Assembly: GCA_005880915.1 (NCBI GenBank)
Contig: VBIW01000037.1
Location: forward strand, 1 to 64,000
DNA length: 64,000 nucleotides
Source of the DNA: Chloroflexota bacterium
GTDB lineage: Bacteria > Chloroflexota > Dormibacteria > Dormibacterales > Dormibacteraceae
Direction of reading: 5' to 3'
Of this stretch, positions 1-64,000 are shown piece by piece. Both the position numbers and the translations under genes were made by a program. Positions within the stretch are counted from its first letter, which is position 1. Each line of letters starts with the position of its first letter. The notes beneath the pieces were generated by a model. The model was given only the letters and a program-made list of their open reading frames with translations, was not told where the DNA came from and made no database searches.

Positions 1-1
1 G

Positions 2-340
2 TCAGCCGCCGCAATTGGATTCGGGACCTACGCGGGTGGATGGCGAATCATCCGCACGCTGGGTTGGAGCATCCTCAAGCTCGAGCCCGTAACTGCCCTG
101 TCAGCTCAGCTGATGGGCGCGACAGTCATCCAAGCTGCCACTGTGGTCGGCCTTCCCGTCAGCACGACTCACGTAATCACCGGCTCCGTGATTGGCGTCG
201 GCGTAAGCCGAAAGCTCGCCGCAGTTCGCTGGGGACTCGGCGCGAGCATCGTCCTGGCCTGGATCGTGACCATTCCGGCCTCAGCGATGATCGCCTGGGT
301 TGCGTATGCCATCTTGCACACAGCTGGCCTGCGCGGCTAG
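2..340 (+). CDS. Inorganic phosphate transporter, PiT family (C-terminal part, 5' truncated by window edge)
   Basis: Frame +2 reads ...GTYAGGWRIIRTLG...ALSAQLMGATVIQAATVVGLPVSTTHVITGSVIGVGVSRKLAAVRWG, PiT C-terminal signature. Confidence 0.9.
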   Translation, partial: SAAAIGFGTYAGGWRIIRTLGWSILKLEPVTALSAQLMGATVIQAATVVGLPVSTTHVITGSVIGVGVSRKLAAVRWGLGASIVLAWIVTIPASAMIAWVAYAILHTAGLRG

Positions 341-464
341 CTCTTCCCACCAGCAAAGAAACGTTTCATATCAGGGACGTCACCATTAAACTGACTGCGC
401 TCGCCCAACGCAGGCGAGAAATTTCGAGCGGCATCCAGACGTTTCAGCTGACGAAGGAGCAACG

Positions 465-887
465 GTGGCAACAAAGATTCTTGATGTAGCGGATGTGAGC
501 GTGATCAGAGCTGCGGGTGGCGTTGTAGTGCGAAGCTCGAAGTCTGGCGAGGCCGAGATCGCGGTCATCCACAGGCCCGAATATGACGACTGGACTCTGC
601 CCAAGGGCAAGATCGAACCTGACGAGACGCCGGAGGACTGCGCGCTGCGCGAGGTCCGCGAAGAGACCGGCCTTCGCTGCGACCTTGTCCGGCCTCTCGG
701 CTGCACCGCCTACGTCGACCGCCGTGGTCGAGACAAGGTCGCCTGCTATTGGGTCATGGAGGTGCGCGGGGGACGTTTCAAGCCGGGCATCGAGGTCGAC
801 AAGCTGCTCTGGCTGTCAGTCGATGACGCCGTGAAGCGCCTCAGCTACGGCCGCGACAAAACTCTGCTGCTGCAACAGGACCTGTAA
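465..887 (+). CDS. NUDIX hydrolase
   Basis: NUDIX box-like GKIEPDETPEDCALREVREETGL; SD aaggagc upstream of GTG. Confidence 0.92.
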   Translation: MATKILDVADVSVIRAAGGVVVRSSKSGEAEIAVIHRPEYDDWTLPKGKIEPDETPEDCALREVREETGLRCDLVRPLGCTAYVDRRGRDKVACYWVMEVRGGRFKPGIEVDKLLWLSVDDAVKRLSYGRDKTLLLQQDL

Positions 888-889
888 TG

Positions 890-960
890 AGGTCCTCCCC
901 ATTCATGGGGAGGTGGCCGCATTCATGAGGGGGTGGCTGCTCCCCATTTATGGGGAGCTG
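890..960. repeat. GC-rich palindromic intergenic element (REP-like)
   Basis: Two hairpins ctccccattcatggggag and ctccccatttatggggag between the NUDIX gene and thiG. Confidence 0.6.
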
Positions 961-967
961 GCGCGAA

Positions 968-1079
968 GCGCCTGAGGGGCAGCGCCTGAGGGGCAGCGCC
1001 TGAGGGGCAGCGCCTGAGGGGCAGCGCCTGAGGGGCAGCGCCTGAGGGGCAGCGCCTGAGGGGCAGCGCCTGAGGGGCA
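968..1079. repeat. Tandem repeat, 14-bp unit gcgcctgaggggca, 8 perfect copies
   Basis: Direct reading: 112 bp = 8 x 14 identical units ending 31 bp before the thiG GTG. Confidence 0.97.
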
Positions 1080-1110
1080 GGGGCCGGAGGGGCTCGGTAA
1101 ACTCGTCCGC

Positions 1111-1908
1111 GTGGCGCAGACGCTGACCCACGCTGACCCGCTTGTCGTCGCCGGCGTCGAGCTGCGCTCGCGGCTCTTCATCGGCACCGGCAAATACCCG
1201 ACCGACGAATCGATGCTCGCCGCGCTCGAGGCATCGGAGTGCGAGCTCGTCACCGTGGCGCTCCGCCGCCTCGACCTGGACGACCCGAAGAAGAAGACCA
1301 TCCTCGACGTCATCGACTGGCATCGCTTCCGCATCCTGCCGAACACCGCGGGATGCAAGACCGCAGATGAGGCGATTCGCATCGCCAGGCTCGCCCGGTC
1401 CATGGGCCTGTCGGATTGGGTCAAGCTCGAGGTGATTCCCGACCCGCGTTACTTGTTCCCCGACCCGGAAGAGACGCTGAAGGCTGCGCGCGTGCTCGTC
1501 GACGAGGGGTTCAAGGTGCTGCCTTACATCAACGCCGACCCGGTGCTTGCCCGCAAGCTCGAAGAGATCGGCACTGCCACGGTGATGCCGCTGGGGTCGC
1601 CGATAGGTTCGGGGCAGGGCATCCAGACCCTGGAGCAGATCCGGATCATCATCGACCAGGCGCGCGTGCCGGTGGTGGTCGACGCCGGGATCGGAGCTCC
1701 CTCCGACGCGGCGCTGGCGATGGAGCTCGGCGCTGACGCCGTCCTCGTCAACACGGCGATCGCGCTGGCAAGCGACCCCGCACTTATGGCAGAGGCGATC
1801 AAGGGCGGCGTGGAAGCCGGGCGCAAGGCCTACCTCGCGGGCCGGATCCCCAAGCGGGCCGAGGCCAGCCCTAGCTCGCCATCAGAGGGCATCTCGCGCC
1901 CGAACTAG
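1111..1908 (+). CDS. thiG: Thiazole synthase ThiG
   Basis: [90 protein letters not shown]. Confidence 0.97.
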
Positions 1909-1916
1909 TCAGGCCA

Positions 1917-2429
1917 GTGGCGATGGCAATCGTCTCCAGCGCGGAGGCAGGCCTCCAGGCCGCCTCGCGCGCCACAATCCTTCAGCTGCGGGCTCCCGCC
2001 ATGACCGCAGCCGGCATCGAGCGCGAAGCAATGCTCCTGGTCGCGAGCTCGCCAGTCCCCGTCTTGATCAGCTCGCGCTGCGACGTAGCCCTCGCGTGCA
2101 ACGCTGCCGGCGTGAATCTTCCCGAGCGCGACATCTCGACCCGCGACGCGCGGACGTTGCTCGGCGAGCGTTTGATAGGTCGCTCAGTCCACTCGCTGGA
2201 GGTCGCGCTCGCGGCGGAACGTGAAGGCGCCGATTTCGTAATCTTCGGCCCGGTCTGGGAGAGCTCCAGCCACCCGCATGAAAAGGCCGCCGGCGTCGAG
2301 GCTCTGTCGCGCGTCGCTCACGCTCTGCGTATCCCGGTGCTCGCCATCGGCGGCGTGACGGAGGACCGCATCGCGGAATCCGGAACCGCAGGAGCAGCAG
2401 GATACGCGGCGATCCGGCTTTTCGAATGA
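1917..2429 (+). CDS. thiE: Thiamine phosphate synthase / TenI-like protein
   Basis: GRSVHSLEVALAAEREGADFVIFGPVWESSSHP...IPVLAIGGV; lies between thiG and thiS. Confidence 0.85.
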   Translation: MAMAIVSSAEAGLQAASRATILQLRAPAMTAAGIEREAMLLVASSPVPVLISSRCDVALACNAAGVNLPERDISTRDARTLLGERLIGRSVHSLEVALAAEREGADFVIFGPVWESSSHPHEKAAGVEALSRVAHALRIPVLAIGGVTEDRIAESGTAGAAGYAAIRLFE

Positions 2430-2650
2430 TCTCGCTGCAGGTCAACGGCAAGCACGTGGAGCTCGAGCGGCCGACGCCTCTGCTCGCCTATCTCGACCAG
2501 CTTGGTGTGAACCCTCGCGCCGTGGCGGTGGAGCACAACGGCGAGATCGTCGAACGCGCGGCCTTTGCAACGGTCACCCTGCGCGAGGGCGACCGGGTCG
2601 AGATAGTTCGCATGGTTGGTGGGGGTGCTCTTCGCGCCCCTCTCCCCTGA
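2426..2650 (+). CDS. thiS: Sulfur carrier protein ThiS with unusual C-terminal tail
   Basis: ISLQVNGKHVEL...LLAYLDQLGVNPRAVAVEHNGEIV...LREGDRVEIVRMVGGG followed by ALRAPLP; ATGA overlap with thiE. Confidence 0.9.
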   Translation: MISLQVNGKHVELERPTPLLAYLDQLGVNPRAVAVEHNGEIVERAAFATVTLREGDRVEIVRMVGGGALRAPLP

Positions 2651-2719
2651 GCCCTCCCCCGGTGGGGTAGTGCTGCTCACGCCCCTCTCCCCTGAGCCCT
2701 CTCCCCTAAGGGGAGAGGG
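2636..2719. repeat. Duplicated gcccctctcccctgagccct (2636-2655, 2681-2700) plus perfect palindrome ccctctccccTAAggggagaggg (2697-2719)
   Basis: Direct reading; element overlaps the 3' ends of thiS and murE. Confidence 0.9.
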
Positions 2720-4205
2720 TGCCCTTCCTTTTTTCCTTGATTGCCGCTTCCGCCTCCGCTCGCTCGTCCCACGGTTCGGAGCCGCGCGCGGTCCGCATCG
2801 AACGTTCGTGGCCTTTGCCCGCAAGCAGCACAGTGTCGCCCGGCTGCGCGATCTCGATGGCGCGGCGGATCGCGGCCCTGCGGTCGATGACGACCTCGAA
2901 ATCGCGGCCAGGAGCCTTTCCTTCCGCGCCTGCCTGCACATCACGCGCGATCTCGACCGGGTCCTCGCTCAACGGATCGTCCGTCGTGATGATGAAGAAG
3001 TCGCTGAACTCGGCGGCGGCACGGCCCATCCCGGGCCGGTCATGGTCGGAGCGCGCGGTCGAGCCGAACACGGCGATCAAACGCCCGCGCGTGAACGGCC
3101 GCAGCTCAGCCAGCGCACTCGCCAGTGATCCGGCCGCGTGGGCGAAGTCGATGTAGACGCGGAAGTCCTGGCCCAGGTCGACGGGCTCGAGCCGGCCTCG
3201 TACCCCCTCGAAACCTCCCAGGCCCTGACCGACATCCTCGACCGGCACGCCGAGCGCGAGGCAGACTCCGGCGGCGCATAGCGCGTTGTAGATGTTGAAG
3301 CGAGCCGGCACGTTGAGGATGACTTCTGTCTCGCCGAGCGGAGTCTTCATCCGGAAGCGCGATCCCGAACCTGTGATCGCCAGGTCGAGCGGGTGCAGGT
3401 CCGATGCGGTAGTCATGCCGTAAGTCCAGCGCCGTGGGATCTGCCTTCGCGCGAGGCGCTCATAGCTCGGATCGTCGCGGTTGAGCACCGCCGTCTTCTC
3501 CACACCTTTATCCGCCGCTCGAGCCGTCAGGTCGATCAGCCGTGCCTTGGCCTCGAGGTACTCCTCCCAGGTGGCGTGGTAGTCGAGGTGATCATGGCCG
3601 ACATTGGTGAAAGCCGCCACGTCGAACTCGCATGCGCGAACCCGTTCCTGGACCAGCGCGTGGGACGTAGTCTCGATGACTGCGCACTGCGCGCCGGCTT
3701 CGACCATCCGCGCCAGCCACGCCTGGACCTCTGGCGCCTCGGTGGTCGTCTGCCCGCTGAGGTTGTCGACCTCACGGCCGCTCACCTTGAACGCAACCGT
3801 GCTCATCGCGCCGGCGACGATCCCGCTGGCCCCCAGCACGTGCTCCGCCATGTGCGTCACCGTCGTCTTTCCGTCGGTGCCTGTGACACCCGCGAGCTTG
3901 AGACGACGCGAAGGGCGGCCGTAGAACTCGGCCGACAGGTCGGCCAGTCCGATCCGGGTCGAGGGCATCCGCAGCACCGGCACACCCTCAGGGATCCTCA
4001 CGGTGCGTTCGATGACGAGAGCGGCCGCCCCCTTGGCGACCGCATCGGCCAGGTAGTGGTGGCCGTCGACGCGAATACCCTGCACAGCGACGAAGAGGTC
4101 TCCGGGTGCGACCCGACGCGAGTCGTAAGCGATCCCGGTGATCTCGACGTCGGGGTTGCCTTCGAGCACCGCGCCCGCGCCGCGGGCGATGTCGGCCAAC
4201 CTCAT
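2706..4205 (-). CDS. murE: UDP-N-acetylmuramoyl-tripeptide synthetase (MurE family)
   Basis: AYDSRRVAPGDLFVAVQG, GVTGTDGKTTV, ETTSHALVQERV, DDPLSEDP, LLAGKGHE. Confidence 0.93.
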   Translation of the reverse strand: MRLADIARGAGAVLEGNPDVEITGIAYDSRRVAPGDLFVAVQGIRVDGHHYLADAVAKGAAALVIERTVRIPEGVPVLRMPSTRIGLADLSAEFYGRPSRRLKLAGVTGTDGKTTVTHMAEHVLGASGIVAGAMSTVAFKVSGREVDNLSGQTTTEAPEVQAWLARMVEAGAQCAVIETTSHALVQERVRACEFDVAAFTNVGHDHLDYHATWEEYLEAKARLIDLTARAADKGVEKTAVLNRDDPSYERLARRQIPRRWTYGMTTASDLHPLDLAITGSGSRFRMKTPLGETEVILNVPARFNIYNALCAAGVCLALGVPVEDVGQGLGGFEGVRGRLEPVDLGQDFRVYIDFAHAAGSLASALAELRPFTRGRLIAVFGSTARSDHDRPGMGRAAAEFSDFFIITTDDPLSEDPVEIARDVQAGAEGKAPGRDFEVVIDRRAAIRRAIEIAQPGDTVLLAGKGHERSMRTARGSEPWDERAEAEAAIKEKRKGTLSP

Positions 4206-4229
4206 CTCGTGTCTGAGGATAATCGGCTC

Positions 4230-5039
4230 GTGTTTGCCGAAATCGGGGGCAGGCCTTTCGAGTGGGGCTCTCGTACATACGTCATGGGCATCGTCAACGT
4301 AACCCCCGACTCGTTCAGCGGTGATGGTCTGGGCTCCGATGTCGACGCCGCGGTGGCTCAGGGGCTACGCATGGTTGGTGAAGGCGCGGACATGCTCGAC
4401 GTCGGCGGCGAGTCGACGCGTCCCGGGCATGTCCCGATCACCACCGCAGAAGAGGTCGCACGCACGGAGGACGTCGTGCGCCGGCTTGCGCGGGAGGCCG
4501 GCGTTCCTGTATCGATCGATACATATAAGGAAGAAGTGGCGAAACTCGCGATCGCCGCCGGTGCGACGATCGTCAACGACGTTTGGGGATTGACGCGATC
4601 GCCTGCTCTGGCGGACCTCGCCGCGAGCAGCGGCAGCGCGCTCGTCCTGATGCACAACCAGGACGGAACTGAATACACGGGCGACATCATGGAGGAGATC
4701 AAGAGGTTCCTCACCGCCGCCGCGGCGCGAGCGATCGCGGCGGGGGTGCCGAAGGAAAAGGTCATCGTCGACCCCGGGATCGGGTTCGGTAAGACGGCGG
4801 ACCAGAACTGGGAGGTGATGCGCCGGCTCGACGAGCTGAAACAGATCGGGCAGCCGATCCTGATCGGCACCTCGCGCAAGTCGTTCATCGGCAGGCTGCT
4901 CGACCTACCTGTGGACGACCGGGTCGAGGGCACCGCCGCGACTGTGGTGGCTGCGGTCTTGCGTGGCGCTGATATCGTGCGCGTGCACGACGTGCTGCCG
5001 ATGAAGCGCGCTGTCCGCGCGGCCGACCGCATGCGGTGA
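4230..5039 (+). CDS. folP: Dihydropteroate synthase
   Basis: MGIVNVTPDSFSGDG, DVGGESTRPG, IVNDVWG, DPGIGFGKTADQN, GTSRKSFIG; start could also be GTG 4209 or ATG 4284. Confidence 0.95.
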   Translation: MFAEIGGRPFEWGSRTYVMGIVNVTPDSFSGDGLGSDVDAAVAQGLRMVGEGADMLDVGGESTRPGHVPITTAEEVARTEDVVRRLAREAGVPVSIDTYKEEVAKLAIAAGATIVNDVWGLTRSPALADLAASSGSALVLMHNQDGTEYTGDIMEEIKRFLTAAAARAIAAGVPKEKVIVDPGIGFGKTADQNWEVMRRLDELKQIGQPILIGTSRKSFIGRLLDLPVDDRVEGTAATVVAAVLRGADIVRVHDVLPMKRAVRAADRMR

Positions 5040-5092
5040 TTCGTCCCCACCAAGGGGGAAGGCGGCCCGCCGCTACGCGGCCGGATGGGGAG

Positions 5093-5530
5093 GTGCTCTT
5101 GGCAACCACCGTCTACCTCGGTCTTGGGTCAAACCTCGGAACTCGGCTGCGCAACCTGAGCGCCGCGCGCAGGCGACTGCGTGAGAAAGGAGTCCGCATC
5201 CGCCGTCAGAGTCATGTCATCGAGACAGAGCCGTGGGGATTCGCCGATCAACCCCGTTTTTTGAACCAGGTCGTCGAAGGTGAGTGGTCCGGCACCCCGC
5301 GACAGCTGCTGAAAGCCGCCAAGGAAGTCGAGCGCGAAGGGGGGCGCACCAGGACGAGGCATTGGGGACCGCGCGTGATCGACGTCGACATCTTGCTGTT
5401 CGGCGACGAGCGCATCGCGATGCGCGATCTCGTGATTCCGCATCCGCGCATCGCTGAGCGGCCGTTCGTGATGCGGTCGCTCGAGGAGCTCGGGCTTGAG
5501 AAGGCCCCTAAGCGGGCCGCGCGTTCGTGA
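5093..5530 (+). CDS. folK: 2-amino-4-hydroxy-6-hydroxymethyldihydropteridine diphosphokinase
   Basis: VYLGLGSNLGTRLRNL, ETEPWGFADQPRFLNQV, RHWGPRVIDVDILLFGD, IPHPRIAERPFV. Confidence 0.95.
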   Translation: MLLATTVYLGLGSNLGTRLRNLSAARRRLREKGVRIRRQSHVIETEPWGFADQPRFLNQVVEGEWSGTPRQLLKAAKEVEREGGRTRTRHWGPRVIDVDILLFGDERIAMRDLVIPHPRIAERPFVMRSLEELGLEKAPKRAARS

Positions 5531-6224
5531 AGCGGTAACCGATGCCCGGGACGGCCAGGATGTAGTAAGGCCGCGAAGGCTGCGTCTCGATCTTGCGGCG
5601 AAGGTTTCGGATATGGACGTCGATAACCCGCGTCTCGATCGGATATTCGTAACCCCAGATCGAGTTGAGGATCTTCTCCCTGCTCAACACCTTGCCCGCA
5701 TTGCTGGCGAGGAATGTCAGCAAGTCGAACTCGGTGTGCGTCAGCTCGACCTCTTTGCCGCCTTTGTAAGTGCGGCGCTCGTTTACGTCGATGACGAGGT
5801 CACGAAATTCGAGCCGGCTGCGCATCGCCTCAGCGTTCTCGAGCCGCGAGCGCCGCAGGTGCGCCGCCATCCGCGCGACGAGCTCGCGCAGGCGCAGCGG
5901 TTTGGTGACGTAATCATCGGCGCCGATCTCCAGCGCGACCACCGCGTCGATCTCGTCCGACCGCGAGCTCATCATGATCACGGGCACGCCGGGGTCGACC
6001 TTGCGTAGCTCGCGGCAGACGTCAAACCCCGCTAAGTCCGGCAGCGTGACCTCGAGGAGCACGACGTTTGGCCGCGAGCTCTCGACCTGGCGCAGGGCTT
6101 CGGAGCCGGCGTCGGCCTCGACGACCTGATAGCCGTCCTGCTCGCAAACCAGCTTGATCTCCCTTCGCGTCGTGCTGTCCGGTTCCACGACCAGGACCTT
6201 GCGCGAAGTCTCCGCCACAGCCAC
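5508..6224 (-). CDS. PhoB/OmpR-type response regulator with atypical receiver
   Basis: Receiver plus winged helix (ELTHTEFDLLTFLASNAGKVLSREKILNSIWGYEY...VDVHIRNLRRKIE); GTG start. Confidence 0.92.
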   Translation of the reverse strand: MAVAETSRKVLVVEPDSTTRREIKLVCEQDGYQVVEADAGSEALRQVESSRPNVVLLEVTLPDLAGFDVCRELRKVDPGVPVIMMSSRSDEIDAVVALEIGADDYVTKPLRLRELVARMAAHLRRSRLENAEAMRSRLEFRDLVIDVNERRTYKGGKEVELTHTEFDLLTFLASNAGKVLSREKILNSIWGYEYPIETRVIDVHIRNLRRKIETQPSRPYYILAVPGIGYRFTNARPA

Positions 6225-6253
6225 CAGACCATCCTAACGTAATTGAAGGATTG

Positions 6254-7225
6254 TTAGGGAATGTTGCGTTTCAGGCCCCGAATGTAGGCTCGAGTTTTAC
6301 GTTCGATACCGATGAGCGTCGCGCCCGCCGCCGAGAGCACGAGCTCCCACGCGCCGGGATAAGCCACGACCTCACCGCCGAACTCTGACTTGAAAATCCC
6401 GATGCCGTGCCACCGATGCTCGTCACCGGCGCCGGGTGGCGGCACTCCCCACAGGTCGAAGTCGGTGCAGCCCGCCTCGGCGGCCGACGATATGGCCGAC
6501 CACCAAGCGAGGTCGTTGCCCATCAGCTCACGATGCCTGCCGCTCCGGCCCGCGAACAGGCTGTACGCACGTCCGCCATGGCGCGCGACCAGGACGGTGG
6601 CGAGGGGCTCGCGCTTTTCGGGCGCGAACGCGGTGTAAGTGCGGCACCACGGAAGAAGCTCGAGCAACAGCTCGTAGTAGCGGCGGTCCGGCAGGTGGAT
6701 CGATTCACGGCGCTCGACAGCGGCCGACTGGTGCGCAAGCTCGGCAGCGTCCTTGCCCTCTTCGACGATGACGCCACGCTTGAGCCCGGCGCGAATGTTG
6801 TAGCGGCGCCCGTGACGAAACGTCGCGAGCAGCTCGTTCGGCGGCATCAACGTGACGATGCGCGTGTGCTGAGGTTGGATTGGAGCGATTTTCTTGAAGC
6901 CTTTTGCCGCCAGCACTTCGCCGAAAGTCTCAGGCGCTTCGGGCTCGACGACAAGTCGTGCCACGCCTGAATTGCGCGCCCAGGCCACCAGCGAGGCGAG
7001 AGTTTCTTCCGAGGCCGGCACCGGTCCACGCGGGACATACGCTTCCTGGGTCGGACCGACTTTGCGAACTTGAATGCTGGCCATCGCGGCGCTCGGGAGC
7101 CTTACGCGCTCAACCGTCCATCCGGACCGGATTTGCACCTCGCCCCAGGCCCACGTCTGGAGCAAAGGCACTTGCGGTGCGAGGTCGTCGAGCTCGCCGT
7201 CCCATCGTGCGGACTCAGAGCTCAT
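6254..7225 (-). CDS. FemAB-family (peptidoglycan bridge) aminoacyltransferase-like protein
   Basis: QTWAWGEVQIRSGW, GRRYNIRAGLKRGV, LWGVPPPGAGDEHRWHGIGIFKSEFGGEVVAYPGAWELVLS. Confidence 0.85.
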   Translation of the reverse strand: MSSESARWDGELDDLAPQVPLLQTWAWGEVQIRSGWTVERVRLPSAAMASIQVRKVGPTQEAYVPRGPVPASEETLASLVAWARNSGVARLVVEPEAPETFGEVLAAKGFKKIAPIQPQHTRIVTLMPPNELLATFRHGRRYNIRAGLKRGVIVEEGKDAAELAHQSAAVERRESIHLPDRRYYELLLELLPWCRTYTAFAPEKREPLATVLVARHGGRAYSLFAGRSGRHRELMGNDLAWWSAISSAAEAGCTDFDLWGVPPPGAGDEHRWHGIGIFKSEFGGEVVAYPGAWELVLSAAGATLIGIERKTRAYIRGLKRNIP

Positions 7226-7842
7226 CCCGGTCCGACGTCCGTCACGAGCGCGGCCTCCAGGTGAGCGATGTCGTTGACTCCTGCGATGACCGTGCGTCCG
7301 TCGCGCTTCTCGATCAGAGAGATCGACGCGTTCTGGATTTTGAATGGAAACAGGCCGTGGCTCGGCCTGCCGACCACGCGGTGCAGGGCGATCTGGATCA
7401 CGCCACCGTGCGTGACGACCAGAACATCACCTTGAGGATGCCCGGCGAGAATCGCTTCCAGCGCGGCGCCAACCCTCGCGTCGAACTGCTCGGCGCCCTC
7501 GCCACCCGGCACGGCGTCCCAGTCCGGCTCCTCGACCCACCTCGACCATTCCTCTGGATAACGCACGGCGATCTCTTCTGTCGTCAGCCCCTCCCACTCG
7601 CCAAGAAAGATCTCGCGCAGCGAAGACGCCGCCTCGGGCCGCATGCGGACGCTCGGCGCGAGGATCTCCGCCGTCTCAAACGCTCGCTTCAGGTCGCTGG
7701 TGTAGAAGCCGGCGAGTGTGCGGCCGGCGAGCCTGCGGGCCAAAAGCTCGGCCTGGCGGCGACCTTCGGGCGAAAGGGGCGGGTCGAGCTGGCCCTGGAT
7801 GCGGTGCTCCTGGTTCCAGGTCGACTGCCCGTGGCGGATCAA
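7222..7842 (-). CDS. Histidine phosphatase family (phosphoglycerate mutase-like)
   Basis: IRHGQSTWNQEHRIQGQLDPPLSPEGRRQAELLARRL; VVTHGGVIQIAL. Confidence 0.93.
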   Translation of the reverse strand: MIRHGQSTWNQEHRIQGQLDPPLSPEGRRQAELLARRLAGRTLAGFYTSDLKRAFETAEILAPSVRMRPEAASSLREIFLGEWEGLTTEEIAVRYPEEWSRWVEEPDWDAVPGGEGAEQFDARVGAALEAILAGHPQGDVLVVTHGGVIQIALHRVVGRPSHGLFPFKIQNASISLIEKRDGRTVIAGVNDIAHLEAALVTDVGPG

Positions 7843-7976
7843 GACGAGGCGCGTCGGGGCCGGGCGAGGGGGTATTGGAAAGTCCGGAGGCTCCGGGCGC
7901 GCTGCTCTGATCTCGATGCCTATACTAACTTTCTCTTTAATCCCGATCGGGCTGGGCCGATCTCAGGAGAAGACTG

Positions 7977-9494
7977 TTGCAATCTCACGGCTCACTGGCC
8001 GAAATCCCCCTTCGCTCGCTTCTTGAATCCGCTCAGGGAGAGCGGTCCACAGGTACGCTTATCGTCCGGGATGGGAACGGGCAGTCAGCCTCGCTCTACT
8101 TCCTGTTCGGACATCTGTTTCATGCCCAGGGCGACGGAAAGTCGGGCGACGAGGCGGTTGTCAGCGCCCTCCATTGGACCAGGGGCGATTTCGAGTTCGA
8201 CGCGAAGGCCAAGCTCCCCGCGGACGAGACCGTCAAAGCCGGCATCCCTGAGCTGGTCCATGCCGCGGAGGCGGCTCCGAAAGCGGCTCCCGCCGAGCCG
8301 AAGCCAGAACCCCAGGTCGAGGCACCACAGCCCAGAAGTGAGAGGAACGATCATGCTGAACCGGAAAGAAAGGTGGAAGCCCCCCAGCCGAGACGTGGCG
8401 TGAAGCATCGCCCGCAGCCGAAGCACGGCCGCGAGCCGATCCCGGTGCCCGCTGGACAGATCCTATATGACTCGCTGAAGACGTCCTTCGTCGACTTCCC
8501 GCGCCTCCTCACCACGCTGGAGCGCGAGGGCTACACGGGATACGTCCGGCTGCTGACCGACGATGCTTCAGGCCTGATTCTTTTCCGGGAAGGCTCAGCG
8601 CTCGAGTGCCTGTACGACGGCGCGGCCGACGTGGGGAGCCTGGTCCTCGGCAAGCAGGCCCTTCAGGAGTTCAACGACGACGTGACCGCTGGGCATGGCG
8701 TGCTCGACGTCGTCGGGCTCTCACCAGAGCTGATCGACGGCCTCTACGAGCTGACTGTGTCCAGACCGATGTACACCGAGCTGTACGCCGGCTGGGTCGA
8801 CATGAAGGCGCTGCTGAACTTCCTCAGCGAACGCAAGCTCAGCGGGAGCGTGATGATTCGCTCGGCCGCGGGGACTGGCGTCATCATCCTTGCCGGCGGA
8901 GAGCTCGCCGGCGCCTACACGAGCGAGTCGCGCGACATCTCGGACAAGCCCGACCGCGCGCTGGCGCTGTGCGACGACCCCAATGCGATGATCGAGGTCA
9001 AGTCGGCCGATCCAGCGAAGCACCCGCCGCTCGACGTCGAGGAGATCGTGGTCGGGCAGAGGACGCGGCAGGGCCAGTCTTCGGTGGCAGCGCCACCGGC
9101 GCCTGAGCCGGTCGCGCCGACGATCGCGACGATGCCGGTCATGCCTGCGGAACCACCCACCGCGCAGATCCCGACCAGCTCTTTCTCCTCCGGCTTCGCC
9201 CAGCCTTCGGCCGTGCCGACACAGGTCGCGCCAACCACCCCGCCGCGTTCCGGCGGCGGTGGGCCTCAGCTGGATTGGGCCGCGATCACGGCCGAGCTGC
9301 AAGCGATGGCAGAGGACGCCCTCGGCAACCGGGCGCGCAAGGTGAAGGACATCCTTGGGGCGGCGGATCCGTCCCTCGCCGGAATCGAGGCCGCGATCGA
9401 CCAGATACCCAGCATCTCGCTGCTGTTTGTCGATTCTTCGCGCCTCGAACAGCTGGCGCAAGAGATGAGGGCGCGCCTCAAGTCCCACCTCTAG
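7977..9494 (+). CDS. DUF4388-type domain protein
   Basis: GSLAEIPLRSLLESAQGERSTGTLIVRDGNGQSASLYFLFGHLFHAQ; TTG start with SD caggagaa. Confidence 0.75.
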   Translation: MQSHGSLAEIPLRSLLESAQGERSTGTLIVRDGNGQSASLYFLFGHLFHAQGDGKSGDEAVVSALHWTRGDFEFDAKAKLPADETVKAGIPELVHAAEAAPKAAPAEPKPEPQVEAPQPRSERNDHAEPERKVEAPQPRRGVKHRPQPKHGREPIPVPAGQILYDSLKTSFVDFPRLLTTLEREGYTGYVRLLTDDASGLILFREGSALECLYDGAADVGSLVLGKQALQEFNDDVTAGHGVLDVVGLSPELIDGLYELTVSRPMYTELYAGWVDMKALLNFLSERKLSGSVMIRSAAGTGVIILAGGELAGAYTSESRDISDKPDRALALCDDPNAMIEVKSADPAKHPPLDVEEIVVGQRTRQGQSSVAAPPAPEPVAPTIATMPVMPAEPPTAQIPTSSFSSGFAQPSAVPTQVAPTTPPRSGGGGPQLDWAAITAELQAMAEDALGNRARKVKDILGAADPSLAGIEAAIDQIPSISLLFVDSSRLEQLAQEMRARLKSHL

Positions 9495-9500
9495 GGGCCG

Positions 9501-11210
9501 GTGTACACCCTTAACAGGGTGGGTTGGCGCTTGCTCCTCTCCAAGCTAGGCTGGGCTTCGGCTGGTTCGGCTCGGGGGAGGGGGCCGTCGGGAGAGGGAG
9601 GGCCCAGCAAGAAGTTCGCCGTTCTGGCGGCCGGTGCCATCTGCTCGAGCTTGGCCCTCACGGCGTGCGGCAGCGATCCACCGCAGATCGTGGACTACTC
9701 CCCCCAACGCAACTCGGTCGACGTGTCGACCGCCGCCCCGCTTCGCATCACCTTCGACCACGACGTTGACCAGGCATCGGTGGCGAGCCGCCTCCACCTC
9801 GCCCCGGCGACGACGGGCTCCACGCAGTGGCTGAACGGGCACCAGCTCGTCTACTACCACCCAACGCTGCGCACCAGCACGACCTATGACGTCATCCTCG
9901 AGTCGGGCTATCACGACCGCGCCGGCAACGTTTACACGCTGCGCCACCATTGGTCGTTCACGACAGAAGGACCGCCTGCCCTGGCAGGCTCGGCACCGGC
10001 GAACGGTGAAGGCAGCGTGGATCCGTCCGCCTACCTCAGCCTCGATTTCACGCGGGCCATGGACGCCTCAAGCCTCAAGAGCGCGCTCGCGATCAACCCC
10101 AACGTCCCCTTTGACGTCCGCCTCGATCCCGCGGACAACCGTCGCGCGATCATCTCGCCCTCTCAGCTTCTCGCGGCCAACACCGACTATCAGGTGCTGC
10201 TCAACACCTCAGCCCTCGACATCGATGGCAATCAGCTCGGTCGCGACCAGACCGTTAAATTCACCACCGGACAGCTCCAACCCCTGCGCCACTGGATCGC
10301 ATTCGCCACGGACGGCGTCGACGGTTCTCCAGGCGGAGTGTGGATCGTCAACGAGTCGGCGTTCCCGCGCCAGCTCTTTGACGCCAGTGCCGTCCGCACC
10401 TTCAGCTGGTCTCCGAACGGCGATGCGCTGTTGATCGAGGACCAGAAGGAGACGTGGTGGCAGTACAGCCCAGGGGGCAGCACCGCACGCATGAGCTTCA
10501 AAGGGCCATGGGCCGCCGCTCTTGCTGCAGGGATGGGATACGTCTACATCGACGATGCCGGAGCGCTCCACCGGCAGGGGGCCACTGGATCCGATGATGT
10601 GATATCGAGCGACGTCGCCGAGGCCGCGGTCGCGCCGAACGGCCTTCGCGTGGCGTTCATCCATTCTGCCTCCGACCCCAACGCGATCTGGGGTTACGAC
10701 GTCGGGCTGCGAGCGCGCTACCAGCTGGTGCTCGACTCAGCGCCGGTCAGTGCTCTGGCGTGGGATCCCGGGGGCAAGCGGATCGCGTACGTGCGCCAAG
10801 ACGTGACGGGCATGAGCCTTCGCCTCCGCAGCCTGACCGGGGCCGCCGCGACGACGACCCTGACCGGCGGCGACATCGTCGGCCGGCCGGCGTGGCTGCC
10901 CGACGCTACCCATCTCGTCTTCTCGGCCACGATCTCGAACTCGAAGGCCACCGGTGTGCTGCACAAAGCGTTCGTCCTCAACGTGGCCTCGCCCCCGGCG
11001 GCGCTCAGCCCTGCGTCAGGCCTGCCGTCAGATCCGACGATCGACGTGACGTCGCCGGTGTCCTCGCCAGATGGTCATCAAATCGCGTTTCTGAGTGGCG
11101 ACCAGGTCTGGCTGATGAACGCCGACGGCACCAGGCCGACGGCCCTGACAAAGCAGGACCCGGCGTCCTTTCCCTACTCCTGTCGCGCGCTGGCGTGGAC
11201 GCGGAGCTGA
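9501..11210 (+). CDS. Lipoprotein with bacterial Ig-like domains and TolB-like WD40 repeats
   Basis: Lipobox-like SSLALTAC; PPQIVDYSPQRNSVDVSTAAPLRITFDHDVD; C-terminal PD40/TolB-like repeats. Exact start uncertain. Confidence 0.75.
   Translation: MYTLNRVGWRLLLSKLGWASAGSARGRGPSGEGGPSKKFAVLAAGAICSSLALTACGSDPPQIVDYSPQRNSVDVSTAAPLRITFDHDVDQASVASRLHLAPATTGSTQWLNGHQLVYYHPTLRTSTTYDVILESGYHDRAGNVYTLRHHWSFTTEGPPALAGSAPANGEGSVDPSAYLSLDFTRAMDASSLKSALAINPNVPFDVRLDPADNRRAIISPSQLLAANTDYQVLLNTSALDIDGNQLGRDQTVKFTTGQLQPLRHWIAFATDGVDGSPGGVWIVNESAFPRQLFDASAVRTFSWSPNGDALLIEDQKETWWQYSPGGSTARMSFKGPWAAALAAGMGYVYIDDAGALHRQGATGSDDVISSDVAEAAVAPNGLRVAFIHSASDPNAIWGYDVGLRARYQLVLDSAPVSALAWDPGGKRIAYVRQDVTGMSLRLRSLTGAAATTTLTGGDIVGRPAWLPDATHLVFSATISNSKATGVLHKAFVLNVASPPAALSPASGLPSDPTIDVTSPVSSPDGHQIAFLSGDQVWLMNADGTRPTALTKQDPASFPYSCRALAWTRS
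9569..9605. repeat. GC-rich element, copy 1
   Basis: ggctcgggggagggggccgtcgggagagggagggccc; about 86% identical by eye to 55293-55328. Confidence 0.7.
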
Positions 11211-12460
11211 GCCCGCTCGACGACGTCTTCGAAGAGCTCCTGCAGCCTGTCCGCGGTGCGCGTCCACGAGTAGCGCTGGGCGAGCAGCCGTCCCCGGCGG
11301 CCCATCTGCTGCGCAAGGTCAGGGCTGTTCAGCAGGCGCCCGATCCGTTCCGCATAAGTCGCGGGGTCGTGACTGTCGATCAGGTAACCGCTGACCTCAT
11401 CTCGCACCACCGAACGCAGACCCGCCACGCCTGAGCCCACGACCGGGCACCCGCACGCCTGTGCCTCGAGTCCAACCAGGCCGAAAGATTCGCTGTAAGA
11501 AGGCATCACACACACGTCCGCCGCCGAATAGAAGAACGGCAGCTCGTGGTGGGCGACCGAGCCCAGGAAGTCGACCCGCTCGCGCACCCCAACCGCCGAC
11601 GCGACTGCCTTCAGCCGTTCCTTCTCGCTCTCATCGCCGTCCTTGCTGTCCTCGCCGAGGATCAGCAGGCGGAGGTCGTCATGCGCGCGGTCGCTGAGCA
11701 GCGCGAGGGCGCGAATCGCAACCTCGACACCCTTAAGCCTCTCGAGCCGGCCCACAAAGAGCAGCAGTCGACCGGCGCCGTATCCGATTTTGCGGCGAGC
11801 CTCGGCTCGATCGATCGGCTGGAACATCGAGAGGTCGACGCCAGGCGGGACGACGAAGACTCGAGCCGGGTCGGCGCCGTACGCCTGGACCAGCTCGGCG
11901 CTCTCGTCGTTCGTCGACGTGATCAAGAGGTCCGCCTGCTGCGCGATCTCGCTCTCCACCCTGATGCGAAGCTCAGGCTCGGGACGAGCCCCCTCGGCAA
12001 GCGTCCGGTTTTTGACCAGGCCGAGCGTGTGCGCAACGTGTGCCCAACCGGCGGCCAGCCGCGGCCGCATGACACATGCGACCTCGCCGGACAGCCAGTA
12101 GTGGGAGAAGACGAGGTCGTAGCTCACGCCCTCGCGCGCCGCGAACTCCAGGATTCCCTTCGCAAATGCAGGGACCTGGCCATAGAGAGCGTACTTGTCC
12201 ACGCCGGCACCAATCGGCAGATAGATGACTCGCGAGAGTGCGGCCAACGACTCCGTATTGGGATCGTCCGAGGACTGCCGGCGCGTGAACACGTCAGTCG
12301 CGATGCCGCGGTCGCTGAACGCACTGCAGATCTCGTGGACGTACACGTTCAGGCCGCCGTTGGCGTTGTTGCCCAAAGACGCGGTGGGCGAGGTGTGCAT
12401 GGATATGACCGCGATCCGCGGTGCGGTGCGGCCGCCGATAGGTCCGGTTTCCTCAGCCAC
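11174..12460 (-). CDS. Glycosyltransferase family 4 (MshA / sucrose-phosphate-synthase-like)
   Basis: ISMHTSPTASLGNNANGGLNVYVHEICSAFSDRGIATDVFTRR; VPPGVDLSMF; FVGRLERLKGVEVAI; MPSYSESFGLVGLEAQACGCPVV. GTG 12460 preferred over ORF-track start. Confidence 0.93.
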   Translation of the reverse strand: MAEETGPIGGRTAPRIAVISMHTSPTASLGNNANGGLNVYVHEICSAFSDRGIATDVFTRRQSSDDPNTESLAALSRVIYLPIGAGVDKYALYGQVPAFAKGILEFAAREGVSYDLVFSHYWLSGEVACVMRPRLAAGWAHVAHTLGLVKNRTLAEGARPEPELRIRVESEIAQQADLLITSTNDESAELVQAYGADPARVFVVPPGVDLSMFQPIDRAEARRKIGYGAGRLLLFVGRLERLKGVEVAIRALALLSDRAHDDLRLLILGEDSKDGDESEKERLKAVASAVGVRERVDFLGSVAHHELPFFYSAADVCVMPSYSESFGLVGLEAQACGCPVVGSGVAGLRSVVRDEVSGYLIDSHDPATYAERIGRLLNSPDLAQQMGRRGRLLAQRYSWTRTADRLQELFEDVVERAQLRVHASARQE

Positions 12461-12614
12461 GATAGGCCGATCTCGAGTCAAGCCAGCGTCTGGAAACGCA
12501 GCAGAAGCCGGAGCCGGAGACCGGCGAGCAAGAACCCATAACTGGTAAAACCTACGACGCTCGGCCGTATTCCCGCCCAACGCTGGGAACGGGGCTGGAT
12601 ATGATTTGGCCTGA

Positions 12615-13166
12615 ATGCGGGTGAGCAGAGGCCTTCTCCTGGCGGTCGGGATTCCAGCCTTCTTCATCCTGACCGGCATCTCGACGCTGGCCGACACCTC
12701 GCCCTCGCCGGGCAGCTCGGCGAGCGGCGCGACGGCGCTCCCTGGCGACCCGCAGAAGGGTGCAACCCTGTACGCCCAGAACTGCACGCAGTGCCACGGC
12801 GCGAGCATGGAGGGCGGCATCGGCGCGGTCCTCAACCCGATCGAGAAGCTGCCTGGCGTGTCGAACCCGCTCGACCCGGCCTTCCTGATCGAAGTCATCA
12901 CCAACGGACGGACGGACGGTAATCGAAAGATGCCGGCGAAAGGTGGGAACACCGCGCTGACCGAACAGGACGTCAGGGACCTCGCCGCCTACATCATTCA
13001 GCAGAACCGCACACAGATCGGCGGCGCCCTGTCTCCGGGCGAGCTCGCCAAGCGCACGATCCTGTGGGTCTCCGTCGCGATCATCGCGATGGGTTTCATC
13101 ACCTACCTGCTGGCCACGTACAACATGCGCTGGATCGCGCGCCGCGCCGCAGCGCGACGCAAGTAA
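12615..13166 (+). CDS. c-type cytochrome, membrane-anchored
   Basis: N-terminal signal, CTQCH haem motif, distal MPAKGG, C-terminal TM helix. Confidence 0.9.
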   Translation: MRVSRGLLLAVGIPAFFILTGISTLADTSPSPGSSASGATALPGDPQKGATLYAQNCTQCHGASMEGGIGAVLNPIEKLPGVSNPLDPAFLIEVITNGRTDGNRKMPAKGGNTALTEQDVRDLAAYIIQQNRTQIGGALSPGELAKRTILWVSVAIIAMGFITYLLATYNMRWIARRAAARRK

Positions 13167-14377
13167 CACAAGAGGCGTCCGGCTCGCCGCAGCACGCCCC
13201 GCCTCTTCATCCGACACCGGCGGGGGGCTCGCCACGGATCCTGATCCTGTTCAGCGACACCGGTGGCGGCCACCGCGCGGCAGCGCGCGCACTCACCGAC
13301 GCGCTCAAGGCCCTCGACCCCACATGCGTGATCACTGTCGCGGACCCGCTGATCGGCCAGGGGCCGACCATCACTCGCCGGCTCGCGGCGCTGTATTCGC
13401 CGATGATCCGCCGCTCGCGCGCCGCGTGGGGAGCGCTGTATCACACGAGCAACACTCAGGCCACCTTCGCCGCGATTCGCGCCATATTCGGGCCCGGGGT
13501 GCGCAAGGTCGTGCTTCATCTGTTGAAGCAGCACGACCCTGACGTCGTGCTGTCGGTCCACCCGCTCCTCAACCATGTTGCGCATCAGGCCATCCGGCGC
13601 AGCGGACGCCCGCGAGCGCTGATGACGGTGATCACCGACCTCGTGGACTTTCACCGAGGGTGGACGTTCAGCCAGGCGGACCTCGTGATAGCGCCGACCG
13701 AGCGCGCGCGCAAGGTCGCCTTGCGCCGGCGCGTCCCCGCCGACCGGGTCAAGCTGTTGGGCCTGCCTGTCGACCTGCGCTTCCGTCCGCCCGCCCCGGG
13801 TGAGAAGCAGGCGCTCCGCCGCCGATTCGGGCTCGACGAAGACCGATTCACAGTCCTGGTGATGGGAGGGGCGGCTGGGGTCGGGCATCTCGCGGCGCAG
13901 GTCCGTGAGCTGGCCCAGGAGCCGCATCCCTGGCAGCTTGCCGTCGTGTGTGGTCGAAACGAAAAGCTGCGGCGGCGGCTCTATGAGCTCGAGGCCTCCA
14001 CGCCCATGCTCGTGTTCGGGTTCGTCGACTACATGCCGGAGCTGATGCGCGCGTGTGACCTGGTGGTCACCAAGGCGGGACCCGGCGCGATCGCCGAGGC
14101 CCTCGCCACCGGCCTGCCGCTCGTGATCACGGGATTCTTGCCGGGCCAGGAGTCGCCCAACGTCGACTTCGTCGTCGAATCCGGGATCGGCGCGTTTGCG
14201 CCGAAAGAGTCAGAGCTTCTCGACGAGGTGCGCGTGTTGGCCGAAGGCGGACCGACATGGCGCGAGATGTCCCGCAAAGCCGACGAGCTCGCGCATCCTT
14301 ACGCTTCTTCGGACATCGCCCGCGAGTGCCTGCTGCTGGCCGCGCGCTACAGGGCGTCGGCGCAGGCGAGTCGGTAA
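13064..14377 (+). CDS. MGDG synthase-like glycosyltransferase (GT28-type)
   Basis: ILILFSDTGGGHRAAARALTDAL...VITDLVDFHRGW...VMGGAAGVG...VTKAGPGAIAEALATGLPLVI; only canonical in-frame start overlaps the cytochrome gene by 103 nt. Confidence 0.85.
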   Translation: MGLRRDHRDGFHHLPAGHVQHALDRAPRRSATQVTQEASGSPQHAPPLHPTPAGGSPRILILFSDTGGGHRAAARALTDALKALDPTCVITVADPLIGQGPTITRRLAALYSPMIRRSRAAWGALYHTSNTQATFAAIRAIFGPGVRKVVLHLLKQHDPDVVLSVHPLLNHVAHQAIRRSGRPRALMTVITDLVDFHRGWTFSQADLVIAPTERARKVALRRRVPADRVKLLGLPVDLRFRPPAPGEKQALRRRFGLDEDRFTVLVMGGAAGVGHLAAQVRELAQEPHPWQLAVVCGRNEKLRRRLYELEASTPMLVFGFVDYMPELMRACDLVVTKAGPGAIAEALATGLPLVITGFLPGQESPNVDFVVESGIGAFAPKESELLDEVRVLAEGGPTWREMSRKADELAHPYASSDIARECLLLAARYRASAQASR

Positions 14378-16938
14378 GGGCACAACCGGCAGCGACGCCG
14401 CTCCGGTCTCGTTTCGAAATGTCCGGCCCTGATCCCCTCGGCCACCTCGGTGCCCTCCACCTCGGCGTGGTGCATGAGGTCAGCGACCTTCTCCACCCGC
14501 GCCGACTCGCCCGACGCCAGGTAGACGACTTCCAGCTCGACCGGTTCGAGCTTCATGGCCGAGGTCGCACCCAGCGCATAGAGGGCCACCTGCAGGTCGC
14601 GGCGGCGCCGCGCGATGGGACGGCCGCTTTTGTAATCGATGATCCGCCATCCATCGGCCGTGCGGTCGATGCGGTCGATCACACCTCGCAGGTTCCAGCC
14701 GTCGACTGCCATAGCGAAAGGCTGCTCCAGGAATGCCGGCACCACCTCGAATCCACCGCCGGCCCGATAGGCCTCGAGCTCGGCTGCGCCGTTGCGCTTG
14801 AATGCGGGCGCCCGCCGCGGGTCGGGAAATGCCGTCTTGCTCCACACGTCGGTGTGGATAGACCTCAGTCGCGACGCGCTGACCGGCTTGCCCTCTCGCC
14901 TCAGCTCGCCGGCTTTGCGCAGCACCTCATGCAGGATCACGCCGTGGACAGCCTCCGCGCTCTGGATCGCGGGCAACCGTTCGACGTGGCGGTACCAGTA
15001 CTGCCGCGGACAATCCCGGTAAGCGGTGATCGCGCTGTAGGACAGATGGATTTCGCCGGCGTGCCCGTCGACCACGACCTGGGGCAGCGACTTGGGCGAC
15101 GCCGCGACCTCCGTCTCGACAATGGTGCGAGGTCCAGCGGCGCGCACCTCGTCCAGGAAGCGTGAGTCCCTCCATCGCCTTCCGCCTTCGTAGTGGGACG
15201 CCCGCGTCAGGTAAAGGCGCCCTCGTGCGCGCGTCATCGCCACGTAGAGCAGACGGCGCTCCTCCGCAACCACGTCCTCGCGGCCGCGCACAAGTGGCTC
15301 CAGCACTGATGCGGGCAGCTCGAACCGAGGCGAGCGGCCGGACTGCGGGAGCCGGCCCTCCACCAACGAAGGGACGAAAACGACATCGAACTCGAGGCCC
15401 TTCGACTGATGGATCGTCATGACCTGAATGGCATCAGCGGCGTCGATGGACGCGGGCTCCTCGTCTTCGCCGGAGAGAAGGACCAGATCGAGGTGGCGCA
15501 TGTAGGCCTCGAGCGAGTGGTCCGGCGACAGCTCGCAGAATTCAGCGATGTTTTCGGCGAACCGGCTCACGTTGGCCGTGGCGTCCGGCCACGCCGCCAG
15601 ATAACCGGACTGTTCCATCAGCTCGAAGAAGAGGTCACGCACGTCGACCTGCCGGGCCAGCACCGCGATGCGCTCGAGCAGCGGCTGAGATGCGGCCGCC
15701 GCGGGCCGCGCCAGCGCGACGAGATCGCCGGGATCGCGAATCACCCGGAGCATCGCGATCATGTCCCGGATCTCGGGACGGTCGTGGAATCCGTGGCCCC
15801 CGATGACCACATGAGGTAGTCCATGCGCTGCAAGTGCTGTCGCGATCGGTCGCGCGATCGCATTGGTTCGGCACAGCACGGCGATCGAGGAAGGCCGTGT
15901 TCCGGACTCGAGGAGTCGCTCGGATTCCCGCGCGATCGCCTCCGCCTCGGACAAACCGTCCTCACAGCGCCACAGCTGCACCGCCGCCCCGCCCGCGCCG
16001 GAGCGAAGGTGCTTCGACAGTCGGTCGGGGTTGTGGTCGATCAGCGTGGCGGCGGCGGAGACGATCGGCCGCGAGCTTCTCCGGTTGCGCCCCAACGTAA
16101 TGGTGCTGGCCGCGGGAAAGCTGTGCAGGAATCTCTCGAGGCTGGCCCGGGAGGCGCCCCGAAAACGGTAGATCGACTGGTCGTCGTCGCCGACGACGAA
16201 TGGATCGCCTCCCCGCGCCACCAGCTCGACCAGACGCTCCTGAGCCAGGTTCAGGTCCTGGTACTCGTCGACCAGCACGAACGGGTAGCGGGCCGAGTAG
16301 CCCCGGCGCAACGCGGGATTCTTCTCCAGAAGGCGGACCGCGAGCAGGAGCAGATCGTCGAAGTCGAGGAATCCCTGTTGGCGGCATTCGCTTTCGTAGG
16401 CTCGGAAGAGCTTGATGCAGGCTCGCATGAGCTCGGCACGCTCCTTGTCATCCGTGGACGTGGCCCATGACTCCAGCCGCTCGAGCGGTACCAGCTCCTG
16501 TTTCATGCGCTCGAGCATCTGAAGCGCCGGGCCGACCAGGTCGTCCGGGCGCTCGTCTCCAGTCAGTGCGGCGTCGCCGATGCTCCACATCAGCTCCCGG
16601 GCCAGGATCCACCGATCCGCGCCCATCAGGATCCGAAAGCCGGCGGGCACACCAACCGCTTCGCCGTCCTCACGCAGCCAACCAAGCGCCATCGAGTGGA
16701 CGGTCCCGACCGCGGGCGCCTGGGCGTCGATCAGGTCTTCGATGCGCTCGCGCATCTCGCGTGCGGCGCGCTCGGTGAAAGTCATGACGAGGATCGAGGC
16801 AGGCGAGATGCCGCTTGCAACCAGGCGCCGGAACCGCTCCGCAATGACCGCAGTCTTGCCAGTACCTGCCCCCGCCACGACGCGGACCGCCCCCGCCCCG
16901 AGCGCCGCCGCCTGTTGCTGCTCCCGACCGAGATTCAT
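14347..16938 (-). CDS. UvrD/Rep-type helicase fused to PD-(D/E)XK nuclease with C-terminal Cys cluster
   Basis: VVAGAGTGKTAVIAERF, VLVDEYQDLN, DDDQSIYRFRGA, MTIHQSKGLEFD, YVAMTRARGRLYLTRA; GVIDRIDR...IIDYKSGRP; CPRQY...CRLCPYRLAC. ATG 16938. Confidence 0.92.
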   Translation of the reverse strand: MNLGREQQQAAALGAGAVRVVAGAGTGKTAVIAERFRRLVASGISPASILVMTFTERAAREMRERIEDLIDAQAPAVGTVHSMALGWLREDGEAVGVPAGFRILMGADRWILARELMWSIGDAALTGDERPDDLVGPALQMLERMKQELVPLERLESWATSTDDKERAELMRACIKLFRAYESECRQQGFLDFDDLLLLAVRLLEKNPALRRGYSARYPFVLVDEYQDLNLAQERLVELVARGGDPFVVGDDDQSIYRFRGASRASLERFLHSFPAASTITLGRNRRSSRPIVSAAATLIDHNPDRLSKHLRSGAGGAAVQLWRCEDGLSEAEAIARESERLLESGTRPSSIAVLCRTNAIARPIATALAAHGLPHVVIGGHGFHDRPEIRDMIAMLRVIRDPGDLVALARPAAAASQPLLERIAVLARQVDVRDLFFELMEQSGYLAAWPDATANVSRFAENIAEFCELSPDHSLEAYMRHLDLVLLSGEDEEPASIDAADAIQVMTIHQSKGLEFDVVFVPSLVEGRLPQSGRSPRFELPASVLEPLVRGREDVVAEERRLLYVAMTRARGRLYLTRASHYEGGRRWRDSRFLDEVRAAGPRTIVETEVAASPKSLPQVVVDGHAGEIHLSYSAITAYRDCPRQYWYRHVERLPAIQSAEAVHGVILHEVLRKAGELRREGKPVSASRLRSIHTDVWSKTAFPDPRRAPAFKRNGAAELEAYRAGGGFEVVPAFLEQPFAMAVDGWNLRGVIDRIDRTADGWRIIDYKSGRPIARRRRDLQVALYALGATSAMKLEPVELEVVYLASGESARVEKVADLMHHAEVEGTEVAEGIRAGHFETRPERRRCRLCPYRLACADAL

Positions 16939-17231
16939 GTGAGGGTTGTTCGGCCGATGCGGACGCGGAGCGTGCGCACCTTGCGGCCGAGGTCGGGCCG
17001 GTTCAGCCGGGCAAGGATGGTCTCCGCATCGAGCCGGAGCTGATGGGCGAGGGCCGGGCTCGGCGTGGTCACCAGGAGCGTGCCGGAGCGGAGCTCGACC
17101 TCGTCGCACAAACCCGCGACGTCGGGACCCATGAGGGTCTTGAAAGCGGCGGCCACCTGGCCGCCCAGGAGGCGCGCCCCGCCGGGCTGCCGGCGGACGA
17201 TCCTGGGCAGGATATTGCCCAGCTTATCCAC
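16935..17231 (-). CDS. DUF721 / DciA-like protein
   Basis: Small protein next to recF with DUF721-like LRSGTLLVTTPSPALAHQLRLDAETILARLN; GTG start. Confidence 0.75.
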   Translation of the reverse strand: MDKLGNILPRIVRRQPGGARLLGGQVAAAFKTLMGPDVAGLCDEVELRSGTLLVTTPSPALAHQLRLDAETILARLNRPDLGRKVRTLRVRIGRTTLT

Positions 17232-17232
17232 A
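17224..17232 (-). promoter_or_regulatory. Perfect DnaA box (TGTGGATAA on minus strand)
   Basis: ttatccaca at 17224-17232. Confidence 0.8.
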
Positions 17233-18309
17233 GGGCGTGATCCTGCCTTCGGAGACCATCCAGACCATCGCCTTTGCGATCAGGTCGCGCGGAAACGGCC
17301 CGACTTCGACCGACGTGATCACGACCTGGCCGCCGGCAGCCACCTCGGCCAGAAGAGCGCCCCGCCGTTCGCCGTCCAGCTCGGAGAGGACGTCGTCCAG
17401 CAAGAGCACGGGCCTCTCGCCCGTGCGCCTCTCGATCAGCCCGGCTTCGGCCAGCTTCAGGCTCACCACCGCGGTACGCTGCTGGCCCTGCGAGGCATAC
17501 GAACGGGCGTCGTGGCCGTCCAGCAGGACCAGGAGGTCGTCTCTGTGCGGTCCGAGGCTGGTGGTGCCCCGGCGCAGGTCTTCGGCCAGAGAGTTATGCA
17601 CAGCTTCCGCATAGTTTTGCGGAGGCGCCAAATATTGGATCTCGAGGCGCTCGCCGGAGGCGATTTCGGCGTGGCACCTGGCTGCCTCAGGGTCCAGCTC
17701 CGCGACCGCCCTGGTCCTCGCGGCGACGATCTCGCCGCTGACCTGGACGAGCTCGTGGTTCCACGCCTCGAGCATGTCCTCCCCGCCCTCGCCCGCGGCA
17801 ATTCGCTTCAGCAGGCTGTTGCGCTGCTCGAGCACCCGGCGCAGATTCGCCAGTGCTCTGGCATATCCGGGTTCGACCTGGACAAGCATCTGGTTCAGAA
17901 ACCGGCGGCGAAGCTCAGGGCCTGCCTTCACCAAACCGAGGTCGTCCGGCCAGAAGAGCGCGGCCCTGAAGTTGCCCGGCAGGTCGAACGCCCGGCGCCG
18001 GACGCCGTCAACCTCGATAGTCCGATGGGTCCGTTCCCCCTCGACCGCGAGGGTGATCGCGATCTCGCGGGTCGTGACACCGCTTTCCACCTCGGCCTCG
18101 ATGCGTGAGCCGGGGCCCGCCGGCCCGACGAGCTCGGACTCCCGGCGCGCTCTGGGCGACGACGACAGAGCGAGCATTGAGACCGCTTCCAGCAGGTTGG
18201 TCTTGCCCTGACCATTCGCGCCGATGAACACGTTGAGGCTGGGTCCTGGGGTCAGGTCCAGCTGGCTGTAGTTGCGGTGATTTCTGAGCTGCAACCGACG
18301 GAGGCGCAC
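17224..18309 (-). CDS. recF: DNA replication/repair protein RecF
   Basis: LRLQLRNHRNYSQLDLTPGPSLNVFIGANGQGKTNLLEAV; ASQGQQRTAVVSLKLAE; LLLDDVLSELD. Confidence 0.97.
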   Translation of the reverse strand: MRLRRLQLRNHRNYSQLDLTPGPSLNVFIGANGQGKTNLLEAVSMLALSSSPRARRESELVGPAGPGSRIEAEVESGVTTREIAITLAVEGERTHRTIEVDGVRRRAFDLPGNFRAALFWPDDLGLVKAGPELRRRFLNQMLVQVEPGYARALANLRRVLEQRNSLLKRIAAGEGGEDMLEAWNHELVQVSGEIVAARTRAVAELDPEAARCHAEIASGERLEIQYLAPPQNYAEAVHNSLAEDLRRGTTSLGPHRDDLLVLLDGHDARSYASQGQQRTAVVSLKLAEAGLIERRTGERPVLLLDDVLSELDGERRGALLAEVAAGGQVVITSVEVGPFPRDLIAKAMVWMVSEGRITPCG

Positions 18310-18313
18310 TCCG

Positions 18314-19459
18314 TCAGGACATCGCCACCCGCACGGGCATGATCACGTACTGGTAGTGCTCCTTGCCCGGCGGTCGCATGAGCCCCGGGCTGAGAGGGCC
18401 GTCGAACAGCAGCTCGACCTCATCCTCCCCAATCACTCCCAGGGCGTCGAGGACGTAGCGGGCATTGAACGCGATCTGGATGTCTGATCCGTCCACGTCG
18501 GCGGCCATCTCAGCCTTGCTGTCGCCCACCTCGTTGGTGGTGGCCGAGAGAGTCAGCGCGCCGGCCTGCGCCTTGACCCGGATGACATTTGCGCTGTCCC
18601 GGGCGAAAAGCGACACCGCGCGCACCGTCTGGGTCAGCTCGCTGGTCGAGACCTTGACCTTGGTCGAGCTCTTGCTGGGGATAACCTGTGCGTAGTTTGG
18701 ATACTTACCGTCGATAAGCCTGGAGGTCAGCTCCGAGCTGCCGGCGCGAAAGAACACCTGGTTCCGAGCCTTGGAGATGATCACCTCGACCTTGCCGGGC
18801 TCGCCCTTGAGGACCCTGGCGAGCTCCGCCAGCGCCCGAGCCGGAACGATCAGGCTCGCCTCCAGCTCTGACGGCGCGGCCGCGGCCAGCTTGCGCACCG
18901 CCAGCCGGTGGCCGTCGGTCGCGGCGAGCGTCAGGTTGCCGCCCTGCACCATGACCAGCACGCCTGTGAGCACGGGTCTCGCCTCGTCAGTCGACGCGGC
19001 CATCTGGGTCTGTTCCACGGCGCCGACAAGGTCGTCGAGGGCAACCTCCAGCTTGTCGCCTTCGTCCGGCCGCGGCCCGGGCGGAAACTCCTCGGCCTCG
19101 ATGCATTTGATGTGCGTGTCGAATCGTGCGCAGCGCAGGCCGAGCGACTGCGTGCTGGGGTCCAGCGTCATCTCGAGATCGTCGTCGGGCAGCGTACCGA
19201 CGAAGTCGGTCAGCAAACGAGCGGGTGCCGTGGTTGAGCCTTCGACGGCGACCTCGGCGGGGACGACTTTGCGAATCCCGATTTCCAGGTTGGTGGCGGT
19301 CAACGCCAGGCCCTCGGAGGTGGTCTCGATGAGGATGTTGTTCAGGATCGGCAACGTGGTCCGGCTCGAGATCGCTCGGGAAACGACCTGCAGAGCCTGA
19401 CCAAGGACCGCCGGCCTACAGGTGACCTTCATTTGAGCTGTCAGAACTTTGGCATTCAC
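18314..19459 (-). CDS. dnaN: DNA polymerase III sliding clamp (beta)
   Basis: SRTTLPILNNILIET, LAATDGHRLAVRKL, C-terminal YQYVIMPVRV. Confidence 0.97.
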   Translation of the reverse strand: MNAKVLTAQMKVTCRPAVLGQALQVVSRAISSRTTLPILNNILIETTSEGLALTATNLEIGIRKVVPAEVAVEGSTTAPARLLTDFVGTLPDDDLEMTLDPSTQSLGLRCARFDTHIKCIEAEEFPPGPRPDEGDKLEVALDDLVGAVEQTQMAASTDEARPVLTGVLVMVQGGNLTLAATDGHRLAVRKLAAAAPSELEASLIVPARALAELARVLKGEPGKVEVIISKARNQVFFRAGSSELTSRLIDGKYPNYAQVIPSKSSTKVKVSTSELTQTVRAVSLFARDSANVIRVKAQAGALTLSATTNEVGDSKAEMAADVDGSDIQIAFNARYVLDALGVIGEDEVELLFDGPLSPGLMRPPGKEHYQYVIMPVRVAMS

Positions 19460-19700
19460 GAAAGTTGTCCCCCGTTGTTAAAGATTCTCTTAGTAGAAGG
19501 AATCCGTATCCGATAACAGTAAGCGCTGTGCACACTGTGGATGTCGAGATCATTTACAGATCGAAATGAGCTGTGGGTAAGGTCTGGGGAATCGACGCCC
19601 GGCACAGGGATCGCTGTTGATGTGCTGGGGAGGAAATGCCAGCCTGCGGTCCATTCAAGCTGCGTCCCAAGGCGATTCTCATAAAGTGTTGAAAGGTTTC
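19460..19700. promoter_or_regulatory. dnaA-dnaN intergenic region with degenerate DnaA boxes
   Basis: tgtggatgt at 19536-19544 and tgtgggtaa at 19572-19580. Confidence 0.55.
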
Positions 19701-21071
19701 TCACTGGACGTAGAGCTTCTCGCGTATCGCCTGAACCTCGTAGCGGAGACGCTCGTCTTCCTTGAGCTCGTTGGCGATCTTTTCTATCGAGTGCAGCGCG
19801 GTGGTGTGATCGCGTCCGCCAAACGCTTTCCCGATCGCGGGCAGTGACGATGGCGTCTCTTCGCGGACGAGAAACATGGCGACCTGGCGCGGAAAGACGA
19901 TGTGCTTGTCGCGCCGTTTCCCCTTCATATCGTCAAGCGTGACGTTGTAGTAGTCGGCGACCAGTGCCTGGATTCGCTCGACGTTGATGGGCTTGCGTGT
20001 GCCGGCCGGGATGATGTCGGAGAGAAGCCGAGCAGCCTCCTCCTCATCGACCTGGCGCTGATGCACGGCGGCGAATGCTTGCACGCGTGTCAGTGCTCCC
20101 TCGAGCTCGCGGATGTTGCGCTGCACCTTGTGGGCGATGAAGTTGAGCACGTCTTCCGGGATGAGGCTTGTGTTGTTACCCAGCTTGGAGTGCAGAATCG
20201 CGAGTCGCGTCTCGAAGTCCGGAGGCTGGATGTCGGCGATGAGGCCCCATTCAAACCGCGAGCGAAGGCGGTCCTCGAGCGTCGGGATCTCCTTGGGCGG
20301 GCGGTCAGACGAGATCACGATCTGCTTGTTGATCTCGTGCAGCGCGTTGAACGTGTGGAAGAACTCTTCTTTGGTCCGGTCCTTGCCGGCGAGGAACTGG
20401 ACGTCGTCGATCAGCAGCACGTCAACTGTGCGGTACTTGTGCCGGAACTCGCCCATGCGAGCGGTGGCGATGGAGCTGATCACCTCGTTGGTGAACTGCT
20501 CCGATGTCAGATAGACGACGCGCTTGCGCGGAAAGCGGTCGTGAACTTCGTGTCCGATGGCGTGCATGAGGTGGGTCTTGCCGAGCCCCACTCCCCCGTA
20601 AAGGAAGAGCGGGTTATAGCTGTCGCCCGGGGCCTCCGCTACCGCTTTGGCCGCGGCGTGCGCGAACTGTGAGTTATGACCAACCACGAATGATGAGAAC
20701 CGAAAACGCGCATTGAGCTCCGACGGCGCGACGGCCGCGACCTCTGCCACCTCGACGCCGTTGTCGTGTCCGTTCTCCGGGCGGTGGTCGTCGTCGTCGA
20801 ACATCGTGTGCGCGGGCCGGTGGCCGGACGGGGCGATGACGAAATCGATGTCGACCTCTGATCCTGTGACGGCCTGGAGCGTCTCCTGGATGAGGCCCGA
20901 GAAGCGATCCTCGAGCCAGTCCTTGGCGAGCTTGCTCGGCACGCCGATCCGGAAGGTACCTCCGTCGGCTGAAACGACCGAGGTGTTCTTGAGCCACATG
21001 TCATACGTTCGCTTGGCTAGCTGGAAACGCAGCTCCTCCTGGACCTGCGACCAGATCTGGTCCTGACTCAC
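19701..21071 (-). CDS. dnaA: Chromosomal replication initiator DnaA
   Basis: SFVVGHNSQFAHAAAKAVAEAPG, LYGGVGLGKTHLMHAIGHEV, LLIDDVQFLAGKDRTKEEFFHTFNAL, GGRDHTTALHSIEKI; GTG 21071 gives VSQDQIWSQVQEEL. Confidence 0.98.
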   Translation of the reverse strand: MSQDQIWSQVQEELRFQLAKRTYDMWLKNTSVVSADGGTFRIGVPSKLAKDWLEDRFSGLIQETLQAVTGSEVDIDFVIAPSGHRPAHTMFDDDDHRPENGHDNGVEVAEVAAVAPSELNARFRFSSFVVGHNSQFAHAAAKAVAEAPGDSYNPLFLYGGVGLGKTHLMHAIGHEVHDRFPRKRVVYLTSEQFTNEVISSIATARMGEFRHKYRTVDVLLIDDVQFLAGKDRTKEEFFHTFNALHEINKQIVISSDRPPKEIPTLEDRLRSRFEWGLIADIQPPDFETRLAILHSKLGNNTSLIPEDVLNFIAHKVQRNIRELEGALTRVQAFAAVHQRQVDEEEAARLLSDIIPAGTRKPINVERIQALVADYYNVTLDDMKGKRRDKHIVFPRQVAMFLVREETPSSLPAIGKAFGGRDHTTALHSIEKIANELKEDERLRYEVQAIREKLYVQ

Positions 21072-21597
21072 CCCACCTTCTCCTTCGCCATACCGCCCCA
21101 CGCGGCACAGATATGCCCCGCTGGACCTGTGGAGCGAAGTCGCTGCCGCTCTGCAAATCCTGTGGACAACCCCGATCCTTCTCTCCAGCTGCCGGCAACC
21201 GCGGCCTCGCCCGAGCAGCGACCCCAAGTTCGCGCCCCGGACGACCCCGGATTCAACCGAAGCTCTTCAAGCATGAGCTCCGCCTCCTTGGTCCCTGTGG
21301 AAAAGAGCGGATCGGATTTCCACAGGCTGGCGGTGCCGACCTGTCCGAAATCCACCATCCGGTCGATCCCGAAATATGGAAGCGGGGTTGTACGACTAGG
21401 TGTTAGTTACTAGTAAATGTTTGCTGAGACTGAGTGGCGCAATTCGTACTGTGACTGTGGATAGACGCTTTGGCCTTGCTGCTTCCGGCCGGGGAATATA
21501 GCACCGGCCTGTGGATACCGCAAGGCCACCGCGCACACAATGAAGTGATAGAAGCGCTATAACAAGTCGCCCGCGTTGCCTCCGCTAGACTGGCCCG
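21072..21597. other. Candidate oriC
   Basis: Non-coding between dnaA and rpmH with DnaA-box-like sites tgtggacaa 21161, tgtggaaaa 21296, atttccaca 21316, tgtggatag 21456, tgtggatac 21510 and an AT-rich stretch about 21391-21427. Confidence 0.75.
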
Positions 21598-21729
21598 ATC
21601 AAACGGACCTATCAACCCAAGAAAAGATATCGCCGGCGCGTCCACGGATTCTTGCGCCGGATGAGCGCTCGTGGCGGGGTCCGCGTGCTCCGCAATCGCC
21701 GCCGCAAGGGCCGCGCGCGGCTGACCTAG
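21598..21729 (+). CDS. rpmH: Ribosomal protein bL34 (apparent ATC start; absent from the ORF track)
   Basis: (I/M)[42 protein letters not shown], directly upstream of rnpA. Confidence 0.95.
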
Positions 21730-21764
21730 CGCCTGCTGGTCGCGCCGTCGCCGGCGCGGGGAAG

Positions 21765-22124
21765 ATGAAGAGGCGCTCGCGGCTCCGGCGGCGGTCGGAC
21801 TTCCAGAAGGCGGTCAGCGGAAGGCGCTTCCACAGCGGGCAGGCGCTGGTTGGGTTCGCGGTGCCCACCGAGCAGTCGGAGAGCCGGATCGGCGTGACCG
21901 TCAGCCGGGCAATCAAAAGCTCGGTCGAGCGCAACCGGGCCAGGCGGCGGCTCCGCGAGGTCGCGCGAGAGGGATTGCTGGGACCTGGTTCGCCGCTGCG
22001 CCAGGTGGGAATACGATATGACGTGGTCCTGATCGCCCGCCCGGCGGCGCTCGAGGTCTCGTTCGCCGATCTCAGGGCGGAGGCTTCGCTGGCTGCGCTC
22101 AGGCTCGCGCAAATAAAGCCATGA
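21765..22124 (+). CDS. rnpA: Ribonuclease P protein component
   Basis: [17 protein letters not shown]...[26 protein letters not shown]. Confidence 0.95.
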
Positions 22125-22131
22125 CCAAGCC

Positions 22132-22341
22132 ATGACCAAGCTCTTCCTGATTTTGATCCGCGGTTATCAGCTGTCTTTCGCGAAGATCCTCCCGCCTTCC
22201 TGCCGCTACTACCCGTCGTGCTCGCACTACACGTACGAGGCGATCGAGCGCTACGGCTGGCTCAGGGGTGGATGGATGGGTGCGGCGCGAATCGCCCGCT
22301 GTCACCCATTCGCGCGTGGCGGCTACGACCCGGTGCCCTGA
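22132..22341 (+). CDS. yidD: Membrane protein insertion efficiency factor YidD
   Basis: [35 protein letters not shown]...[17 protein letters not shown]. Confidence 0.96.
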
Positions 22342-22356
22342 CAAGGAGGCACTGAC

Positions 22357-23319
22357 ATCCCACTGGCCTCGTTCACAGACATCTTCAAGTTATTCAGCCC
22401 GATCCACGACGCGTGGTGGGCGATCTTCGGCGTGACCCTGAACAGCGCGCTCGGCTTCATCTACTCGCACGTGCAGGGGATTCCGGTGGTCAGCGCGATC
22501 GGCGCCTACGGCGTCGCGATCATCGTCCTGACGATCATCATCCGGCTGCTGCTGGCTCCGCTGCAGCAGTTTCAGCTCGTAACTCAGCGCAAGACCCTGG
22601 TCGAGCAGCGAAAGCTCGCGCCGCAGGTCGCCGAGCTCCGCAAGAAGTACAAGAAGGACCCGCAGCGCCTGAACACCGAGATGATGAAGATGTACCAGGA
22701 GCATGGGGTCAACCCGTTGGGCGGCCTGATCGGCTGTCTGCCACTGGTCGTCCAGCTCCCGATCCTCACCGCCCTCTATTACGTGTTCACGGGCTTCGCC
22801 CGCAGCCATGACGTGGCGACGCACTTTCTCTTCATTCCGAACCTGAACGACAACCCGAACCATCACCTGATGTTCGCGGGGCTGCCGATCCCGGTTCTGG
22901 CCTACATCGTGTTCCCGCTGCTTGCCGCGATCACGACCTTGATCCAGTCGAGGATGCTGCAGATGCCGGCTCCGCCCAACCCGACCGAGCAGGAGCAGCA
23001 AACCCTGCAGATGCAGCGCACGATGGTTTTGATCTCGCCGCTCATGATCGGCTGGTTCGCCCTCAACGTTCCGGCCGGCCTCGGCCTTTACTGGTTCGTC
23101 GGGAACTGCGTCAGTATCATTCAGCAGAGCTTCGTCGTCGGGTGGGGGAACGTGCTGCCGGCCAGGTTCCGCAGGGCGGCCGGGGGAGCGCCTTTGCTGC
23201 CCAGCAAGGGGGCGACCAACGGTCAGAAGGCCCTTCCGCCGACCAGCGCTAACTTGAACAGCTCAAAGAAGGCTAAGAACAAAGCGCAAAGACAAGGCAA
23301 GGAGAGTGAACGCAGGTGA
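22357..23319 (+). CDS. yidC: Membrane protein insertase YidC (apparent ATC start)
   Basis: SD aaggagg 22343-22349, 7 nt, ATC CCA CTG GCC TCG TTC; PLASFTDIFKLFSPIHDAWWAIFGVTLN...MKMYQEHGVNPLGGLIGCLPLVVQLPILTALYYV. Confidence 0.92.
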   Translation: MPLASFTDIFKLFSPIHDAWWAIFGVTLNSALGFIYSHVQGIPVVSAIGAYGVAIIVLTIIIRLLLAPLQQFQLVTQRKTLVEQRKLAPQVAELRKKYKKDPQRLNTEMMKMYQEHGVNPLGGLIGCLPLVVQLPILTALYYVFTGFARSHDVATHFLFIPNLNDNPNHHLMFAGLPIPVLAYIVFPLLAAITTLIQSRMLQMPAPPNPTEQEQQTLQMQRTMVLISPLMIGWFALNVPAGLGLYWFVGNCVSIIQQSFVVGWGNVLPARFRRAAGGAPLLPSKGATNGQKALPPTSANLNSSKKAKNKAQRQGKESERR

Positions 23320-23975
23320 GATCCGCTCAAGGCCGGGGCCGCACGCTTGACGAGGCGGTCGACGCCGCGCTCATCGAGCTTCAAGAAAGCCGGCGCAACG
23401 TCGACGTCAAGATCCTCAGCGAAACGTCCGAGGAGACCCTGGTCGAGGTCGCAGTCATCGACCAGAGCGCGCCGGCGATAGGGGCTGCGCCTGCTGCTCC
23501 CAACGGAAAGGCCGAGATCGCCCGGTCCCTTGTCGAGGGTTTGCTCAAGCACATGGGAGTGCGCGCCCAGGTCAGCGTTCGGACCGGCGCCGACCCGATC
23601 ACGCTGGACATCAGCGGGCGCGACCTCGGGGGCCTGATCGGCTGGCGCGGCGAGACTTTGCGCGCGCTGCAGTCCGTGACGAACGTTATGGTCGGCAAAC
23701 ACCTCGCCGAGGGCGAGCGCATCATTGTCGACGTCGAGCGGTACCGGCAGCGCCGCGAGCACACCGTGCGAGAGATCGCGATGCGCGCTGCGCGCCAGGT
23801 CAAGATGACCGGCGACGCGATCACCCTCGACGCGATGCAGCCGTTCGAGCGCCGCGCCATCCACCTGGCGCTCGAAGGCGACCCGGACGTCACAAGCTCC
23901 AGCATCGGCGAGGAGCCTGAGCGCCGCGTCGTCGTCGGCCCCCGCAAGCCGGCCGACGAGTCAGCGGTCCGCTAG
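23316..23975 (+). CDS. jag: Jag/KhpB RNA-binding protein
   Basis: GRTLDEAVDAALIEL; KH motif LGGLIGWRGETLRALQ; R3H-like C-terminus. Confidence 0.92.
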   Translation: MRSAQGRGRTLDEAVDAALIELQESRRNVDVKILSETSEETLVEVAVIDQSAPAIGAAPAAPNGKAEIARSLVEGLLKHMGVRAQVSVRTGADPITLDISGRDLGGLIGWRGETLRALQSVTNVMVGKHLAEGERIIVDVERYRQRREHTVREIAMRAARQVKMTGDAITLDAMQPFERRAIHLALEGDPDVTSSSIGEEPERRVVVGPRKPADESAVR

Positions 23976-23982
23976 AGGCCGG

Positions 23983-24258
23983 GTGCCCGGCCGGGACCCG
24001 CAACGCGGCGCCGAGCGGATCCGCAAGGCGATCGCGCTCGTCAACTCCGTCGCTGACGAAGCGGGCGACGAGGAGATCACCCCGACGGAGATCGCGGAAG
24101 CCATCCGCGACTGCCTCGAGCTGAGCGACGTGGACGCGGTACCCAACGTGCGCCGGTACCTCGGTGAAGCGCTCGATGCCGTGTCCGACGGCATGCCTGC
24201 GGACTTCGTGGCGATGACGCTCTATGCCGCCCTGGGCGCGTTACGCGAGGGGACCTGA
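23983..24258 (+). CDS. Conserved hypothetical small protein
   Basis: ORF of 91 aa in tight spacing between jag and the M16 peptidase gene; no domain recognised. Confidence 0.6.
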   Translation: MPGRDPQRGAERIRKAIALVNSVADEAGDEEITPTEIAEAIRDCLELSDVDAVPNVRRYLGEALDAVSDGMPADFVAMTLYAALGALREGT

Positions 24259-24285
24259 CCAGGCCGTTCTTATACTGACCGTCCC

Positions 24286-25557
24286 ATGCCTGCCCCTCAC
24301 CGAGTGCACCACCTACCGGGGGGAGCGAAGATGGTGGTCGAGGCAATGCCCGAGCGGCAGTCGGCGAGCGTGGTCCTGATGTTCGCCGGTGGCTCGCGGC
24401 TGGAAGACGATCGCCTCGCCGGCGTCTCCCACTTCATCGAGCATCTCTTCTTCAAAGGCACCAAGAAGCGGCCCACTTCAAAGGAGATCGCCGACGCGAT
24501 CGAGGGTGTTGGTGGGTTCATCAACGCGTCGACCGACAAAGAATTGACCGCCTACTGGGCCCGCGTTCCCGCCGAGCATATGAACCTGGGGCTCGACGTT
24601 CTCTTCGACATCGTCGCCAACTCGAAGCTCGATGCGGCCGACGTAGAGCGAGAGCGGATGGTGATCCTCGAGGAGCTTCGCATGTACCAGGACCAACCCC
24701 AGGATTACGTCCAGAACCTCTTTGAGGAGCTGATCTGGCCCGGCCATGCGCTGGGCCGCGACATCGCCGGTACCGAGGATTCGGTATCGCGACTCGGCCG
24801 TGACGACATCCTGGAGTACGCGGACGCGCACTATCGACTGCCCAATCTCGTCATCGGAGCCGCCGGATCGCTCGACGAGGCGGCGACCATGTCCGAGGTG
24901 ACGCGCAAACTCTCGTTGCGCCCCGAGGCGAACGGTTCGCTCGAGGCGGCGCCGCCGCCGTCCCTCGACTCTCCTCATGTGCTGGTCCGCCGTCGCGAGA
25001 CGGAGCAGGCGCACATCTGCCTGGGGACGCGCGCCGTCAGCTACCTGGACCCCGACCGCTACGCGCTGGACCTGCTCAACACCGTGCTCGGCGAAGGCAT
25101 GAGCTCCCGGCTCTTCCTCAACATCCGGGAGCGCCTGGGCATCGCCTACGACGTGCACAGCTTCACGCAGAAACACCGCGACACCGGCTACCTCGGCGTC
25201 TACATCGGAGTTGATCCCAAAAAAGCCGTCGATGCGGTGAATGCTGTGATGGCCGAGCTGCGCGGCTTGACTGAGAACGAGGTCGGTGCGGCTGAGCTGG
25301 CGCGTGCGAAGGAATTCACCAAGGGTCGCCTGCGGCTCGAGCTCGAGACGACCAACGGCGTGGTGTTCTGGCTCGCCTACCAGGAGCTGCTGCTCGGTGA
25401 GATCAACACCATCGAAGAGGAGATCGCACTGGTCGACGCCGTGACCGGGGCGGATGTGATGCGGGTCGCGGCCGAGGTGTTCAGCCGCCCGATGCAGATG
25501 TCGGTGATCGGGCCCTTTTCTCGCGACAGCGCTTTTCGCCTCGCGATCGGAGCCTGA
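24286..25557 (+). CDS. M16-family zinc metallopeptidase
   Basis: SHFIEHLFFKGT (HxxEH) plus downstream Glu; GEGMSSRLFLNIRERLGIAYDV. Confidence 0.95.
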   Translation: MPAPHRVHHLPGGAKMVVEAMPERQSASVVLMFAGGSRLEDDRLAGVSHFIEHLFFKGTKKRPTSKEIADAIEGVGGFINASTDKELTAYWARVPAEHMNLGLDVLFDIVANSKLDAADVERERMVILEELRMYQDQPQDYVQNLFEELIWPGHALGRDIAGTEDSVSRLGRDDILEYADAHYRLPNLVIGAAGSLDEAATMSEVTRKLSLRPEANGSLEAAPPPSLDSPHVLVRRRETEQAHICLGTRAVSYLDPDRYALDLLNTVLGEGMSSRLFLNIRERLGIAYDVHSFTQKHRDTGYLGVYIGVDPKKAVDAVNAVMAELRGLTENEVGAAELARAKEFTKGRLRLELETTNGVVFWLAYQELLLGEINTIEEEIALVDAVTGADVMRVAAEVFSRPMQMSVIGPFSRDSAFRLAIGA

Positions 25558-25563
25558 CCCAGG

Positions 25564-26211
25564 CTAGCCCGTGGCCGGCGCTGCCTGCCGCGCTCCGACA
25601 GATGATGGCCCGGTCTGCAGGATCGGCATCTTCGCGTAGATGTTTCCGAAGTGATCGAGCGGCCAGATGCGGAACCATGCCTTGCCGTCGATCCGGTCGC
25701 GGCTTATCGGCCCGAAAAAGCGCGAATCCTGCGAACGATTGCGGTTGTCGCCCATGACGAAGTAGTTGTTCGGCGGGATCACCTTGCCGTCGGTCCCGTC
25801 TGTCGGGTAGTTGTTCTCACTGGTCCACTCCTCCGGCAGGTACGGCTCGACCAGCCTGTGCCCGTTGATATAGACGATGCCGCTGCGGATCAGCAGCTTC
25901 TCGCCGGGCAGCGCAATGATGCGTTTGATGAAGTCGGTGGAGTTGCTCGTCGGCGGCCGCAAGATGATGATGTCGCCGCGCTGGGGTGCGTGCAGTCGGT
26001 AGTCGATCTTGTTTGCGATCAGGTAATCGTTGTTGTCGAGCGTCGCGAACATCGAAAGACCTTCGACGTGCACCGCCTGCACGGCAAAGCTGATGCCGAC
26101 GTACAGGATGACCGCGAGGACGAGGACCTCGGCGACCTCGCGCAGCAACGAGCCGGCGGCCGAGCGATCTGTCGAGGCGGCACCAGCCGCTTGTTCGTGT
26201 TGGGCCGCCAT
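25564..26211 (-). CDS. lepB: Signal peptidase I
   Basis: VEGLSMFATL, RGDIIILRPP, FIKRIIALPGE, YFVMGDNRNRSQDSRFFGPI. Confidence 0.96.
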   Translation of the reverse strand: MAAQHEQAAGAASTDRSAAGSLLREVAEVLVLAVILYVGISFAVQAVHVEGLSMFATLDNNDYLIANKIDYRLHAPQRGDIIILRPPTSNSTDFIKRIIALPGEKLLIRSGIVYINGHRLVEPYLPEEWTSENNYPTDGTDGKVIPPNNYFVMGDNRNRSQDSRFFGPISRDRIDGKAWFRIWPLDHFGNIYAKMPILQTGPSSVGARQAAPATG

Positions 26212-26216
26212 GCTTG

Positions 26217-27059
26217 TCAGGAGACGAGCTTAGCGCAGACCCGTTCCAGCTCTTCCCGACTCGAGTAGCGAAGCTCGAGCTTGCCGCGATTCAGATTTCC
26301 GCTCAGCTTGATCGGCAGGCCGAGGCTTGATTCGACGTCAGCGGCGAGCGCGCGCAGCTCGGCAGCAGAGTCAGAGTGGCTGCGGCGGCGCGGGCGGTAC
26401 GTCCTGACCCAGTTCTCCGTCTGACGCACGGAAAGATGTCGTGCGATCACGACTTTGAGGCCATGCTCTTGAGCGGCCTGGCTCGCCAGCGCGATGAGCG
26501 CTCGTGCGTGCCCTGCCGTGATCACGCCGGACCCGACAGAGGACTGCACCGCTGCGCAGCCGGCGAGCAGGCGCATCGATTGCGTAACCGATACGCGATG
26601 CTTGCCAAGTCGCTGCGCGACGTCTTCATGCGTCAGGCCGAAATCTTCGATGAGCCGCCTGAGGCCGCGAGCTTCTTCGATTGGGTCGAGGTCGGTGCGC
26701 TGAAGGTTTTCGATCAGGCCGAGCACGAGCTGCTCGTCATTGCCGGCGTCGCCGCGCACGACCGCGGGCACCGTGTTGAGTCCGGCGAGCCGCGCCGCGC
26801 GCCATCGCCGTTCACCGGCGATCAGCTCGTAGCCGTCGGACAGGCGCCGCACGAGAAGGGGTTGGAGGACGCCGTGGAGGCGGATGGACTCCGCGAGCTC
26901 GCCGAGCGGCTCAGCGTCGAATCGTGAGCGCACCTGCTGGCGAGAGGGTCGGATCTGGTCGACGGCGATCATCTGCGGGACCAATGCGTCGCCCTGGCTC
27001 GACATCGGGATCAACGCGTCGAGTCCGCGACCGAGTCCGCGCGGGCGTGGTTGGCTCAT
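26217..27059 (-). CDS. parB: Chromosome partitioning protein ParB
   Basis: RGLGRGLDALIP, YELIAGERRWRAARLAGL, GLIENLQRTDLDPIEEARG. Confidence 0.97.
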   Translation of the reverse strand: MSQPRPRGLGRGLDALIPMSSQGDALVPQMIAVDQIRPSRQQVRSRFDAEPLGELAESIRLHGVLQPLLVRRLSDGYELIAGERRWRAARLAGLNTVPAVVRGDAGNDEQLVLGLIENLQRTDLDPIEEARGLRRLIEDFGLTHEDVAQRLGKHRVSVTQSMRLLAGCAAVQSSVGSGVITAGHARALIALASQAAQEHGLKVVIARHLSVRQTENWVRTYRPRRRSHSDSAAELRALAADVESSLGLPIKLSGNLNRGKLELRYSSREELERVCAKLVS

Positions 27060-27931
27060 CGTTCAAGCAGCTCCTTCGCGAGGGCGCGATACGCCACAGC
27101 GCCTCGACATGTGGGGTCGTATTCGATCACGGACTTGCCGTGGCTCGGTGCTTCGCTCAGGCGGACGTTGCGCGGGATCAGCGTCTCGAGGATATGGTGC
27201 GGGTGAGAACGCCGGACCGCGTTGAGAACGTCCCACGCGAGCGTGGTCCGTGCGTCAAATTGCGTCATCAGGATGCCCGCGATTGCGAGCTTCGGATTGA
27301 GCCGGGACCGGACCAGCTGATGCGTGTACATGAGGTGACGGAGCCCCTCGAGCGCGAAGTACTCGCACTGGGTGGGTATGAGCATGCTGGTGGCTGCGAC
27401 CAGCGCGTTGAGCGTGAGCAGGCCCAGCGATGGGGGACAGTCGAGCAGGACGATCTCGACTCCGGCCGGAGTCGAGGCGAGCGCCTGGCGGAGGAGGCCC
27501 TCTCGCTCAGTCATCCCGGCCAGCTCGATCTCCGCCCCGGCGAGGTCGATGTGAGAGGGAATGAGCGACAGTCCGGTCATCCCGGTCGGCTGCACGACCT
27601 CGGCGACCGTGGCCTCTCCGGTGAGCATGTGGTAGATGTTCAGCCGGGCTCGCGCGGGGTCGAGGCCCAGGCCTGATGTCGAGTTCGCCTGCGGATCCAG
27701 GTCGACGAGCAGGGTCGGATGGCCGACTTCGGCCAGCGCCGCAGCCAGGTTGATCGCGGTGGTCGTTTTGCCTACACCGCCCTTCTGGTTGACCACCGCC
27801 ACGACCGGCATCTCAGTGGTTGCCAACATATTGGGCCGGGCTTCACTTGCAGCTCCTACATCTGGGGCCATTGGGCGAAATTCTAGCCCTGGCTCGATCG
27901 ATTGGCCAGCCATCCTGTTAAGTGCTTCCAC
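27056..27931 (-). CDS. parA: Chromosome partitioning ATPase ParA
   Basis: VVAVVNQKGGVGKTTTAINLAAALAEVG, DLDPQANSTSGLG, LLDCPPSLGLLTLNAL. Confidence 0.97.
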   Translation of the reverse strand: MEALNRMAGQSIEPGLEFRPMAPDVGAASEARPNMLATTEMPVVAVVNQKGGVGKTTTAINLAAALAEVGHPTLLVDLDPQANSTSGLGLDPARARLNIYHMLTGEATVAEVVQPTGMTGLSLIPSHIDLAGAEIELAGMTEREGLLRQALASTPAGVEIVLLDCPPSLGLLTLNALVAATSMLIPTQCEYFALEGLRHLMYTHQLVRSRLNPKLAIAGILMTQFDARTTLAWDVLNAVRRSHPHHILETLIPRNVRLSEAPSHGKSVIEYDPTCRGAVAYRALAKELLER

Positions 27932-28988
27932 CGGCCGTGGCCGCGTTTCGACGGTTGGCCCAGATCGCGTAGCCGGTGACTGCGACGAGCGCCAGCTCGA
28001 CGATGAAGGCCCCGCTCAGCAGCACACCCGTAAGTCCGATGCCAACCAACAGGTTGTAGCTGACGTGGCAGACGCACGATGTCGTGGTGTTTGTGTACTT
28101 GCGGATCAGGCCGAGGCCGAGCGCGATCGCGAAGACGGCGACCGTGTCGACCGAGGTGCCGTACTGGGTGTGGATCGAGGTGAAAAGGAGAGCTGTCGCG
28201 ATCAGTCCGATCCGAGGCTGCAGGGCCCCACGAAACAGGACCTCCTCGCAGATGCCGGGAAGCAGGGCCACCGCTGCGATTCCATACGGGGTGCCAAGCT
28301 GGCCGAAGATGTGCTGGGTGGTGGCGTCAACCCGCCGCGCGATATCCGGCGACCACGCGTGGTTGAGGGCGTCGGACTCCTGGCCAAAGGCAAAAAGGGC
28401 GCCGGCCGCCGCGAGGGCGAGAGCGATATGCCACCAGGCGGGGCGGATCAGTCCCAGCCGGCTTCCGGCCTCGGGCACGCTGCGGCGCATGAAGATGCCG
28501 ACTCCGGCCAGGGCAAGGATTAAGAAGGGGACCTCGTTCAAGAAGAGGTCAAAGATGGTCAGCGCCGGCTGAGCGTTGTTGGCTGCAAGCACGTCGGTGA
28601 AGGCGATAAAGGTGACCTGGGTGCCGAAGAAGATGGTCGCCAGGACGAGCGCGAGCGCGTGGACCGGGCTGTTGGGGTCGATGGGGAGTAACGCAGCGAG
28701 GTCCTGGCGGATCGGTTTGAAGGCAAATCCGCCCGCCGCGACCGCCGTCACGATGGTGCCCGCGTCGACGGCGAAGGTGGCCTGGCGGCTCAGGCCTGCC
28801 GCTCCGGTCGGTGCGCCCAGCAGGTCGAGCGTCCCGACGAGCCCGGTCATGACGGCTGGAATCGCGGCCAGGGCGGGGGTGGCCACCGCGGCCCACGTTT
28901 TCCCCACCGCAGCGTTGGCCAGGATGATCAGCGGGAGCGGCAGGAGCTCGACGAGAGCCGTGCCGGCGTCGAGGGGAAGGTGAGCGAT
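27918..28988 (-). CDS. CPBP-family intramembrane metalloprotease (start probably ATC 28988)
   Basis: Multi-TM protein with ICEEVLFRGALQPRIG and FTSIHTQYG; TGATC overlap with the upstream slipin stop. Confidence 0.85.
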   Translation of the reverse strand: MAHLPLDAGTALVELLPLPLIILANAAVGKTWAAVATPALAAIPAVMTGLVGTLDLLGAPTGAAGLSRQATFAVDAGTIVTAVAAGGFAFKPIRQDLAALLPIDPNSPVHALALVLATIFFGTQVTFIAFTDVLAANNAQPALTIFDLFLNEVPFLILALAGVGIFMRRSVPEAGSRLGLIRPAWWHIALALAAAGALFAFGQESDALNHAWSPDIARRVDATTQHIFGQLGTPYGIAAVALLPGICEEVLFRGALQPRIGLIATALLFTSIHTQYGTSVDTVAVFAIALGLGLIRKYTNTTTSCVCHVSYNLLVGIGLTGVLLSGAFIVELALVAVTGYAIWANRRNAATAGGST

Positions 28989-29803
28989 CAGCCGGTTTTG
29001 GCGCCCTTGTCGGGCAGCGGCGCCGCCGGCGAGCCATCGATGGGTCTCCCCATGTCGATCAGCGGGCGGATGAGCTCGATGGGGAGCGGGAGGATGATCG
29101 TCGTGTTCTTCTCGGAGCCGATCTCGACCATCGTCTGGAGGAACCGGAGCTGGAGCGCGCCCTGCTGGGACGAGATCACCTGCGCTGCATTGGCCAGGGT
29201 CTGCGAAGCCTGAAACTCGCCTTCGGCGTTGATGATCTTCGCGCGCTTCTCGCGCTCCGCCTCCGCCTGCTTGGCCATCGCGCGCTGCATCGTGCTGGGC
29301 AGCTCGACGTCCTTGATCTCGACCACCGAGACCTTGATGCCCCATGGTTCGGTCTGCTCGTCGATGATCTTCTGCAGGTTCTGGTTGATCCTGTCGCGCT
29401 CGGCGAGGAGCTCATCGAGCGTGGACTGACCAAGCACGGCGCGCAGCGTCGTCTGTGCGATCTGTGACGACGCGTTGATGTAGTTCAGCACCTGCACGAC
29501 GGCTCTTCGCGCGTCGACGACCTGGAAGTAGATCACGGCGTTGACCTTGGCGGTCACGTTGTCCTTCGTGATGACCTCCTGCGGCGGCACCTCGAGCGTG
29601 ATCACGCGCAGATCGATCTTCACCAGGCGGTCGACGCCGAACGGAATGATGAAGAAGAGCCCCGGACCTTTCAGGGCGATCAGGCGGCCCAGCCGGAACA
29701 CGACCCCGCGCTCGTATTCAGCCGCGATGCGCAGGCTGGAGAAGATCGCGATGAGGATCACGAAAAGGATCACGGCGATGACGACGAGCGTCCCCACGTC
29801 CAC
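28988..29803 (-). CDS. Slipin / stomatin-prohibitin (SPFH) family protein
   Basis: EYERGVVFRLGRLIALKGPGLFFIIPFGVDRLVKIDLRVITLEVPPQEVITKDNVTAKVNAVIYF. Confidence 0.96.
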   Translation of the reverse strand: MDVGTLVVIAVILFVILIAIFSSLRIAAEYERGVVFRLGRLIALKGPGLFFIIPFGVDRLVKIDLRVITLEVPPQEVITKDNVTAKVNAVIYFQVVDARRAVVQVLNYINASSQIAQTTLRAVLGQSTLDELLAERDRINQNLQKIIDEQTEPWGIKVSVVEIKDVELPSTMQRAMAKQAEAEREKRAKIINAEGEFQASQTLANAAQVISSQQGALQLRFLQTMVEIGSEKNTTIILPLPIELIRPLIDMGRPIDGSPAAPLPDKGAKTG

Positions 29804-31143
29804 TATCTCTTCTCCTTGGCCTGGCCGTTCTCTCGCGCGACCTGCAGCTGAAGGCCCTGGCGCCCGACGACCCGCACTGGGGATCCGGCCGGGATCGGCC
29901 CGTCAGACGTCGCCTTCCACAGCGCGCCCGCCACAAAGACTAGACCTTCAGGCGCGAGCTCCTCGCGGGCCTCGCCGAGCGCTCCGACCATGCTGTCAGC
30001 CCCAGACAGAGCGGGCTGGCGCCGGGCTGCGATCACCTTCCGGATGAAGAACGCGAAGAAACCTAGCGTCAGGAGTCCCGTGATGAGGGAGGCGATGGGA
30101 TTGACGCCGAGGCCGATCGGCCCGGTGTTGATGAGAAAGGCCATCCCGAGCACGAGCGCGAAGACACCGCCCACGGACAGGAATCCGTGCGTTGGCGCCT
30201 TCAGGTCGGCGATGAACAGCAGGAGGGCGAGCAGCATCATCAGTCCGCCGGCGATGTTGACCGGCAGGTTGGCGAGCGAAACGATGGCAAGGACGGCCGC
30301 GATGCCGCCGATGACCCCGGGCAGGATCAGGCCTGGGTTCTGCATCTCGGTGATGATTCCGTAGCCCGCGACGATGATCAGCAAGGCGGCGATGGTCGGA
30401 TCGATCAGGGCGTTGAGGAACACCTGCCAGAAGGGCATTGGATAGTCGTCGACCACCGCGCCTGCGGAGTGAATGACAAGGCTGCCGTTGGTCCGGGGCA
30501 CCGAGCGGCCGTCGATCTCGCTGAGCAAGGACCTGATGTCCATGGCTTCGAGGTCGGCGACATGCAGTCGAACGGCGTCTTCCGCATTGATGTTCACGCT
30601 GTTTCGCACGGCCTGCTCTGCCCAGTCGGCGTTGCGGCCGTGCATCGTGGCGAGGTTGCGGACGCGTGTGACGGCGTCGTTGAGGACTTTTGCCCCGAGG
30701 TCGCCGGTCAGGTTCTCGCCCGTTGCCTGGATCGGATGGGCGGAGCCGATGTTGGTGCCCGGAGCCATCGCCACCACATCGGCCGCCTGGGCGACAAACA
30801 GGCCGGCGGACGCGGCTCGAGCACCGGTGGGAGAGACGTAGACGACGACGGGCACGCTGGAGTTGAGCAGGCTGGTCACGATCTCGTCCATCGAGGTCGA
30901 GATGCCGCCGGGCGTGTTCATCACCACGAGAAGGGCGCCGGCGTGGTCGGCTTCCGCGCGGTTGACCGCGCTCTGGATGTAGGCGGACATGATGTTGTTG
31001 ATATCGCCGTTGAGGTCGACTTCCTCGACGTGGGGCGCGGCGGCTCCGGCCTGGAGCGGCAGGAGCGCGGCGACGGCGGCAAAAAGCATCCCGACCAGCC
31101 GGAGCGCAACTCGTGCGCGCATGTTGCGAGTATGGCAACCCAC
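29803..31143 (-). CDS. NfeD-family serine protease-like membrane protein
   Basis: LLVVMNTPGGISTSMDEIV, YVSPTGARAASAGLFVAQAADVVAMAPGTNIGSAHP; C-terminal NfeD OB-fold. Confidence 0.93.
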   Translation of the reverse strand: MGCHTRNMRARVALRLVGMLFAAVAALLPLQAGAAAPHVEEVDLNGDINNIMSAYIQSAVNRAEADHAGALLVVMNTPGGISTSMDEIVTSLLNSSVPVVVYVSPTGARAASAGLFVAQAADVVAMAPGTNIGSAHPIQATGENLTGDLGAKVLNDAVTRVRNLATMHGRNADWAEQAVRNSVNINAEDAVRLHVADLEAMDIRSLLSEIDGRSVPRTNGSLVIHSAGAVVDDYPMPFWQVFLNALIDPTIAALLIIVAGYGIITEMQNPGLILPGVIGGIAAVLAIVSLANLPVNIAGGLMMLLALLLFIADLKAPTHGFLSVGGVFALVLGMAFLINTGPIGLGVNPIASLITGLLTLGFFAFFIRKVIAARRQPALSGADSMVGALGEAREELAPEGLVFVAGALWKATSDGPIPAGSPVRVVGRQGLQLQVARENGQAKEKR

Positions 31144-31217
31144 CGCCTCGACTGCCCATGTAAAACGTGGAACATCGGCTTTCTGGAGGCCTCGCGAGCC
31201 GGGCGTAGAATCGAGCG

Positions 31218-31826
31218 GTGCCAGCCGAATCGATCAACCCCGACGGCGATGAGCTGCTCATGCATGACCTGCGCGGGCAAGCCCGGATGACGCCGCCAGT
31301 GGGGGAGTCTGAGCAGGCAGTCCTGCTCGAGAAGTCCGCCCTCGGCGACCGCAAAAGCCAGGAGCGCCTGGTCGCCGCCAACCTCGGTCTCGTGATCCGC
31401 CTGGCCGAGGCCCGCGAAGACAAGGGCCTTTCCCTGCCGGACCTCGTCCAGGAGGGTTCGCTCGGCCTTTTCGAGGCGGTACGTTCGTTTGCCACCAGCG
31501 GTGAGGTGGACTTCGCGCGCTTTGCCGAGCAACGGATCGGCGAGCAGATGAATGCCGCGATCGCCGCCGAGGCGACGGCCGTGCGCGATGCTGAGCTCCT
31601 GGTCGCCGCGGCCGGCGATTACGAGCGGACCTGGGTGCTGCTCCGCCGCCTGTTGGGCCACGACCCGACAGCCGCCCAGATTGCTGAAAAGCTCGAGTGG
31701 ACGGTCGATCGAACGCGGTACGTGGCGCAGGTCGTTGCGGAGGCGCGGCGCCGTCACGACGAAGAGCTGCTTGCCTTCGTCGACCCTGACGCCATAGAAG
31801 ACATCGACGACGCGATTGACGCCTAG
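31218..31826 (+). CDS. Sigma-70-like protein with regions 2/3 and no obvious region 4
   Basis: RLVAANLGLVIRLAEAREDKGLSLPDLVQEGSLGLFEAVRSF; DPTAAQIAEKLEWTVDRTRYV. Confidence 0.75.
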   Translation: MPAESINPDGDELLMHDLRGQARMTPPVGESEQAVLLEKSALGDRKSQERLVAANLGLVIRLAEAREDKGLSLPDLVQEGSLGLFEAVRSFATSGEVDFARFAEQRIGEQMNAAIAAEATAVRDAELLVAAAGDYERTWVLLRRLLGHDPTAAQIAEKLEWTVDRTRYVAQVVAEARRRHDEELLAFVDPDAIEDIDDAIDA

Positions 31827-32964
31827 CGCGCCCCGGCGCACGCCGCTGTACGACCGCCATCTCGCGCTGGGCGGCCGCATGGTCGACTTCGGTGGCTGGG
31901 ACATGCCGCAGCAGTACAGCTCCATCCGCGATGAGCACCTCGCCGTCCGCCAGGTGGCCGGTCTCTTCGATGTTTCGCACATGGGCCGATTTCGCGTCGC
32001 GGGCGATTCCTGCGTCGAGTTCTTGCAGGGCCTCTTGACCAACGATCTAGCGCTGCTCGTGCACGGCCAGGCGCAGTACAACCTGATGTGCAACGAGCAA
32101 GGCGGCGTCATCGACGATCTCGTCGTCTACCGGGGCAGCGAGGGATTTTTCGTGGTGGTGAACGCGTCGAATCGGGAGAAGGACCTGGAGTGGATGCGGT
32201 CTCTTGCCCCCAAAGACATCGAGGTCGAAGACCGCACCTTTGAGCTCGGTCTCCTCGCTTTTCAGGGGCCACGGTCCGAGGACCTTCTGCCCTGCGAGGG
32301 CCTCGACCAGATTCCCTATTTCGGGTTCGGTCAAGGCGACGTCGCCGGCATACACGCCTTGATCTCGCGCACCGGCTACACGGGCGAGGATGGATTCGAG
32401 CTGTTCATCAGCAGCGACAAAGTCGGCGACGCGTGGGATGCGATCCTCGAACACGGGAGGTCGGCGGGGGTACTGCCGGCCGGTCTCGGTGCACGCGACG
32501 CGACTCGCCTGGAGGCTGCGCTTCGCCTGTGGGGCAATGACATGGACGAGACGGTCAACGCCTACGAAGCGGGCCTTGGCTGGACGGTCAAGCTCGACAA
32601 GGGCGACTTCATCGGCCGAGAGGCACTGCAAAGGGTCAAGGCAGAGGGACCGCGCCGCCAGCTCGTCGGGCTGAAGCTGCAGCCAGGCGACATCGCGCGT
32701 CATGGAGCTGCGGTGTCGGCGGGCGGAAGGCCCATCGGTGTCGTCACCAGCGGCACGCACTCCTTCTTCCTGGGCTATCCGATCGCCCTCGCGATGGTGC
32801 AAGCGCGATCATTGCAAGTTGGAGACACCGCCTCGGTGGAGGTACGCGGACGAGACGCCGGTGCCGATGTCGTCAAGCTACCTTTCTATCGAGGTTCGGC
32901 CCGCTCACTCAGCGAGAAGAAGGAGAGTCGCCATGGCAGACCGTCGCTACACCAAGACGCATGA
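31816..32964 (+). CDS. gcvT: Glycine cleavage system T protein
   Basis: TPLYDRHLALGGRMVDFGGWDMPQQYSSIRDEHLAVRQVAGLFDVSHMGRF; SRTGYTGEDGFELF; GARDATRLEAALRLWGNDMDE. Confidence 0.97.
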   Translation: MTPSAPRRTPLYDRHLALGGRMVDFGGWDMPQQYSSIRDEHLAVRQVAGLFDVSHMGRFRVAGDSCVEFLQGLLTNDLALLVHGQAQYNLMCNEQGGVIDDLVVYRGSEGFFVVVNASNREKDLEWMRSLAPKDIEVEDRTFELGLLAFQGPRSEDLLPCEGLDQIPYFGFGQGDVAGIHALISRTGYTGEDGFELFISSDKVGDAWDAILEHGRSAGVLPAGLGARDATRLEAALRLWGNDMDETVNAYEAGLGWTVKLDKGDFIGREALQRVKAEGPRRQLVGLKLQPGDIARHGAAVSAGGRPIGVVTSGTHSFFLGYPIALAMVQARSLQVGDTASVEVRGRDAGADVVKLPFYRGSARSLSEKKESRHGRPSLHQDA

Positions 32965-33310
32965 GTGGGTCACCGTGGACGGGAAACACGCGACCATCGG
33001 CATCACAGACTTTGCGCAGTCTCAGCTCGGCGACGTCGTCTTCCTGGAGCTGCCAAGCGCGGGCAGAAAGCTCGCGTCGCGGGAGACCTTCGGCGTGATC
33101 GAATCGGTCAAGGCCGCGAGCGACCTCTACGCGCCGGTGGCGGGACGGATCGCCGAGGTGAACGAGAAGCTGGCGTCGAAACCCGAATTGATCAACTCCG
33201 ATCCCTACGGCGAGGGCTGGATCCTCAAGCTCGAGCTCTCCGGTGATCTGCCTTCCGACCTCCTCGATGAGGCCGAGTACAAAAAAGTGACCGAGGCGTC
33301 CGCCAGCTAG
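32933..33310 (+). CDS. gcvH: Glycine cleavage system H protein
   Basis: YTKTHEWVTVDGKHATIGITDFAQSQLGDVVFLELP...FGVIESVKAASDLYAPVAG; SD aaggagag. Confidence 0.97.
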   Translation: MADRRYTKTHEWVTVDGKHATIGITDFAQSQLGDVVFLELPSAGRKLASRETFGVIESVKAASDLYAPVAGRIAEVNEKLASKPELINSDPYGEGWILKLELSGDLPSDLLDEAEYKKVTEASAS

Positions 33311-34603
33311 TTGCCGTACCTCGTCCACTCTCCCGAAGACCGCTCGGCGATGCTGGAGACCATCGGCGTGCGCTCGATGAGCGACCTGCTCGTCGACATC
33401 CCGCAGTCGCTTCGCCTGGAGTCGCTTCAGCTGCCCGACGGCCTTTCTGAGTTCGAGACCATGGCCCACGTCTCCGACCTTGCCGCGCGCAACCGCGTCT
33501 ATCCGGACCGGCTGACCTTTCGCGGCGGCGGCGTGTACCGGCGCTTCATCCCTGCCGCCGTCGCCGCGGTGACGTCAAAGCCAGAGTTCTACACGGCTTA
33601 CACGCCCTACCAGGCCGAGGCAAGCCAGGGCACGCTCCAGGCGATCTTCGAATACCAGTCGCTGATCGCGGAGCTCACCGCCCTCGATGTGTCGAACGCC
33701 TCGCTCTACGACGGCGCGACCGCGGTGGCGGAGGCCGCGATGATGGCGCACGTCCACAACGGTCGGAATGAGGTGCTCGTCTCGGGTTACGTGCATCCCG
33801 AGTACGTGCAGGTGCTGCGCGCGTTCGGCGAGGGTCGCGGGATCAAGGTCCGGAAGGACGGCGAGCCCAACAAGAAGACGGCCGCCGTGATCTTCCAGCA
33901 GCCCGACTTCCTCGGCCTGCTCGTCGACCCTCGAGCGCTGACCGCGGCGGCGCACGACGCGGGGGCGCTGGCGATCGCATGCGTCGACCCGATCAGCCTG
34001 GCGATCCTCGCGCCGCCCGGGGAGTATGGGGCCGACATCGCCGTCGGGGAGGGCCAGCAGCTCGGCCTGGCGCCGAGCTTTGGCGGACCCCACGTCGGCT
34101 TCATCGCGTGCCGGAAGGAGCTTGTGCGGAAGCTCCCGGGTCGCCTCGTCGGCACCGCGCACGACGCCCAGGGGCGGCGTGGTTTTGTCCTGGCGCTGGC
34201 GGCCCGAGAACAACATATTCGGCGCGAGAAGGCGACCTCCAACATCTGCACCAACCACTCGCTATGCGCGCTGGCGGCGGCCGTTTACCTGACCTACATG
34301 GGGCCTTACGGGCTGCGCCAGGTCGCGGAGGTCAGCTTCAAGCGAGCGCACAACCTGGCCGAGCGGCTCACGGCCCTGCCTGGCTGGGAGCCGCCCTTTC
34401 CCGAACGCCAGTTTCTGAATGAGTTCCCTGTCCGCGTGCCCAAGGCCCCGGCCGTCGTCCGCCGGCTCGCCCGCAAGGGAATCCTGGGTGGCCTGGAGGT
34501 CAGCCGGTGGTTCCGCGAGCTCAAGGGTGTGCTGACGTTCACCTGCACCGAGGTCAACGACGCGCGCGCCCTGGACGAGCTGCTGGAGGCGCTGGCGTCG
34601 TGA
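33311..34603 (+). CDS. gcvPA: Glycine dehydrogenase (decarboxylating) subunit 1
   Basis: FRGGGVYRRFIPAAV, FYTAYTPYQAEASQGTLQAIFEYQSLIAELTALDVSNASLYDGATA. Confidence 0.97.
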   Translation: MPYLVHSPEDRSAMLETIGVRSMSDLLVDIPQSLRLESLQLPDGLSEFETMAHVSDLAARNRVYPDRLTFRGGGVYRRFIPAAVAAVTSKPEFYTAYTPYQAEASQGTLQAIFEYQSLIAELTALDVSNASLYDGATAVAEAAMMAHVHNGRNEVLVSGYVHPEYVQVLRAFGEGRGIKVRKDGEPNKKTAAVIFQQPDFLGLLVDPRALTAAAHDAGALAIACVDPISLAILAPPGEYGADIAVGEGQQLGLAPSFGGPHVGFIACRKELVRKLPGRLVGTAHDAQGRRGFVLALAAREQHIRREKATSNICTNHSLCALAAAVYLTYMGPYGLRQVAEVSFKRAHNLAERLTALPGWEPPFPERQFLNEFPVRVPKAPAVVRRLARKGILGGLEVSRWFRELKGVLTFTCTEVNDARALDELLEALAS

Positions 34604-36108
34604 CCGAGCCGCTCAGCTTCGAGCTCAGCCGGCCGGCGGTCGACCCGCCGCGCCTGCCCGAGGCCGACGTCGCGGGGCCAAACCCCAGCGACGTGCTGCC
34701 GAGAGAGGCCCTGCGCTCCAGGCCGCCCGGGCTGCCTCGTCTCAGCGAGCCCGAGATCATGCGCCATTACAGCCGCATGGCCTCGCTCAACTACTCCATC
34801 AGCGAGAACTTCTATCCGCTCGGGAGCTGCACGATGAAGTACAACCCGGTCCTCAACGAGGCCGCCGCGGCCCTGCCCGGGTTTGCGGGCCTCCACCCGT
34901 ACCAGGACGAGGACACCGTGCAGGGCGCCCTGGAGCTCATGTGGCGGCTCGAGCGAGCCCTGTGCGCCATCGTCGGTGTGGACCGCGTGACTCTGCAGCC
35001 GGCAGCCGGCGCTCATGGCGAATGGACGGCCTTGCGAATGATCGCCGCCTTCCACCACTCGCGGAAGGAGACGCGGACCGAGGTCCTCGTGCCCGACTCC
35101 GCGCATGGCACCAACCCGGCAAGCGCCGCCCTGAGCGGCTTCCACGTGGTCGAGGTCAAGTCGGGCCTCGACGGCCGGATCAGCCTGGCCGACCTGGAGT
35201 CGAAGCTATCGCCCCAGACCGCCGCCCTGATGCTGACCAACCCCAACACCTTGGGGTTATTCGAGCGAGAGATACTAGATATTGCGGAGATGGTGCACGC
35301 AACCGGGGCGATGCTGTACTACGACGGAGCCAATCTCAACGCCTTCATGGGGATCTGCCGCCCGGGTGACATGGGCTTCGACGCGGTGCACATGAACCTG
35401 CACAAGACCTTCACCACCCCGCATGGCGGGGGCGGCCCAGGCGCGGGGCCGGTGGGCGTCAAAGCCGAGCTCGTGCCGTTCCTGCCCTCGCCCACGGTAG
35501 AGCGCGCTAACGGTCACCTCACGCTGGATTACAAGCGACCACAGTCAATTGGTCGGGTGCGGAGCTTTTACGGCAATTTCGGAATGCTGGTCCGCGCCTA
35601 CACCTACATCCTCGCCATGGGCGGCGACGGCCTCAGCCAGGCGTCACAGGATGCGGTGCTGTCGGCCAACTACCTCCGCAAGCTGGTCGAGGGTGACCTC
35701 GAGATGCCCCACGACGGCCCCTGCATGCACGAGTTCGTGGCCAGCGCACACAATCTCCACGAGAACGGGGTGAGGGCGCTGGACGTCGCCAAGGCGCTCC
35801 TGGATCGCCAGTTCTACGCCCCGACGGTGTACTTCCCGCTGGTCGTCCCAGAGGCGATCATGGTCGAGCCGACCGAGACCGAAAGCAAGGCGACCCTCGA
35901 TTCGTTTGCCCAGGCGATCAAGGAGATCGTCGCCCAGGCCAGGACCGACCCCCAGGGCCTCCACGACGAGCCGAAAAACCTGCCCGTAGGGCGCCTCGAC
36001 GAGGTGACCGCGGCGCGCCGGATCAACGCCTATCTGCAGGGCCAGAGCGAGGACCCGATCCTGGGCTGGAAAGCACCTTCGGGCAACCCCTCTGAGGAGG
36101 TCTGTTAA
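34600..36108 (+). CDS. gcvPB: Glycine dehydrogenase (decarboxylating) subunit 2
   Basis: NYSISENFYPLGSCTMKYNP, DSAHGTNPASAALSGF, HMNLHKTFTTPHGGGGPGAGPVGVK. Confidence 0.97.
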   Translation: MTEPLSFELSRPAVDPPRLPEADVAGPNPSDVLPREALRSRPPGLPRLSEPEIMRHYSRMASLNYSISENFYPLGSCTMKYNPVLNEAAAALPGFAGLHPYQDEDTVQGALELMWRLERALCAIVGVDRVTLQPAAGAHGEWTALRMIAAFHHSRKETRTEVLVPDSAHGTNPASAALSGFHVVEVKSGLDGRISLADLESKLSPQTAALMLTNPNTLGLFEREILDIAEMVHATGAMLYYDGANLNAFMGICRPGDMGFDAVHMNLHKTFTTPHGGGGPGAGPVGVKAELVPFLPSPTVERANGHLTLDYKRPQSIGRVRSFYGNFGMLVRAYTYILAMGGDGLSQASQDAVLSANYLRKLVEGDLEMPHDGPCMHEFVASAHNLHENGVRALDVAKALLDRQFYAPTVYFPLVVPEAIMVEPTETESKATLDSFAQAIKEIVAQARTDPQGLHDEPKNLPVGRLDEVTAARRINAYLQGQSEDPILGWKAPSGNPSEEVC

Positions 36109-36178
36109 GACCGTCCGTCCGGCCATTTTCGTATTCAAAATCCGGTAGAATTCATAGCCTGAAGTTCTGCCCAGTTGA

Positions 36179-38307
<2,129 letters not shown>

Positions 38308-38319
38308 GCGGTTTCCAAA

Positions 38320-39297
38320 ATGCGAATAGCGGTCGACGCCATGGGCGGCGACCACGCGCCGGCTGAGATCGTCAAGGGGGCGGCGGAGGCAGCACGGGAG
38401 TTCGGGATCGACATCTCGCTCGTTGGCTTGCCGCGTGAGGTGCAGCCCCTCCTCGACAGCCATCCCCGATTGCAGATGGTTCCCTGCACCCAGGTTATAG
38501 CGATGGACGAGCACCCAGCTCACGCGGTGCGGAGCAAGCCGGACTCGTCGATGTCGGTATGCGCGCGATTGTGCAAGGACGGGAGGGCCGACGGTTGGAC
38601 CTCCGCCGGCAACTCAGGCGCGATCATGGCGGCGGCGCTTTTGATCCAGGGCAGGATCCGTGGCGTGGAACGGCCTGCGCTCGGGTCGATCGTGCCGACT
38701 CAGGATGGGTTCGCCTACTTCCTCGACGTGGGCGCCAACGTCGACTCGAAGCCTGACTACCTGACACAGTTCGCGGCAATGGGCGCCGTCTACGCGCGCG
38801 AGATGATGGGCCGCCCCGAGCCGCGCATCGGCCTGCTGAGCAACGGCGAGGAAGAAGGCAAGGGCGATGAGCTCGTGCGTGAGACGGGCAGACGCCTCAA
38901 GGGAACGCTCCCGGGATTTGTCGGCAACGTGGAGCCGAAGGACATCTTCGCCGCCCGCGCCGACGTTGTGGTCGCGGACGGCTTCGTCGGCAACGTCGCG
39001 ATCAAGATGGCCGAGGCGACGGCCGATTTTCTATTCCGCAGCCTTCGTGACGAGATTCCCAAAACGCTGAGTGGCAAGGTGGGCGGGCTCTTGATCCGGC
39101 CGGGCGTACGCCAGATCCGCGCCCGCATCGACTGGAGGGAGTTTGGGGGCGCGCCGCTTCTCGGCATCGACGGCGTGGCCGTGGTCGCCCACGGGCGGTC
39201 CGATGCGCGAGCGATGAAAAACGCGATCCGGGTCACCCGTGACGCGGTTGAGAACCAGCTCGTCGGTAAGATTCGAGCGGAGGTGGGGAAGCCGTGA
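38320..39297 (+). CDS. plsX: Phosphate acyltransferase PlsX
   Basis: RIAVDAMGGDHAPAEIVKGA, TSAGNSGAIMAAAL, EFGGAPLLGIDGVAVVAHGRSD. Confidence 0.96.
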   Translation: MRIAVDAMGGDHAPAEIVKGAAEAAREFGIDISLVGLPREVQPLLDSHPRLQMVPCTQVIAMDEHPAHAVRSKPDSSMSVCARLCKDGRADGWTSAGNSGAIMAAALLIQGRIRGVERPALGSIVPTQDGFAYFLDVGANVDSKPDYLTQFAAMGAVYAREMMGRPEPRIGLLSNGEEEGKGDELVRETGRRLKGTLPGFVGNVEPKDIFAARADVVVADGFVGNVAIKMAEATADFLFRSLRDEIPKTLSGKVGGLLIRPGVRQIRARIDWREFGGAPLLGIDGVAVVAHGRSDARAMKNAIRVTRDAVENQLVGKIRAEVGKP

Positions 39298-40538
39298 AAC
39301 CGAGCCATCCCCGCGTTGTCGTGACCGGCATGGGGACGGTCAATCCACTGGGCAAAGACCTCGAGGAGTACTGGCACGGCCTGATCGAAGGGCGCAGCAC
39401 AGCACGCAACACCGAGGGCTTTCCGACGGAGCGCCTGACCACCAAGTTCTCATGCCAGGTCCATAACTTCGACCCACAGACGTTTATCGAGCGCAAGACG
39501 GCGCAGCGCATGGCGCGCTTCTCGCAGTTCGCGGTGGTGGCTTCTGGGATGGCCCTCGCCGATTCGGGACTTGACCTGGCCAAAGAGGACAGCTTCCGCG
39601 TCGGCGTGGCGATGGGCACCGGGATCGGAGCCTTCGACGACATGACGCAGGGGGCCGTCTCGTTCATGACGAAAGGCCGCCTGAACCCGCTCTATGCGCC
39701 AACCATCATCCCCAACATGGCCGGCGCCTCGGTCGCGATGCAGTACCACGTCCGCGGGCCAAACACCACCGTGACCACGGCGTGCGCCGCGTCGACGCAA
39801 ACGATCGGCGACGCGACGCGGATGATCCAGCGCGGCGACGTCGACGTGATGCTGGCGGGCGGGACCGAGGCGTCGCTATGCGAGGTCGGCATCGCGTCGT
39901 TCAACGCCATCCGCGCCCTGTCGACGCGCAACGAGGCGCCCGAGAAGGCGAGCCGGCCGTTCGACCGCGATCGAGACGGATTCGTGCCTGGTGAAGGCGC
40001 CGGCACTCTGATCCTCGAGACACGCGAGCACGCGATCAACCGCGGCGCGCGGATCTACGGTGAGATCCTCGGCTACGCGACCACGAACGACGCGTATCAC
40101 CAGGTCGCGCCGGACGAGACTGGCGAGGCGCCTGCGAAGGCTGTGTCGCTCGCGCTGCATGACGCGGGTCTCGAGCCGAAGGACATCGACTACGTCAACG
40201 CGCATGGAACCTCGACGCAGCTCAACGATGCGGGTGAGACGAAGGCGTTGAAGATCGCGCTGGGCGACCACGCGTATAAGGTCGCGATCAGCAGCACGAA
40301 GTCGATGATCGGCCACCTGCTCGGCGCCGCCGGCGCGGTCGAAGCGATCGCGACACTGCTCACCATCAATCGCGGAATGATCCACCCGACGATCAACTAC
40401 GAAAACCCAGACCCCGCCTGCGACCTGGACTACGTTCCCAACACCGCGCGGCGCAAGGACGTGCGCATCGCAATCTCCAACGGATTTGGATTCGGCGGGC
40501 ACAACGCGGTCGTGGTGCTCGGAAAGTACGAGGAATGA
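39294..40538 (+). CDS. fabF: Beta-ketoacyl-ACP synthase II
   Basis: RVVVTGMGTVNPLG, TTACAASTQTIGDATRMI, VNAHGTSTQLND, SSTKSMIGHLLGAAGAVEA, NGFGFGGHNAVVVL. Confidence 0.97.
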   Translation: MKPSHPRVVVTGMGTVNPLGKDLEEYWHGLIEGRSTARNTEGFPTERLTTKFSCQVHNFDPQTFIERKTAQRMARFSQFAVVASGMALADSGLDLAKEDSFRVGVAMGTGIGAFDDMTQGAVSFMTKGRLNPLYAPTIIPNMAGASVAMQYHVRGPNTTVTTACAASTQTIGDATRMIQRGDVDVMLAGGTEASLCEVGIASFNAIRALSTRNEAPEKASRPFDRDRDGFVPGEGAGTLILETREHAINRGARIYGEILGYATTNDAYHQVAPDETGEAPAKAVSLALHDAGLEPKDIDYVNAHGTSTQLNDAGETKALKIALGDHAYKVAISSTKSMIGHLLGAAGAVEAIATLLTINRGMIHPTINYENPDPACDLDYVPNTARRKDVRIAISNGFGFGGHNAVVVLGKYEE

Positions 40539-40545
40539 CTGAGTC

Positions 40546-43032
40546 ATGGCAGAGGACACACTAGGCACCGTCATCAGTCGCAGCCTCCAGGAGGAGATGC
40601 AGACCTCCTACATGGAGTACGCGATGTCCGTCATCGTCAGCCGGGCGCTGCCCGACGTACGCGACGGGCTGAAGCCGGTGCAGCGGCGAATCCTTTACGC
40701 CATGCACCGCGCGGGCGCGACGAGCGGCAGCAGGACCAAGAAGTCGGCCGCGTTCGTCGGCGACGTGATGAAGCTGTATCACCCGCACGGCGACGCCGCG
40801 ATCTATGACGCCCTGGTGCGCATGGCGCAGCCGTTCTCTCTGCGCTATCCGCTGATCGAGGGCCAGGGCAACTTCGGCAGCGTCGACGGGGATCCTCCCG
40901 CCGCGATGCGGTACACGGAGGCGAAGCTGTCGGCGATCACCGGCGAGCTGATGGCGGACATCGAAAAAGAAACCGTCGACATGGTTCCGAACTACGACGA
41001 CTCGGAAGTGCAGCCTTCGGTGCTGCCGGCACGGATCCCCAACCTGCTCATCAACGGCGCTTCGGGCATTGCGGTCGGCATGACGACGAACATTCCGCCG
41101 CACAACTTGCGCGAGGTCTCGGCCGCGGTCAAGCAGCTCGTCGACAACCCTGAGGCGACTGCCGAGGACCTGCTGAGCTTCGTCAAGGGCCCTGACTTTC
41201 CGACCGGCGGTGTGATCATGGGCACGACTGGGATCAAGGCCGCGTACTCGACCGGCCATGGCCGCGTCATCGTGCGCGGGCGCCACTCGCTGGAGCAGGC
41301 GGCAAACGGGCGCGAGCGGATCATCGTCTACGAGCTTCCTTACGCCGTGAACAAAGCTGCCCTTGTGGCCAAGATCGCCGAGCTGGTCTCGGACCGAAAG
41401 CTCGAAGGCATCGCCGATCTCCGTGACGAATCAGACCGCAACGGGATGCGGATCGTCATCGAGCTGAAGCGCGAAGCGAAGGTCTTCACGGTGCTCAACA
41501 ACCTGTACAAGCACACGACCCTGCAGACCACGTTCGGCGTGATCATGCTGGCCATCGTCGACGGGCGGCCGGTCGTTCTGAGCCTGAAGCAGGCGTTGCA
41601 GCTCTTCATCGATCACCGCCGAAATGTCATCCTCCGCCGGACCCGCTACGACCTCGAGCGCGCCCAGGAGCGAGCGCACATCCTGGAAGGACTGAAGATC
41701 TGCCTCGACCACCTGGACGAGGTGATCAAGACGATCCGCGCTGCCTCCGACCAGGAGGTCGCCTCCACTGAGCTGCAATCCAGGTTCGGCCTCAGCGAGC
41801 GCCAGGCCAAGGCTGTGCTGGCCCTGACCCTGGGTCGGTTGACGCGCCTGGAGCGAGGCAAGATCGACGAGGAGTACGAGCAGGTGATCAAGACCATCGC
41901 CTACCTCGAAAGCATCCTGGCCAGCGACCAGAAGGTACGGCTGCTGATCAAGGAAGAGATGGACGACGTCGTGAAGAAGTACGGCGACGACCGCCGCACT
42001 GAGATCACCGACCTGGAGGCCACGGAGCTGTCAGCTGAGGACCTGGTGCCGAAGGAAGACGTCGTCGTGACCCTGACGCATCGCGGCTATGTAAAGAGAC
42101 AGCCCCTGCGCGTCTTTCGAGCGCAGAAGCGCGGAGGCGTCGGTCTAAAGGGCGCGCGTCCGACCGCGAGCAGCGAGGCGCCGAGCGGCACTCGCGAAGA
42201 GGATTACGCGCTGCACCTGTTGACCACCCACACGCATGCGTCGATGCTGTTCTTCACGCAGAGCGGGCGAGTGTTCCAGCTTCGAGTCCATGAGGTCCCC
42301 GAGCGAGAGCGCCAGGCCAAGGGCATGCCGATCAACAACCTGATCGACATAGGGTCCAACGAGCGGATCACATCGGTCTTCGTGCGACCTGAGACCGAGA
42401 GCGAAGCGCACTACATGCTGATGGTCACCAAGAACGGATACATAAAGAAGACGGCGATGGCCGAGTACGCGAACGTGCGTCGCAATGGGCTGATTGCCAT
42501 CAACCTCCAGGAGGGTGACGAGCTCGACTGGGTCACGCCCACCACCGGGAGGGATGAGGTGATCATCGCGACCGAGCTCGGCAAGGCGATTCGTTTCAGC
42601 GAGGTCGAGGTCCGCGCGATGGGTCGCGACACCCAGGGCGTGATCGGCATCAAGCTCGGCAAGGGCGACGCGGTCGCCGGAATGGCGGCGGTGGTCGAGG
42701 GCGGCGACCTGCTCGTGATCACACAGCGCGGCTATGGCAAGCGGACTCCGCTTTCCGAGTATCCGATGCACCATCGAGCCGGCCAGGGCGTCTTCACGCT
42801 CAAGGTCACGGACCGCGTCGGCAAGCTGGCCGCGGTCCGCGTGACGAGCGACCCGGAAGAAGAAATCCTCGTCATCAGCTCGTCCGGCATGGTGTTGCGC
42901 ACGGCGGTCGGCGCCATCTCACAGATCGGCCGTCAGACGCAGGGCGTCATCGTCATGCGGCTGGCGCCGGACGACCAGGTGGTCGCGATTGCTCCGGTGG
43001 CCGGGATCGAAGAGGGCGACGCCAAAGAGTGA
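40546..43032 (+). CDS. gyrA: DNA gyrase subunit A
   Basis: [66 protein letters not shown]. Confidence 0.98.
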
Positions 43033-43328
43033 GAGACCTCGGCTGGATTGGGATCTGGCTGCTGGTCATCGGCGTTGCGGCCATCCTTGTCGAAGGCGTG
43101 CTGGCCATCGCCTGGAGCCTGCGCATTGCCCGGCACGGTCGGGCGCTGAGGACCCGTCTGATGACTGACCAGGGGCGCCTACAGGCCGACGTCGAGCGCC
43201 TGCGCGGCGCTCTGGCTGAAACCCAGGTCCTGTGGCAGCCGTACCGGCGCCTCTTGCGCTGGCTGCGGCATCCGCTGGCGATCGCGCTGTTGCAGTCCTA
43301 CGCCAGGCGACGAGCGTCCGCGCGGTGA
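43029..43328 (+). CDS. Hypothetical small membrane protein
   Basis: N-terminal TM, overlaps gyrA stop and kinase start (GTGA). Confidence 0.6.
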
Positions 43329-43948
43329 ACGAGGGTTTCGCGCACCAGGCGGTCGAAGACGCGGTCGGGCGCGAGCGGGCCCGCATCGCCCGAGACCTTC
43401 ACGACGGCCTGGCGACCGAGCTCGCAGGAGCGATCTCGCTGTTCAAGCTCTACCTCGAGAAGCACAACACCCAGGACGAGACGTTGAAGAACGTCTTCGA
43501 CATCATGGAAGGGTCGCTGAAACGAGTCCGCGAATCCCTCGCCGATTTGCGACCCGCCGCGATCAGCCCCGATGGTCTGGTTGGCGACCTGCGCCACCAG
43601 GCCGACGAGTTCGCCCGCCTTTATGGCATCAGGGTCGAGCTGTCCACCAGCGGCGCCGAGGACATCCTCCCCGCCCAACACCGTGAGGTCGTTGCGCAGG
43701 TCGTTCGAGAAGCGCTCACCAACGTCCGGCGCCACTCCGGGTCGGCAATATGCCGGGTCAAGATGGCATTTGCGGCGCGGCCCTTCCTGATCGAGGTATC
43801 GGACGAGGGTCGGGGATTTGCGGCCGCCGGCCCGGTCGGCTACGGCTTGATGGGCATGCGCGAGCGGGCGGCCGGGATAGGAGGGCGGCTCGAGGTCGTG
43901 AGCACCGAGGGTCGCGGCACTACGGTCTTTCTCTTCGGCCCGAACTAG
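43325..43948 (+). CDS. NarL-class sensor histidine kinase (HisKA_3 + HATPase)
   Basis: RARIARDLHDGLATELAGAISLFKLYL...VVREALTNVRRHSGS...VSDEGRGF...GYGLMGMRERAAGIGGRLEV. Confidence 0.92.
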   Translation: MNEGFAHQAVEDAVGRERARIARDLHDGLATELAGAISLFKLYLEKHNTQDETLKNVFDIMEGSLKRVRESLADLRPAAISPDGLVGDLRHQADEFARLYGIRVELSTSGAEDILPAQHREVVAQVVREALTNVRRHSGSAICRVKMAFAARPFLIEVSDEGRGFAAAGPVGYGLMGMRERAAGIGGRLEVVSTEGRGTTVFLFGPN

Positions 43949-44578
43949 CTACCAGGTCATTCGCTTGAGCTGAATCGCGGGAAACATCAGTCGATCCGCG
44001 CTGACTGACTCAAATTTCTTCGCGACGCTCTCGCTCAGCGCTCGCGCGTGCCCGCGGCTGGTGTGGATGGCACGTGCTATCTCGTCGGTCGACAGCCCGT
44101 GGCTCAGAAGGTGTGCCACCTCAGCTTCGCTCTCGGTGAGGCGGCTCATCGGCCCGCGCAGGGCGGCGACAAGGGTCGCGAGGCTGAAGCCGAGGGTAAG
44201 GGCGTATGCGACGTCGTCCTCGGTGTACCAGTGGTCTCGCCGGCAACCGATGATCATCAAGCCGATCGGTCGCTGGTCGATCTCGCCGACGGGCGCGTAG
44301 AGGATCGCTGGCCAGTCGAGCTCCCAGTCATACCCGACCGACGTGACGGGGTTTTCGATCACGGTGTTGATCACCATCGGTCTCTTCTCATAGAGGGCGC
44401 GGCGCGAAAGCGGCATGAGGGGCCGGCTCTGCAGGAACTTGCGGGAGATCTCTGACGCAGCGATCGGCTGCAGGCACCCGCCGCGCAGGTAGCCGAGAAC
44501 CCACCGGTCGTGGCGAACAGCGCTGAGGGCCAGTCCCAGCCGGCGCCTGGCATCTTGGAGGTCTGGAAGCTGGCCCAT
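43949..44578 (-). CDS. GAF-like sensor with LuxR-type HTH
   Basis: LTESEAEVAHLLSHGLSTDEIARAIHTSRGHARALSESVAKKF; no receiver domain. Confidence 0.82.
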   Translation of the reverse strand: MGQLPDLQDARRRLGLALSAVRHDRWVLGYLRGGCLQPIAASEISRKFLQSRPLMPLSRRALYEKRPMVINTVIENPVTSVGYDWELDWPAILYAPVGEIDQRPIGLMIIGCRRDHWYTEDDVAYALTLGFSLATLVAALRGPMSRLTESEAEVAHLLSHGLSTDEIARAIHTSRGHARALSESVAKKFESVSADRLMFPAIQLKRMTW

Positions 44579-44681
44579 GACCAGCAGGTTATGGCCGCTC
44601 GGGCTTGCTTGACCTCACATCCGGTTCAGCATTTCCTCAAGAAACCCTGAACCTGCTAGCTTGCGTCGGGGATTTGGAGGC

Positions 44682-45359
44682 ATGACCGCCAAGTTGCTGG
44701 TGGTTGATGACGAGCCGCGCATGGCGGAGCTCACGGCTGAGATCTTGCGGCGCGCGGGCTACTCGGTCGATGTGGCGCGCAGCGGCACTGAGGCGCTCGA
44801 ACACGTGCGGATCACCTCACCGGATCTGATGCTTCTCGATTACGAGATGCCTGACATGGAAGCCCCGGAGGTGCTCGATTCATTGCGCTCGGGAGGAGAC
44901 CGGATTCCGTTTCCGGTGATCATCCTGACCGGCGCGCGCCACGCCCCGGCCGACCAGGTCGTCGGGATCGAGCGCGGTGCGACCGACTTCATCGTCAAGG
45001 GCACAGACCGCCAGGTGCTCCTCGCCCGCGTCCGCGGCGCACTGCGCGAACGCTCATCACCTTCCGGCGCGGTAGTGCGCGGCCGCCTCCATGTGGACGC
45101 TGCGCGTGGCGAGGCACGACTTGGGGAGCGAACGCTCAAGCTCGAGCGCCGGCCGCTGCTGATGCTCCAGCTGCTGGTGAACAGATCAGGCGATGTGGTG
45201 CCACGCTCGGAGCTCCTGGAGCGCGTCTGGGGCAGCTCGTACACCGGCTTCGAGCACAGCCTGGAGCAGGCGGTGCACCAGGTCCGCCGCGCACTCAAGG
45301 AGCCGGGGTGGATCGAAACCGTGCGTGGGATTGGCTACAGGCTCGTCGTCCAGGCCTGA
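44682..45359 (+). CDS. OmpR/PhoB-type response regulator
   Basis: LLVVDDEPRMAELTAEILRRAGY...LMLLDYEMPDME...winged helix HQVRRALKEPGWIETVRGIGYRL; SD ggagg. Confidence 0.92.
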   Translation: MTAKLLVVDDEPRMAELTAEILRRAGYSVDVARSGTEALEHVRITSPDLMLLDYEMPDMEAPEVLDSLRSGGDRIPFPVIILTGARHAPADQVVGIERGATDFIVKGTDRQVLLARVRGALRERSSPSGAVVRGRLHVDAARGEARLGERTLKLERRPLLMLQLLVNRSGDVVPRSELLERVWGSSYTGFEHSLEQAVHQVRRALKEPGWIETVRGIGYRLVVQA

Positions 45360-45372
45360 GACGGCGGCGGCC

Positions 45373-45852
45373 TTGCACCGCCTCCGCTCGACGCTCGCAA
45401 GGATGCGGGCGGAGCTGGAGATCGCCCAGTCCGACGGCGAGGCGCCGCCGGTCGAGCGCCTGATTGGAGACCTGGGCGAGGCCCTGAACCTCTTGGGCGA
45501 GGTCGAGTCGGCGGTGCTGGCAATCGTACACGTGCTGGTGGTGGACGACGACGAGAGGCTGGGCGAGCTGACCGCCCGAGGCCTGCGCCGGCTGGGGTTT
45601 GACGCCGAGTCGACGGGCCGGCTGCGAACGCTGCGGCCGCGCGAGGTGGTGGTCTTTGACCTCGGAGTATCCGGGTCGCTGGATGCTGCAGAGCTCGCCG
45701 CTCTGAAGGGAGCGAAACCGATCGTCGTCACCGGAGCAGCCGACCCGGGCTCGCGCGCTATTGCGGAGGACCTGGATGCCAGCAGCTACCTCGTCAAACC
45801 GGTGGAGCTGGACGAGCTGGCCGCCGCGATCAAGCGCCGGGCATCGGCCTAG
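45373..45852 (+). CDS. Receiver-only response regulator with N-terminal helical extension
   Basis: VHVLVVDDDERLGELTARGLRRLGF...VVVFDLGVSG...YLVKPVELDELAAAIKRR; start uncertain. Confidence 0.75.
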   Translation: MHRLRSTLARMRAELEIAQSDGEAPPVERLIGDLGEALNLLGEVESAVLAIVHVLVVDDDERLGELTARGLRRLGFDAESTGRLRTLRPREVVVFDLGVSGSLDAAELAALKGAKPIVVTGAADPGSRAIAEDLDASSYLVKPVELDELAAAIKRRASA

Positions 45853-45942
45853 ATGCGTTTTGACATGACCATTGAGGGTGGCGGCGTCGACATCTGGGGC
45901 CTGTCCGCAGGCGTGGTCATCGTGCTCGCTGCTTTGTGCTGA
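45853..45942 (+). CDS. Candidate 29-aa small membrane protein
   Basis: TAG-ATG junction; MRFDMTIEGGGVDIWGLSAGVVIVLAALC*. Confidence 0.35.
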   Translation: MRFDMTIEGGGVDIWGLSAGVVIVLAALC

Positions 45943-47332
45943 GGTTGCTGAAGGGGGGAAGGACAACCGTGAAGACAGCGCCTCGGCGGTTACCTTCGTA
46001 AAGCAGCTCGCCCTGGTGTTCACGCACGATCCCGTAGGACATGAACAGGCCGAGTCCGGTGCCGGTCTCTTTGGTGGTGAAGTGCGGCTCGAAGAGGTGG
46101 TGGCGATTCTCCTCGGCAACGCCGGGGCCGTTGTCCGCGACGCTGAAGTATGGCCAGCCGTTCGCCCGCCGGCCGAGGGTCAGCTCGACGTGGCCACGCG
46201 GCGGCACCGCGTCGATTGCGTTGTTGATCAGATTGGTGGCGACCTCGCGAAGCAGCAGTGGGTCGGCCTTGACGCTCACATCCTCCGTCGTTTCGCGCAG
46301 CCCAAGCTCCACCTCCTTCGTGCGCGCCCGCGGGCGCGCCATTCCAACCGACCGGGTGAGGAGCTCGTTCAGGTCAACCGGCTCGGCGGAGTAGGTGACC
46401 CGTGGAGTGGCGCCCTCGGATAGCGTGCGCAGAACCGTGACGGCGTCGTTGGCGGCTGCGGTGGCCGTCTCGATGGCTTCGCGGTCAACTGGGTCGAGTC
46501 GACGCGGATCGACCTCCTTGAGGTAGCCGACAGCCGTAGCCATGTGATTGCGCAGGTTATGGACGACGCCCTCGATGGCGCGGCTGTGGAAGAGATGACG
46601 ATCAGCGTCGGTGAGCTCCGACTCGAGCACGCGTCGAATCCGACGGCCCGCGATCGTGTCGGTTAGAGCAAGTGAGAGGACAAAGACGATAGTCGCGAGC
46701 AAGTAGCCGCGCGCCGACCCATCGAGAACATAACTACCCAGTAAAGAGGCAAGGGCAAAGTAGCCGTAAGCCACATAGAACTGGGCGCTGAAGTTGTGCC
46801 TGACAATGCTCCCAATCGACTCTCCGCTCTGTAGCGACAGCCCGATTGCCACAAGGATCCACGCGGCCAAATTGATCACGATTAGCACTAGCACGCGAGA
46901 TTGAAGCGATAAAGCGTCACCCGCTCTCAGGTGTGCTGCCAGGATCGCGCCGAGGCACGCATAAGCAGCTGCCATGACCGCACCCATAATCGGCCAGTGG
47001 CCTCGGCGAACCATCGGAATTCCGAGTGAAAGGCCGACGATGGTCGCGTCGAGAGGATTAAGGAGGATTGCGGCGGCGCCGATCGCGATGCTACCGAGCG
47101 TTAGTCGTCCGCGCTCCATGCGGACCGAGACTGCGCTCAGGAAAATCAAAGCAATAAGGAGATACAGGACCTCAATGGCATTGTCGCGTTGTGAAGTGGT
47201 ATCTCGCCGCCAATAGATGTTGGCGGCGACCGTCGACGCCGCCACTAGCACCAGAAATCCGTATGCCGCCACGTGCCTACCGAATGGCTTGTTGGTAAGC
47301 TGCGCCGCATCGCGAAGGCTACGCACGATCAC
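45917..47332 (-). CDS. Multi-TM sensor histidine kinase
   Basis: VVHNLRNHMATAVGYL H-box-like; LLREVATNLINNAIDAVP; FSVADNGPGVAEENRHHLFEPHFTTKETGTGLGL. Confidence 0.92.
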   Translation of the reverse strand: MIVRSLRDAAQLTNKPFGRHVAAYGFLVLVAASTVAANIYWRRDTTSQRDNAIEVLYLLIALIFLSAVSVRMERGRLTLGSIAIGAAAILLNPLDATIVGLSLGIPMVRRGHWPIMGAVMAAAYACLGAILAAHLRAGDALSLQSRVLVLIVINLAAWILVAIGLSLQSGESIGSIVRHNFSAQFYVAYGYFALASLLGSYVLDGSARGYLLATIVFVLSLALTDTIAGRRIRRVLESELTDADRHLFHSRAIEGVVHNLRNHMATAVGYLKEVDPRRLDPVDREAIETATAAANDAVTVLRTLSEGATPRVTYSAEPVDLNELLTRSVGMARPRARTKEVELGLRETTEDVSVKADPLLLREVATNLINNAIDAVPPRGHVELTLGRRANGWPYFSVADNGPGVAEENRHHLFEPHFTTKETGTGLGLFMSYGIVREHQGELLYEGNRRGAVFTVVLPPFSNLSTKQRAR

Positions 47333-47986
47333 GACAGGTACCGCGTGTTGGTCGTGGACGACAGCATTGTTCCGCGGACGGCGGCTCGGGCAATGCTAGG
47401 CTCGACGCCTGAACTCCGGTACGTCGGCGAGGCATCCTCCGGCGTGGAGGCCCTGAAAGCGATGGAAAACCTGAGACCCGACCTCGTACTCATGGATGTA
47501 CATATGCCGGTCATGGACGGACCTACAACTGCGAAGGCCCTCCTAGCCAGATTCCCAGCCACCAAGATCGTCGCATGGACTGTATCCGAATCAAGCGACG
47601 ATCTCTTGCGGATGATACGGGCCGGCTGCTCCGGGTACGTACTCAAGGACGTTGGCCCGAGCGAGCTTCAACGGGCACTCCTGGCCGCAATGCGTAGCGA
47701 AAGCCCTGTTCCCCGGCGAATGATTCCAGAGGTGTTGCGACGGGTGGCCGAGGCGACGCCTCTGTCCGGTGGCGGCCAGGTGAACCTGACGTCGCGGGAG
47801 ATGCAAGTCCTTCGCGCGGTTGCCAAGGGTCATACGACGAAGCGACTGGCGAGCGATCTCGGGCTGGCGGCCCCTTCGATCGAAACTCATCTTCGAAACA
47901 TCTTCAAGAAGCTGGACGCCAGGAATCGAGGTGAGGCGGTCAGCGCGGCTCTCAAGCTCGGACTTATTACGCTAGCCGACCTTTAG
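47273..47986 (+). CDS. NarL/LuxR-type response regulator
   Basis: RVLVVDDSIVPRTAARAML...DLVLMDVHMPVMDG...LTSREMQVLRAVAKGHTTKRLASDLGLAAPSIETHLRNIFKKLDARNR; true start may be 47291 or 47344. Confidence 0.92.
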   Translation: MPTEWLVGKLRRIAKATHDHDRYRVLVVDDSIVPRTAARAMLGSTPELRYVGEASSGVEALKAMENLRPDLVLMDVHMPVMDGPTTAKALLARFPATKIVAWTVSESSDDLLRMIRAGCSGYVLKDVGPSELQRALLAAMRSESPVPRRMIPEVLRRVAEATPLSGGGQVNLTSREMQVLRAVAKGHTTKRLASDLGLAAPSIETHLRNIFKKLDARNRGEAVSAALKLGLITLADL

Positions 47987-48016
47987 GTCATCAGATTCCG
48001 GACCCTGGACTCAGGG

Positions 48017-48043
48017 ATTTCAATGAGTCGCACTCATGGAAAT
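48017..48043. promoter_or_regulatory. 27-bp near-perfect dyad
   Basis: ATTTC-a-ATGAGT-cgc-ACTCAT-g-GAAAT. Confidence 0.55.
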
Positions 48044-48147
48044 TGACGATTCCCCCTTGCAGTCACAACGGTGAGACTTGGCCTCACTCAAGTGACGTGG
48101 AAAACGCAGTTGCAAGCGACAGGAATCTAAGGGGATAGGAGGGAAAC

Positions 48148-48219
48148 ATGGTCCGCATGTTCCGACGATTGATGCGTGGCGGTAGCAGGCAGCGGGTTGC
48201 TGGCGCTTGGGTCTTTTAG
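48148..48219 (+). CDS. Candidate 23-aa leader peptide
   Basis: SD ggatagGAGGG-aaac-ATG; MVRMFRRLMRGGSRQRVAGAWVF*. Confidence 0.45.
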   Translation: MVRMFRRLMRGGSRQRVAGAWVF

Positions 48220-48247
48220 CTGCAGGATAGCTAAGGCTTAAAGACCC
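48209..48247 (+). promoter_or_regulatory. Stem-loop overlapping leader-peptide stop codon
   Basis: GGGTCTTT (48209-48216) pairs AAAGACCC (48240-48247); inner TAGCT/AGCTA. Confidence 0.5.
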
Positions 48248-48298
48248 TAGGTTTAGGAGGTACTGGGCGCGAAAGGCGGGGTCTAGAATTCCACCGTC

Positions 48299-50842
48299 TT
48301 GACCTCGTTCAGCTCGCTATCGCGGGCCGCGCAACTGTACATCGTCGGCGTTGTGGCAGTCGGCGTAATGTCGGTCCTCTTGGGCTGGCTCGTCAGTCCA
48401 GTTCCGCCGGCCTTCGTTGCCACCGTTGTCTATTTGGGCATTGGCACCCAGATAGCCGCACTCCGACCGATCCCGTGGAGGCGTGGCCGTCAATGGGTCG
48501 TGGATCCACTGCTGATAGCGACCGGCCTGATCGCCCCAGGCGCGGGAGTGGCGTCGGTCGCATGGTTGGCCGTATTTGACGGCCGCGTCCCCGGTCGGAC
48601 GATCACATGGTGGGCGTTCTTGTTTAACCGGGCGATGTTGGCCACGGCCTACACAGTTCCATCCATAGCCGTCGCTTCCCTGGGCCATGGTCTGGAATGG
48701 TTGCCCCTTAAGACTCTGCTGTATGTGGGAACAGCGCTTGGCCTTAACTACACCCTTACGGCACTCGGATGGGCGTTTGTTGCGCGCGCTTCCCTTGTAG
48801 CGACGTTGTTTGAAAACGTTGGCCTGGCTGCTGTCCTCGGGACCGCGGCTGTGAGTTTTTCGGGGGGCATCATTTTCCTCCTCCTTCAGAGCCCGCCTGT
48901 CGAGATAGGGCCGTTGCAGGTTCCCCTTGGTTACATCATGGCCCCGGGACTCTTCGGTTTCGTCTTGGCCGTGCGCGGCAATCTCGCCGACGCGCAGCGT
49001 CAAACATTGCTCAAGGATCAGACGCTGGAACTTGCCGCTCAGGTCCTTGACGCACGGGATAGGTACACCGAGTCGCATTCGATTCGCGTAGCCGAAATGG
49101 CGGGCAACCTAGGTGAGCGACTGGAGTTGGGTGACAGGGAAGTCGAACTCATTCGAACAGCTGCAGCGCTGCACGACCTCGGCAAGATCGGCGTCCGTGA
49201 TGACATCCTCAACAAACCAGGTCCCTTGACGGAAGAGGAATGGGAGATCATGCGGCGGCATCCCGATATCGGGGCGGACATGATCGCCCAGCACTCTGCC
49301 CTCGCCGAGGTGGCGCCGCTTGTGCGTCACCATCACGAGCGTTGGGATGGCTCGGGCTATCCCGCTGGCCTGAAAGGGGACGTCATTCCTTTTGGGGCTC
49401 GCATTCTGTCGGTGGCAGATTCGTTTGACACCATCACTGGTGCTCGTCTTTACCGACGATCTTTGATGACACCGATCGAGGGTGTCGAGGACATCAGCCG
49501 ACGAGCAAATCAGTGGTACGACCCCAACGTTGTCGATGCCCTTCGGGAGCTGCACGGGCTCCCACCAATGGAGGTCCTCAACCGGCCCGAAGTACCGCGC
49601 CGAATTACGACTCTGAGGGTGTTGCGGGCTAACCCAGGCTTCAGCAGCTTGCTCGCGGCGATCGGCATCTCGTCACTGGGTGATCCACTTACTCAGGTCG
49701 CTGCGCTCATCGCGATTTACGCGAACACCCGCGACGCTCGCATTGTCGCACTCGGTTTCATCATCCAGGCCATTGCAACGATCGCGGTCACCAGTCTGGC
49801 CGGCGGGATTGTGGACAGGCTTCCTCGACGCGGACTGGTCGTGGGACTTGAGCTGCTCCGCGCAGCGACTCTTGTTGCGACGGCTTTACTTATCGGTCGA
49901 GATTGGCGCCTGATCCTGCCTATCCTTTTCCTGCTCGCCGCTATCAACGCGATCGTTCAGCCGGCCAAACAAGCCGCGATCCCAGGCCTTGTCCCAGCCG
50001 GACAGGTGGGTAAAGCCAATGCGATCGTCGCTGCGACCACGATGCTTGCCGGCGCAGTTGGCTTTGGACTAGCCGCTGGGATCCTCAGCAAGTTTCCGAC
50101 TTCGATCAACACCCTGTTCATCGCTGACGCCATGACCTTCGCCCTCGCCGCGGTCATCATCCTCGGCATCCCAAACCTCGGCGGCGGTCTCGTCAGCACA
50201 TCCGTCTCAGGTGCCCTCCGCCGAGCATGGTCTCTGGTTGAAGCGCGCCCCCATCTCGTGATCAGTACTCTGGCCGCTTTCCTGATTCCGATCAGTCTTC
50301 CGGCGGTGCTTGCGCTCGCTTACCAGGTGCCGACGCCGGGTGGCTCGGGTGGTGAGACCTATTCACTGCTAGAGCTCGTGTCGGCAATTGGCATTTTCGT
50401 TGGGTCACTTGTTGTCAGTCGCTTGGCTGCGATCGGCACTATGCGCACCGTGGGAGCTGGTCTACTTTTGACCGGTGCCTTCTCGGTGGCGCTCTCGATG
50501 ACACACGACATCTCAGTGATCGTGGCCGTTCTGTTCATCGCATCCGTGGGCAATCCGATTTACACCGTCGCAAATCAGACCGCCCTGGTAGAGACTGCCG
50601 ACGCATCCAACCGCGGCAGCGTGATGGCTACGCGGTTTGGTCTCGCTCAAACAGCAGGAATTATCGGGATCGCCGTCGGTGGTCTGATCACCAGCCTGCG
50701 CAGTCCGCAACTGGCATTCGGCGTCCTGGGCCTGGGATTGGTAATGCTGGCCCTCTACGCTCTTGCGGCCGGGCGTAGCACGACGAATCCGCTACACGGC
50801 GCGCCCTATGAGGAAGCGGTCCTCCAGCAGGCCAAGACCTGA
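48299..50842 (+). CDS. Membrane sensor + HD-GYP phosphodiesterase + MFS transporter fusion
   Basis: N-terminal multi-TM; ALHDLGKIGVRDDILNKPGPLTEEEWEIMRRHP...HHHERWDGSGYPAGLKGDVIPFGARILSVADSFD; then about 12 TM MFS-like region from about residue 440. Confidence 0.9.
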   Translation: MTSFSSLSRAAQLYIVGVVAVGVMSVLLGWLVSPVPPAFVATVVYLGIGTQIAALRPIPWRRGRQWVVDPLLIATGLIAPGAGVASVAWLAVFDGRVPGRTITWWAFLFNRAMLATAYTVPSIAVASLGHGLEWLPLKTLLYVGTALGLNYTLTALGWAFVARASLVATLFENVGLAAVLGTAAVSFSGGIIFLLLQSPPVEIGPLQVPLGYIMAPGLFGFVLAVRGNLADAQRQTLLKDQTLELAAQVLDARDRYTESHSIRVAEMAGNLGERLELGDREVELIRTAAALHDLGKIGVRDDILNKPGPLTEEEWEIMRRHPDIGADMIAQHSALAEVAPLVRHHHERWDGSGYPAGLKGDVIPFGARILSVADSFDTITGARLYRRSLMTPIEGVEDISRRANQWYDPNVVDALRELHGLPPMEVLNRPEVPRRITTLRVLRANPGFSSLLAAIGISSLGDPLTQVAALIAIYANTRDARIVALGFIIQAIATIAVTSLAGGIVDRLPRRGLVVGLELLRAATLVATALLIGRDWRLILPILFLLAAINAIVQPAKQAAIPGLVPAGQVGKANAIVAATTMLAGAVGFGLAAGILSKFPTSINTLFIADAMTFALAAVIILGIPNLGGGLVSTSVSGALRRAWSLVEARPHLVISTLAAFLIPISLPAVLALAYQVPTPGGSGGETYSLLELVSAIGIFVGSLVVSRLAAIGTMRTVGAGLLLTGAFSVALSMTHDISVIVAVLFIASVGNPIYTVANQTALVETADASNRGSVMATRFGLAQTAGIIGIAVGGLITSLRSPQLAFGVLGLGLVMLALYALAAGRSTTNPLHGAPYEEAVLQQAKT

Positions 50843-50883
50843 CCCCGCTGCGCCCAAGGTCCCTCTGGTCATACTGCGCGTGA

Positions 50884-52023
50884 TTGCATAACGTGCGACC
50901 AAACCCGCAGCCGGGAGCGCCCCGCGAGCCAGAACTCGAGAGCCCACCCCCGATCAGCGGGGTGGCGGTTTCCGTGCGGCCTCTCGACCCGAAGCGGCGG
51001 CGTCGCTATCTGCAAATCGGATTCGGCATCGCGGCCCTTTTCGTCGCGATCGTCATCCTCTTCCTGCTTCGCGACTTCCTGGGCGCGTTCGTGCTCGGAG
51101 CTGCGATCGCGTTTCTGATTCAGCCCGCGGTGACTCGGCTCCACGCCGCCGGCGTACCCCGGCTGCTGGCCATCTCGCTCGTCTTCGTCGCGATCATCAT
51201 CATCCTGGCGGGTTTGGTGCTCTTGATCGTTCCACTTGGTGTGAGTGAGGTGGGTCAGCTTCAGGTCCAGGCGCCCACACTGGCCGCTGCGGCGCAGAAG
51301 AGTCTCAACGGTCTTCAGCCCATCCAGGTCTTCGGCATTGACATCGACCTGAAGGGCGTGACGGCGACAATCAACTCGCACCTACGCGAATATGTGCTTG
51401 GTCAGTTTGGCAACGCGGTCACGCTCGGCCTCACGGCGCTGACCACTGTGCTGCAGCTCCTGCTGATGTTCATCGTGGCCTTCCTCCTCGCCATCGAAGC
51501 CCCTGCGGTACGCCGTGACCTCCGCCGATTCGTGCCCAGCGACTATCGCAGCGACTTCGACCAGATCTGGCGCCAGGTTCGCAAAATGCTCTACGCCTAC
51601 GTTCGCGGACAGCTCATCATCGCCGCGCTGATCGGGATCTGCTCCGGCATCGCCTGCGCCGCGATCGGTCTTCCCGACCCAGTTGCCCTAGGTTTGATTG
51701 CCGGAATCACCGCCCTTATCCCTTACTTCGGGCCGTTCATCGGCGCGGTGCCGGCGATCCTCGTCGGCTTGAGCCAGTCTCCGGGCTCCGCCCTGCTGAT
51801 CGGGCTTCTCTATCTCTTGATCTCGAATGTGATCCTCAACGTCGTCTATCCGAAAATCATGGGAGACGCGGTCAAACTTCCGCCGATTCTCGTCATCGTC
51901 GCCTTGATCGCCGGCTTCAGCTGGGGTGGGATTCTCGGAATGTTCGTCGCTGTGCCCATGGCGGCGACGCTGCGCATCCTGTTCGACCACATCTATCCGC
52001 GCCTTTACGAGAGGCCGGTGTGA
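50884..52023 (+). CDS. AI-2E family transporter
   Basis: Multi-TM; YVRGQLIIAALIGICSGIACAAIGLPDPVALGLIAGITALIPYFGPFIGAVPAILVGL. Confidence 0.93.
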   Translation: MHNVRPNPQPGAPREPELESPPPISGVAVSVRPLDPKRRRRYLQIGFGIAALFVAIVILFLLRDFLGAFVLGAAIAFLIQPAVTRLHAAGVPRLLAISLVFVAIIIILAGLVLLIVPLGVSEVGQLQVQAPTLAAAAQKSLNGLQPIQVFGIDIDLKGVTATINSHLREYVLGQFGNAVTLGLTALTTVLQLLLMFIVAFLLAIEAPAVRRDLRRFVPSDYRSDFDQIWRQVRKMLYAYVRGQLIIAALIGICSGIACAAIGLPDPVALGLIAGITALIPYFGPFIGAVPAILVGLSQSPGSALLIGLLYLLISNVILNVVYPKIMGDAVKLPPILVIVALIAGFSWGGILGMFVAVPMAATLRILFDHIYPRLYERPV

Positions 52024-52733
52024 AGATCGCCCTGGTGTCGGACATCCATGCCAACTGGCAGGCGCTCGACGCCGTGTTGCGTGACTGCCCGCCCGTTGAC
52101 GAGACGATATGTCTCGGGGATGTGGTCGGTTACGGCGGGGATCCAAAGCGTTGCGCCGACGAGGTCATCAGGCGCAAGTGGCTGACCCTCGTAGGTAACC
52201 ACGATCGCGCCTGCACGGATCCGGAGATACTCGAGTGGTTCAACGACGACGCGGCATCGGTCGTGCGTTGGACGATTGAAGTGATTGGAGAAGAAAGGTT
52301 GGAATGGCTGCGCGGACTGCCGGACAGTCACGTCGAGCATGACGTGCTGCTTGTTCATGCGAGCCCACGCGACCACATCTATGAGTACGTCCTCGACACC
52401 GCGGTCGCTCACTCCAACCTCGAGCTGCTCGACGGGGGCATCTGCTTTCATGGACATACCCATGTACCGGGAATCTTTGGCGTCAGCAACGGCGCGGTGA
52501 CGCACGAATATCGCGTGGACAAGTTTCGGCTCGAGGGGCCGGCCCTCGTGAATCCAGGCAGCGTCGGCCAGCCACGCGATGGCTTGCCGACCGCCAGCTA
52601 CGGTGTCTGGGACGTGGACCAGAAAACGTTCGAGTTCCGGCGCGTCCGCTACGACATCAAAGGCGCCCAGCGCGCGATCCGAAAAGCCAAGCTCCCGGAG
52701 CGATTCGCCCTTCGACTCGAAAGCGGTCGATGA
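52020..52733 (+). CDS. Metallophosphoesterase family protein
   Basis: KIALVSDIHANWQALDAVL, CLGDVVGYGGDP, LVGNHDRA, CFHGHTHVPG, VNPGSVGQPRDG. Confidence 0.95.
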   Translation: MKIALVSDIHANWQALDAVLRDCPPVDETICLGDVVGYGGDPKRCADEVIRRKWLTLVGNHDRACTDPEILEWFNDDAASVVRWTIEVIGEERLEWLRGLPDSHVEHDVLLVHASPRDHIYEYVLDTAVAHSNLELLDGGICFHGHTHVPGIFGVSNGAVTHEYRVDKFRLEGPALVNPGSVGQPRDGLPTASYGVWDVDQKTFEFRRVRYDIKGAQRAIRKAKLPERFALRLESGR

Positions 52734-54751
52734 ACCCGCGGCTGGCCATGAGGTTGGTGCGGCTCGGCTACGCGGCTGCCGCCGGGGCGGGTATTGGCTC
52801 TTTCCTGTTCTGGACCGTCTATTGGTTCTCGTTTGTCCGCGGCAACCTGCGCGGCCCAGATTTCTTCAACTTCTACGCAGCCGCGAAGCTCTTTGTCTCA
52901 AATGGTGGGTCGGCCGTCTACGACATCGCGATGCAGCGCCAGGTCGAGCTCCAGATTACGGGCGCAGATCCCTCTCGGTTCATCGTCTTGCCGTACTTTC
53001 ATCCGCCCTACTACACGCTGCTGATCGCGCCGCTCGCGTATCTCGACTATCGCAACGCCTACTACGTGATGGCTGCTTTCAACGCCATCTTGGTCGCGGC
53101 TCTGATTGCGATCCTGGTCAAAAGCAGCCTGCGGGTCCGGGGCCGCGGCTGGCTGGTGGCCGCCGCGATGATCGCCGGCTTTTTTCCCCTATTTGTGACT
53201 GTGCTGCAAGGCCAGTCGGACCTGGTGGTCCTGGTACCCCTGGCCGGCGCCTATGCCGCCTGGGCAAAGGGCCGTTACGGCATGGCCGGTGCATTGAGCG
53301 CGCTCGCGCTCTCCAAGCCGCAGCTGCTGTTACTGATACCGATTCTGTTCCTGGCTCGGCGCTCGTGGCGTGCGCTCGCGTCCTTCGTCGGAGTCCTGCT
53401 CGCACTCGGCGTGATTTCCGTTGCCGGCTTCGGCTTGGATCCTGTGATCACGTACCTGACCTCAGTCGGGACGTGGGCCATCACGGGCCACCTGCCAAAC
53501 ACCGGTCAGCTTGTCTACACCGACCCGGCGGTGTACTCGCTGCGCAACATCCTCGAGGCCGTGCCAGGTGGCGGGAAAGTCGTCGCTTTCGTGATCCTGG
53601 TCTTGCTGCTGGCCCTCGTCGCCCTGTCACTCAGCTGGCGCCCCGACAAACCGCGCCTCGATTTCGCCCTTGCGATCGCGGCGTCGCTCGTCTTGAGCCC
53701 GCACCAGAACGTGCACGACCTGGCACTGCTGGTGATCCCGGGCTTTGCGCTGGCAGACCTGGCACTCGCGGGCCAGCTTCGCTGGCCCCACGTCACGGCA
53801 GCAGTCCTGTTCTTTGCGTACGCCGCGATCGATCTGACGCTCGCCATCAACTTCTGGTCGGCGGCAGTCGGGGCGCTCGCCGTCGCGGGTTATCTCACAG
53901 CCGAACGGATGGCCGTGCGGCCGGACCCAATTCCGCTTGGCGAGCTGCAGTGGAGCGGCCCGCGGCCGCGTCGCGTGATAGTACTTCCCGCCTATCGAGC
54001 GGCGAAGACGCTGGTCGAGGTGGTCGGGGACATTCCTCAAGGCTCAGCCGATCGAATCCTGCTCGTAGATGACGCAAGTGCCGACGCGACAGTCAGCGTG
54101 GCGACCGCGCTCAGACTCGACGTGATCCGACATCAACGCAACCTGGGCTATGGCGGGAACCAGAAGACATGCTATCGCCAGGCGCTGGCGATGGGCGCGG
54201 ACGTAGTGGTGATGCTTCATCCCGATGGTCAGTACGACCCGGCCCTGGTCCCGAATCTCTGTCGCGTCATCGAGAGTGGAGAGGCGGATATCGTGCTCGG
54301 TTCGCGGTGGCTTGGTCTCGACCCCGCCAAGGCAGGGATGCCGTGGTGGAAGAGGCTCGGCAACCGCTTCCTCACCGCATCCGAGAACCGGGTGTTGGGC
54401 CTCAAGCTCTCCGAATACCACACTGGCTATCGCGCCTATTCGCGGCGTTTTCTCGAGGCCATCCCATTTCTCGAGAACAGCAACGACTTTGTTTTCGACA
54501 CCCAGGTCCTGGTCCAGGCGGCCACCTTCGGCTTCAAGATCGGAGAGGTGCCTGCGATCGGCCGGTACCACGCGGACGCGAGCTCGACGAGCTTCAAGAC
54601 CTCGACGATCTATGGCTTGAAGACCCTCGGCGCACTTGTTCGCTACGTGATGCACCGAGCGGGGTTCAGGTCGCCGTGGCTGACCCCGGCGTCAGATGCC
54701 GACAAACAGGCGCTTGCGGTAAGCCAGGTAGCCCACCACAGCCAGGTTTAG
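52730..54751 (+). CDS. GT87/DUF2029-like membrane glycosyltransferase fused to GT2 glycosyltransferase
   Basis: N-term FRGPDF-like NLRGPDFFNFYAAAKLFV and multi-TM; C-term VIVLPAYRAAKTL...RILLVDDASADATVSVA...LGYGGNQKTCYRQAL...VMLHPDGQYDP. Confidence 0.88.
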   Translation: MNPRLAMRLVRLGYAAAAGAGIGSFLFWTVYWFSFVRGNLRGPDFFNFYAAAKLFVSNGGSAVYDIAMQRQVELQITGADPSRFIVLPYFHPPYYTLLIAPLAYLDYRNAYYVMAAFNAILVAALIAILVKSSLRVRGRGWLVAAAMIAGFFPLFVTVLQGQSDLVVLVPLAGAYAAWAKGRYGMAGALSALALSKPQLLLLIPILFLARRSWRALASFVGVLLALGVISVAGFGLDPVITYLTSVGTWAITGHLPNTGQLVYTDPAVYSLRNILEAVPGGGKVVAFVILVLLLALVALSLSWRPDKPRLDFALAIAASLVLSPHQNVHDLALLVIPGFALADLALAGQLRWPHVTAAVLFFAYAAIDLTLAINFWSAAVGALAVAGYLTAERMAVRPDPIPLGELQWSGPRPRRVIVLPAYRAAKTLVEVVGDIPQGSADRILLVDDASADATVSVATALRLDVIRHQRNLGYGGNQKTCYRQALAMGADVVVMLHPDGQYDPALVPNLCRVIESGEADIVLGSRWLGLDPAKAGMPWWKRLGNRFLTASENRVLGLKLSEYHTGYRAYSRRFLEAIPFLENSNDFVFDTQVLVQAATFGFKIGEVPAIGRYHADASSTSFKTSTIYGLKTLGALVRYVMHRAGFRSPWLTPASDADKQALAVSQVAHHSQV

Positions 54752-55240
54752 CACCAGCGCGCCGACCTTGAACAGGGTCGGATGGATGACAACCTCGTAG
54801 AGCTCGTAGGGAATCAGGATCCCGGTCGCGATGACGGTCAGGTATTCGGCCCAGCGTCGGCGCATGGCGAGCCCGACCCCCTCGGTCGCCTCGAGTGTTG
54901 CGTAGGTGATGGCGCTCAGCGCAAGCAGGTTGATGTGGCTGAAGGCGCCGACATAAACAAGACCCCGCAGCAGCAGCTGCATGATGACGCCGCGTCCCAC
55001 ATTGAGGTTCAGCTGGTTTTCGGCGTAGTCGGCCCAGTTGTCGAGCCAACCCTTGCGGCCTGCGACCAGCAGGCCGATTGCGAGGATTATCAGGATGGTT
55101 GACTTGACGAGGCGCTCGACGATGATGACCTTGATAAACGCGTCGTGCTCGCCGCCGATGGTACCGAGCTCGTGCCACAGACGGGCGAAATAGTGGGGAC
55201 GCTGGTGCGTGGTCCTGGCCATCGCGACTGACCTTAACAA
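54692..55240 (-). CDS. DUF2127-like membrane protein
   Basis: FIKVIIVERLVKSTILIILAIGLLV...EATEGVGLAMRRRWAEYLTVIATGILIPYELYEV. Confidence 0.8.
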   Translation of the reverse strand: MLRSVAMARTTHQRPHYFARLWHELGTIGGEHDAFIKVIIVERLVKSTILIILAIGLLVAGRKGWLDNWADYAENQLNLNVGRGVIMQLLLRGLVYVGAFSHINLLALSAITYATLEATEGVGLAMRRRWAEYLTVIATGILIPYELYEVVIHPTLFKVGALVLNLAVVGYLAYRKRLFVGI

Positions 55241-55292
55241 GCAGGGTTGTTAACGGTGTCTGCGTCGCCTAGGGTCCAGGTCAGGCTCGGCA

Positions 55293-55328
55293 GGCTGGGG
55301 GAGGGCGCCGCTGGGAGGGGGAGGGCCC
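55293..55328. repeat. GC-rich element, copy 2
   Basis: ggctgggggagggcgccgctgggagggggagggccc, similar to 9569-9605. Confidence 0.7.
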
Positions 55329-55363
55329 GCGAAAGGGATCGCGGCACCCGGCCGGAGTCGGGT

Positions 55364-55840
55364 TTACGGTGTGCCCTCGTCGCGGTGCTCTCGGTGCTCC
55401 CGGAAGAGCATCACCCGGCAGTTCGCGTTCTTGAGCACGTAAGGAACGGTCTTGCCGAGGTTGAACTCCCCAAACCGCCGCTTGTAAGGCAGCCCCATCA
55501 CGATCAGGTCGGCCCCCCATTCGACCGCTTCGTCGACCAGGGCCGGGCCGGTGTCCCGCGCCTGCACCAGCTCGGTCTCGACCGGCAGCTGCGAGGCTGC
55601 AGCCAGCTTCTCCACCTCGTCGAGGATCTTCTCCCCCCGCTCCACCACGTCGTCGAGCACCGCACCTAGGGGAAGCGACCGGTTCACCTCGATGATATGC
55701 ACCCCGTAGAGCCGCCCGCCCTGCGGGTCGGTCATTCGGCACGCCAAACGTACGGTCTCCGCGTCGATGTCCTGGCCGCCTACCGCCACCAAGACCTTGC
55801 GCGACGTTGTCGGATGGACATGCGCGGTTCGGTCGGCCAT
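55364..55840 (-). CDS. Universal stress protein
   Basis: RKVLVAVGGQDIDAETVRLACRMT...GADLIVMGLPYKRRFGEFNLGKTVPYVLKNANCRVMLFRE. Confidence 0.92.
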   Translation of the reverse strand: MADRTAHVHPTTSRKVLVAVGGQDIDAETVRLACRMTDPQGGRLYGVHIIEVNRSLPLGAVLDDVVERGEKILDEVEKLAAASQLPVETELVQARDTGPALVDEAVEWGADLIVMGLPYKRRFGEFNLGKTVPYVLKNANCRVMLFREHREHRDEGTP

Positions 55841-56046
55841 CAGTGCTGCGGCCCGTGCGTGACGCGACGGACGAGGACGTAGCCGGCGAAGATGAAGCAG
55901 ACCACCGCCGTGGCGGCGGCGAGGTCCTGCGAGATCGGATCGAGGGTTCGATGTACAGCCAGGTACGCGACCACCCAGATCCCGATCGCGAGCGCCATGA
56001 AGCCCATGAAGGTGAATGGGAAACGCAAGCGCCCAAATCCTACCAA
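55840..56046 (-). CDS. Hypothetical small membrane protein
   Basis: Two predicted TM helices; overlaps USP start by one nucleotide. Confidence 0.65.
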   Translation of the reverse strand: MVGFGRLRFPFTFMGFMALAIGIWVVAYLAVHRTLDPISQDLAAATAVVCFIFAGYVLVRRVTHGPQH

Positions 56047-56101
56047 CCTCCGACTTCCTCGCCGGAGGGGGCTTGATGGGCCTCCCTATAATCAACCGGG
56101 G

Positions 56102-56530
56102 TTGAAGCTCGTCATCGTTGGGTGTGGGCGGGTCGGATCACAGATCGCATCCGATATGGATCGCTCTGGCCATGAGGTTGTGATCGTCGACCGAGATCCA
56201 AACGCGTTCTCCCGCGCCTCGACGCGGGGCGTGCTGACCAGGGAGTTCAAAGGCGACCAGGTCGTGGGCAACGGCACCGACGCCGATGTCTTGCGCCGAG
56301 CGGGGATCGAACATGCGGACGGCTTCGTTGCCGTGACCGAGGGCGACAATCGCAACATCATGGCCTCGCAGATCGCCAAGCACGTCTTCAAGGTCCCGCA
56401 CGTCGTGGCCCGCATCTACGATCCTGAGCGAGCCGACGCATACGAAAAGCTCGGTCTGCACACGATCTGCCCCACAATCGAAGGCGCGCTTCACATCCAG
56501 AAGGTATTGCTGGAGCGGGAGAGCAAATAG
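56102..56530 (+). CDS. TrkA-N domain potassium uptake protein
   Basis: KLVIVGCGRVGSQIASDMDRSGHEVVIVDRD. Confidence 0.93.
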   Translation: MKLVIVGCGRVGSQIASDMDRSGHEVVIVDRDPNAFSRASTRGVLTREFKGDQVVGNGTDADVLRRAGIEHADGFVAVTEGDNRNIMASQIAKHVFKVPHVVARIYDPERADAYEKLGLHTICPTIEGALHIQKVLLERESK

Positions 56531-56534
56531 CGGC

Positions 56535-56936
56535 GTGTATGTGATCGTCGTGGGGGGCGGAACCGTCGGCTACTACATGTCGCGCGATCTCGTTGAGCGC
56601 GGGCATGAGGTGACTCTCATCGAGAGGGACGCGAAGCGCGCTGATTGGCTTGAAACTCAGCTCGGCAGCATCGTCATGCGCGGCGACGGCTGCGAGGTTA
56701 GATTCCTGGCTCAGACTGGCATCGAGCGCGCCGATGCGATCGTGGCCGTGACCGCCGACGATGAGGACAACCTGATCGCCCTGCAGATGGCGAAGAAGCA
56801 CTTCCGCGTCAAAAAGACAGTCGCCCGAGTGAACAATCCGTCGAACGTCGAGATCTTCAAGACGCTCGGGGTTGACGAAGCGGTATCGGCAACCGACGTG
56901 CTCCTCGCGGCGCTCGAGCCACCGATCACCACCTGA
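56535..56936 (+). CDS. TrkA-N domain potassium uptake protein (second copy)
   Basis: VIVVGGGTVGYYMSRDLVERGHEVTLIERD. Confidence 0.93.
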   Translation: MYVIVVGGGTVGYYMSRDLVERGHEVTLIERDAKRADWLETQLGSIVMRGDGCEVRFLAQTGIERADAIVAVTADDEDNLIALQMAKKHFRVKKTVARVNNPSNVEIFKTLGVDEAVSATDVLLAALEPPITT

Positions 56937-56947
56937 CGAATAAGAAA

Positions 56948-56970
56948 GGGCCGCTCATGATGAGCGGCCC
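56948..56970 (-). terminator. Intrinsic terminator-like hairpin
   Basis: gggccgctca-tga-tgagcggccc, followed on minus strand by tttcttattc. Confidence 0.7.
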
Positions 56971-56988
56971 CCTAGTCGAATCTCTAGG

Positions 56989-57132
56989 TTATGAGGCCTT
57001 GCCGATCTTGTAGATCTTGGTGCCGCAATAGGGGCACGTGCCGACCGTTGCTGGCTTGCCGTTCTTCATCGTGATCGGCTGAGGGTCTTTCATCTCGACC
57101 TTTCTCTTGTCCTTCAAGCAGTAGCCTTCCAC
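56989..57132 (-). CDS. DUF5679-like zinc-ribbon small protein (47 aa; absent from ORF track)
   Basis: VEGYCLKDKRKVEMKDPQPITMKNGKPATVGTCPYCGTKIYKIGKAS*. Confidence 0.85.
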   Translation of the reverse strand: MEGYCLKDKRKVEMKDPQPITMKNGKPATVGTCPYCGTKIYKIGKAS

Positions 57133-57217
57133 AAACTCACCGTCCTTATTAGAGATTCTGTCGTGGGGGCGGACTCGCCCATTCTAGGGGTGCGTATTTG
57201 GTCAACACAACCCCAAT

Positions 57218-57754
57218 TCAAACTGAATTCAGATCCTGGGCCCGGAAAACGTGCCAAAAGGCGGTCTCAAAAGGCCGTTTGGACTCTTCTCCGAAAAGAA
57301 CAAAGCGCACCTCGATCGCCTGCCAGCCGCCACTTAACGCTGCCATCAAGGACTCGGCCATCACGCGCGCGCACTCGTCGATAGGAAACCCGGCGATGCC
57401 TGTGCCGACCGCGGGCACCGCGATCGTCTCGACCTGATGTTGATGAGCGAGACGAAACACATCGTCCATCGACGACTTCAGAGAGCCTCTGGTGGTGCGT
57501 CCACCAAGCGCCATGCTGGCCGCGTGGATCACGTAACGCGCGCGCAATTTGCCGGCGCCGGTGATTGCCGCTTCCCCGACTCGCACGGCTCCGTGTGCAT
57601 CGCACTCGTCCTGTATCTGAGGGCCGCCGGCTCTGCGAATCGCACCCGCGACTCCGCCTCCAAGCTGCAAGTCATTGTTGGCGGCGTTGACGATGGCGTC
57701 CACCTCTTGCTGCACCAGGTCGCCGCTGATGATCACGACTCGCGTTTCATCCAT
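57218..57754 (-). CDS. Macro domain protein
   Basis: VVIISGDLVQQEVDAIVNAANNDLQLGGGVAGAIRRAGG...AVPAVGTGIAGFP. Confidence 0.95.
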   Translation of the reverse strand: MDETRVVIISGDLVQQEVDAIVNAANNDLQLGGGVAGAIRRAGGPQIQDECDAHGAVRVGEAAITGAGKLRARYVIHAASMALGGRTTRGSLKSSMDDVFRLAHQHQVETIAVPAVGTGIAGFPIDECARVMAESLMAALSGGWQAIEVRFVLFGEESKRPFETAFWHVFRAQDLNSV

Positions 57755-58623
57755 TCCCACACCTCTGCGACGCGTTCGTCGAGCAGCTTCGGCGTTGCGC
57801 TCGCGATACCGCGAATCCCGATCGACTCGATCGCCAGCGAGGCGCACGCCACGCCGCAAACGAGAGCATCCTGCAACCCAGAAGGTTGAGCTCCCGTGCT
57901 CAGCCACCGGGCAAGCATTCCACCGGCCACCGCGTCTCCGGCCCCAGTGGTATCAAACGCCGGATACTTCAGGAGCGCCGGCACGTGGACAGGTCCGGCC
58001 ACAGTGTGCGCGGTAACTCCCCCTGCGCCCGCTTTCAAGACCAGGCCATCGAGCCACCACTGACGGCGAAATTCCTCTGCCACTCCGCCACCGAGTGCAG
58101 CGAACTCTTCTTCGTTGCAGAAGTACCACTGTGCGCGCTGGAGCACGTCTTTCGATTCCGCGACCTGCTCCTTGACGTATGACAGCATCGCGTCAGCTGC
58201 GATGAGTCGCGCAGAATGAAGCGCCTTCACCGCCTGGGCCTGACGGTCTGGGCGCATCGAGCCGATGAACGCCCAGCCCGCGTAGCCGGCGGGCACGTGC
58301 GGCTCCCAGCTGTCGTAGATGCCATCGGCGCTGCCCAGGTCGACATTGCGACCGTGCTCCTGGTGTGCCGTCCAACGGTACGTCGGCGTGTCGAAGATCT
58401 CGAGAAGTGTGGTGTCGACCGGCCGTCCCTCGAACAACGTGGAAACGCGCTCCACGGCGTCGCGCCCGACTGCCGCCGAAATCTTCACCGGCAAGATCAG
58501 ACTCGCCGCCAACGCGAAATACAGAGCGGAGCCACCGAGCTCATCTTTGATCTTGCCAAACGGCCCGTCGCGTGTGTCGAGCGCTATCGACCCGACGACC
58601 AGCAGCTCGGGTGCGTCAGGCAC
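57733..58623 (-). CDS. PfkB-family carbohydrate kinase
   Basis: ELLVVGSIALDT...LGGSALYFALAASLI...FDTTGAGDAVAGGMLARWL. Confidence 0.93.
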   Translation of the reverse strand: MPDAPELLVVGSIALDTRDGPFGKIKDELGGSALYFALAASLILPVKISAAVGRDAVERVSTLFEGRPVDTTLLEIFDTPTYRWTAHQEHGRNVDLGSADGIYDSWEPHVPAGYAGWAFIGSMRPDRQAQAVKALHSARLIAADAMLSYVKEQVAESKDVLQRAQWYFCNEEEFAALGGGVAEEFRRQWWLDGLVLKAGAGGVTAHTVAGPVHVPALLKYPAFDTTGAGDAVAGGMLARWLSTGAQPSGLQDALVCGVACASLAIESIGIRGIASATPKLLDERVAEVWEWMKRES

Positions 58624-59224
58624 GCCGCCCGGTACCGCTGCTCGCGGTCACGACGTGGCGTGCGTAACGCAGCTTCTCGAGGAAGTCATGGATCCCGGAA
58701 TAATCTTCGATTTCCATCCAGCTGCGTCCCAGCTCTTCAGCTGAATGCGAGTCGGAGCCGGTGGCCATGACCTTGCCGAGCTCGTCGGCCAGCTGCGACG
58801 CCGCCTGGTTCGCTGAAGCATCGCACCACGGGTTGTAGGTCTCGATGATGTCGATCCGGGCAGCCAGCTCCTCGATTCGCTCGGGTCGGAAATTTGCGCG
58901 ATGGCGATCGAGCGGATGGGGTATATAGGTCAGTCCACCCATCCCGTGGATGAGGTCCAGCGCCTCCTCCGGCGCGAGGTAGGGCGGGACCCGGCCGGTG
59001 ATGAACAGGCCGATGACCTCGCCCTCCAGGGTCTTTATCTCCTCACCTGCGATGGCGAGCTCCGGGGCCATGCGCACAAAATTGAGCGCTCCTTCCACCG
59101 TGTTGTGATCGGTCAGCGCCAGGCGGTCGAGACCGCATTCGCGGGCGCGATCGACGACCTGTTGGAGAGAGCTACGCCCATCGTGCGAAAAATTGGAGTG
59201 GAGATGAAGATCGACGCGGAGCAT
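58616..59224 (-). CDS. PHP-domain metal-dependent phosphoesterase
   Basis: RVDLHLHSNFSHDGRSSLQQVVDRARECGLDRLALTDHN; YIPHPLDRHR. Confidence 0.93.
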   Translation of the reverse strand: MLRVDLHLHSNFSHDGRSSLQQVVDRARECGLDRLALTDHNTVEGALNFVRMAPELAIAGEEIKTLEGEVIGLFITGRVPPYLAPEEALDLIHGMGGLTYIPHPLDRHRANFRPERIEELAARIDIIETYNPWCDASANQAASQLADELGKVMATGSDSHSAEELGRSWMEIEDYSGIHDFLEKLRYARHVVTASSGTGRRA

Positions 59225-59231
59225 CCGCGCC

Positions 59232-59612
59232 TTAGAGCGCGGCTTCTTTCAGCATTCGCTCGCGCGAGCGCGCGAACAGCGGGATCACTTGGGCAGGTCC
59301 GCGACTGATGCACGCCTGGTCCATGAGCGCGGCTTGCGCGTCATAGATGATCTCCATCACCTGCTCGGGCCGGCGTTCGCGACCAAGTCGCGCCGGCAGT
59401 TGGGGATGTGCTTGCCGAAGCACTGTCATCAACCTGGGGATCAACCAGCCAGGGACGATCTTGACTTGCTGCACCAGGCATTCTTCAACCCAGAAGAGCA
59501 GCTCATCCGATTCCTGCAGCAAGCGTCGAGGTGTCATCGCGCGAGTACGGCGTCGATGCCATCGCCGATACCTGTCCTGCTCCTCGATAGTCTGCTGAAG
59601 CATGGGCTCCAA
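59232..59612 (-). CDS. Hypothetical protein
   Basis: Tightly spaced ORF in minus-strand operon. Confidence 0.6.
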   Translation of the reverse strand: MEPMLQQTIEEQDRYRRWHRRRTRAMTPRRLLQESDELLFWVEECLVQQVKIVPGWLIPRLMTVLRQAHPQLPARLGRERRPEQVMEIIYDAQAALMDQACISRGPAQVIPLFARSRERMLKEAAL

Positions 59613-59621
59613 CCCACTATA

Positions 59622-60200
59622 TCAGTGACCTACCGCAGTCCTTGCTCTTGATGGATAGCAAAGAGTTCGCCATCCCCCGGCAGCGGGAACGAGGTGGACC
59701 TGACGGTCGAAAGTCCACTCTTTCCACTGCTGACGCACTCGGTATCGCATGACCAAACGCGCCACGTTGTTGTACGTGCGCTGATGCAATTGGTCAGTCC
59801 AGCTCTCGAGCACGGTGACGCTTGCCACCTGCATGTCGAGTATCTCCAGCCACTCGTCGAGCCGCGGCATCTCCCGAATGAAGTTCTGTAGCCCGCCCCA
59901 TGCCCGCTGGGCGTCTTCGGCGATCATCTCCCACATCTCGTCAAAGCGTCCTTCCGAATGCAGCCTCATGAACCGCATCTCGATCGTGGCGGGCGTCGCG
60001 GAAGCCGGGGGCGGCGGTCGAAGGGGTTCGATGGGCGGCGGTATGGCGGCGAATGCCCCAGCCATTCCGGTGCCCACCGAAGCGCTGACGAACCGGCCGA
60101 AGTCGTCTGCCGGCCAGGTCGTGAACTGGCCGGCGAGCCGCAAAAAGAACGTTTCCACGACCGGCCAGCGTCTGAGCGGTCGAAAAATCTTCTTGACCAT
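59622..60200 (-). CDS. Hypothetical protein (possible NTF2/Tim44-like C-terminus)
   Basis: ATG 60200 (MVKKIFRPLRRW...); IEMRFMRLHSEGRFDEMWEMIAEDAQRAWG. Confidence 0.6.
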   Translation of the reverse strand: MVKKIFRPLRRWPVVETFFLRLAGQFTTWPADDFGRFVSASVGTGMAGAFAAIPPPIEPLRPPPPASATPATIEMRFMRLHSEGRFDEMWEMIAEDAQRAWGGLQNFIREMPRLDEWLEILDMQVASVTVLESWTDQLHQRTYNNVARLVMRYRVRQQWKEWTFDRQVHLVPAAGGWRTLCYPSRARTAVGH

Positions 60201-60242
60201 TGGCGCTAGATGTTGTGTGATCTCCCCAGACTGTATACAGAA

Positions 60243-60251
60243 TGTGGATAA
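60243..60251 (+). promoter_or_regulatory. Perfect DnaA box upstream of a minus-strand gene
   Basis: tgtggataa at 60243-60251 beside palindrome ctgtatacag (60231-60240). Confidence 0.6.
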
Positions 60252-60398
60252 CCCGCAAGTCCTGGCGCAGTCGAGGATGCCGGCAAAGTGCCCGCTCGAG
60301 GCGGCCGCGAGCTCGCGCCGCCGGCTCCAGTCAGGGGTGCGGCCGGCCGCGGCGCTGGTCGGGGACATGGATCATGGCCGTCCGGACAAGGTCCAGAG

Positions 60399-60442
60399 GG
60401 TGATCCGGATCGGGATCACCGCCTGGCGGGTGAGCCCCCGCC
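60399..60442 (-). terminator. Twin hairpins downstream of the minus-strand ferredoxin-like gene
   Basis: GGTGATCC-ggatcg-GGATCACC and GGCGGG...CCCGCC; no T-tract. Confidence 0.45.
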
Positions 60443-60443
60443 C

Positions 60444-60839
60444 TCAGCGAATGGTCATGCGCCGGACCACCGCCGCAACTTCTTCGAGCGGTAGTCCCAC
60501 CGGACAAACAGCGGACGCAGCCGCCAGGTCAGGTGCGTCACCGGCCAAGTCGGAGGACGCCTCGCCGAGTCGCGCGTAGAGACGAATATAAGAGGAAGCG
60601 AGATCGGGCAGCCGCGTCTTCCCGATGCGGCCGGCAGCGAGTGCACATAGGCCGCAGTTGATGCACGTCACAAGGCGGGGATGACGTTCGCGCTCCGCAG
60701 GAGTGATGGCTCGAATGCCGTCCGAAGAGTACGTCTCGAGCAGCGCAGCGAGCTGTGGTCGCGGACGTCGCAGGCGCCGGCGCGCGAGGTGAACTCCGTA
60801 GGCCCAGGCGAGCTTGGCCAGTGAATCGGTGCGCGCCAT
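60444..60839 (-). CDS. GlpC-like iron-sulfur protein (single cluster motif)
   Basis: TCINCGLCALAAGR...AVCPVGLPL; ends 1 bp before the glpA-like gene. Confidence 0.7.
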   Translation of the reverse strand: MARTDSLAKLAWAYGVHLARRRLRRPRPQLAALLETYSSDGIRAITPAERERHPRLVTCINCGLCALAAGRIGKTRLPDLASSYIRLYARLGEASSDLAGDAPDLAAASAVCPVGLPLEEVAAVVRRMTIR

Positions 60840-60840
60840 C

Positions 60841-62487
60841 TCAGCGCTCGATCCGCATCAGCCCGCGCATGGCGCCTTGTGCCAGCTCTTCCTGCGCCCA
60901 TCCTGCATGGGGCAGGACGGGAGCCCTTCCCAACCACGCGCCGCGAGCGAATTCGCGCGCTGCGTCGAACCTCTGCATCGCGCTCCAGCCGAGCTCTCTG
61001 CCGACAACCTCTGCGGCGCGCAAGATGCATCCCGCGCCCGCGCAAGGTCCTGCCGCAACTCCCACGCGCCGAAAAGCATCCGCCAGCGTGTGCACCTGCT
61101 CGTGGCGCGCGGCATATATCAGCTCGGCTTCCGTGACGGGTTCGCACCGGCACAGGATCCGTGACGACATGGTCGACTGTGCGCCCTGACCGCGCGCGGC
61201 GCCCTCGTCGAGCACCTTCTCCGCATTCGAGCCATGCCGGCCCTGCAGCTTGATCACCGCAAGCGCCGGAATTCCGCAGCGAGATGCCAGATCGGAGGCA
61301 GGCTCAGGGTCGGATTCGTTTCCGGGCAGGGGCCGGGTCGCGGTCGTGCATGGCGCCTGGTGTCCCAGCCTTCGGCAGACTGCGTCGGACGTCTCTTCGG
61401 CCATCAGGCGGTACATCGAGAGCTTGCCGCCCGCGATCGTGATGAAACCGTCGGCTCCCGACGCGGAGTGGTCGATCACCGCGTACCGCCGCGAGAGCTC
61501 GTCCTCATAACGCCGCCACTTGAACAACGTTGGCCGGACACCAGTCGTGGTTCGCACCGGCCGGTAGTCCCGGATCGCCGGGAAAACACGTTCGAATCCC
61601 TGCAGCAGGTACTCGACCTCGTCCTCCATCACGTCGACGGAATCGAGGTCGCCGTAGAAGTCGTCGTCGGTCGTGCCGAGCAGGGTGAACCCGGCGTGGG
61701 CCACCATCAGCAGGTCGCGTCCGTCGATCGATTCCGCGCTGATCGAGAAATTCGAGATGCGATGCGGGTAGACGATGTGAATGCCTTTGGCGGGTCTGAG
61801 GTCGACCTTGACGCCGGCCATGGCGCCGACCTCGGGCGACCATGGGCCTGTCGCATTGACCACCACGCGGGCGCGCGCTTCAGAACTTGCGCCGTCCCGT
61901 CCTCTGTAGCGCACACCGATCACCTTCCCACCGTCTCGGATGAGCTCGGTCACGCGGGTGTGGTTGAGCGCGCGAGCGCCGTGCGCCATAGCGTCCTGGA
62001 CGTTGGCATAGACGAGCCGGTGCGGATCGACGCCCCATTCCTCCATGGTCACGGCCGCGATCACGTCAGGCGACAGTCCGGGCTCGGCCTGGCGCGCCTC
62101 GGCTGCGGTGAGGCGCCGGTGCGGGTGCGCCTTCTTCAATGGCTGGAACCGGTCGTAAACCTCCATCGCCGTTTCCATCCGCTCGATGTTGTTCCGGTCG
62201 TGAGGCAGGACCGGGATGATGAAGACGACCCGGTAGACGAGGTTCCGCGCGATCGTGACGATGTGCCCGGCATCGATGCACGACCGGCGCGTGGTGTCCC
62301 AGTCATACTCGAGATAGCGAGGACCGCCGTGGATCATCCAGCTCGAAGCACCGCTGGTGCCCGCCCCCCAGTCGCCTTTCTCGAGCAGGAGGACGGATAA
62401 GCCGCGCAGCGATAGGTCGCGCGCGACGCCGGCACCGGTCACACCGCCGCCGATAACCACCACGTCGTGCGCGCTCGGCGCGGTCAC
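60841..62487 (-). CDS. glpA: FAD-dependent glycerol-3-phosphate dehydrogenase with BFD-like [2Fe-2S] C-terminus
   Basis: DVVVIGGGVTGAGVARDLSLRGLSVLLLEKGDWGAGTSGASSWMIHGGPRYLE; CRCEPVTEAELIYA...GPCAGAGC. Confidence 0.88.
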   Translation of the reverse strand: MTAPSAHDVVVIGGGVTGAGVARDLSLRGLSVLLLEKGDWGAGTSGASSWMIHGGPRYLEYDWDTTRRSCIDAGHIVTIARNLVYRVVFIIPVLPHDRNNIERMETAMEVYDRFQPLKKAHPHRRLTAAEARQAEPGLSPDVIAAVTMEEWGVDPHRLVYANVQDAMAHGARALNHTRVTELIRDGGKVIGVRYRGRDGASSEARARVVVNATGPWSPEVGAMAGVKVDLRPAKGIHIVYPHRISNFSISAESIDGRDLLMVAHAGFTLLGTTDDDFYGDLDSVDVMEDEVEYLLQGFERVFPAIRDYRPVRTTTGVRPTLFKWRRYEDELSRRYAVIDHSASGADGFITIAGGKLSMYRLMAEETSDAVCRRLGHQAPCTTATRPLPGNESDPEPASDLASRCGIPALAVIKLQGRHGSNAEKVLDEGAARGQGAQSTMSSRILCRCEPVTEAELIYAARHEQVHTLADAFRRVGVAAGPCAGAGCILRAAEVVGRELGWSAMQRFDAAREFARGAWLGRAPVLPHAGWAQEELAQGAMRGLMRIER

Positions 62488-62497
62488 GTGCGGGATA

Positions 62498-64000
62498 CTA
62501 GTGCGCCGCGCTGGCCGCCTCGTGCTCTTTCTGGAATTCTTCGATGATCGCCTTGGCCAGATGCGCGGGCATCTCGTCGTAATGCGAGAACCTCTGTTGA
62601 AATGAGCCTCGGCCCTGAGTTATCGAGCGCAGGTCGAGGGCAAATCGCAGCATCTCGTGCGCCGGCACCGTCGCGTGCACTTTCTGGTATCCGTCGTCGG
62701 GCTCAGTGCCGAGGATCTTGCCGCGCCGGCCGTTCACGTCGGACATGATGTCGCCCAAATTCTTCTCTGGCACGCGGATGTCGGCCTCCACGACCGGCTC
62801 CAGGAGCACCGGGCCCGCGTCCAGGGCTGCCCTTCGGATGGCCATCGAGCCGGCGATCTGGAAGGCCATGTCATTCGAGTCGACCGCGTGGTATTTGCCG
62901 TCGACGAGAGTCACCTTGACATCGACCATCGGATAGCCCGCAACCACACCCTTGGCCATGTTGTCGACGATGCCCTTCTGCACCGAGGCGCGGAAGTTTT
63001 GCGGGATTGCGCCCCCGAAGATCTTGTCCTCCCAGACGAAACCCTCGCCGCGCTTGGTCGGTGAGACCTCGATCACGCAGATTCCGTACTGGCCGTGGCC
63101 GCCGGACTGCTTCACGTGCCGGCCCTCGGCTCGACTGTGGCCCGAGACGGTTTCGCGATACGCGACGCGTGGCACCTGGGTCGATGCCTCCACTCCGTAC
63201 TTGCGCTTGAGCTTCTCGAGGGTCACGTCCAGATGCACGTCGCCGAGCCCGGCGATGACCAGCTGCTTGGTCTCCTCGACCCGTTCCACGTGCAGGGTCG
63301 GGTCCTCTTCGCTGAGCCGTGCCAGGCCGCTCGAGATCTTCTCCTCGTCGCCGCGGGACTTGGGCGTGATGGCCACGCTGTAAGCCGGCCCGGGCAGCTC
63401 GAGCGGAGGTAGCGGACCGCCGTCCTTCATCCCGAGCGTGTCGCCGGTCAGCGTGTGGGCGAGCTTCGTGGCGGCGCCGATATCGCCGGCCCGTACCTCA
63501 GAAGCCGCGACGTGCTCCTTGCCGCGCGGGTAGAAGATCTGGGCGAGCCGCTCTTCGCCGCCGCGGCTGAGGTTGGGGAGATGGGCGTCGGCCGTTACAG
63601 CACCGGCGACCACCTTGAAGTAGCTCACCCGACCGAACTGATCGCCGCCGGTGCTGAACACGAACGCCTTGACGGGCTTGTCCGGCTCCGCCTCTGGCGG
63701 CGGCATCAGCTCGGCGACGGCGGACATCAGGGTGCGCACGCCGAGCAGCTTCGTCGCCGAGCAGCACAGAACCGGGGCGACCTTGCCTTCGAGAATCCCC
63801 TCGCGCAGACCCCGCTGGATCTCCTCCTCGCTCAGAGTGCCTGCGTCGAGGTACTTCTCGAGCAGCGAGTCGTCGCTCTCGGCGGCCGCCTCGATGAGCT
63901 GGCCGCGGTACTCCTCGACGCGCTGTTTCATGTCGTCGGGGATCGGGACCTCGCTTCCCTTGCCGTCCTCGGTGGTGACGAACGCCTTCAGATGAAGCAG
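62498..64000 (-). CDS. Elongation factor G-like protein (EF-G2 type), 5' truncated by window edge
   Basis: KQSGGHGQYGICVIEVSPTKRGEGFVWEDKIFGGAIPQNF; VDSNDMAFQIAGSMAIRRA; SDVNGRRGKILG. Confidence 0.92.
   Translation of the reverse strand: MLHLKAFVTTEDGKGSEVPIPDDMKQRVEEYRGQLIEAAAESDDSLLEKYLDAGTLSEEEIQRGLREGILEGKVAPVLCCSATKLLGVRTLMSAVAELMPPPEAEPDKPVKAFVFSTGGDQFGRVSYFKVVAGAVTADAHLPNLSRGGEERLAQIFYPRGKEHVAASEVRAGDIGAATKLAHTLTGDTLGMKDGGPLPPLELPGPAYSVAITPKSRGDEEKISSGLARLSEEDPTLHVERVEETKQLVIAGLGDVHLDVTLEKLKRKYGVEASTQVPRVAYRETVSGHSRAEGRHVKQSGGHGQYGICVIEVSPTKRGEGFVWEDKIFGGAIPQNFRASVQKGIVDNMAKGVVAGYPMVDVKVTLVDGKYHAVDSNDMAFQIAGSMAIRRAALDAGPVLLEPVVEADIRVPEKNLGDIMSDVNGRRGKILGTEPDDGYQKVHATVPAHEMLRFALDLRSITQGRGSFQQRFSHYDEMPAHLAKAIIEEFQKEHEAASAAH

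Follow-up and report, generated by a model that had tools for sequence, protein, structure and literature searches.

A probable AUC start codon for yidC within a conserved set of weak starts in the Dormibacteria

To our knowledge, few bacterial genes have start codons other than AUG, GUG and UUG, and codons outside this set are rejected by IF3. The yidC locus studied here raises the question of whether translation of a gene can begin at an ATC codon, as the initial annotation of this DNA had claimed, and whether such a start is peculiar to one genome. The window, i.e. the whole stretch of 64,000 nucleotides that was analysed, belongs to a draft MAG (4.13 Mb in 228 contigs), whose closest named relatives are soil MAGs labelled Candidatus Dormibacterota or 'Chloroflexi'. 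Both parts of the claim, the lack of a canonical start and an ATC ideally placed after a Shine-Dalgarno (SD) motif, hold when the locus is read again, with the following features:

22132..22341, + strand: yidD, ATG start, ending 15 nt 5' of the yidC ATC (PF01809, TIGR00278)
22339-22341, + strand: TGA stop codon of yidD
22343..22349, + strand: SD motif AAGGAGG of yidC, 7 nt 5' of the ATC
22357..22359, + strand: ATC, probable start codon of yidC, with ATC, ATT or ATA at this column in 29 of 39 family relatives; coding constraint begins there
22357..23319, + strand: yidC, 320 aa counted from the ATC (PF02096, TIGR03592)
22363..22365, + strand: CTG, competing start candidate, 13 nt after the SD motif; a conserved Leu column, CTC, CTA, TTC or TCC in many relatives
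22432..22434, + strand: GTG, first canonical in-frame codon, codon +25 after the ATC; not conserved as a start

After the TGA of yidD the frame reads QGGTD-IPLASFTDIFKLFSPIHDAWWAIFG-V..., and ATG, GTG and TTG are all absent before GTG 22432. The protein read from 22357 is YidC (PF02096, E 3e-49, with a match to TIGR03592), the PF02096 match beginning at residue 51. Its assignment to the YidC/Oxa1/Alb3 insertases is given by a 60KD_IMP domain above the cut-off and by the gene order rpmH-rnpA-yidD-yidC-jag, in which yidC is flanked by yidD and jag/khpB and rnpA was assigned from position and sequence, without a family search.

The start column of yidC was compared in 39 named relatives of the same Dormibacteria family (Candidatus Dormibacterota). 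It holds ATC in 18, ATT in 4 and ATA in 7 of them (29 ATH codons), and with five relatives of a CTG type the start is non-canonical in 34 of the 39. The other five carry ATG (3) or GTG (2), which indicates that the weak start is dispensable. The window coming from a draft MAG, an assembly or base error could have masked an ATG; since independent relatives show ATC, ATT or ATA at the same place, such an error has a negligible probability, as the initial annotation had anticipated for a single base.

An SD-like core, with a match of 4-7 nt, lies 5-9 nt before the ATH codon in nearly all the ATH relatives and is weaker in L050 and L086; the cores of L050 (a weak GGGGA), L080, L083 and L084, which the scripted SD search or pattern missed, were judged by eye. 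The match is short in about half of the relatives, being GGAG only, or weaker in the case of L050 and L086. In the five remaining non-canonical relatives (L049, L059, L060, L062 and L073), GGAG is found approximately 7-8 nt before a CTG located two codons downstream, and this CTG is likely the start since the SD motif is shifted to suit it. Three of these five also have an ATC or ATT, which may simply be an isoleucine codon. The equivalent CTG 22363 was described as a possible alternative start in the window, and the five SD-shifted relatives speak in its favor; however, its distance of 13 nt from the SD motif was verified, making it a poor rival there, and many ATH relatives carry CTC, CTA, TTC or TCC at this codon, so that translation of yidC from CTG 22363 is very unlikely.

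A start at GTG 22432, with the upstream segment left untranslated, would have the merit of using the first canonical codon in the frame. This codon is not conserved and has no suitably placed SD motif, and the next canonical codon ranges from +6 to +77 among the relatives, being at +53 to +77 in several, which is too late for a full YidC. Approximately 20 relatives have a stop in the same frame 5-21 codons before the start column, and no canonical codon separates the two. Furthermore, the segment preceding the GTG is conserved as protein. In seven relatives of equal length, the differences by codon position were 83/89/99 upstream of the ATH codon versus 108/52/180 after it, and the segment after it gave a pN of 0.15 and a pS of 0.46 (pN/pS 0.34) in the seven-genome codon test. 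The window and its nearest relative, L048, differ at 3 sites, all of them third codon positions, and residues P15, I16 and W20 are invariant. The alignment of YidC N-termini suggested by the initial annotation thus reveals a conserved ATH column followed by a constrained protein segment, and because the codon-position constraint begins at the ATH codon, the coding region can be placed from there, which renders the GTG start highly improbable.

YidC could also be made by stop readthrough or frameshift out of yidD, both genes being in one frame in the window with the TGA between them. The frame relation of yidD and yidC nevertheless varies among the relatives, several of which have extra stops or longer gaps, and we give this route hardly any credit. 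Taken together, the sequence comparisons make AUC 22357 most probably the start of yidC. Concerning RNA structure that would occlude this start, no special folding was seen (z 0.23).

The initial annotation had also pointed to a second ATC initiator close to rpmH, which proved to be the start of rpmH itself:

21586..21591, + strand: TAGACT, candidate -10 box located 6 nt 5' of the rpmH ATC
21598..21729, + strand: rpmH (L34), ATC start at 21598-21600

The context reads TAG-act-ggc-ccg-ATC-KRTYQP, where the in-frame stop TAG precedes the ATC by four codons. In the family of the window, the rpmH start is ATC in 33 of 36 members and ATG in 3. A second family of the class has 20 ATC, 7 ATA, 1 CTG and 2 ATG (n=30), a third has ATC in both members (2/2), and a fourth has 13 ATG, 1 GTG and 1 ATC (n=15). 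ATG or GTG is the rpmH start at all 30 loci sampled in other lineages of the phylum, which were handled as other classes, and outgroups from the Firmicutes and Chloroflexota likewise have ATG or GTG, with a few TTG. Judged from this distribution, the AUC start of rpmH is older than that of yidC. The conservation of the ATC starts across the family (yidC) and the class (rpmH) excludes chance.

At rpmH the signal before the start is of another kind. The hexamer TACACT (TAGACT in the window) is found at the same distance of 6 nt before the ATC in most members of the genus of the window; given this hexamer the rpmH mRNA of the genus may be a leaderless AUC message, and 21598 may be regarded as a candidate leaderless AUC start. 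In the window and in L032-L047, TANNNT is enriched 6-10 nt before ATG or GTG and SD motifs are not, a pattern which suggests that many mRNAs of this genome are leaderless. The idea that ATC starts after SD motifs would be a wide trend was not sustained: no enrichment of SD motifs before ATC was found on the contig, where the SD signal is weak even for ATG and GTG.

Weak starts are also present in a few other genes of the lineage. A canonical start of infC is absent in all 30 class members compared (30/30), where ATA, ATC or ATT is used, the fourth family having ACG as its conserved start. In our data the infC start is an ATA at L285:1480-1482, outside the window. Two further genes were identified:

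7225..7923, - strand: histidine-phosphatase gene, ATH start (ATA 7923, ATC 7917 or ATC 7911)
contig 71889-73055 (L032:7889-9055), beyond the window: DUF1015 gene, starting at ACG within the genus and at ATA or ATC in other genera

For the histidine-phosphatase gene, a canonical start before the RHG motif is absent in several of the compared relatives. A TAGTAT box is located just upstream of its ATH start, which is conserved (window 7225-7965, minus strand). The DUF1015 column holds ACG, ATA or ATC in the family of the window, and it can be taken as a start since it is ATG in one genus there and GTG, TTG or CTG in another family. This start overlaps the stop of an upstream frame. Approximately 28 genes of the ribosomal operon have canonical starts, as do most of the roughly 60 contig genes tested, about 3 being affected besides rpmH in this heuristic and partial census of genes covered by at least 3 relatives. 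The automated start scans over-flagged genes where reading frames overlap; manual inspection of a large share of the flagged genes showed a canonical start in most of the genes so inspected. The use of AUC starts at the level of the lineage, which the initial annotation considered worth testing, is consequently borne out by the relatives in a narrower form, limited to a gene subset (yidC, rpmH, infC, the histidine phosphatase and DUF1015). As the start column accepts ATC, ATT, ATA, ACG and CTG, the conserved trait is the weak start and not AUC itself.

The initiation machinery of this genome looks ordinary. The initiator tRNA has the usual CAU anticodon, the genome encodes a complete IF3 of typical form, which scores 181 bits against a solved IF3, and no variant initiator tRNA was seen among the tRNAs inspected (30 of 56 tRNA loci). 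Pattern hits for an initiator-like tRNA with a GAU or UAU anticodon (GGGCTGATAACCC and GGGCTTATAACCC) turned out not to be tRNAs. With such an initiator tRNA and IF3, the simplest mechanism would be that fMet-tRNA(CAU) pairs with AUC imperfectly at the third base and that, at yidC, the strong SD motif 7 nt upstream makes up for the weak codon. The weak start would limit the synthesis of YidC and make it responsive to IF3, and would probably be maintained for this reason; the same scheme could extend to rpmH, infC and a few further genes of the lineage.

The main rival to a regulatory role is neutral tolerance, in which initiation is permissive and ATG drifts to ATH, ACG or CTG to no regulatory end. 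The wandering of the codon among ATC, ATT, ATA, ACG and CTG is in agreement with this view, as are the unrelated nature of the genes hit (about 3 of the roughly 60 well-covered contig genes besides rpmH) and the leaderless-type signal, with little SD signal, at the canonical starts of the genome. Frequent reversion to ATG would then be expected, whereas rpmH is non-canonical in 33/36 and 28/30 members of two families; moreover, the approximately 28 neighbouring ribosomal-protein genes are canonical, the placement of the SD motif follows the yidC start, and both IF3 and the initiator tRNA are normal-looking. We consider neutral drift rather unlikely and favor selection on weakness, since the weak start persists at the same genes while the codon letters change. 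That IF3 restrains these weak starts, with a regulatory benefit, appears on balance probable from the analysis as a whole. As a wider and more tentative proposal, the Dormibacteria might possess an IF3-governed regulon in which infC, rpmH, yidC and a few others keep AUH, ACG or CUG, ribosome assembly and membrane insertion being tuned by the IF3 level, including AUC on the apparently leaderless rpmH mRNA in the genus of the window.

A class-wide set of weak starts comprising a ribosomal protein and YidC would make the number of genes controlled by IF3 by way of the start codon directly testable. In practice, rpmH, yidC and infC will be overlooked or called too short throughout the lineage by gene callers limited to ATG, GTG and TTG. 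An earlier report of such starts in Dormibacteria was not found in the open-access literature; what is new are the genes concerned (rpmH and yidC) and the depth of conservation, the principle being already known.

Weak starts of this kind are disfavored by IF3 in E. coli and Streptomyces, infC being autoregulated and sigR repressed (PMC5472188). Like these genes, yidC combines a forced non-canonical start, conservation in the lineage and a strong SD motif nearby with an IF3 and an ordinary initiator tRNA. The AUU, AUC or AUA start of infC, through which IF3 is autoregulated, is of the same AUH class, and infC is also non-canonical in the lineage studied here; in contrast, any control of yidC or rpmH would have to act in trans, as neither gene encodes IF3. 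Streptomyces sigR resembles yidC in its extended SD and in a start mismatched at the third base and kept through the lineage (GTC, with GTT in two species), but gene, codon and phylum differ, and the repression by IF3 was shown for sigR whereas it is inferred for yidC (PMC5472188). In S. aureus, reporters with conserved AUA and AUU starts and extended SDs reached, in poor medium, approximately 10% of the expression obtained with AUG; the Staphylococcus genes ccpN (AUA) and cvfC1 (AUU) thus share a conserved AUH start and an extended SD with our case, although they encode regulatory or small proteins and the Dormibacteria cases are a ribosomal protein and the insertase YidC (PMC13009471). Finally, Listeria has fixed non-canonical starts in six of 2265 core genes, among them rnhC (ATC) and infC (ATT), so that ATC as a conserved bacterial start is common to both lineages, in different genes (PMC13068326).
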